Origin: Falseniella ignava CCUG 37419
GTDB lineage: Bacteria; Bacillota; Bacilli; Lactobacillales; Aerococcaceae
NCBI RefSeq assembly: GCF_000301055.1
Contig: NZ_JH932300.1
Span: 270,876 to 303,927 of the forward strand
DNA: 33,052 nucleotides
Direction: 5' to 3'
This document shows positions 1 to 33,052 of this stretch, piece by piece. Within the stretch, counting starts at the first letter, position 1. Each line of letters starts with the position of its first letter. The notes below the pieces were generated by a model. The model worked only from the letters and a program-made list of their open reading frames with translations, was not told the DNA's origin and made no database searches. A program made the translations under genes and the position numbers.

Positions 1-287
1 CTTGAATCATCTTGGATATGTAAATCCAAGTAGGTTTATCGCTTGAATCATCTTGGATATGTAAATCCAAATAGATTCGTCGTTTGAATCATCTAGGATT
101 TAAAAATCCAAATAGGTTTATCGTTTGAATCATCTTGGATTTGTAAATCCAAATAGGTTTGCCGCTTGAATCATCTTGGATTCGTAAATCCAAGTAGGTT
201 TGTCACTTGAATCATCTTGGATTTGTAAATCTAAGTAGGTTTGTCGCTTGAATCTATCTAGATACTGAAATCCAGATAGGTTCCCTT
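1..287. repeat. 41-bp tandem palindromic repeat array, family A
   Basis: Seven head-to-tail units start at 1, 42, 83, 124, 165, 206 and 247, and the array probably continues to the left of the window. Each unit contains an inverted repeat, typically CTTGGATTT-GT-AAATCCAAG, followed by TAGGTTT and a short linker. The last unit (247-287) diverges and resembles units of the array at 28819-29221. The period is not a multiple of three and the units hold no open frame, so this is not coding. The function is unknown. Confidence 0.9.
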
Positions 288-305
288 CCTACACTATCCA
301 TCCGA

Positions 306-339
306 ACAAAAAAGAGCACACATTCGAAAATGTGTGCTC
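306..339 (-). terminator. Rho-independent terminator of the 50-codon gene
   Basis: Arms 314-323 and 330-339 (GAGCACACAT / ATGTGTGCTC) form a 10-bp stem with a 6-nt loop. Read on the minus strand it is followed by six U residues. It lies 15 nt past the stop codon of the minus-strand gene ending at 355. Confidence 0.9.
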
Positions 340-354
340 GTTAGTTATTAGAAA

Positions 355-507
355 TTAGTTTTTACGATTCTTTGGCAACACTAAAGTTGCTTCAGGATAA
401 GTAAATTGACTATCACGACGATATAATTGGCGCCAGTTGTTTTTAATAACTGTTCCGGAATCTTTTTGAGCTTGAATATGAGTTGATAAAATTTGCATTG
501 CAACCAT
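355..507 (-). CDS. Small hypothetical protein, 50 aa
   Basis: A 50-codon open frame on the minus strand. It begins MVAMQILSTHIQAQ and ends LVLPKNRKN, with a basic and aromatic middle (NNWRQLYRRD). I do not recognise the family. There is no signal peptide, membrane segment or cysteine. It is supported as a real gene by a strong ribosome site (AAAGGGG, about 8 nt before ATG), a good promoter upstream at 560-588 and a canonical terminator 15 nt after the stop. It is a free-standing transcription unit beside a repeat array. A second in-frame ATG at codon 4 is a possible start but sits farther from the ribosome site. A small regulatory or structural protein is possible; nothing in the sequence decides this. 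Confidence 0.7.
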   Translation of the reverse strand: MVAMQILSTHIQAQKDSGTVIKNNWRQLYRRDSQFTYPEATLVLPKNRKN

Positions 508-559
508 AGTAATTCCCCTTTCAAAAATTCATTTATTTTGTAACCTCATTACATATATT

Positions 560-588
560 ATTATAGTATAGGTAGTTCTTCTTGTCTT
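560..588 (-). promoter_or_regulatory. Sigma-A promoter of the 50-codon gene
   Basis: On the minus strand AAGACA (588-583) is followed after exactly 17 nt by TATAAT (565-560). The leader to the ATG at 507 is about 45 nt and ends in a strong ribosome site. Confidence 0.65.
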
Positions 589-654
589 TAAAGTGGGATA
601 TTAATACAATTAGAATTTTCTTTTCAACAAATCGCTTTCATAGAGCCAAAATGT

Positions 655-668
655 GGAAAACGTTTTAT
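655..668. promoter_or_regulatory. Possible catabolite-responsive (cre-like) element
   Basis: GGAAAACGTTTTAT matches the 14-nt cre consensus (TGWAARCGYTWWCW) at about 12 positions and has the palindromic core AAAACGTTTT. It lies upstream of candidate -10 boxes (674-679 CATAAT, 707-712 TATAAT) for the operon starting at 794. The match is imperfect, so this is only a candidate CcpA site. Confidence 0.3.
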
Positions 669-793
669 TCTCTCATAATACATCTCAATAAGACAATGGA
701 GAAAATTATAATTCAATGGATAGCTATAGCCAGTGCGCTAAGGTCTTGTTATTTCTAACTATTTTGATAAAATTTGAGTTATGGAGGATGATG

Positions 794-1531
794 ATGAAAA
801 GTACAGTTAAATTAACGATAAACGATCCATCAATACCGATTTCACCCGAACTTTTACAACTTGAAATGCCATCGCGAGATACGATTGCTCAACCATTATT
901 ATTAAAAGCTAAAAAAGAATACGAAGCGAATACGGGGGAATTTACGACGCATTTAACCGATGAAATGATTCAACAGCTCAATCTACCTCAAATAACATCA
1001 GTTGAACAATTAGAACAATTGGGTGTAGAGCTTTATACTAATCGATTATACGAACAACATTTTTATCGAGTGATTTTACCGGAAGTCATCAAATTTTATC
1101 GAGTACACAGTGAGTTTGTGATTGACCCTGATGAATTAGATACTTATAGTGAAGCCTATATTGAGAAAGTGGATGAACAAGCAGAAGCTGAGGGGCTCTC
1201 ACTGGATGAGTATGTTCAACAAACGTGGGGAATATCCAATGGTATAGACATAATAGCGTTTTTAGAACAAAAAGCGCACGACCAATTTTACACACATTTA
1301 ATAGCAGATCAATGGTACCAAGAACAAGGCGGAGAATTAAACCGCACCGCTTATGATGCCTTTATTCAGCATCAAGTGATTCATCAACATCAAGATGAAA
1401 TTGAGCTACGCGAACAATTTTCCTATCAACGATTTATCGAACATTATCCTGAAATCACGTGGACACAACACCTGGAAGAACATTACCGTCAGGAAGTCGA
1501 ATTAATTATCAATCCAAATCTTGAATTATAA
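794..1531 (+). CDS. Trigger-factor-like protein without a PPIase domain
   Basis: The product is 245 aa, acidic and predicted soluble, with no signal peptide. The region around residues 85-150 (a FYRVHSEFVIDPDEL stretch, then SEAYIEKVDEQAEAEGLSLDEYVQQTWG) resembles the substrate-binding C-terminal arms of trigger factor. There the usual pattern is a DEEV-type helix, then GMSLEEYL, then an AEEEGIEVTEEEY-type segment, matched here by ADQWYQEQGGELNRTAYDAF. The ribosome-binding and FKBP-type isomerase domains are absent. The open frame extends up to 716, but GGAGG at 783-787 places the start at ATG 794 (or 791). The gene is 21 nt ahead of a membrane-anchored beta-lactamase-fold enzyme, suggesting one operon. 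A chaperone role is an inference from the distant resemblance. Confidence 0.6.
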   Translation: MKSTVKLTINDPSIPISPELLQLEMPSRDTIAQPLLLKAKKEYEANTGEFTTHLTDEMIQQLNLPQITSVEQLEQLGVELYTNRLYEQHFYRVILPEVIKFYRVHSEFVIDPDELDTYSEAYIEKVDEQAEAEGLSLDEYVQQTWGISNGIDIIAFLEQKAHDQFYTHLIADQWYQEQGGELNRTAYDAFIQHQVIHQHQDEIELREQFSYQRFIEHYPEITWTQHLEEHYRQEVELIINPNLEL

Positions 1532-1552
1532 CGATTAGAGGAGGTTTAAGCA

Positions 1553-3301
1553 TTGAATAAACCCTATACAAAGCGTCAATGGGGGATTTTTATCCTATTA
1601 CTAGGTTTACTGACTGGTGGTGTGCTTTATGCCTCAATCCATACTTTTGTTCAAGAGGATGTGACCTACCAAGTCTCACAATGGTTGCAGACCTTTGTGA
1701 AAAATCCTTTTGACACAAGTGATTTACATTATTCAAAAATGGAGCTTGACTTAACCCCTGAAGGTGGATTTTTAGTCAAGCGAATGAAAGATGACTATCT
1801 TGAGGTAGGCGTTAGTAACCGTGAGAAAGAATCACTCATCGCTCAAGTTGTTTCAAGCGATCAAATGCGTTCACTGCCGGCAGGGTTAACCGAAGATGAG
1901 CTCCCATGGTTCTATAATAGTCCTCAAGTTGCAAAAGATTCTCCGTATTCTTATGCGAATCAATATCGATTAGTAGAGGATGAGGGAATTAATGAATTAA
2001 GATGGTATGAATATCAAGGTAAGAGATATTTATTCCAGGATGATAGACTTTATACAGGTTGGCACCAAGATACAGATGGAGAATACCTTTATTATAATCA
2101 AGGTGTGATCCAACCAACTTCTTTAAGTCAAGATGATTTGGATAACTTTATTGAGCAAAGCAGAATTATCAAGCAACTTTCCCCGTCAATCGGCAAGTCA
2201 TTATTTTTTGAGCGAAACCAAGATGACTATAAGCAAATGTATTCACTAAAATCGAATCATTATAGCATATTATATAAAGCAACCGATCAATTGATTCTCT
2301 CATCGCCTCCGGGTACTCGAGGATCTGTATTAGTCGCTTCAACGAAGAATTTCTACGATATGCCACTTGAAGTCGTTGAAGAATATCGAAGTGAAAACCA
2401 AGTTTGGTTGCATGTTATGGTGGGCTATGATGAATTAGGCTGGATACAACAAGACCTATCGAGAACACACTATGTCCCAACGTATTACAGTGAACGAACA
2501 CTGCTTGATACGATTGAAGCTGTGTTACAAGAAGAAGTGGATAGTATTGCGGCAGACGTAGGAGCATCATTTATTAATAATGAAACGATGGCTCAAGTGA
2601 GCGTCAATGATCATCCGTTTTTCCCGGCCAGTACTCAGAAGATTTATGTGCTTGGGGAGTTATATCATCAATATCGAACGGGTGAATTAGACCCTTATCA
2701 AGTGGTCACGCTCTATGATTCCGATCGTGTCCCTGGAGCTGGTATCATTCAAGGATATCCGACCGGCAGCCAATTTTATATTGATGAATTAGTGGATTTA
2801 GTGGCAATTTACTCGGATAATACTGCAGCCAATATGTTAATTGATACGGTCGGAGGCGGCGAGAAAATAAACCCAAGACTTCAACAAATCGGACTCTTCG
2901 ATACCTATGTTTATGGCAAGTATTATGGAGAAGATACTTACTTAACGACCACCCCTTCTGATGCTGCACGATTTTTTGCTTTACTATACAATAATCGTCT
3001 AAATGGCGAGCCCTACGACGATATGCTAGTTAATAAATTATTTATGAACACACATACTTTTCTGAGAAGTTATCTTTATGGTGGAGCGACAACTTCATAT
3101 AATAAGTCTGGACTCGGTTCAAGCGAACAAAATGATGTGGCAACTTTTATTACGCCTTATGGTTCTTATTCGCTCGCAGTTTATACGGCATACCCTGCCA
3201 ACTATGACACTATTGCGGACAGCTTAGCAATGTTATCACTGCGTGTTCACGACGCGTTCAATGAAGTACGTTCTGACTTATGGATTAAAGTGGAAGAATA
3301 A
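1553..3301 (+). CDS. Membrane-anchored beta-lactamase-fold serine hydrolase with SH3/GW-like domain
   Basis: 582 aa. An N-terminal membrane segment (about residues 9-31) follows a short basic tail, so the bulk should face outside. The middle (about 170-310) has GW/SH3-like stretches (GWHQDTDGEYLYY, VGYDELGWIQQD). The C-terminal 260 residues hold the three motifs of class A beta-lactamase and low-molecular-weight penicillin-binding proteins: S360-T-Q-K363, S421-D-N423 and K518-S-G520. The start is TTG at 1553, supported by AGAGGAGG at 1537-1544 with 8 nt spacing. It is the second gene of an operon and is followed by a terminator. It could be a peptidoglycan-acting peptidase or a true beta-lactamase; the extra wall-binding-like region favours cell-wall work. 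Confidence 0.8.
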   Translation: MNKPYTKRQWGIFILLLGLLTGGVLYASIHTFVQEDVTYQVSQWLQTFVKNPFDTSDLHYSKMELDLTPEGGFLVKRMKDDYLEVGVSNREKESLIAQVVSSDQMRSLPAGLTEDELPWFYNSPQVAKDSPYSYANQYRLVEDEGINELRWYEYQGKRYLFQDDRLYTGWHQDTDGEYLYYNQGVIQPTSLSQDDLDNFIEQSRIIKQLSPSIGKSLFFERNQDDYKQMYSLKSNHYSILYKATDQLILSSPPGTRGSVLVASTKNFYDMPLEVVEEYRSENQVWLHVMVGYDELGWIQQDLSRTHYVPTYYSERTLLDTIEAVLQEEVDSIAADVGASFINNETMAQVSVNDHPFFPASTQKIYVLGELYHQYRTGELDPYQVVTLYDSDRVPGAGIIQGYPTGSQFYIDELVDLVAIYSDNTAANMLIDTVGGGEKINPRLQQIGLFDTYVYGKYYGEDTYLTTTPSDAARFFALLYNNRLNGEPYDDMLVNKLFMNTHTFLRSYLYGGATTSYNKSGLGSSEQNDVATFITPYGSYSLAVYTAYPANYDTIADSLAMLSLRVHDAFNEVRSDLWIKVEE

Positions 3302-3316
3302 TCTTTTAATATTTAG

Positions 3317-3340
3317 CGATCCGGAAGGATCGTTTTTTTT
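3317..3340 (+). terminator. Rho-independent terminator
   Basis: Stem CGATCC / GGATCG (3317-3322, 3327-3332) with a GGAA loop and eight T residues. It ends the operon of the trigger-factor-like and beta-lactamase-fold genes. Confidence 0.9.
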
Positions 3341-3344
3341 GCAT

Positions 3345-3375
3345 AAAAAAGGCTGAACCCCCCAAAGGTTCAGCC
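3345..3375 (-). terminator. Rho-independent terminator of the ArsR-type gene
   Basis: GGCTGAACC (3351-3359) pairs with GGTTCAGCC (3367-3375). On the minus strand the hairpin is followed by six U residues, just past the regulator's stop codon at 3400. Confidence 0.9.
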
Positions 3376-3399
3376 TAAAGTTAATTCTTATTGATAAAG

Positions 3400-3687
3400 T
3401 TATTTAACGGTGCTTTTGATCACATTAATCGCAATTGGATTAACGATATCATAGAAAATCTTAGTACCTTCACGATTATTGTTAACGACACCTAATTGTC
3501 GCATTTTGCTGATATGTTGAGAAACTGTTGATTGTGGTAAATCTAAATTTTCTTGGATAGATTTAACGTTCATCGAACCATTTTCTAGTAATGTCTTAGC
3601 AATTGAATAGCGAATTGGATGCGCTAGTACTTTTAAGATTTCCACAATTTCATCGATTTCATGACTATTAACATCAATTTTTTGCAT
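3400..3687 (-). CDS. ArsR/SmtB-family winged-helix transcription regulator
   Basis: 95 aa. A helix with LAHPIRYSIAKTLL is followed by the recognition helix region LPQSTVSQHISKMRQLGVV and a short wing (NNREGTKIFYDI), the classic ArsR layout. There are no cysteines and few histidines, so the usual thiol metal-sensing sites of ArsR, CadC or SmtB are absent; it may sense something other than a soft metal, or act redox-independently. The start is supported by AAAGGGGG about 7 nt upstream. It is transcribed divergently from oligoendopeptidase F, with about 180 bp between them, so it could regulate itself and its neighbour. Its target and ligand cannot be told from sequence. Confidence 0.88.
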   Translation of the reverse strand: MQKIDVNSHEIDEIVEILKVLAHPIRYSIAKTLLENGSMNVKSIQENLDLPQSTVSQHISKMRQLGVVNNNREGTKIFYDIVNPIAINVIKSTVK

Positions 3688-3810
3688 TTTTTGGCCCCCT
3701 TTATGCTGAATCGATATCTATATTTTAACACACAACGGCGATTGAATAAATGAATAAAATAATAAATTATTGTAATATTATCCTTCATATTAAAACTTCT
3801 ATATTTGTCC

Positions 3811-3839
3811 TTGCCAGGAGCGCGAGGATAATTTATGAT
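3811..3839 (+). promoter_or_regulatory. Promoter of oligoendopeptidase F
   Basis: TTGCCA (3811-3816), a 17-nt spacer, then TATGAT (3834-3839). The predicted start of transcription near 3846 leaves a very short leader before the ATG at 3869. The -10 overlaps the Fur box at 3837-3855. Confidence 0.65.
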
Positions 3840-3855
3840 AATGATAATCATTAAA
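3837..3855. promoter_or_regulatory. Fur-type iron box over the pepF promoter
   Basis: GATAATGATAATCATTAAA matches 17 of 19 positions of the classical Fur box (GATAATGATAATCATTATC). It covers the end of the -10 and the predicted transcription start, the typical position of a repressor operator. The ribosome site GGAGGT follows at 3857-3862. Related metalloregulators such as PerR or MntR also use AT-rich palindromes, but the repeated GATAAT hexamers fit Fur best. Confidence 0.65.
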
Positions 3856-3868
3856 TGGAGGTAAAAAT

Positions 3869-5665
3869 ATGACCCAATTACCAACACGAGACCAAGTTCC
3901 AACCCAGGAAACATGGGATTTATCACTACTATTTAGCGATCAAGCTGAGTTTGAAGCAGCGGTTGAATCACTCAAGCAAAAGGTGGAACAATTCCATCAA
4001 CAATACAAAAACCAACTGAAAGATATTAAAATGATTGTTCAATCACTTATTGAATATGAGGAAATTGAACGGTCAATAAACCACATCCGAATGTATGCTT
4101 CACTCGGTTATGAAGTCGATAAAACAAATTCGCAATATGAAGAAAATGCGGTGCGGTTAGGATTTTTACTTGGTAAGCTGAGTCAAGGCTTATCGTTCTA
4201 TCATTCTGAGTTAAGCGCCATAAGTACCGAGTTGCTCGAGCAAGTAAAATCGACGCCAGAAGGCGCGCCTTACCAATACTTTATCGATGAAATTATTCGT
4301 TATAAAGATATTCGACTAGACCCGGCAGTAGAGGATGCTTTGAGTTATTTAAGTGGAAATCTTTATCATTCTTACGCATTGTATGGTGCTACTAAATTCC
4401 AAGATATGGCGTTTGACAACTTTGAAATTGACGGCAAAGTTTATATGAATAGCTTCAATGCATTCGAAGGTGATTATGAAGGGCATCCGGACTTCAAAAT
4501 ACGCCACGCAAGTTGGGATGCATTCCATCAAAGTCTTGCACGTTATCAGCATACACTTGCAAGTAATTATATTAATCGCGTGCAAACTGAGAAGAAAATG
4601 GCAACATTACGTGGCTTTGATTCAGTTATCGACTATTTATTATTTGACCAGAAAGTCACACGTGATAGCTACAATCAAATTATCGATACGTTAACCAATG
4701 ATTTTGCACCCGTCATGCAACGCTATGCAACATTACTTGCCAAAGAACATGGATTAGAAAAAGTCTCATTAGCTGATATTAAGATGCCTTTCACTAAAGG
4801 AGAATCGAGCCATATTACGATTGAGCAAAGTGAACAGATGTTGCTTGATGCTTTCCAAGTGATGGGGGATGAATATTTAGCTATTTTCCGCCAAGCCTTT
4901 GCTGAGCGGTGGATCGACTACCCAATGAATCAGACGAAGTCGACTGGAGGATTTTGTTCGACAAGTTACCAAGGACCTGCTTATATCTTATTAAACTGGA
5001 CGGGGTTATTAAGTGAAGTTTTAGTACTAGCACACGAATTAGGCCATGCTGGACATTTTGTACTTCAGTATCGTGATCAACTTGCAATCACTCCAGAACC
5101 AAGTATGTACTTTGTCGAAGCGCCATCAACGTGTAATGAGGTTATTATGTGCCAATACTTATTAGCGCAAGATATCGATGATCAAGCTAAGCGCAGTTTA
5201 ATTACTGAATTCATCTCACGGACATATTACCATAATATGGTAACGCATTTATTGGAAGCGGACTTCCAACGCAAAGTTTATCAAGCAGTAGACCGAGAAG
5301 ATGTCTTGAATGCAGCAGTACTTAACCAATTCTTCAAAGAAACTTTAGAGAATTTCTGGCAAGGCGCTGTCGAAATTAATCCGGGCGCAGAATTAACGTG
5401 GATGCGTCAACCACATTATCATATGGGACTCTATCCATACACTTATTCAGCAGGATTAACTATCGGAACTCAAATGGGACAACGGATTGCTAAAGGCGAA
5501 ACTGAGGCGATCAAGCAATGGCTTGACGTCTTAAAAGCAGGTGGAACACTGAGCCCACTTGAACTAGCACAAGCAGCAGATGTTGATATGAGCACGCCAG
5601 AAGCGCTACATCAAACGATTGCCTATGTTGATAGCTTATTGGATCAAGTTGAAAGCTTGGCATAG
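3869..5665 (+). CDS. pepF: Oligoendopeptidase F (M3B zinc metallopeptidase)
   Basis: 598 aa, the normal length of PepF. The opening (QVPTQETWDLSLLF) and the zinc site H389-E-L-G-H393, with a third ligand probably E417 in the segment MYFVEAPSTCNE, identify the M3B family. These cytoplasmic enzymes cleave peptides of roughly 7-17 residues and take part in peptide nutrition and turnover of signal peptides and peptide pheromones. The start ATG follows GGAGGT with 6 nt spacing. The gene is monocistronic: its own promoter lies at 3811-3839 and a terminator at 5704-5750. The unusual feature is a Fur-type operator over its promoter, which suggests iron control of a peptidase. Confidence 0.95.
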   Translation: MTQLPTRDQVPTQETWDLSLLFSDQAEFEAAVESLKQKVEQFHQQYKNQLKDIKMIVQSLIEYEEIERSINHIRMYASLGYEVDKTNSQYEENAVRLGFLLGKLSQGLSFYHSELSAISTELLEQVKSTPEGAPYQYFIDEIIRYKDIRLDPAVEDALSYLSGNLYHSYALYGATKFQDMAFDNFEIDGKVYMNSFNAFEGDYEGHPDFKIRHASWDAFHQSLARYQHTLASNYINRVQTEKKMATLRGFDSVIDYLLFDQKVTRDSYNQIIDTLTNDFAPVMQRYATLLAKEHGLEKVSLADIKMPFTKGESSHITIEQSEQMLLDAFQVMGDEYLAIFRQAFAERWIDYPMNQTKSTGGFCSTSYQGPAYILLNWTGLLSEVLVLAHELGHAGHFVLQYRDQLAITPEPSMYFVEAPSTCNEVIMCQYLLAQDIDDQAKRSLITEFISRTYYHNMVTHLLEADFQRKVYQAVDREDVLNAAVLNQFFKETLENFWQGAVEINPGAELTWMRQPHYHMGLYPYTYSAGLTIGTQMGQRIAKGETEAIKQWLDVLKAGGTLSPLELAQAADVDMSTPEALHQTIAYVDSLLDQVESLA

Positions 5666-5703
5666 TATTACAATTTGTTAACAAAAATTTCATGCCGTGT
5701 AAG

Positions 5704-5750
5704 AAGCGTTAAGCTCGATTTACAAATCGCGTTTAACGCTTTTCCTTTTT
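5704..5750 (+). terminator. Rho-independent terminator of pepF
   Basis: AAGCGTTAA (5704-5712) pairs with TTAACGCTT (5733-5741), and an inner CGATTT / AAATCG pairing extends the stem. A T-rich tract runs to 5750. Confidence 0.85.
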
Positions 5751-5836
5751 ATCGGCTTATTGTAAGATAACATCTATACTACGAATGCAGTCCCGACACA
5801 ATTTGTTTATTTCGAAGGATTGCCGAAGGAGATTAT

Positions 5837-6799
5837 ATGAAGAAATCATTTAAAGTCATCATGATGACACTTACAAGTAGCTTAATCTTATCAGTGGGAC
5901 AGCCGGTCTCAGCACAATCAACATCTCACCAATCATTAACGTTAGTTAACGATTGGATCCAACGTACTTACAATGAAGTTGCTTACTCGATTCAAAATGA
6001 TTTGCAATACAATAATGTTTACACCATCCGTTGGGGAGACACGCTTTCAACAATCGCTAAAGCAATGCGGATCTCTGTCGCAGAAGTTATGGCATTAAAC
6101 AATATTGATAACCCAAATCATATTGTAGCTGGACGTTCGCTTTACTTAACGCAACAAGTTGATGCGCCACAAACGGAAATTTCTGAAACGGAGTCGAATG
6201 AGCGTTCATTGTTAGTTGATACAGCTTCATTTAACCAAAATCCAACAGAAACTGAAGAAGCTACTGTGATAGAACAACCAACCTATGTTGAAGAAACAAC
6301 TGCGGAAGAAGCAACTGTGGAAGAAACTTATGTGGAAGAAACTGCAGAAGTGACGACACAAATTACTGAAACGATCCCAGAAGTAGTGACAGAGCTAACG
6401 CAAGAACCTGTTACAACCGTTGAAGTGGTTGAAACAGAATCACTATGGCAAGAAGAAACAACAGAAGTAACGACGGTTGATACGAGTGCGCCTCAAAATC
6501 TTAGCGCACGTGAAGCATTTGATCAACTGGCTATCCAGAAAGGGTTATCCGCAAGTGAGATTGAAGGTTGGGCATATATTATCCAACGCGAATCGGGTTG
6601 GAATCATACTATTTCGAACCCAACAAGTGGTGCTTATGGATTACCACAAGCATTACCAGGTAATAAGATGGCAAGTCATGGCGTAGACTGGGCAACCAAC
6701 CCTTATACGCAACTTGCTTGGATGTATGATTACATGGTAAACCGTTACGGTAGTGTTCAAGGAGCCATTGACTTCTGGCACGCAAACCACTGGTATTAA
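5837..6799 (+). CDS. Secreted LysM protein with Apf-type C-terminal domain
   Basis: 320 aa. A signal peptide (cleavage likely after VSA at residue 26) is followed by one LysM peptidoglycan-binding domain (about 61-106, containing YTIRWGDTLS and VAGRSLYL). Next comes a long Thr/Glu/Val-rich linker (about 108-225). The C-terminal domain of about 90 residues contains YIIQRESGWN, GAYGLPQALPGNKMASHG and WATNPYTQL and ends in WHANHWY. That domain matches aggregation-promoting-factor (Apf) proteins of lactobacilli, a transglycosylase-like fold with the candidate catalytic Glu in RESGWN. The protein probably binds and remodels peptidoglycan outside the cell. It is monocistronic, with AAGGAG before the ATG and a strong terminator after it. 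Confidence 0.9.
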   Translation: MKKSFKVIMMTLTSSLILSVGQPVSAQSTSHQSLTLVNDWIQRTYNEVAYSIQNDLQYNNVYTIRWGDTLSTIAKAMRISVAEVMALNNIDNPNHIVAGRSLYLTQQVDAPQTEISETESNERSLLVDTASFNQNPTETEEATVIEQPTYVEETTAEEATVEETYVEETAEVTTQITETIPEVVTELTQEPVTTVEVVETESLWQEETTEVTTVDTSAPQNLSAREAFDQLAIQKGLSASEIEGWAYIIQRESGWNHTISNPTSGAYGLPQALPGNKMASHGVDWATNPYTQLAWMYDYMVNRYGSVQGAIDFWHANHWY

Positions 6800-6822
6800 T
6801 CTTAAATTAAACAATCATAAAG

Positions 6823-6862
6823 ACCGAATCCAGTCACTTAAAGTGTGAGGATTCGGTTTTTT
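6823..6862 (+). terminator. Rho-independent terminator
   Basis: ACCGAATCC (6823-6831) pairs with GGATTCGGT (6849-6857), followed by a T run. It ends the LysM/Apf gene. Confidence 0.9.
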
Positions 6863-6947
6863 GGTTTCATAATATCGTCTATTTTTCAACATTGTTCGTA
6901 AAATAATTTTATCGAAATATTTATGGACATGAATATAAAACTGTTTA

Positions 6948-6956
6948 TGGTATACT
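6948..6956 (+). promoter_or_regulatory. Extended -10 promoter of the Mga-family gene
   Basis: TGG-TATACT is an extended -10 with no convincing -35. A second box, TATAAT, lies at 6959-6964. The preceding CTGTTTATGG equals the left arm of the family B 41-bp repeats (see 18907-19192). Confidence 0.4.
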
Positions 6957-7005
6957 AGTATAATAATGTGAAGACGATATAACAATATTATAGGAGGAAG
7001 TAAGA

Positions 7006-8535
7006 ATGCTAAGGCTTCTTTCAACCAAAGATCGCCGACAATTATCGCTGCTCAATCTTTATCAGCAAAATGAAAATTTAAATTTGACCTATAAAGAACT
7101 TTCTGAGCGCTTAGATTGCACTCGGTCAACGATTATCCGAGATTTGAATGAAATTCAGGAAATTTTCCCGAATGAATTAGTCGTCACTGAGTCTGGAAGT
7201 CTAATTAATATTGGCTTAAACCGTACGACGACAGATAAATATTATTTCCGAAAATATAGCGAAAAAGCAACAACATTTCGTTTATTATGTGCTTTGATTC
7301 GGGAAAAATATCGTTCGATTGAAGAGTTTAGTGAACGGATTTTTGTCAGTCGAAGTTCTACGTATCGAGCAATTAAACAAATCAATCAGTTTTTTGAGGA
7401 ATCAAAGATTCCACTACAGATTACAACCTCTCCCCTTGAACTACGAGGGGATGAATTAATGATTCGCTTAATCTATCCATATATTTTACACCATTATGAT
7501 GATATTTCTGTGTGGCCTTTCAAAGATATTAGCCAACAGGAAGCAATTGAACTTTTTGAAATAATGTCAGCAAATTCACCTTATCTCAAAAACTTTACTT
7601 CGAATCCGCTACTGTATTTACAAGTTGGCTTAAACTATGAGCGTTTTGTGAACGGTTATCCCTTAATGAAGGAAGATTGGGCGATTGGAAATAAAGACTT
7701 ATCCGTTATCTTATCTGGCCAAGACCCTTTTGATGAAGTAGAAATTCATGGACGAGTCTTTTCGTTATTCGAATTAATTCCACAACTGGCGCCGGGAATT
7801 ATATATGAGGGAACATTGCTAAACCGTTCGATGCTCGAAAAAAATAAAATGATTCCGGATCACGTCAAAAATGCAATCGTAGAATTTGAGCAACATATGT
7901 TCAAACTCAAGGATAAGTATGAATTACAAGCCGCTACACAGAAAGATATTGAAATGATTTCTTTAACCATCTATAACTTATGTGTCTCAGAAAATGAAAA
8001 TATGAAGTTTATTATTGATGATCCGATTGGGCATCAAAGTAATTTGGTTCATGAAGTTGCGGTTATCAATCCACAATATATTCTTGATGTACGAGCAATT
8101 ATTCAAGATTTTTGCGAAAAATTGAATGTAAATCCCGAAATCTATACTGAAAGAATGGAGTTTTTATTGTTCTATTATATTATTATCTGGCCAGATACGA
8201 TTCTAGAACTAAATAAAATTGTAAAAATTGATCTATTACTTTATACAGGTAACTACCAATATGACCTGGAATATAAAGCGATCTTGGATCCAATTGTCTA
8301 TAGCTATGTGACAGTACATGTACAAAACCGCCCCATCGATTGGGAGCAAGTTTTAAAGAGTCGTGAGTACGAAATTATTATGACAAGCTACGATATCCCT
8401 GAAACTCAGGGCATTCATACCTTTAACATTCAATCGATGCCAAATGTTGAAACGTTTCTTTGGATTTATCAAACAGTCAGACTCATTAATGACTCAGACA
8501 CATCGATGCTATCCAACATGGTCTTAACAAAATAA
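7006..8535 (+). CDS. Mga/AtxA-family PRD-containing transcription regulator
   Basis: 509 aa, the size of Mga and AtxA. The N-terminus has two helix-turn-helix units: about residues 20-60 (LTYKELSERLDCTRSTIIRD) and about 105-140 (FSERIFVSRSSTYRAIKQIN). The central part (about 165-400) would be the PRD-like region, and the last 100 residues (from IDLLLYTGNYQYD) look like an EIIB-like fold without the phospho-cysteine. Such regulators act on surface and virulence genes and respond to sugar phosphotransferase status. Neighbouring genes are surface proteins, including the preceding LysM/Apf gene and a dead LPXTG gene downstream, which could be former targets. AGGAGG precedes the ATG. It is monocistronic, with a terminator right after it. 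Confidence 0.85.
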   Translation: MLRLLSTKDRRQLSLLNLYQQNENLNLTYKELSERLDCTRSTIIRDLNEIQEIFPNELVVTESGSLINIGLNRTTTDKYYFRKYSEKATTFRLLCALIREKYRSIEEFSERIFVSRSSTYRAIKQINQFFEESKIPLQITTSPLELRGDELMIRLIYPYILHHYDDISVWPFKDISQQEAIELFEIMSANSPYLKNFTSNPLLYLQVGLNYERFVNGYPLMKEDWAIGNKDLSVILSGQDPFDEVEIHGRVFSLFELIPQLAPGIIYEGTLLNRSMLEKNKMIPDHVKNAIVEFEQHMFKLKDKYELQAATQKDIEMISLTIYNLCVSENENMKFIIDDPIGHQSNLVHEVAVINPQYILDVRAIIQDFCEKLNVNPEIYTERMEFLLFYYIIIWPDTILELNKIVKIDLLLYTGNYQYDLEYKAILDPIVYSYVTVHVQNRPIDWEQVLKSREYEIIMTSYDIPETQGIHTFNIQSMPNVETFLWIYQTVRLINDSDTSMLSNMVLTK

Positions 8536-8555
8536 AACGTTAAATTAGATGATTT

Positions 8556-8586
8556 ATCGTCTCACGATTGTGAGGCGATTTTTTTG
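8556..8586 (+). terminator. Rho-independent terminator of the Mga-family gene
   Basis: ATCGTCTCAC (8556-8565) pairs with GTGAGGCGAT (8570-8579), with one G-U pair, then a T7-T8 run. Confidence 0.9.
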
Positions 8587-8892
8587 ATTGGAGTAAGTGG
8601 GTGTTCTTAAATAGTAGTTATGTGATAAAACTTGGAATATAAATTTCTGTAATTTAACAAACTGATAAGAGTGTGATGGAGTTGTTCGGAATAAAAACAA
8701 AATAGGTGAATAAAAGCCAGTAAAGCAATGAATAATGGAGTATACTCTTTAAGTATTTTACAAAAAGGTGTGATTGCAATGCACCGTTAGTGAAGGAAAG
8801 GTGGTAAAAAAATAAGACCGAGTTAATACTGGGCAAGTATGACAGTGACAGTAATAAAAAAAGTCAGAGAATTATTATTTAACAAATATTAG

Positions 8893-9036
8893 GAAACTAA
8901 GACCGAACAAAACAAAGGCAATCTACCTGAGACAGGTGAGAATTCTGCCAGAATAGCACTGGTTATTACGAGCTTGATGGCTGTGGTTTTAGGAGGAGTA
9001 ATTCTATCTTCTTCAAAAGAAGGAAAGCATATTTAA
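8893..9036 (+). pseudogene. Remnant of an LPXTG sortase-anchored surface protein
   Basis: In one frame the sequence encodes a complete sortase signal: LPETG at 8923-8937, a hydrophobic span (ARIALVITSLMAVVLGGVIL), a short charged tail (KEGKHI) and a stop at 9034-9036, followed by a terminator. The same frame is closed by TAG at 8890-8892 and by further stops upstream, and no start or signal peptide survives. Upstream, about 8795-8815 reads like a former ribosome site (AAAGGTGG) with ATA where ATG would be expected; this is speculative. Most of the surface protein has been deleted. The rest of 8587-8892 shows no open frame of note. Confidence 0.75.
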
Positions 9037-9044
9037 TCGAAGAT

Positions 9045-9073
9045 AGGTTTGGCGATCTCGCCAAACCTTTTTT
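9045..9073 (+). terminator. Rho-independent terminator of the dead LPXTG gene
   Basis: AGGTTTGGCGA pairs with TCGCCAAACCT around a 2-nt centre, followed by a T6 run, 8 nt after the remnant's stop codon. Confidence 0.9.
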
Positions 9074-9100
9074 GAATAAGGAAATCCTGGTGCAAAAATA

Positions 9101-9200
9101 TTTCTGTTTATGGAACACCATAACACGAAAACTCGATCTACTTTCTGTTTATGACACTCCACAAACAGAAAACTCGACCCACTTTCTGTTTATGAGCACC
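9101..9200. repeat. Short 41-bp repeat array, family B
   Basis: Units start at 9101, 9142 and 9183; the third is decayed. Each begins TTTCTGTTTATG and has a partner arm (CAAACAGAAA in unit 2, ATAACACGAAA in unit 1). The sequence and the exact 41-bp spacing match the long array at 18907-19192. Confidence 0.85.
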
Positions 9201-9279
9201 TGTATCTCCTAAATCACCCACAGTCTCAGTCAAACCAAGAAAACTTAGCGGTCAACCTTCAAAGCGCTCATCTTCTCTG

Positions 9280-9310
9280 TTGTAAAACGCTTCAATTATA
9301 TTTATAATTG
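9280..9310 (+). promoter_or_regulatory. Promoter and overlapping palindrome of the M16C peptidase gene
   Basis: TTGTAA (9280-9285), 17 nt, TATAAT (9303-9308). The perfect palindrome CAATTATATTTATAATTG (9293-9310) covers the -10 and the end of the spacer, so it may be an operator. I cannot assign a regulator. Confidence 0.6.
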
Positions 9311-9338
9311 ATTAAACGATAAATTAAGGAGTGAGCCA

Positions 9339-12230
9339 ATGGCTTTTAAAAAAATAGAAACACGTGAGCTACCCGATATTCAGTCGACGGCGACCGTCTA
9401 TCAACACGAAAAGACGGGCGCAAGAGTTTTAAGGTTAGCGAATGAGGATCCAAACAAAGCATTTATGATTGGGTTCCGCACACCACCATACAGTGACAAC
9501 GGGATTACGCATATTATTGAGCATGCGGTGTTGAATGGGTCCGAGAAGTACCCGTCAAAAGAACCGTTTGTAGAAATCATCAAAGGATCATTGAATACCT
9601 TTGTTAACGCAATTACCTACCCAGATAAGACCGTGTACCCGATTGCGTCGACAAATCAAAAAGATTTTATGAACTTAATGAGCGTTTATATGGATGCGGT
9701 ATTCCGTCCGAACTTGCGCCATGATTCACAAATTTTAGCGCAAGAAGGCTGGCATTATCATTTAGAGAATTTGGAAGATGATTTAATCTATACCGGTGTC
9801 GTTTATAACGAAATGAAGGGAGCAACGGCTTCACCAGAAGTTCAGCTCTACAATATTCTTTCTGCGGCACTTTATCCGGATTCAGCCTACCGCCATGAAT
9901 CAGGCGGGCATCCTCGAGCGATTCCAGATTTGACCTACCAAGAGTTTGTAGATTATCACGCGACACACTACCATCCGTCTAATTCTTTCACGATTTTATA
10001 CGGTGATATGGAAGAAGCGCCAGCATTTGATCTATTAGAAGAATACTTTGACACTTATGAAAAAAGTGATGAAGTTATCAATTTAGCTTTTACCCTAACC
10101 GCACCAGTCAAAGAACATATTGATGCGACGTATTCAATTACGGACGGAGAAGATCCAACAGGTAAAACATTCTTAACGCTCGCTTGGGACGTATTAACTG
10201 CAGAAGATCAACTCGATCTCTATGGAATGGAAGTTCTCTGCGAAATTTTAATGGGAAATAATGAATCTCCATTGAAGAAAGCCTTGCTGGAAGCGCAAGT
10301 TGGAGGTAGCATCGAAGGTTCCATGGACCCACTAGGCTATGTTGATATGTTCAATATTACCGCCAAATATTCTGATGCTTCGAAGTTAGAGACATTCAAG
10401 CAAGTTGTCCATGAAACCTTAACACAATTAGTTAAAGAAGGTATTCCAACGCAATTAATTGATTCTGCTTTAAATAAAATTGGTTTTAAATTTAAAGAAG
10501 CCGCAATTTCAGAGAGTAACCCACGTGGTGTCATCTTCGCGATTCAATCCTTAGCAGGTTGGTTATATGACGAAGCGCCTTATTTAATGTTTGAATTCTC
10601 ACATTATTTAGAAGAAGTCGCGAAGCGTGCGAAGTCAGGATACTTAGAAACATTAATCCAAGAGAAATTATTGGATAACCCACATCGTGTTGAAGTTGTT
10701 CTTGAAGCAGAACCGGGTAAAAATGACCGAGCTGAAGCAGCGGTGCTTGAAAAACTCCAAGAATATAAGGCTAGCTTAAGTCAAGAAGAGCTTGAGGCTA
10801 TTGTAGAAAGCACTCACCAACTCATGGAGCGTCAATCTACACCGGATAAACCGGAAGACTTGGATAAGATTCCGTCACTTCAACGCTCAGACTTAACGAT
10901 TGAGCAAGAAGATTATAACTTAACGAAAAAAGACTGGGCAGACTTTGGTACGTTCTATGTGAGCGAACAATTTACTTCAGGCATCGACTATATTAATCTA
11001 TACTTTGACTTGTCGGATTTTGAAGCCAAAGATTATATTGCGCTCGGCCTATTATCGAATCTTTTAACTAACGTCTCTACTGAAAATCACTCGCTGAGCG
11101 AGTTGAAAATTGCGATTGACTCTCATACGGGGGGTATCGATAGTGAAGTAGTGGTCTTAGAAAATCGTGCGGGTCTGGTGAAGCCTTACTTCGTCATCAA
11201 AGGGAAAGCCCTACATGATCAACTTGAAACTCTCGTTGACTTGCTGCATGACGTCGCAACAGCCTCAACCTTTAACAACAAGACAGAAGTGCAAAATGTG
11301 GTCGCAGCTTCGATTTCTGATTTTGAGCAATTAGTTGATTTTAGAGCGAATATGTTAGCGGCAGCGCGAGCGGCAAGTCAGTTACGTCCAGGCTCTAAAT
11401 TAGCTGATAATGCAAAAGGGATTGAATTCTTTAGCTATCTAAACACATTCCGTAAAGAGTTTGAATCCGACCAAGCGGAAGCAAAATTAGATCAACTACG
11501 TCAAGTATTTGCGAAGTTGCTTCACCGTGACCGCTTCAATGCACATTACATTGGAGATGCAGCCGTAGCGGAAGAAGTTCAAGCCATTCTAACCGATAAA
11601 TTTGCTTCATTAAGCTCAGAACCGATGGGTGAAGCAGTGCATTACCAACCAGGATCAAAGCGCAACGAAGCCTTCATTACTTCACAAGACGTGAACTATG
11701 TCGTCTTAGGTGCAGATTCGCGTGAAGCGATAGAATTTCGTGGGTCGAGCTTAGTTATGGCGAATATTGCGAACTATGATTTCTTATGGAATGTGGTACG
11801 CGTTCAAGGCGGTGCCTACGGTGCAGGATATCGCAATGACCGTTCAGGTCGTCTGTGTTTTACTTCCTACCGCGATCCGCATATTGCACGTACCTTGGAA
11901 GTTTATCATCAATTACCAGATTACTTAGCGGAAATCGATATCTCTGAAGAAGCTCTCTTGAAGAAAATAATTGGAACATATAGTAGTTTAATTCAACCGA
12001 AATCAGCCTATGACAAAGGAGCGGCGGCATTCTTTATGGATCAGCAAGGCGTCACAACAGAAGATTTATTAAAACTGAAGCAAGAAGTCCTCGATACGAC
12101 CTTGGAAGAGGTTCATGCGTATCAAGAGCCATTGCATCAAGCGTTACAAGATAGTACCGTTGTTGTAATTGGTAACAAAGTCCAAATTGAAAAGAATGCC
12201 GATTTATTTGACCAAATTGAAACCTTATAG
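9339..12230 (+). CDS. M16C (presequence-protease-like) zinc metallopeptidase
   Basis: 963 aa, the length of single-chain M16C enzymes. The inverted zinc motif H58-x-x-E61-H62 (HIIEHAVLNGS) is intact, with a probable third ligand E158 in VVYNEMKGA. The second half carries the usual M16 domain duplication, including the substrate-binding segment near GGAYGAGYRNDRSG. There is no signal peptide, so it is cytoplasmic, unlike organellar PreP. The family forms a closed chamber that degrades short peptides. AAGGAG precedes the ATG. It is monocistronic, with its own promoter and a terminator shared with the convergent permease gene. With pepF it gives the window two peptide-degrading zinc enzymes. Confidence 0.93.
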   Translation: MAFKKIETRELPDIQSTATVYQHEKTGARVLRLANEDPNKAFMIGFRTPPYSDNGITHIIEHAVLNGSEKYPSKEPFVEIIKGSLNTFVNAITYPDKTVYPIASTNQKDFMNLMSVYMDAVFRPNLRHDSQILAQEGWHYHLENLEDDLIYTGVVYNEMKGATASPEVQLYNILSAALYPDSAYRHESGGHPRAIPDLTYQEFVDYHATHYHPSNSFTILYGDMEEAPAFDLLEEYFDTYEKSDEVINLAFTLTAPVKEHIDATYSITDGEDPTGKTFLTLAWDVLTAEDQLDLYGMEVLCEILMGNNESPLKKALLEAQVGGSIEGSMDPLGYVDMFNITAKYSDASKLETFKQVVHETLTQLVKEGIPTQLIDSALNKIGFKFKEAAISESNPRGVIFAIQSLAGWLYDEAPYLMFEFSHYLEEVAKRAKSGYLETLIQEKLLDNPHRVEVVLEAEPGKNDRAEAAVLEKLQEYKASLSQEELEAIVESTHQLMERQSTPDKPEDLDKIPSLQRSDLTIEQEDYNLTKKDWADFGTFYVSEQFTSGIDYINLYFDLSDFEAKDYIALGLLSNLLTNVSTENHSLSELKIAIDSHTGGIDSEVVVLENRAGLVKPYFVIKGKALHDQLETLVDLLHDVATASTFNNKTEVQNVVAASISDFEQLVDFRANMLAAARAASQLRPGSKLADNAKGIEFFSYLNTFRKEFESDQAEAKLDQLRQVFAKLLHRDRFNAHYIGDAAVAEEVQAILTDKFASLSSEPMGEAVHYQPGSKRNEAFITSQDVNYVVLGADSREAIEFRGSSLVMANIANYDFLWNVVRVQGGAYGAGYRNDRSGRLCFTSYRDPHIARTLEVYHQLPDYLAEIDISEEALLKKIIGTYSSLIQPKSAYDKGAAAFFMDQQGVTTEDLLKLKQEVLDTTLEEVHAYQEPLHQALQDSTVVVIGNKVQIEKNADLFDQIETL

Positions 12231-12246
12231 TACAAAAGCCTAACAT

Positions 12247-12275
12247 AAAAGAAGGTGCGCAATGCACCTTCTTTT
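12247..12275. terminator. Bidirectional terminator between convergent genes
   Basis: AAAAGAAGGTGC (12247-12258) pairs with GCACCTTCTTTT (12264-12275). A run on either side serves both the M16C gene (+) and the purine permease gene (-). Confidence 0.9.
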
Positions 12276-12298
12276 TATATGGACTAAATTATGAATGC

Positions 12299-13765
12299 TT
12301 ATAGCACACCTAAAACAATATAGTTCAGTATAAAGAGTCCCATTGAAATCCATAAAATAGGATGGACTTCTTTAGCTTCTCCTTTAATAATTTTGATCAC
12401 ACCGTATGTGATAAAAGCAGCCGCAATCCCATTAGAAATGGAGTAGCAAAGCCCCATAAAGACGGAACCGAAGAATGCTGGAACAGCAATTTCAAAGTCA
12501 GACCAATTAATTTCAGCAAAACTAGCTAACATTAAAACACCGACAACGATCAGTGCTGGAGCGGTTGCTTGAGGTGGGACGACACCGATAATTGGAGATA
12601 GAAACATGGCTAAGATAAAGCACACAGCGGTTGAGACAGAAGTTAAACCTGTTCTACCGCCCGCGCCAATCCCTGCAGCGGATTCAACAAAGGTCGTCGT
12701 ATTACTTGTCCCTAATAGTGCACCAAAGACTGTTCCAAAAGAATCCCCGAAGAGCGCGCGGTCCATTTTAGACGTAATCCCTGAAGAGTGTTCGAGTTCA
12801 GCAATATCTTGGTCTGAGAAGATGCCGCTGCGACGGCCCGTTCCGATAAAAGTTCCGATTGTATCGAAGACATCCGATAAACTAAAGGCAAAAATTGTCA
12901 TAATGACGACAGGAATCCGTGTCGGGTCTCGGAAGAGTGACGGTAAACCTTCCGGCTTGAAAATAACGAAAAAGGTTTCGCCTAAAGCTTTGAATGAATT
13001 TGCTAAGTTGCTCGCACCAAAATCAATCGATGATAAATCAACCGTCCCAGTTGCGATGGCTAGTGCCGTAGTGGCGATGATTCCAATTAAGATTGCCCCT
13101 CGAACATTGAGAATCATTAAGGCGACGGTAATGAAAAGTCCTACAATCACGAGTAAGATTTCGATATCTAGCACATTGGCTAGCTCAGGTAAGACGCCAC
13201 CATTCATCAGAATTGTTTCAACACCTTGGCCCGCGCTGACTTGGTTACCTGCCGTTCCGTTAACGGAGATAATTTGAGTAGCGTCTGCTAAGAAAGTTAG
13301 TAGCCCCGCATTTTTAATTCCTAAATACGCAATAAAAACACCAATACCAGCAGAAATTGCATGTTGGATAAAATCAGGAATAGCTAGAATTAGCATTTTA
13401 CGTACGTTTGTAATTGTAATTAATACGTTAATAATTCCGCAAATAAAGACCATAGACAAAGCTTCTTGCCAAGTGAAACCTAACCCAAAAACAACGGTAT
13501 AGGTAAAGAAAGCGTTCAATCCCATACCTGGACCTAGAGCATAAGGTACATTTGCGAATAGTCCAATAAATACCGTTGAAATCGCTGAAGCAAAAATTGT
13601 CGCTAAAAAGACTGCTTGGCTTGGCATTCCCGACAGGGCAAGAATCGCCGGATTCACAAAGATAATGTACGACATGGCGAAGAAAGTGGTAATCCCAGCC
13701 AAAATTTCTGTGCTGACATTGGTTCCATTTTCCTCTAACTTGAAGAAACGCTCAAGACTTAACAT
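12299..13765 (-). CDS. pbuG: NCS2-family purine permease (PbuG/AzgA type)
   Basis: 488 aa with about 13-14 hydrophobic segments. The opening NVSTEILAGITTFFAMSYI and the motif ALGPGMGLNAFF near residues 75-90 are typical of the AzgA-like branch of NCS2 transporters, which import hypoxanthine, guanine or adenine with protons. A later GTSNTTTFVESAAGIGAGGRTGL segment is also characteristic. AGGAGG precedes the ATG. I looked for a purine riboswitch in the 160 bp upstream and did not see one. The permease stands alone, convergent with the M16C gene and divergent from the phosphatase gene. The exact purine specificity (PbuG or PbuO) cannot be told. Confidence 0.92.
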   Translation of the reverse strand: MLSLERFFKLEENGTNVSTEILAGITTFFAMSYIIFVNPAILALSGMPSQAVFLATIFASAISTVFIGLFANVPYALGPGMGLNAFFTYTVVFGLGFTWQEALSMVFICGIINVLITITNVRKMLILAIPDFIQHAISAGIGVFIAYLGIKNAGLLTFLADATQIISVNGTAGNQVSAGQGVETILMNGGVLPELANVLDIEILLVIVGLFITVALMILNVRGAILIGIIATTALAIATGTVDLSSIDFGASNLANSFKALGETFFVIFKPEGLPSLFRDPTRIPVVIMTIFAFSLSDVFDTIGTFIGTGRRSGIFSDQDIAELEHSSGITSKMDRALFGDSFGTVFGALLGTSNTTTFVESAAGIGAGGRTGLTSVSTAVCFILAMFLSPIIGVVPPQATAPALIVVGVLMLASFAEINWSDFEIAVPAFFGSVFMGLCYSISNGIAAAFITYGVIKIIKGEAKEVHPILWISMGLFILNYIVLGVL

Positions 13766-13891
13766 AACATCCTCCTATAAAATTAAGATAAGTACATCAC
13801 TATCATACAAACGCAAAGATTAGAATGCTATCAAATCAGGCAAAAGATTCATAGCTAACGGAGGAATGTTCGTGTTTCGATCCATAAACTG

Positions 13892-13900
13892 TGATATAAT
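13892..13900 (+). promoter_or_regulatory. Extended -10 promoter of the phosphatase-tex unit
   Basis: TGA-TATAAT, an extended -10 with no clear -35. The upstream CCATAAACTG resembles the right arm of a family B repeat. Confidence 0.5.
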
Positions 13901-13927
13901 GAGAGCGTTATGATGGGAGGGAATCGT

Positions 13928-14668
13928 TTGGAGAAAGCTTTTGTAATCGGAGATATCCATGGGATGTACGACGACTTAATGATGATGTTAACCCATTGGA
14001 ATCCTACAAGTGAATTATTAATTATGGTGGGGGACTATATCGATCGCGGACCCGCTTCGGACCAAGTACTGTATTGGGTCAAGGAAATGACTGAAAAATA
14101 TCCAGAACAGTTTATTCCGCTACGGGGGAACCACGAAAAGATGTTGATGGACTTTTTACATAATCCACTCGAGAAGCGTAAACTCTATGAACGCAATGGA
14201 GGGAATTATACGCTCTCCCAATTATTAAAGGTACCGATGGAATCGGTCATCGAGATGGATGCCATCGAATTATCTGAGCGAGTTAAAGAAGAATTTTCTT
14301 GGCTTTTACCACTGCTTGAGTCAACGCGTTTTTATTACCGTTTTGGCGATCATTTGATTGTTCATGCGGGCGTTGATTTAGAGCAAGAAGATTGGCGCCA
14401 GACTGCACTCGATGAATTCGTCTGGATTCGTGAACCGTTCCATCAAGGTAAAAATCACACAGGATTGAATATTATTTTCGGTCACACGCCGATTCATTAT
14501 TTGCATGATAAGGATGAACCATGGGTTGAAGACCACAAGTGGGGTATTGATGGCGGCCGGGTCTATGGTGGACCGTTATTTGGCATTCGGATTAACTCAC
14601 AGGAAGTTGAGGAAGTTTTCTCTGAGAAAAGTGACCTGCCATCTTATGACGAGGCCAATGATCAGTAG
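13928..14668 (+). CDS. PPP-family serine/threonine phosphatase-like metallophosphoesterase
   Basis: 246 aa from TTG 13928. The three metal-binding blocks of the PPP family are intact: GDIHG (residues 8-12), GDYIDRG (35-41) and GNHE (67-70), followed by HAGV and GHTP further on. Bacterial members (PrpA/PrpB, ApaH-like) remove phosphate from proteins or cleave dinucleoside polyphosphates, using two metal ions. An upstream ATG at 13910 lies in frame, but GGGAGGG at 13915-13921 would overlap that product's own codons and sits 6 nt before the TTG, so TTG is the better start. It is followed at 50 nt by tex with no terminator between, suggesting co-transcription. The true substrate is unknown. Confidence 0.85.
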   Translation: MEKAFVIGDIHGMYDDLMMMLTHWNPTSELLIMVGDYIDRGPASDQVLYWVKEMTEKYPEQFIPLRGNHEKMLMDFLHNPLEKRKLYERNGGNYTLSQLLKVPMESVIEMDAIELSERVKEEFSWLLPLLESTRFYYRFGDHLIVHAGVDLEQEDWRQTALDEFVWIREPFHQGKNHTGLNIIFGHTPIHYLHDKDEPWVEDHKWGIDGGRVYGGPLFGIRINSQEVEEVFSEKSDLPSYDEANDQ

Positions 14669-14718
14669 GTAGAGTTTTGTAGTATTTGGAATAGTAGAGG
14701 AGTTTGGAATAATTACGT

Positions 14719-16896
14719 ATGGCAGCAGAAAAAAACGAAGTAATCAACGAATTAGAAATTATTAAAAGTATCGGTCAAGAAACAAAGATTCAACCGAAGC
14801 AAATTCAAGTTGTACTAAACTTACTAAGTGAAGGAAGTACGATTCCTTTTATTGCCCGGTACCGAAAAGATCAGACAGGTTCGTTAGACGAAGTGCAAAT
14901 TCGTGAAATCGAGCAACGCTACCGTTATCAAATGAATTTAGCAGAGCGTCGTGAAGAAGTACAACGTCTTATTGCTGAACAAGACAAGCTGACCGATGCA
15001 TTAGCGCAAGAGATTTCGCAAGCGACCACGCTGCAACAATTAGAGGACTTATATCGTCCATATAAGCAGACACGTCGGACAAAAGCGACGATTGCCCGCG
15101 AACAAGGATTAGAGCCGTTAGCAGAGTGGCTTAAGACCGGTGGGGAAGGTGAAGTAGATGCGGTCGCTGAGCAGTGCTTATCCGAAAAAGTAGAAACCAT
15201 CGAAGATGCCTTACAAGGGGCGCATGAGATTCTAGCTGAAGAGGTCGGTAACCACCCACAATTTCGTGATTTTATCCGCAAGTATATGGCTTATAATGCA
15301 ATCTTAATGACCTCGGTTAAAGATGAAGAAAGTGATCCGCAAGGTGTTTACAGCCAATATTATGATTATCAAGAACCAGTACAACAGATTGTTGAACATC
15401 GAATTCTTGCCATTAACCGTGCTGAGAAAGAAGACGTCATTACAGTTAAAATCGAACTGGATGAAGTGCCAGCGATCAATTATATGATTAAGCGCTATAT
15501 CATGGATGAATTAACCGACTCACAACGCGAACGCGTTGAAGAAGCCATCCGTGATGCTTATAAACGCTTTATCTTCCCGGCACTTGAGCGCGAATTACGC
15601 AATAGCTTATCCGAACGCGCAGGGGAGCAAGCGATTAAAGTATTCGGTGATAATGTGCAAAACCTGCTGCTCCAACCCCCGATGAAAGGCCAAGTTGTAA
15701 TGGGCTTTGACCCTGCTTACCGAACCGGATGTAAATTAGCGATTGTTGATCCAACTGGTAAAGTGTTAGATAAAGCAATCATCTATCCGCATCTTAAAGG
15801 AAGTTCCAGTCGCAAGGAAAAAGCAGCCGATGAACTATTAAAATTAATTCAAGATTACAATGTAGATATTATTGCGATTGGTAATGGGACGGCTAGTCGT
15901 GAGAGTGAGCAATTTGTAGCCGAAGTGATTCAAAACCACCAACTGGATACGAAGTATATCGTGATCTCTGAAGCGGGAGCATCAGTCTATAGTGCGAGTG
16001 CGATTGCGCGCGAGGAATTCCCTGATTATGAAGTCGAAGAGCGTAGTGCTGTTTCGATTGCACGTCGTCTACAAGATCCATTGGCTGAATTAATTAAGAT
16101 CGACCCTAAATCCATGGGTGTTGGGCAATATCAGCACGACGTGAACCAGAAAGACTTAAATGAGCAGTTGAATTTCGTTGTCAATATTACGGTGAATAAG
16201 GTCGGGGTAGACATTAATACTGCCAGTGCGCAACTCTTAGAGCATGTCTCGGGGATGACGTCAGCAACTGCTAAAAATACCATTGCTTTACGTAATGAGA
16301 TTGGACACTTCAATAACCGTCGTCAAATCAAAGAAATCAAACGTTTAGGGCCAAAAACCTATGAACAAGCAGTTGGATTCTTGCGAATTATTGGCGGCGA
16401 CAACCCATTGGACAGTACGGGGATTCACCCGGAATCTTACGATACAGCGGTTGCGATTTTAGCGGACTTAGGATTGACCCTCGATACCATCGGATCCGAG
16501 TCAACGACTGAACGCATCTTAGCGTTAAAAGCGAGCGAAGTTGCTGAAAAACACCAAATTGGTGAAGCGACGGCCGAAGATATTTTACAAGGTTTGGCGC
16601 ATCCTTTAGCAGATATTCGGGAAGGACAAGCAGCTCCAACCTTGCGCTCAGATGTCCTCACGATGGAAGACTTAGAAGTCGGGATGGAGTTAGAAGGCAT
16701 CGTTCGAAATGTTGTCGACTTCGGAGCATTTGTTGATATTGGGGTGAAGCAAGATGGACTCATCCACATCTCACAACTTTCGAATCGCTACATCAAACAT
16801 CCATCTGAAGCGGTCGCCGTTGGTGATATTGTCCAAGTTGAAGTTATTAGCTTAGATCTTGATAAGGAACGGATTGGCTTGAAGCGATTGAAATAA
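14719..16896 (+). CDS. tex: Tex family RNA-binding transcription accessory protein
   Basis: 725 aa, standard Tex length. The N-terminal helical region (IPFIARYRKDQTGSLDEVQ, LEDLYRPYKQTRRTKA) is diagnostic. It is followed by a YqgF/RNase H-like domain (about 325-455, beginning MGFDPAYRTGCK), helix-hairpin-helix segments (about 490-560) and a C-terminal S1 RNA-binding domain (about 648-725, containing VRNVVDFGAFVDIGVKQDGLIHISQLS). Tex is a cytoplasmic nucleic-acid-binding protein linked to transcription and RNA handling. The ribosome site is weak or distant (GAGGAG at about 14697-14702, or GGA nearer). An in-frame TAA just upstream fixes the start at 14719. A terminator follows. Confidence 0.97.
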   Translation: MAAEKNEVINELEIIKSIGQETKIQPKQIQVVLNLLSEGSTIPFIARYRKDQTGSLDEVQIREIEQRYRYQMNLAERREEVQRLIAEQDKLTDALAQEISQATTLQQLEDLYRPYKQTRRTKATIAREQGLEPLAEWLKTGGEGEVDAVAEQCLSEKVETIEDALQGAHEILAEEVGNHPQFRDFIRKYMAYNAILMTSVKDEESDPQGVYSQYYDYQEPVQQIVEHRILAINRAEKEDVITVKIELDEVPAINYMIKRYIMDELTDSQRERVEEAIRDAYKRFIFPALERELRNSLSERAGEQAIKVFGDNVQNLLLQPPMKGQVVMGFDPAYRTGCKLAIVDPTGKVLDKAIIYPHLKGSSSRKEKAADELLKLIQDYNVDIIAIGNGTASRESEQFVAEVIQNHQLDTKYIVISEAGASVYSASAIAREEFPDYEVEERSAVSIARRLQDPLAELIKIDPKSMGVGQYQHDVNQKDLNEQLNFVVNITVNKVGVDINTASAQLLEHVSGMTSATAKNTIALRNEIGHFNNRRQIKEIKRLGPKTYEQAVGFLRIIGGDNPLDSTGIHPESYDTAVAILADLGLTLDTIGSESTTERILALKASEVAEKHQIGEATAEDILQGLAHPLADIREGQAAPTLRSDVLTMEDLEVGMELEGIVRNVVDFGAFVDIGVKQDGLIHISQLSNRYIKHPSEAVAVGDIVQVEVISLDLDKERIGLKRLK

Positions 16897-16903
16897 TATA
16901 AAA

Positions 16904-16937
16904 AAATCGGGTTGATGATTTTTATCAACCCGATTTA
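16904..16937. terminator. Rho-independent terminator of tex
   Basis: AAATCGGGTTGAT pairs with ATCAACCCGATTT (16924-16936) around a T-rich loop. A-runs before and T-rich sequence after allow use in both directions, so it may also end the tRNA-Leu transcript. Confidence 0.85.
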
Positions 16938-16965
16938 TTATGAACTCAATATTATTAATATAACA

Positions 16966-17049
16966 TGCGGCCGAGAAGACTCGAACTTCCACAGGAGTAA
17001 ATCCCACTAGCCCCTCAAGCTAGCGCGTCTGCCATTCCGCCACGACCGC
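16966..17049 (-). tRNA. tRNA-Leu (anticodon GAG)
   Basis: 84 nt on the minus strand. The acceptor strands GCGGTCG and CGGCCGC pair with one wobble. The D-arm reads GGCGGAATGGCAGACGC, the anticodon stem is CTAGC/GCTAG around loop TTGAGGG (anticodon GAG, reading CUC and CUU), there is a long class II variable arm and a GTTCGAGTC T-loop. The discriminator base is A; the CCA tail is not encoded (the genome continues TGT). It is preceded by a near-consensus promoter. Confidence 0.95.
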
Positions 17050-17063
17050 TTAATCACTTGTCT

Positions 17064-17092
17064 ATCATACCGATTTTTTCTCAAGCTGTCAA
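17064..17092 (-). promoter_or_regulatory. Promoter of tRNA-Leu
   Basis: On the minus strand TTGACA (17092-17087), 17 nt, TATGAT (17069-17064), ending 14 nt before the tRNA. The -35 abuts the stop codon of the small membrane protein gene that lies upstream. Confidence 0.85.
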
Positions 17093-17323
17093 TTAGAAGA
17101 TAAGTAAGAGACACTGTGAGAGAAGACCAATTGTGAACGCGAGTATACCAGCGCTTCGAGCAGGGGTAAAGTAAGCAATTAAGCCAAATAATATACTGAG
17201 CGGCGCGAGGATTTGTGGTTGCCAAGCGAAACTGATGATGCCAACAATCATTCCAAGCCATGCAATCCAATTGCCAAATTGCAGCATCATACGTTTACGT
17301 TGCATTTTCGATGTTTTAGCCAA
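17093..17323 (-). CDS. Small two-to-three-span membrane protein, 76 aa
   Basis: The protein has a basic start (MAKTSKMQRKRMM) and two or three hydrophobic spans (about 17-33, 38-52 and 59-75). The start is TTG at 17323, with AAGGAAG about 10 nt upstream. I do not recognise the family. It lies immediately upstream of tRNA-Leu on the same strand, with the tRNA promoter directly after its stop, and divergent from another small membrane protein gene. The two may share the 80-bp promoter region. A role in the membrane is all that can be said. Confidence 0.6.
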   Translation of the reverse strand: MAKTSKMQRKRMMLQFGNWIAWLGMIVGIISFAWQPQILAPLSILFGLIAYFTPARSAGILAFTIGLLSQCLLLIF

Positions 17324-17403
17324 CTGACTTCACTTCCTTTCACAATCCATTATATCAAAGAATCGAAAATTATAGTACAATAAGCATGCAAGGAGGGAGT
17401 TCA

Positions 17404-17616
17404 ATGGTCTATTTATTTACGGTTGTTATTATCGGAGGGTTAGCCTTTTTCTATCTTAACTCTCGTAATGCGATGATGAAGTTCCAACAAGAACAAGAAC
17501 GTCGGGCCATGCACCGCATGGGATCAGATACGAACGATACAAGAAGACAGATGTTCAACCAATCTCAAATGGGTGAGGACACGGATAACGATGTCGAAAT
17601 TATTCGTAAAAAATAA
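17404..17616 (+). CDS. Small single-span membrane protein, 70 aa
   Basis: The product is 70 aa with one N-terminal hydrophobic span (MVYLFTVVIIGGLAFFYL). A charged, Gln- and Arg-rich cytoplasmic tail follows (KFQQEQERRAMHRMG), ending in EIIRKK. An upstream in-frame ATG at 17386 exists, but AGGAGGG at 17391-17397 sets the start at 17404. The family is not recognised. A -10-like TACAAT lies shortly upstream of the ribosome site. The gene is closed by a hairpin terminator shared with the convergent lipoprotein gene. Confidence 0.65.
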   Translation: MVYLFTVVIIGGLAFFYLNSRNAMMKFQQEQERRAMHRMGSDTNDTRRQMFNQSQMGEDTDNDVEIIRKK

Positions 17617-17627
17617 TAAAATACCCA

Positions 17628-17669
17628 AAAAGCTGACTGAGACAGGAAGATCCTATCCAGTCAGCTTTT
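17628..17669. terminator. Bidirectional terminator
   Basis: AAAAGCTGACTG (17628-17639) pairs with CAGTCAGCTTTT (17658-17669), flanked by an A-run and a T-run. It lies between convergent genes ending at 17616 and 17689. Confidence 0.88.
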
Positions 17670-17688
17670 GTATGGTCTAAATTAATTT

Positions 17689-18108
17689 TTATTCAAAGGC
17701 AGTTAATTTCCACTCAACATGGTCGCCATCACTTAAGACAAATTCATTGGCGCCTACTTCTGCCATCTTGCCGTTCACATCGTATAACCACCAAATATTT
17801 TCTTTTTCATCTTGGGCATGGTCATTAATTTTAGAGATAAAACCATCTTTTTCAACAATCTCAAAGTGTTCTTTCATAACATCCAGCAAGTTTGCGCCTT
17901 CTGCAACCTTGAAGATTTGCTCTCCTTTGTTGACAATCTCATCTTCTACGATAATATCAATCGTTACTTCAATTTCAGCTTCTTCCGCCACAGTGGTTGA
18001 TTCAACGGTGGTTGCTTCAGTCGGAGCTGCGTTGTTTTGTGGTTGACACGCCGTAAGAATAGTGGCACCCATTAACAATAAGACAATTTTTTTCATCCAA
18101 AGAGACAT
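17689..18108 (-). CDS. DUF4430-domain lipoprotein
   Basis: 139 aa from ATG 18108. The N-terminal signal ends in the lipobox LTAC (Cys21). A short Thr/Glu/Val linker (about 28-48) follows, then a domain of about 85 residues with ITLL-like strands. Its segments VAEGANLLDVMKEHF, WWLYDVNGKMAEVGANEFVLSDGDHVEWKL match the DUF4430/transcobalamin-like C-terminal fold. The frame extends to a TTG at 18123, but that codon lies next to the GGAGG ribosome site (18115-18120), so 18108 is the start. It should be tethered to the outer face of the membrane. Relatives accompany ECF-type vitamin uptake or surface adhesion; no transporter is nearby, so the ligand is unknown. Confidence 0.85.
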   Translation of the reverse strand: MSLWMKKIVLLLMGATILTACQPQNNAAPTEATTVESTTVAEEAEIEVTIDIIVEDEIVNKGEQIFKVAEGANLLDVMKEHFEIVEKDGFISKINDHAQDEKENIWWLYDVNGKMAEVGANEFVLSDGDHVEWKLTAFE

Positions 18109-18191
18109 GATAATCCTCCTCAATCATTATTTTCTTACAATAGTTTAAAAGAAAAATATCGAATAAGCAAGCAGATTCGAAATACTTTACA

Positions 18192-18833
18192 TTAGACTCG
18201 TGTGGTGACAAACCAACGCTCAGCTAAATGCGCATGGCCGAATGAAGTTGGATGAACACCGTCTTGTCCAGCAACCGTAGCGCAACCTAAGCCTTTCGCC
18301 AGTCGATTCATAATCGTATGTGTCTTGACGAGAAGGACGCCTTCATCTTCAGCGAGTTGGCTAATCGCTTGATTCATTGCGAGTAAGTCTGTTAACATTG
18401 CTTGGTTGAATTCAGGTTCTGGCAGTAAGAAAGGCTCGACTAAAATGATGTGGGTAGCAGCGTTCTGTACTTTGATAGATTGGATTAAGTAACGATAATG
18501 ATCAATAAACTGAGCCAATCCATCTGGTGTCAAGTGCGTTCCCGCTGAGTGACGATGCCAAATATCATTAATGCCAATCTGAATGGTCACAATATTAGGT
18601 TGGTAATCTAAGCAATCACTTTGCCATCGTTCGACAAGATCTGCAATCGTATTACCAGAAACTCCACGATTGATGATATTTAAATGATAATGGAAGAATT
18701 TACGGTATAAATCACCTGCGATCATATTGACATAACCTTGGCCGAGATTCGCCTGGAAAAAGTCACGGCGCCCACAATCTGTAATACTATCCCCAATAAA
18801 TAAAAGTGTGTCTTTCGGTTGAATATTTAACAT
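18192..18833 (-). CDS. SGNH/GDSL-family hydrolase
   Basis: 213 aa. The four SGNH blocks are present: GDSIT with nucleophile S16, the Gly in VSGN (G60-N61), G-x-N-D around N89 (IGINDIW) and the catalytic D191-x-x-H194 in GQDGVHPTSFGH. The family removes acyl or acetyl groups from lipids or carbohydrates; there is no signal peptide, so it is cytoplasmic. The frame extends upstream to 18896, but GAAAGAGGG places the start at ATG 18833. A promoter lies at 18868-18896. The DUF4430 gene follows 84 nt later with no clear terminator between, so they may be co-transcribed. Confidence 0.9.
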   Translation of the reverse strand: MLNIQPKDTLLFIGDSITDCGRRDFFQANLGQGYVNMIAGDLYRKFFHYHLNIINRGVSGNTIADLVERWQSDCLDYQPNIVTIQIGINDIWHRHSAGTHLTPDGLAQFIDHYRYLIQSIKVQNAATHIILVEPFLLPEPEFNQAMLTDLLAMNQAISQLAEDEGVLLVKTHTIMNRLAKGLGCATVAGQDGVHPTSFGHAHLAERWFVTTRV

Positions 18834-18867
18834 AATGAGCCCTCTTTCAGTCGATAATTCTAACTGA

Positions 18868-18896
18868 ATGATAATACAGACACTGATTTCATGCAA
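18868..18896 (-). promoter_or_regulatory. Promoter of the SGNH hydrolase gene
   Basis: On the minus strand TTGCAT (18896-18891), 17 nt, TATCAT (18873-18868). The -35 lies 10 bp from the first repeat unit at 18907. Confidence 0.65.
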
Positions 18897-18906
18897 GAAA
18901 TGTAGT

Positions 18907-19192
18907 TTTCTGTTTATGGTGACTCATAACACGAAACCTGGGTCGGTTTTCTGTTTATGGCAACTCATAAACAGAAACTTCGTTGGTTTTTCTGTTTATT
19001 GCGATTGATAAACAGAAACTTTGGTTGGCTTTCTGTTTATTGCGATTGATAAACAGAAACTTTGGTTGGCTTTCTGTTTATTGCGATTCATAAACAGAAA
19101 CTTCGTCGGTTTTTCTGTTTATGGCAACTCATAAACAGAAACCACGCCTGTTTTTCAGTTTGTGGCGTTTCACAACACGACAACTCAGATTG
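18907..19192. repeat. 41-bp tandem hairpin repeat array, family B
   Basis: Seven units start at 18907, 18948, 18989, 19030, 19071, 19112 and 19153, each exactly 41 bp except the last (40). A decayed eighth copy runs into the next promoter. Inner units have a perfect 11-12 bp stem, TTTCTGTTTATG with CATAAACAGAAA, around a 6-8 nt loop, plus a variable linker of about 10 bp. The units at 18989 and 19030 are identical. The outermost units carry a variant right arm (ATAACACGAAA). It lies between two divergent genes. It is not CRISPR: there are no unique spacers. Confidence 0.92.
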
Positions 19193-19202
19193 TTTCTATT
19201 TA

Positions 19203-19211
19203 TGGTATAAT
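19203..19211 (+). promoter_or_regulatory. Extended -10 promoter of the C39-like gene, within the last repeat
   Basis: TGG-TATAAT follows TTTCTATTTA, a decayed family B left arm, so the promoter appears built on the last repeat unit. No good -35 is seen. Confidence 0.5.
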
Positions 19212-19238
19212 TCAACTATCAAAGAAAGGGGTGGACCG

Positions 19239-20075
19239 ATGGCAAAAAGACGTAAATCGAGTAAGAAGAAGTCCACGGCAAGGCGCAAAAATCAGCGCAC
19301 CCGACAATTGACGACCGGGAAAGTCGTTTTAAGTTTGATAGTTATCATTTGTATCATCGGCGGACTCGTTGGTTTGTGGTTGCGTTTCTTTGGCGGTTCA
19401 CCCGTCGATTACGCTTATTATCAATCCGTTGCGTCACAATATGCGCCCGACTACTTAGAACATCAACAAGAGATCGAGCAACTCATTGAAGAACGCGGAG
19501 ACCGCGCAGCCGATGTCGGACACCTTTTTATCCCCCGTCATCCAGCACAACTGCCTTCGCTTGAATCAATCGATCAAATCGATATTCCATATTTTAACCA
19601 AAATGATCCTCGCTGGGCTAACGTATCGTATGGAACCGATGATTCCCGTAAATTATGGGAAAACGGCTGCGCGATTATATCGCTCGCGATGGTAGACGCC
19701 CACTATGGCGGCAACACTTCACCTCAATCGATTGCGCGTTGGGCAGGGGACACGTATTACATACATCATCAAGGGACGGCGTGGAGTATCTACCATGATT
19801 TCGGGGAGCATTTTGGCTATCAAGTGACCAATCTGGGTAATGATTTTACCCAAGCAATGCATCATATCCAATCGGGCCACCCGATCATTGTCGCTGTTGG
19901 ACCAGGTGCGTTTACGCGAGGTGGACATGTCATGGTTGTTAGAGGCTATGACGGCTACAATGTATACCTCAATGATCCCAATGATTCACCAGATTTTTTC
20001 TGGTCGATTCAACCCGTCGCAGCGCAAACCTTGATTGATAGTAGCTTAAACTACTGGGCTTTCCAACCGCAATAA
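19239..20075 (+). CDS. Membrane-anchored C39-like cysteine peptidase
   Basis: 278 aa. A strongly basic N-terminus (about 27 residues) is followed by one membrane span (about 28-50), which puts the catalytic part outside. The C-terminal domain (about 113-278) fits peptidase C39-like proteins (papain fold): Cys144 in ENGCAIISLAM, His230 in TRGGHVMVVRGYD, and N245/D246 in VYLNDPND. The frame extends through the repeat array to 19062, but AAAGGGGTGG and the promoter support ATG 19239. Relatives process or degrade surface peptides, or act on peptidoglycan cross-links; the substrate is unknown. It is monocistronic with a perfect palindromic terminator. Confidence 0.85.
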   Translation: MAKRRKSSKKKSTARRKNQRTRQLTTGKVVLSLIVIICIIGGLVGLWLRFFGGSPVDYAYYQSVASQYAPDYLEHQQEIEQLIEERGDRAADVGHLFIPRHPAQLPSLESIDQIDIPYFNQNDPRWANVSYGTDDSRKLWENGCAIISLAMVDAHYGGNTSPQSIARWAGDTYYIHHQGTAWSIYHDFGEHFGYQVTNLGNDFTQAMHHIQSGHPIIVAVGPGAFTRGGHVMVVRGYDGYNVYLNDPNDSPDFFWSIQPVAAQTLIDSSLNYWAFQPQ

Positions 20076-20089
20076 AATATTCCATCAGA

Positions 20090-20115
20090 AAAGCAGGCTG
20101 AATTCAGCCTGCTTT
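20090..20115. terminator. Bidirectional terminator (perfect palindrome)
   Basis: AAAGCAGGCTGAA pairs with TTCAGCCTGCTTT with no unpaired centre. It lies between the convergent C39-like and NADH peroxidase genes. Confidence 0.85.
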
Positions 20116-20142
20116 GATTGTTATATAGGATTTGTGTAAAGC

Positions 20143-21507
20143 TTAAAAGAGTAATTTATCTGCACCACTGAATGGCCAGTCGAGCGCTGCCATTGCTAGT
20201 ACATTGAGGTAATGCCATGGACGGTCAAAGTTAGGTTGGAAATGAATATCCGCTAACGCTAACTGTTCTAAGGTCCACTCGCTTGAAATCGCAATCGATA
20301 GGGCAACAATTCCATCAGAGATATCGTGCTTACTCATCAATTGTCCACCTAAAATACGGTGAGACTCCGCATCATAGAAGATTTTCATCATAATTTCATT
20401 GTCCTCTTGACGCATAAAGTCTGGATAGCGTTTCTCTACAACATAAGTACTTGCGACTTCACCATCATATTGATCGACATTGGATGAAGATAGGCCGGTT
20501 GTTACAAAGTTATAATCGAAGTAACGTAAGGCAGAAGTTCCATTCATAGATGGCATCTTCATTGGATGGCCTAATGCGTTCATGGCTGCGACAACCCCTT
20601 GGCGACGCGCCATCGTTGCCAGAGCAATTGGGAATGGCTTACCAGTTGGACCGTATGGAATATAGGTTGAGTCCCCGCCTGCGTAGACATCGTCGGCAGA
20701 AGTTTGTAAGTATTCGTCCACTTCAATGTAGCCATGATCATCCATCTTCAAGGTATCTTTCAACCAGCCTGCGTCTGGTTTCACACCCATTGATAGAACG
20801 ACTAGGTCCGCAGTGTATTCACCTTTATCAGTTACAACCGATTGAACGTGTCCTGCTTCATTGCCGGTGAATTGCTCAACGCGCTCGCCACCGACAAATT
20901 TAACACCTTTTTGACGTGCATGTTCTGTTAAAATATCGGTAAACTCAGTATCTAAGTAAGTGTTTAAAATGCGGTCTGCTAAGTCAACAATCGTTGTTTC
21001 GATGCCTTCGAGTGCTAAAGCTTCCGCAACTTCTAGCCCGATGTAGCCACCGCCGACAACGACTGCTGTTTTTGCAGTCTTCATCGCGTCTTTCACAGCT
21101 TGCGTATCTTCTGGGCCACGGAACGTTGTAATGCCATCAAGGTCTACACCTTCAAGAGGTGGTTTCACAGCCACTCCACCAGGGCTAAGTAATAATTTGT
21201 CGTATGATTCCTGATGTTCGCCTTCGTGGTCTTTCACCGTAACGGTCTTCGCTCCTGGATTTACGCCGATAACATCGCTGCCACAGTGAATATGGATGCC
21301 TTGTGCTGCATAAGATGCTTTATTGGCAAAGTGTAATTCGTCTAAGCTCTTAGAGGTCCCCTCTATATAAGACTGGCTACCTCAACCCATAAATGACGCA
21401 TCATCACCACGTTCGTATAAATGGATTTCAGCTTGAGGTTCTTGCTTTAATAGGGTCTGCACTACTTCGTAACCGAAGTGAGAGGTCCCAACTACTATGT
21501 ATTTCAT
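20143..21507 (-). CDS. NADH peroxidase/oxidase with in-frame TGA at the catalytic Cys42 (candidate selenoprotein, or pseudogene)
   Basis: Reading from ATG 21507 (AAGGAGGAG just upstream) there are 454 codons before the final TAA, the usual length of flavin-dependent NADH peroxidase (Npr), NADH oxidase and CoA-disulfide reductase. The N-terminus MKYIVVGTSHFGYE holds the FAD-binding turn and the active-site His10. The second nucleotide-binding motif is VVVGGGYIGLE, the FAD-contact segment is VYAGGDST, and the C-terminal dimer interface contains ILGGQLMSKHDIS and FDRPWHYLN, close to Enterococcus Npr. The only in-frame stop is TGA at 21384-21382, codon 42. There the family has its redox cysteine (SFLSCGMQ in Npr; here SFMG-stop-GSQSY). 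A possible SECIS hairpin follows. If UGA is read as selenocysteine, the enzyme is an intact selenol peroxidase. If not, only 41 residues are made and this is a one-base pseudogene. Confidence 0.85.
21348..21372 (-). promoter_or_regulatory. Candidate bacterial SECIS hairpin downstream of the in-frame TGA
   Basis: Read on the minus strand: TCTT, a 4-nt bulge ATAT, AGAGG, loop GGA, CCTCT, AAGA. This gives a 5-bp upper stem and a 4-bp lower stem; a further AGC/GCT pairing can extend it. The apical loop starts 22 nt after the TGA (21384-21382) and its first base is G. As I recall the published bacterial SECIS pattern, the loop lies about 16-37 nt after UGA with a G in its first two positions, so this fits. 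A random hairpin of this size is not rare. Confidence 0.4.
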
Positions 21508-21541
21508 AGATACTCCTCCTTATTTATAATAGATTAAATTA

Positions 21542-21569
21542 AGTATACCTTTCTCCGAAATTTTCGCAA
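21542..21569 (-). promoter_or_regulatory. Promoter of the NADH peroxidase gene
   Basis: On the minus strand TTGCGA (21569-21564), 16 nt, TATACT (21547-21542), about 35 nt before the ATG. Confidence 0.5.
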
Positions 21570-21667
21570 CTATTTGGCTTGATATGAAAAATATTTAAAA
21601 TATGAATTGATGTGTAGGTAAGGTCGTTCTAGTCTCAGCTGAGCACGGCAGCAACGCCGCGTCTTAA

Positions 21668-21696
21668 TTGATAAATACGTTGTTTCCATCTATACT
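21668..21696 (+). promoter_or_regulatory. Promoter of the SUF operon
   Basis: TTGATA (21668-21673), 17 nt, TATACT (21691-21696). The leader to the first ATG is about 45 nt. I see no Fur-type or IscR-type box here. Confidence 0.7.
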
Positions 21697-21749
21697 ATAT
21701 AAGGTATATTAAGCTGTGCTAAAAAGACTCGAAGGAGGGGACGATACGA

Positions 21750-22100
21750 ATGAACCAACATTACAATATTCAATTTCACGACCAGGCGATTGGGCGTGAG
21801 AAAGAGATTCTTGACCTATTGACCAAGGTGATTGACCCTGAGCTTGGAATCGATATCGTCAATATGGGACTGATCTATGAAGTTACCTTAGATGAAGCCG
21901 GCAAATGCTCAGTCATTATGACACTGACTACGATGGGGTGCCCGTTGGTCGATTATATTGTCGGAGATATTAAATTTGCTTTAGAGCACCTACCAGGAGT
22001 TGAGACGGTGGAGTGCCAGATTACGTTTGACCCACCATGGGACTTGACTAAAATGTCACGCTACGCACGGATTGCGCTCGGCATTCCAATGAACGGCTAA
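21750..22100 (+). CDS. sufT: SufT-like DUF59/MIP18 iron-sulfur assembly factor
   Basis: 116 aa. The DUF59 domain fills the protein: VIDPELGIDIVNMGLIYEV, then LTTMGCPLVDYI with the conserved Cys64, then VETVECQITFDPPWD. Members (SufT, PaaD-like and eukaryotic MIP18) help mature or deliver Fe-S clusters. It is the first gene of the SUF operon, 34 nt before sufC, with GGAGGGG before its ATG. In many Firmicutes this gene lies at the end of, or apart from, the suf cluster; here it leads. The symbol is given on family and context. Confidence 0.85.
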   Translation: MNQHYNIQFHDQAIGREKEILDLLTKVIDPELGIDIVNMGLIYEVTLDEAGKCSVIMTLTTMGCPLVDYIVGDIKFALEHLPGVETVECQITFDPPWDLTKMSRYARIALGIPMNG

Positions 22101-22134
22101 CACAAACTGAATTTAGATAAGAAGGAGTATGACG

Positions 22135-22911
22135 ATGTCTACATTAGAAATTATTGATTTACATGTTGAAGTTGAAGGCAAAGCAATTTTAAAAGGCGTT
22201 AATTTAAAGATGTCTAGCGGAGAAATTCATGCCATTATGGGACCGAACGGAACTGGGAAGTCTACCTTGGCTCAAGCCATTATGGGGCATCCTGCTTATA
22301 AAGTTACGCAAGGCCAAGTCCTTTTAGACGGTCAAAATATTTTAGAACTAGAAGTGAACGAACGCGCTAAAGCAGGACTGTTTTTAGCGGTACAATACCC
22401 AAGTGAAATAACTGGCGTCACCAATGCGGAATTTATCCGCGCAGCGATCAATGCGCAGCGTGAAGAAGGCGACAGCATCGGTGTGATGGAATTTATTCAA
22501 AAATTAGATGAGAAGATGGCGCTGCTCGATATGAAGGAAGAAATGGCAGAACGCTACTTGAATGAAGGTTTCTCAGGCGGAGAGAAAAAGCGTAATGAGA
22601 TTTTGCAAATGCTAATGATTGAACCGAAATTTGCGATTTTAGATGAGATTGACTCAGGTCTTGATATTGATGCGTTGCGTCTAGTGGCCAATGGGATTCA
22701 TAGTATGGAACGCGATGACTTTGGCGCGTTAATTATTACGCACTACCAACGTTTATTGGATTATATCGAGCCAGACTTTGTCCATATTATGATGGACGGT
22801 CGAGTGGTTGTGACCGGTGACAAAGCGTTAGCCGTTCAATTGGAAGCCGACGGTTACCGTGGTTTAGCAGAAGAATTGAATCTCGATCTGTCCCAAGAGG
22901 AGGGGTTGTAA
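22135..22911 (+). CDS. sufC: SufC, Fe-S assembly ATPase
   Basis: 258 aa from ATG 22135. Walker A is GPNGTGKST (36-44), the ABC signature is FSGGEKKRNEIL and Walker B is FAILDEIDSGLDIDAL, all characteristic of SufC. It powers the SufBCD scaffold that assembles Fe-S clusters in the cytoplasm. An earlier ATG at 22129 is in frame but sits 1 nt from the GAAGGAG ribosome site, so 22135 is preferred. Only 1 nt separates its stop from sufD. Confidence 0.97.
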   Translation: MSTLEIIDLHVEVEGKAILKGVNLKMSSGEIHAIMGPNGTGKSTLAQAIMGHPAYKVTQGQVLLDGQNILELEVNERAKAGLFLAVQYPSEITGVTNAEFIRAAINAQREEGDSIGVMEFIQKLDEKMALLDMKEEMAERYLNEGFSGGEKKRNEILQMLMIEPKFAILDEIDSGLDIDALRLVANGIHSMERDDFGALIITHYQRLLDYIEPDFVHIMMDGRVVVTGDKALAVQLEADGYRGLAEELNLDLSQEEGL

Positions 22912-22912
22912 G

Positions 22913-24202
22913 ATGTTAGCATCATTTCAACAAGCCTGTCAAATTGCCCAAGTCGCAAGCCAAGCGAACGAGCCGCAATGGTTGCTCGACCGCCGTCAAG
23001 AATCGGCAGATTTATATGAAAGCTTACCTTATCCCAAAGTCGAACGGGGTAAAATTTCTCGGACGTTCGACTTAACATCAGGCTATGAACGCGGAGAGCA
23101 TGAAGTGCCGGCGAATCTATTAGACCAAGTTAAATCTACTTCAGAAGAAGTGGCAGCAAACATCACCTTATTCCATAATCAATTGATCCATCGCGAACTC
23201 GCTCCGGAACTGGCTGAAGCGGGTGTTCTGCTTCTAACGCTCGAAGAAGCGATGCAACAACCTAAATTAATCGAACAATGGCTGATGACGCAAGCCTTGC
23301 CGTACCAACATGATAAATATGCTGCTTTGCATCAAGCGTTAATGAGCAGTGGCGTCGTTGTTTATTTACCAAAAGGCGTGCAAATTGAACGGGCGGTACA
23401 AGTTCACTTAATCCAAGATGCCCGAACGCCGTCGTCTTATCACCCACACATTTTAATCGTGGCGGAAGAACAAAGTGCGATGCAATATATGGAACGTTTA
23501 TCAAGCGTTGGCGAAGCACCAAGTAATGCGACTATTGTAACAGAAATCATTACGCAACCAGCGAGCCGTATTCAATATGCAGCGATTGACTCGATGGGCG
23601 AATCCATCACGACTTACTTGCGTCGTAACGCCTACCAATTGCGCGATAGCCAAATTGATTGGGCGGTCGGTGCTTTAAATAATGGAACGACGATTTCAGA
23701 TTATAATGTTGACTTACACGGTGAAGCAAGCCAATCCGAAGTCAAAATTGTCTCAATTACTCACGGTGAACAAAAGCATGTCATTGATACGAAAGTAACG
23801 AATTATGCCAACCATAGTGACGGGGAAATTTTCCAACATGGAGTCGTATTGGACCAATCAACCTTAACGATGAACGGAATTGGTCATATTATTAAGGGAT
23901 CCAAAGATGCGAACTCCCAACAAGAATCTCGTATTTTGATGTTATCGGATGAATCGCGTGGCGATGCGAACCCAATCTTATTGATTGATGAATTTGAAGT
24001 CCAAGCAGGACACGCTGCTTCGGTAGGTCAGCTAGATCCTGTCCAACTGTTTTACTTAATGAGTCGCGGACTTACACGTAAACAAGCTGAACGATTAGTG
24101 ATCCGTGGCTTCTTAGGTCAAGTTATCCAAGCAATTCCGCTAGCGGAAGACCGTGAAGCTTTAATCGAATCGATCGAACAGAAGTTGGCGACGTTAGCAT
24201 GA
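22913..24202 (+). CDS. sufD: SufD, Fe-S scaffold subunit
   Basis: 429 aa. The beta-helix core typical of SufB/SufD is seen in the stretches HILIVAEEQSAMQYME, VDLHGEASQSEVKIVS and GIGHIIKGSKDANSQQESRILMLSD. The C-terminal helical part contains EVQAGHAASVGQLDPVQLFYLMSRGL with the conserved His. It pairs with SufB and SufC as the cluster-building scaffold. GAGGAGGGG at the end of sufC provides the ribosome site. Its stop TGA overlaps the sufS start (ATGA), a sign of translational coupling; TGA is thus a normal stop in this genome. Confidence 0.97.
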   Translation: MLASFQQACQIAQVASQANEPQWLLDRRQESADLYESLPYPKVERGKISRTFDLTSGYERGEHEVPANLLDQVKSTSEEVAANITLFHNQLIHRELAPELAEAGVLLLTLEEAMQQPKLIEQWLMTQALPYQHDKYAALHQALMSSGVVVYLPKGVQIERAVQVHLIQDARTPSSYHPHILIVAEEQSAMQYMERLSSVGEAPSNATIVTEIITQPASRIQYAAIDSMGESITTYLRRNAYQLRDSQIDWAVGALNNGTTISDYNVDLHGEASQSEVKIVSITHGEQKHVIDTKVTNYANHSDGEIFQHGVVLDQSTLTMNGIGHIIKGSKDANSQQESRILMLSDESRGDANPILLIDEFEVQAGHAASVGQLDPVQLFYLMSRGLTRKQAERLVIRGFLGQVIQAIPLAEDREALIESIEQKLATLA

Positions 24203-25437
24203 TGAATAGTTTAAAGATTCGCCAAGATTTCCCGATTTTAGCGACGAAAGTAAATGATGAGCCGTTGATTTATTTGGATAATGCGGCGACAACCCAAAAA
24301 CCGCAGCAAGTGATTGATGTGATTGAGCATTACTATGAGACGATGAATGCCAATGTCTACCGCAGTCCCCATACGTTGTCTTATATGGCAACAGAAGCTT
24401 ACGAAGGGGTACGTCAACGCGCGGCTGACTATCTAGGTGCTCAATCCGTCGAAGAGATTGTTTTTACGAAAGGGACGACTCACAGTCTGAATTTGGTCGC
24501 CCAAGGCTATGCCCAATCCATACTGCAACCAGGTGACCAAATTGGTCTAACTATTACCGAACACCATGCGAACTTAGTGCCTTGGCAACAAGTTGCGAAG
24601 CGAACTGGCGCCGAGCTGGTCTTCTTGCCAGTGGATCCAGTGACTGGGCAAATTGAACTTGAACAAGCAATGGAACGAATTACCGATAAAATGCGAATTT
24701 TAACTGTGAGTCATGTTTCAAATGTCTTGGGTGTCACGCAGCCAATCCAACAGTTAGCGGAGCGAATTCACCAGGTCGGTGGCGTCATCGTCGTTGATGG
24801 CGCACAAGCAGCTGCCTACCATCCGCTCGATGTAACGGAACTCGATGTCGACTTTTATGCGTTGAGCGGACATAAGATGTGTGGTCCAACTGGCATTGGG
24901 ATTCTTTATGGTAAAAAATCATTACTACATCAAACGCAACCGATTGAATTCGGTGGTGAGATGATCAACCAAGTAGGACTATATGAAGCGAACTGGAAGC
25001 CAGCCCCTTATTGTTTTGAGGCGGGGACGCCAAATATTGCAGGAGTGATCGGACTTGGCGCCGCCATGGACTATCTTGATTCGATGGGACGCCCGCAAAT
25101 TTACCAACATGTTCAATCCTTAACGGATTGGACGATTCAAGCGCTAAGCAAGATTGAAGGTGTTACAATCTACGGACCTCACACACCAGGAGAGCATGCT
25201 GGCGTGATTAGTTTTAACATCGATCAGATTCACCCACATGATGTTGCGACAGCGATGGATCAACTCGGCATCGCAATTCGTGCCGGACATCACTGTTGTC
25301 AGCCATTGATGCGACACTTGGAAGTCCCAGCCACAGCACGTGCTAGCTTTTTTGCCTATAATACGCAATCAGAGGCTGAGCAATTCGTGAAAGCAGTGCA
25401 ATTAACGAAGGAGTACTTTAACCATGAGCTTAAATAA
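24199..25437 (+). CDS. sufS: SufS, cysteine desulfurase
   Basis: 412 aa, a class V aminotransferase fold. The PLP lysine is K226 in LSGHKMCGP and the persulfide cysteine is C366 in RAGHHCCQPLM, the SufS signature. It takes sulfur from L-cysteine and passes it to SufU. ATG 24199 overlaps the sufD stop by 4 nt; ATG 24202 is an equally good start. The 3' end overlaps sufU by 14 nt, so sufD, sufS and sufU are translationally coupled. Confidence 0.97.
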   Translation: MMNSLKIRQDFPILATKVNDEPLIYLDNAATTQKPQQVIDVIEHYYETMNANVYRSPHTLSYMATEAYEGVRQRAADYLGAQSVEEIVFTKGTTHSLNLVAQGYAQSILQPGDQIGLTITEHHANLVPWQQVAKRTGAELVFLPVDPVTGQIELEQAMERITDKMRILTVSHVSNVLGVTQPIQQLAERIHQVGGVIVVDGAQAAAYHPLDVTELDVDFYALSGHKMCGPTGIGILYGKKSLLHQTQPIEFGGEMINQVGLYEANWKPAPYCFEAGTPNIAGVIGLGAAMDYLDSMGRPQIYQHVQSLTDWTIQALSKIEGVTIYGPHTPGEHAGVISFNIDQIHPHDVATAMDQLGIAIRAGHHCCQPLMRHLEVPATARASFFAYNTQSEAEQFVKAVQLTKEYFNHELK

Positions 25438-25873
25438 ACTCAATCGGATGGACCAACTGTATAAAGCAGTGATTGTTGAACGATCAACACATCCCAAACA
25501 CCGAGGACAACTCGCTGAAGCGACGCATGAATTTACCTTGTTGAACCCAAGTTGTGGGGATACCGTCTATGTTCAAATTCAAGTGGTAGACCAACGGGTT
25601 GAAGCAGTCTGCTTCAATGGAGAAGGATGTGCCATCTCAATGGCGTCAGCCGATATTATGGCAGAGGTTCTGCAAGGCAAGACGTTGGAAGAAGCAGAAC
25701 AATTGATTGAAGACTTTAATGCGCTCGTGCAAGGTCAGCCTGTTGCGCACCTTAACCAACTCGGTGAAGCGCAAGCGATTGAAGGCGTCCGACAATTTCC
25801 AGCCCGAATTCGCTGTGCCCAGCTTGCCTGGAAGGCTTTCCAACAAGCGGTGGATGAAGATGAAGTTGAATAA
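25424..25873 (+). CDS. sufU: SufU, sulfur-transfer protein
   Basis: 149 aa. The zinc and persulfide ligands of SufU are present: Cys44 and Asp46 (NPSCGDTV), Cys69 (GEGCAISMASADIM) and Cys131 (RIRCAQLAW). The 18-20 residue insert relative to IscU is also present. SufU receives persulfide sulfur from SufS and hands it to SufBCD. The start ATG overlaps the end of sufS, whose AAGGAG supplies the ribosome site. Confidence 0.96.
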   Translation: MSLNKLNRMDQLYKAVIVERSTHPKHRGQLAEATHEFTLLNPSCGDTVYVQIQVVDQRVEAVCFNGEGCAISMASADIMAEVLQGKTLEEAEQLIEDFNALVQGQPVAHLNQLGEAQAIEGVRQFPARIRCAQLAWKAFQQAVDEDEVE

Positions 25874-25933
25874 TCAGCGACCTTAGCATATAAAACATTT
25901 ATTAAACTTTAGAACAACGAAAGGAGTTAGTCG

Positions 25934-27352
25934 ATGACAACACCAGAACGTGAACACGAAGTCCCGCAGAAGGGACAATACGAGTACGGCTTCTACGATG
26001 AGAATATCCAAGCTGTCTATGATACTGGGACTGGATTAACTGAAGAAATCGTCCGTGAGATCTCAGCGGCTAAGAACGAACCGCAGTGGATGCTCGATAT
26101 TCGACTCGAAGCGTATCATCACTTTATCCAACGGCCAATGCCACGTTGGGGCAAAGATGATTTGACCGCACTCGATATTAATGACTACAAATATTACCGC
26201 AAAGTGACCGATGGACCGGTCCGGACTTGGGATGATGTTCCTGATAAGATTAAGGAAACATTCGAGCGACTCGGCGTACCGGAAGCAGAGCGAGCTTATT
26301 TAGCTGGAACGGTCGTACAATATGAGTCGGAAGCCGTCTACCAAGGGATGAAAGAAGAATACGAGAAGCTAGGGGTTGTTTTTACCGATACCGATACGGC
26401 GGTTCAAAAATATCCTGAGCTCGTTAAAGAATATTTCGGCACGTTAGTCCCATATGACGACAATAAATTTGCCGCCTTAAATACGGCAGTTTGGTCGGGG
26501 GGAAGCTTTATCTACGTCCCGAAAAATGTCAAAATTGATATTCCACTGCAACTATATCTACGCATCAACGAAGAAACTATCGGACAATTCGAGCGGACCT
26601 TAATTATTATTGATGAAGGTGCCGATATCAATTACGTGGAAGGCTGTACAGCGCCAATGTATTCACGCAGTGCGCTTCACGCCGCTGTCGTTGAAGTCTT
26701 TGTTAAAAAAGATGCGAAGTTCCGTTATACAACCATCCAGAATTGGTCCGATAATGTCTACAACTTAGTAACCAAGCGAGCGACCGCTGGTGCGGGAGCG
26801 CAAGTTGAATGGGTAGATGGCAACTTAGGCGCCAAAACGACGATGAAATATCCAAGTATTAATTTGGACGGTGAAGGTGCCGTAGGGAATGTGATTAGCG
26901 TTGCGATGGCCAATGAAGGGCAAATCCAAGATACGGGAACCAAGATTTTCCACAATGCACCGAATACGCGCAGCTCGATTATTTCAAAATCAATCGCGAA
27001 AGGCGGCGGCTCGGTGAACTATCTCGGCCAATTACGGGTTGATGCGAATGCACCGGGTTCGTTCTCTCACATTGAATGTGACACGATTATTTTAGATGAG
27101 GAATCGAGCTCAGATACGATTCCATTTAACGAGATTCATACTTCCAATGTGAGCTTGGAGCACGAAGCCAAAGTTTCACGAATTTCGGAAGAGCAGCTCT
27201 ATTACTTAATGTCACGCGGATTGGATGAAGCGAAAGCGACCGAGATGATTGTCCAAGGCTTTATCGAACCATTTTCACGCGAATTGCCGATGGAATACGC
27301 GGTGGAACTGAACCGTCTCATTGCCTATGAAATGGAAGGCAGTGTGGGGTAG
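25934..27352 (+). CDS. sufB: SufB, Fe-S scaffold subunit
   Basis: 472 aa. Typical SufB features are the N-terminal segment [30 protein letters not shown] with the conserved Cys, the beta-helix core with [15 protein letters not shown], and the end [14 protein letters not shown]. With SufC and SufD it forms the cluster-assembly platform. A 60-nt gap separates it from sufU, with GAAAGGAG before the ATG and no terminator, so it closes the operon SufT-C-D-S-U-B. No clear terminator is seen in the 120 bp after it. Confidence 0.97.
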
Positions 27353-27473
27353 AAGCTTTGTGAGCTGCTGATTTCACAGAAAATTCATGAATACAGATGG
27401 GTTCTTCTCGTTAAATGATGTATAATAAGGATAGCAACAAGTAATTTAATAGACTTTAAGGAGGAGGATTACG

Positions 27474-28745
27474 ATGCGTAAATCATTATTAAAGTTTGCA
27501 ACGATTTGTAGTTTATTTATCTTAGGTAGTACGAATGTTGTGCCAAGTATATTGTCATTTGGAGAAATAACCGTGGCACAAGCGCAAGATTTGAGCGCAA
27601 CAATTGAATTAGTGCGTCAACTTCGCGAGAAAGCATGGGATGAAAATTTACCATTTGATGGCGAACCGTTACAAGATTTATATACCGACCGTGATGCGTA
27701 TACGTCCGCTGTCTACTGGGAACCTGGCTTAGCAGAAGCAGCCCAAATTCGTGCGAAAGAACAAGCGAAAGCTTTTGGTCATACAAGACCTGATGGCACT
27801 AATTGGGACACTGTATTCAGCCAAGCACCTGGAATCAAAGGTGAAATTTTAGCGAAAGATTTAACATCGCTGAATGATGCGATTACAAAAGCATGGGGCG
27901 AAGATGAATTTCAAGCTTTAATAGATGCAAATGGTAATTTAACTGACGCAAACAGTCATTTATATCAACTGTTAAGTGGTCAGTTAAGCCACATTGGGTT
28001 TGCAGAGTTCAAGGATGAGCAAGGGGACACTTACTATGTAGGGATTCTAGCGGATGAGGATATTGCCTCAGGTACTGCTTTACCACTACCTGAAGAAAGT
28101 GAAAGTACAACGGTTGAAGAGACAGAGGAAGACTCAACGACGACAACAACCGTTGAAGTAACGGAAGAAAGTTCGTCAACCACAACAACTGAAGAACCAG
28201 AAACAAGCTCAAGCACAACAACGACGGTTGAGCCAGAAACAAGCTCAAGCACTACAATGACTACCACGGTTGAATCAACAACTGCTGCTCCTGTAACGAC
28301 AACAACAACTGTTGAACATACGACGGCAGCGCCCGTTCATAGCGTATCAATTTATCCAGTAGCTGCCGGTTCTCAAGTGGTATCAGGTATTACAACAGCA
28401 GATGCTAATGTTACAGTGACAATCAAAGGAAAAGCTCAATCTTATACGGCAAAAGCTGATAAACAAGGTGCCTATAGTGTCAAATTATCTGATGCATTAA
28501 AAGCTGGGGATATCGTTGAAGTCAGCTCAACAGTTAATGGGCAAACAGCGGTAGCCACAAAACATGTTGTTGCAGCCTCAAGCTCAACAACTCAAACAGC
28601 AACGACGACAACGGCTGAAACAACAACGAAAGAAGGCCTACCAAAAACAGGTGAAACCAATAACTGGATCATCATGTTAGCAGCGGCATTAGCTGTAATT
28701 GCTGGTATCTTCTTAATTGTTCCAGGTCGACGTAACAAAAAATAA
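27474..28745 (+). CDS. LPXTG-anchored CAP/SCP-domain surface protein
   Basis: 423 aa. A signal peptide (cleavage near VAQAQ, about 38) precedes a CAP/SCP-like domain (about 42-195, with YWEPGLAEAAQIRAKEQA, GHTRPDGTNWDTVF and HIGFAEF). A Thr/Ser/Glu-rich linker (about 200-288) contains two copies of PETSSSTT. A bacterial Ig-like domain (about 289-368) follows, then a second Thr-rich stretch. The sortase signal is LPKTG, a hydrophobic span and a GRRNKK tail. The protein is therefore covalently wall-bound. AAGGAGGAGG precedes the ATG and TATAAT at 27421-27426 is a likely -10. The role of bacterial CAP domains is poorly known; adhesion or peptidase-like functions are proposed. Confidence 0.9.
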   Translation: MRKSLLKFATICSLFILGSTNVVPSILSFGEITVAQAQDLSATIELVRQLREKAWDENLPFDGEPLQDLYTDRDAYTSAVYWEPGLAEAAQIRAKEQAKAFGHTRPDGTNWDTVFSQAPGIKGEILAKDLTSLNDAITKAWGEDEFQALIDANGNLTDANSHLYQLLSGQLSHIGFAEFKDEQGDTYYVGILADEDIASGTALPLPEESESTTVEETEEDSTTTTTVEVTEESSSTTTTEEPETSSSTTTTVEPETSSSTTMTTTVESTTAAPVTTTTTVEHTTAAPVHSVSIYPVAAGSQVVSGITTADANVTVTIKGKAQSYTAKADKQGAYSVKLSDALKAGDIVEVSSTVNGQTAVATKHVVAASSSTTQTATTTTAETTTKEGLPKTGETNNWIIMLAAALAVIAGIFLIVPGRRNKK

Positions 28746-28766
28746 TAATTGAAGTTAGATACAGTA

Positions 28767-28796
28767 AGCGCAAGGTTCACGCCTTGCGCTATTTTT
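28767..28796 (+). terminator. Rho-independent terminator
   Basis: AGCGCAAGG (28767-28775) pairs with CCTTGCGCT (28782-28790), followed by a T5 run. It ends the CAP-domain gene. Confidence 0.9.
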
Positions 28797-28818
28797 ATTT
28801 ATTAATGATAAATAGTGC

Positions 28819-29221
28819 GAATCATCTTGGATTTGGGAATCCAAGTAGGTTTGCTGCTTAAACCTATTTAGAATCGAAAATCCAGATAGGTTCGGTGCTT
28901 AAACCTATTTAGAATCGTAAATCCAGATAGGTTTGCTGCTTAAACCTATTTAGAATCGAAAATCCAGATAGGTTCGGTGCTTAAACCTATTTAGAATCGT
29001 AAATCCAGATAGGTTTGCTGCTTAAACCTATTTAGAATCGAAAATCCAGATAGGTTTGGTGCTTTAACCTATTTAGAATCGTAAATCCAGATAGGTTTGC
29101 TGCTTAAACCTATTTAGAATCGTAAATCCAGATAGGTTTGGTGCTTGAACCTATTTAGAATCGTAAATCCAGATAGGTTTGCCGTGTGAACCTATCTAGA
29201 ATCAAAGTTCCAGATAGGTTC
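28819..29221. repeat. 41-bp tandem palindromic repeat array, families A and A-prime
   Basis: Ten units in exact 41-bp register start at 28819, 28860, 28901, 28942, 28983, 29024, 29065, 29106, 29147 and 29188. The first is a family A unit like those at 1-246. The rest have the outer inverted repeat AACCTAT...ATAGGTT around AGAATCG(A/T)AAATCC. Units 28860 to about 29024 alternate in two variants (linkers TTCGGTG and TTTGCTG), so an 82-bp dimer was amplified. The last unit resembles the last unit of the array at 1-287. It occupies the whole space between a terminator and the next promoter. Confidence 0.92.
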
Positions 29222-29271
29222 ACTGTATCCAATCTCTCAGGAACACATTTTACATTGCCTGAAGTAGCAAA

Positions 29272-29299
29272 TTGAAAACGCATAATATTATGATATACT
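29272..29299 (+). promoter_or_regulatory. Promoter of the polymerase-glycosyltransferase gene
   Basis: TTGAAA (29272-29277), 16 nt, extended -10 TGA-TATACT (29294-29299). Transcription would start near 29306, which rules out the upstream in-frame TTG at 29272 as a start codon. Confidence 0.75.
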
Positions 29300-29331
29300 A
29301 TGCTCAGAAAATTCAATCAGGAGGTGACATA

Positions 29332-31545
29332 ATGGAATCATTGAAGCAACTTAATCTTTTAAAGTTACTACGTGAGCACCAAGACCTTTTATTTTTGGGG
29401 CCGCTAATTTGGTTTATTGCCTGGAACTTATTATTAATTACTACATTCCCTATTCCAGCTATCTTCGCTCCAATATCGAAAGTGCCGTTAATATTTGTTT
29501 TAATCAAAATTGCGCTTGACCTGTACAACAGTGAGTACACGCAAAAACAACTACTTTATATACTACCGTTGATTGTAGTTTCAATCTTGGTGGGCCTCAT
29601 TGGTGGGCAAAATTATATTTTGTATTATTTAATTTTGACGTTAGGTGCGCTTAATATTCCAATTGATCGAATGGTTCGAGTGACTATGAAGACGGTTGGG
29701 ATTATTTTCCTAATCACACTGTTATCGGCTGCAGTTGGTTTAATTGAAAATCGAATCTTTTATCGTGAAGATGGGTATACAGCACGCTTAGCCTTAGGAA
29801 TACAGTATCCGACCGATGCCGCATCGTTAATTTTCTACTTATATGGTATGTACTTAATGATTCGGCACCAACGACTTCAGCGTGTGGATACGCTTATCGG
29901 CTTTGTCCTCGCTTTCGTAACGTATCTACTGACTGGTACTCGATTAGATGCGATCTTACTCGTCGTATTAGCCTTGATTGCGGTCGCATCACGGAGACAG
30001 TGGGGTTATCGCTTGGGGACGTGGCTCGCTTGGTCTGTTCCTATAACGGCACTGATCTCACTCGCGCTCGCGTCCTATTATAGTGACACCGATAATTTAT
30101 GGCAGTTCGTTGACCATCTATTATCGGGTCGACTTCATTTAGTACAACAAGCTTTAGAAAGTTATCCACTGACATTCTTCGGACAAGTAATCGAGATGAA
30201 TGGGTTTGGCCAATTTGATCCATCGAAGCCTTATAACTTTATCGATAGCTCTTATTTACAGATGTTATTACACTTTGGAATCGCCTATACGTTACTCGCA
30301 TTGTATTATTTTAGTGATCTAATTCGTCGATTATTCCGTCAAGGGTTGACGACGTATGGGTTTGTCGCAGTGGTTTTTGCAATCCACGGTGTGATTGCGC
30401 ATCATTTGTTCAACCCAATCTATAATCCACTCTGGTTATGCTTCCTAGCCAGCTTAACCGTTCAAGAGAAGACCATTCCTTTAGCTATTGTCAGGCAACT
30501 ATCGCGTCGTGAGATGGGGCTCGGCCAAGTACTCGATGATTTTACCCAACATGCAAAACTCATGCTAGGCGAGCAGCGTGTTGTGACGTTGGATATTACA
30601 GATAATCGACAATTTATCAAAAATTGTTGGTGCATCATAAATATGCCAGCGCTAACGTATTACTTTACCCCGTCCGCAACCGTATGGGGCAACTTGAGAG
30701 ATCTAGTCTATCTCAAATTAATGCTCTACCGGGGCGCCAGTGTGGTTACCCATTTCCATACTCGCTACTACGGTCAATTGATGCAACAACATCGGTTACT
30801 ACGTTGGATGAATCGTCGTGTCTATCGCCACGTAAGCTTGATTATTTTACTCGGTCACAGTCAGCGACAAATGTTTGATGGCTTTAAGCTTCCAGTCGAG
30901 AAGTTCCGCACCATTCCGAATGGCGTTGCTCCTGAACTGTTCATTAGCGAGGGGGACTATGCACAAAAAACTGGCAAGCGTGCAATCTATTTTAGTAACT
31001 TTATCGAAGAGAAAGGTTATTTAACGGTGCTTGAGGCAGCCAGACAGCTCGCAGATAGTGGTTATCAATTTTTCTTTGCGGGGCAATTCTTTAATCCCGC
31101 CGTTAAAGCGCAATTCTTACGCTTAATTGAACCACTCGATCAGGTCTATTATGTTGAAGCGGTAAAGGGCCCAGATAAAACTTGGTTGTTGAAGCAGATG
31201 GATTACTTTGTCTTACCGACGACCTATCAGCATGAGACGTTACCAATCAGCCTATTAGAAGCGATGGCAAGTGGCTTGCAGCTCTTAGTAACTCGGGTCG
31301 GTGTCATTCCAGAATATGCCAATCCCAAAGTGACAACTTGGATTGAACCCGATGCGAAGCAAATTAGCTCAGTTCTTCGAGCAAAATTAACTGAGCCGAG
31401 ACCATCGTATTCAGAACTGAACTTAGCTAACTATCAAGCTGCCTTTAACCGCACCACTGTGAATCAGCAGATTTTAGATGCGGTGATGTTTGCCGTTAGA
31501 TCAGATAATTACCGTGAATTGCGCCAGTTAGGAACGTACTTTTAA
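29332..31545 (+). CDS. Fusion of a Wzy-like polysaccharide polymerase and a GT4-type glycosyltransferase
   Basis: 737 aa in one uninterrupted frame. Residues 1 to about 385 form 10-12 membrane spans with a large loop (about 255-320, containing HLLSGRLHLVQQALESYPLT, then FIDSSYLQMLLHFG). This is the pattern of O-antigen or capsule polymerase/ligase (Wzy/RfaL) proteins. Residues about 400-737 form a GT-B glycosyltransferase: VVTHFHTRYYGQLM, KFRTIPNGVAPELF, FSNFIEEKGYLTVLEAARQL and the donor-site E635-x7-E643 (HETLPISLLEAMASG) of family GT4. AGGAGGTG gives the start at ATG 29332. No other polysaccharide genes are present, which is odd for either activity. The protein probably works at the inner membrane on a surface glycan; the substrate is unknown. 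Confidence 0.82.
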   Translation: MESLKQLNLLKLLREHQDLLFLGPLIWFIAWNLLLITTFPIPAIFAPISKVPLIFVLIKIALDLYNSEYTQKQLLYILPLIVVSILVGLIGGQNYILYYLILTLGALNIPIDRMVRVTMKTVGIIFLITLLSAAVGLIENRIFYREDGYTARLALGIQYPTDAASLIFYLYGMYLMIRHQRLQRVDTLIGFVLAFVTYLLTGTRLDAILLVVLALIAVASRRQWGYRLGTWLAWSVPITALISLALASYYSDTDNLWQFVDHLLSGRLHLVQQALESYPLTFFGQVIEMNGFGQFDPSKPYNFIDSSYLQMLLHFGIAYTLLALYYFSDLIRRLFRQGLTTYGFVAVVFAIHGVIAHHLFNPIYNPLWLCFLASLTVQEKTIPLAIVRQLSRREMGLGQVLDDFTQHAKLMLGEQRVVTLDITDNRQFIKNCWCIINMPALTYYFTPSATVWGNLRDLVYLKLMLYRGASVVTHFHTRYYGQLMQQHRLLRWMNRRVYRHVSLIILLGHSQRQMFDGFKLPVEKFRTIPNGVAPELFISEGDYAQKTGKRAIYFSNFIEEKGYLTVLEAARQLADSGYQFFFAGQFFNPAVKAQFLRLIEPLDQVYYVEAVKGPDKTWLLKQMDYFVLPTTYQHETLPISLLEAMASGLQLLVTRVGVIPEYANPKVTTWIEPDAKQISSVLRAKLTEPRPSYSELNLANYQAAFNRTTVNQQILDAVMFAVRSDNYRELRQLGTYF

Positions 31546-31575
31546 ATAAATCTCTTCGAAATGACAGATTTATTT
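31544..31575 (+). terminator. Weak hairpin after the fusion gene
   Basis: AAATAAATCT (31544-31553) pairs with AGATTTATTT (31566-31575) around a 12-nt loop, overlapping the stop codon. It is AT-rich and has no proper T-run after the stem, so it is an uncertain terminator. Confidence 0.35.
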
Positions 31576-31656
31576 GGAATAAGTCATGGAAGTAAGGATT
31601 GTTTCGTTAATGTGACAAAAAAATTTAAAATGTAATATAAAAGTCTTAAGAAATCC

Positions 31657-31685
31657 TTTACTTTTTCTTAAGAATTGCGTATAGT
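31657..31685 (+). promoter_or_regulatory. Promoter of the repeat LPXTG surface protein gene
   Basis: TTTACT (31657-31662), 17 nt, TATAGT (31680-31685). It is flanked by a repeated TCTTAAGA palindrome (about 31644-31651 and 31666-31673), the second inside the spacer, which could be an operator pair. The leader to ATG 31751 is about 60 nt. Confidence 0.55.
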
Positions 31686-31750
31686 TATAAGTGAGGAAAG
31701 GGAAAACCCTATCCAAAATAAATTTAGAGTACCATATGGAGGTATTTATT

Positions 31751-32791
31751 ATGAAAAAATCACTCGTTAAATTAATGGCAACAACAACCGTTGCATTAAC
31801 ATTAGCAGGATCAGCTGCTGCATTAGCAGGACAAATTGTATCCCCTGCATTCAGCGATGCTGAATCAGCACAATACTGGGCTGACCAAAACGTAGGACCA
31901 GGTGAAACACTTACAGTCGTTGAAAAAGACGGTCAATTCTTTGTAGAATCATCAAAAGTTGGTGAAACAACAGAAACTCCAGCTCCAGCTGAAACTACAG
32001 TAGACCCAACTGACCCTTACGGAGCAGACGCTAAAGTTGACAAAGATGCGCCAGTTAACGCATTCGAAAATGTTGGACGTCACTTCAAAACTTTAGGTGA
32101 AGCAGTAGACGCTTATCCAGATGCATTCGTAATGTACGATCCAGCAACTGAAGATTATGTAGTATTCACAAACCGTGGCGGACGTAAAACATACGTATTC
32201 GAAAACGTACAAGATGCATTAAATGCATTCCCTAACTTAGACCCAATGTACGAAAACGGTAAATACTATGTATTTGCATTCCAAGCACCACGCTTACAAT
32301 ACTCATTTGATACAGTTCAAGAAGCATACGAAGCATTTGGTGAAGATGCTAACCCAATGTACGATTCAGAAACAGGTAAATATGTAGTTTACACAAACAA
32401 AGCACCTCGTTTTGTTCATGAATTCGATACATTCGAAGATGCAATGGCTGCATTCCCAGGATCATTCCCAATGTTTGAAAACGGTAAATACTACGTATTC
32501 ACTACTTACGAAAAAGTAGCAGGTACTAAAGGTACAATCAAAAACTACGTAGAAGGTAAATTACAAGATACAGATAAAAGTATCGAAGTAGAAGGCGAAG
32601 ACAAAAAAGAAGTAACACCTGAAAAAGCTCCTGAAAAAGAAGCTGGTAAAGAATCAGGAAAAGCTGCTTCAAAAGGTGAGCAATTACCAGAAACTGGTGA
32701 AGCTACTTCATACGCAATCTTCGGTGCAGCTGCATTAGCAGTATTATCTGGTGTAGGTTTAGTTGCTCCTAAATTCAAAGAAGAAAAATAA
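31751..32791 (+). CDS. LPXTG-anchored surface protein with four tandem 36-39 residue repeats
   Basis: 346 aa. A signal peptide (about 1-26) leads to an N-terminal part (about 32-68) that looks like a divergent repeat, then a Thr/Pro linker. Four repeats follow at about 110-145, 146-181, 182-220 and 221-254. Their shared pattern is F-(D/E)-x-x-x-(D/E)-A-x-x-A-(F/Y), then P-M-(Y/F)-(D/E)..., then a YxV(F/Y)T strand. Next come a charged Lys/Glu region (about 270-310), LPETG (312-316), a hydrophobic span and a charged tail. I do not recognise the repeat. Codon choice is strongly biased and differs from neighbouring genes, suggesting very high expression. GGAGGT sets the start at ATG 31751, not the frame's opening at 31691. 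It is probably an abundant wall protein. Confidence 0.85.
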   Translation: MKKSLVKLMATTTVALTLAGSAAALAGQIVSPAFSDAESAQYWADQNVGPGETLTVVEKDGQFFVESSKVGETTETPAPAETTVDPTDPYGADAKVDKDAPVNAFENVGRHFKTLGEAVDAYPDAFVMYDPATEDYVVFTNRGGRKTYVFENVQDALNAFPNLDPMYENGKYYVFAFQAPRLQYSFDTVQEAYEAFGEDANPMYDSETGKYVVYTNKAPRFVHEFDTFEDAMAAFPGSFPMFENGKYYVFTTYEKVAGTKGTIKNYVEGKLQDTDKSIEVEGEDKKEVTPEKAPEKEAGKESGKAASKGEQLPETGEATSYAIFGAAALAVLSGVGLVAPKFKEEK

Positions 32792-32851
32792 TTCTTCGAT
32801 TAATTATTAATAGAAAATAATATTTTTTAAATACGAAAGGAAGTATTATCA

Positions 32852-33052
32852 ATGAAAAAATCATTAGTTAAATTAGCAGCATTATCTTCTGCAGCATTTG
32901 TATTAGCTGGCACAGTAGCTCCAGTTGTATTAGCTGAAAACGCACCAACAGCAGGACAACAAGAAGAAAATAAAGATTCAGAAACTGGAAAAGATGAAAA
33001 TAAAGATTCAGAAACTGGAAAAGATGAAAATAAAGATTCAGAAACTGGAAAA
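32852..33052 (+). CDS. Secreted repeat protein, partial (runs off the window)
   Basis: The first 67 codons are seen; the gene continues past the window end. The product begins MKKSLVKLAALSSAAFVLAG, a signal peptide nearly the same as that of the preceding surface protein (MKKSLVKLMATTT), with cleavage probably after VLA at about 30. The mature part opens with ENAPTAGQQ and then perfect 10-residue repeats of DENKDSETGK. GAAAGGAAG precedes the ATG. It lies 60 nt after the LPXTG gene with no strong terminator between, so the two may be co-transcribed. It may also end in a sortase signal outside the window, which cannot be seen. Confidence 0.8.
   Translation, partial: MKKSLVKLAALSSAAFVLAGTVAPVVLAENAPTAGQQEENKDSETGKDENKDSETGKDENKDSETGK
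32963..33052 (+). repeat. 30-bp tandem coding repeat
   Basis: Three copies of 30 bp (32963-32992, 32993-33022, 33023-33052), identical except for one base in the first, each encoding (D/E)ENKDSETGK. The array reaches the window edge and probably continues. Near-perfect identity implies recent copy-number change. Confidence 0.95.

Follow-up and report, generated by a model that had tools for sequence, protein, structure and literature searches.

A predicted selenocysteine-containing NADH peroxidase in Falseniella ignava and related cocci

The window analysed here is a stretch of 33,052 nucleotides from Falseniella ignava CCUG 37419 (contig NZ_JH932300.1, positions 270,876 to 303,927). Its minus strand carries npr, whose features are listed in Table 1 together with those of a related locus from Dolosicoccus paucivorans. 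Translation of the entire frame confirmed what the initial annotation had reported, namely that the gene is interrupted by a single in-frame stop, the TGA of codon 42, and that no second stop precedes the terminal TAA. In a plain listing of open reading frames (ORFs), npr appears only as a 364-residue fragment starting at position 21237. Codons 7–12, and with them His10, would be missing from any product whose translation restarted beyond the TGA. UGA also serves as an ordinary stop in the window, as had been pointed out for sufD (ORF 22913–24202), and it terminates 1 of 22 ORFs (picked from the 35 listed, with the npr frame counted whole). The SUF genes are divergent from npr (21750–24202); sufC and sufD scored above their cut-offs, and the gene for a SUF-associated protein at the start of this run scored below its own.

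Table 1. Positions of features at the npr locus of the window and on the D. paucivorans contig.
Feature	Position	Strand or contig	Remarks
Npr gene (NADH peroxidase-like FAD/NAD enzyme)	20143..21507	minus	454 codons + TAA; TGA codon 42 read, by prediction, as selenocysteine
Codon 42 TGA (UGA), catalytic cysteine position	21382..21384	minus	translation, PDB alignment, relatives
Codons 7–12, GTSHFG, including His10	21472..21489	minus	5' of the TGA; translation, alignment
SECIS-like hairpin UAGAGG-GGA-CCUCUA (candidate)	21351..21365	minus	6 bp, GGA loop, starts 16 nt 3' of the TGA
Terminator-like inverted repeat between convergent gene ends	20090..20115	listed on plus	weak: 1 found, 1.2 expected (shuffles)
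npr(TGA)	418–1782	D. paucivorans contig L068	
tRNA-Sec	1817–1913	D. paucivorans contig L068	
selD(TGA)	2021–3055	D. paucivorans contig L068	
selB	from about 3082	D. paucivorans contig L068	
selA	to 6343	D. paucivorans contig L068	followed by cytidine deaminase
Cytidine deaminase gene		D. paucivorans contig L068	after selA

The protein encoded by the full frame matched the Pfam families Pyr_redox_2 (PF07992), Pyr_redox (PF00070) and Pyr_redox_dim (PF02852), all above their cut-offs, and thus has the FAD/NAD domains and the dimerisation domain of NADH peroxidase. In a phmmer search of the PDB, its residues 1–442 aligned with the NADH peroxidase chains 1joa/1npx at 368.6 bits, and codon 42 fell on the cysteine of the motif SFLSCG. 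We take 1joa and 1npx to be Enterococcus faecalis NADH peroxidase (Npx), and the SFLSCG cysteine and His10 to have their presumed catalytic roles in that enzyme. The likeness to E. faecalis Npx (1joa, 1npx, 2npx) extends over residues 1–442 and includes His10 and the column of residue 42, which is Cys in Npx and UGA in the window gene. His10, which had been described as conserved, is present in the window protein and invariant in 8/8 aligned sequences.

A survey of 76 genomes of the family, 75 of which hold some relative at E 1e-40, identified a full-length TGA-bearing relative in eight genomes, always with the TGA at codon 42 (TGA42). These are the window's own genome and seven that a scan of a named collection identified, namely Facklamia languida, F. 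hominis, D. paucivorans, Aerococcus sp. HMSC062A02, F. lactis, F. miroungae and Facklamia sp. 7083-14-GEN3. All 23 further close homologues read in the family have TGT or TGC at codon 42. The named-collection scan relied on two short patterns derived from selenocysteine (Sec) proteins and is hence biased, so that its yield of 13 loci, 12 with TGA42 and one with TGT, is not a frequency; the TGT locus belongs to Aerococcaceae bacterium DSM 111020. Five of the 12 TGA42 loci are from Gemella (G. sanguinis, G. cuniculi, two G. haemolysans and Gemella sp. GH3), which brings the total to 13 distinct genomes. Among 398 sampled Bacilli genomes, 11 passed E 1e-150 and an internal TGA was seen in the window's alone, a result that says little about frequency because the other known TGA42 genomes are absent from these 11. 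Relatives were also found in 158 plasmid records, every one of them below 60% identity. In G. cuniculi, unlike in the window, npr lies between groEL and a GTP cyclohydrolase I-like gene, both identified by eye.

The presence of TGA at codon 42 coincides with the presence of SelA. SelA scored above the cut-off in 11 of the 76 family genomes, that is, in all eight with TGA42 and in three of the other 68 (Fisher p = 9e-9, uncorrected for kinship). It was also found in 5/5 Gemella genomes with TGA42 and was absent from DSM 111020, the source of the sole Cys locus in the named-collection scan. Since the 13 TGA42 genomes represent few lineages, these counts are not independent. Comparison of relatives had been proposed as a check on the selenocysteine reading, and its outcome is a mixture of TGA and Cys codons in which TGA is seen only alongside SelA. 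TGA is common to the relatives that use Sec and Cys to those that do not, with the exception of the SelA genomes G068 and G069, which have a TGA-bearing grdA, yet keep Cys in Npr. Judging from these two genomes, an organism that uses Sec need not have it in Npr. In the remaining SelA genome discussed here, G018, the only Npr relative is a distant one, 40% identical and without a stop.

The selD gene has a TGA in 13/13 TGA42 genomes and a Cys codon in G018, G068 and G069 (loci L083, L084 and L085); the Sec/Cys states of SelD and Npr change together. In the five Gemella sel loci (L126–L130), selA and selB are separated by about 1.2 kb, and in two of them this gap gave a weak SelA-like match, perhaps a selenocysteine lyase-like PLP enzyme.

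The assembly to which the window belongs (1.77 Mb, 6 contigs, 97.9% complete) was searched for selA, selB, selD and tRNA-Sec, as the initial annotation had suggested, and all four were found. The tRNA-Sec, with anticodon TCA, scored 70.3 bits against a gathering score of 47, SelB 338.7 bits (cut-off 242), SelA 592 bits (cut-off 268) and SelD 365 bits (cut-off 125). Three further genes of this genome carry a TGA of their own: selD in the context CGG-U-SAK, grdA in CFV-U and grdB in ST-U-GTC. The identities of SelD, GrdA, GrdB and SelB were confirmed by NCBIfam. A TGA-bearing grdA also occurs in nine other family genomes and in the five Gemella. Given the sel genes, the tRNA-Sec and the TGA-bearing selD, grdA and grdB, decoding of UGA as Sec is therefore very probably in use in this genome. 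The glycine reductase locus (contig 2, 674000–692000) also contains IS-like transposase genes and holds grdB, grdE, selD, selB, selA, grdA, grdC and grdD; the names grdC, grdD and grdE are our presumed assignments.

Selection on the sequence beyond the TGA was estimated from pairs of genes. dS was computable in two of the four pairs tried, both from Facklamia, and dN/dS after codon 42 was 0.057/1.30 and 0.160/1.95, or about 0.04 and 0.08. Purifying selection acts on the sequence 3' of the TGA. In all four pairs the 41 residues before the TGA were 85–93% identical, compared with 64–91% for the rest of the protein. The first 41 residues are thus kept at least as well as the remainder, a degree of conservation that would be superfluous if translation restarted beyond the TGA.

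Taken together, the machinery genes, the TGA at the catalytic column, its co-occurrence with SelA and the selection after it support the selenocysteine reading put forward initially, as does the linkage of npr to the decoding genes in D. paucivorans described below. Judged from these sequence data, the gene very likely encodes a selenocysteine-containing NADH peroxidase, referred to below as U-Npr.

One element of the initial description has to be corrected. Both flanks of the TGA had been called fully conserved, but residues 40–41 (codons at 21390–21385 of the window) differ between TGA and Cys proteins. They are Met-Gly in 11/12 TGA proteins and Met-Ser in that of Dolosicoccus, versus Leu-Ser in 27 of 31 Cys proteins, E. 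faecalis Npx having Leu40-Ser41 where U-Npr has Met40-Gly41; the remaining four Cys proteins have Met-Ser. Met40 is therefore common to all 12 Sec proteins and to these four (from genomes G032, G077, G078 and G027, the first being DSM 111020). Gly41, present in 11/12 Sec proteins, contrasts with Ser41 in all 31 Cys proteins, and this replacement may be an adaptation to selenium at the neighbouring residue.

A tree of 43 proteins, from which locus L125 was left out and in which Dolosicoccus forms a long branch, accounts for the TGA rows with no fewer than two Cys/Sec changes. One group (support 100/99) is formed by the copies from the window, Aerococcus and Gemella. The adjoining group (99/98) unites the Facklamia copies with a sister clade of Cys proteins, the same four that share Met40, and SelA had no match in the four genomes of this clade. 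This topology fits more than one gain of Sec as well as a reversion to Cys that followed the loss of the machinery.

In the window, the TGA is followed by a short hairpin that resembles a bacterial SECIS element. The corresponding motif was defined by at least five pairs with at most one G-U, a loop of 3–5 bases in which GG starts at position 1 or 2, and a loop start at 17–31 counted from the T of the TGA; synonymous shuffles of each gene served as the null. It occurred after the TGA in 12/12 genes, against 1.64 expected, and in 2/23 Cys genes, against 1.74 expected, figures to be read with the facts that the motif is short, that it was set after some of the hairpins had been seen and that related genes are not independent. 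One G. haemolysans copy (L099), identical to the other (L098) over 60 nt, was left out of both this test and the tree, and distant paralogues were dropped before counting. In a control that left out the Gemella grdA, the motif followed the TGA of grdB in 6/6 distinct sequences (0.78 expected), of selD in 5/13 (0.18 expected) and, with weaker enrichment, of grdA in 3/10 (0.86 expected). Within the window's genome, grdA and grdB carry the motif and selD does not.

Folding gave a less uniform picture. The hairpin was part of the minimum-energy fold (4–5 of the inner five pairs) in 10/12 genes at 60 nt and in 9/12 at 48 nt, the Aerococcus and F. languida sequences adopting another fold at both lengths. 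The window's hairpin is present in the 60-nt fold and absent from the 48-nt fold, and the 60-nt fold is not unusually stable compared with shuffles (z -0.27). Covariation amounts to one pair, G-C to U-A, within the window-Aerococcus-Gemella group, and 30 of 500 shuffles scored as high. The motif sits in two registers, its loop lying 5–6 bases earlier in five Facklamia copies and in Dolosicoccus. All six have the Leu codon CTG at the loop of the earlier register; CTG was found at that place in 0/23 Cys genes and accounts for 5.8% of all Leu codons when the genes are pooled. The hairpin is a candidate for the element that would guide SelB to codon 42.

Selenocysteine-containing relatives have been predicted before. 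A Sec 'NADH oxidase' was listed for Geobacter metallireducens in a 2006 survey (PMC1794560) and later appeared as 'FAD-dependent oxidoreductase (CoA-disulfide reductase, NADH oxidase)' (PMC9312934), with the motif UGxP according to a 2026 review (PMC13188914). This protein, WP_011365774.1, belongs to the same superfamily as U-Npr, and in both Sec is followed by Gly. It differs by its family model (TIGR03385), by its phylum and by its motif, UGxP, where U-Npr has UGSQ, UGAQ or UGLA; the two Sec residues would presumably occupy the same column. The Global Ocean Sampling selenoproteome (PMC2398784) contains one predicted Sec 'NADH oxidase' (PRK09564, the CoA-disulfide reductase model in NCBIfam naming), which is of the same superfamily and comes from a marine metagenome. 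The Sec subtype of type III sulfide:quinone reductase (NF049943) is likewise a flavin-dependent oxidoreductase selenoprotein (PMC13188914); it belongs to another family, has the motif HxxU and is apparently the COG1252 Ndh protein of PMC12013277. Hence Sec in the CoA-disulfide reductase/'NADH oxidase' superfamily is already known, as a prediction. U-Npr would be the Sec form of an established enzyme and would add a new branch to a selenoprotein family on which little has been published.

As regards the Lactobacillales, two surveys name E. faecalis as the only SelD-bearing member in 2006, without Sec genes (PMC1794560), and Lacticigenium naphtae for selenouridine in 2016 (PMC5029168). Among the open-licence papers listed in our searches, none described Sec in NADH peroxidase or its use by Facklamia, Gemella or Aerococcus, an absence that is not proof; none for Dolosicoccus surfaced in these searches, which were made on the enzyme and the other genera. 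Such a protein gave no word match in PMC10298544 and PMC5330540 and is not named in the available parts of PMC12013277 and PMC5029168.

Decay of the gene through a nonsense mutation, or an error of sequencing, could also explain the TGA, as TGT or TGC becomes TGA by one base change and the window has an ORF that ends in this codon. We rejected it on finding the same TGA in 12 further genomes from four other genera. Moreover, the internal stop is always one and always at codon 42, dN/dS after it is low in both Facklamia pairs, and it is found solely where SelA exists; this account is hardly tenable. A base error at codon 42 is very unlikely because the same TGA is present in 13 separate genomes. 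The UGA might otherwise be read as cysteine or another amino acid, by suppression or by a UGA-decoding tRNA other than tRNA-Sec, which would agree with the Cys that fills this column in relatives without Sec. The tRNA-Sec is, however, the sole tRNA with a TCA anticodon in the genomic stretches scanned, SelA, SelD and TGA-bearing grdA and grdB are all present, and SelD itself contains a TGA in each of the 13 genomes, so that decoding by anything other than Sec appears improbable.

A different question is which reaction the selenoprotein would catalyse. NADH oxidase and NADH peroxidase share the catalytic cysteine, so that this residue fits either substrate. The protein could instead form water as an NADH oxidase, or act as a reductase of CoA disulfide or persulfide: its best NCBIfam match was the NADH oxidase NF046103 (356.6 bits, under the cut-off of 600), followed by the CoA-disulfide reductase TIGR03385 (296.3 bits, under the cut-off of 578.8), and the predicted Geobacter relative is filed under these two activities. 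On the other hand, the six best PDB matches were all NADH peroxidase, at 364–369 bits, compared with 310 for the best NADH oxidase, and a second paralogue in the window's genome, 34% identical, could be the oxidase. We consider the oxidase or reductase alternative unlikely, and homology suggests peroxidase rather than oxidase activity for U-Npr.

By analogy with known families, from which the insertion route, the peroxidase cycle and the likely benefit are all carried over, U-Npr could be made and work as follows. SelD would make selenophosphate and SelA would convert Ser-tRNA-Sec to Sec-tRNA-Sec, which SelB would bring to UGA codon 42 with the help of the hairpin, whose GG loop starts about 16–22 nt after the UGA; translation would then continue to the TAA. 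The selenolate of Sec42, beside FAD and His10, would attack H2O2 to give a selenenic acid, and NADH-reduced FAD would turn it back to the selenolate. Faster reaction and resistance to overoxidation are the gains likely to come with Sec.

If this prediction is true, an H2O2-reducing flavoenzyme with a selenium catalytic residue joins the list of selenoproteins, in cocci such as Facklamia, Gemella and Aerococcus, for whose use of Sec no account turned up in the literature searched. The natural occurrence of Sec and Cys forms among close relatives would then make the benefit of selenium over sulfur directly testable, and plain ORF calling would cut short what is probably a working antioxidant gene.

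In D. paucivorans, npr and the decoding genes lie side by side on one contig of 8,078 bases (L068, 1–8078), in the order npr(TGA), tRNA-Sec, selD(TGA), selB and selA. Transposase-like fragments were recognised by eye at both ends of this contig. The right-hand fragment has 16 matches in the genome, itself included, and marks a multi-copy insertion sequence (IS) next to the block; the five IS loci compared end inside the IS and give no view of the left end of L068. GrdA, which all 10 other SelA-bearing family genomes and all five Gemella have, was not found in this draft of about 110 contigs, and because of this Npr, with SelD, may alone sustain Sec decoding in D. paucivorans. It is conceivable, although on balance we lean slightly against the proposal, that U-Npr is a new selenoprotein family able to travel with its own decoding system, in a block that may move as a unit, and that it has this sustaining role.

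Regulation of npr by PerR was considered with a site score built on what we take to be the PerR-box consensus, and was rejected: among the 12 genes tried, the best site of the window was at chance (a third of shuffles reach it), and no clear site was seen upstream of npr in the window or in Gemella. PerR-box-like sites were observed about 30–45 bases before the start in Facklamia sp. 7083-14-GEN3, F. hominis and Aerococcus sp. HMSC062A02. The best of them, in Facklamia sp. 7083-14-GEN3, agrees with the consensus at 14 of 15 positions when N is scored as agreement, a level reached by 1 of 300 shuffles.
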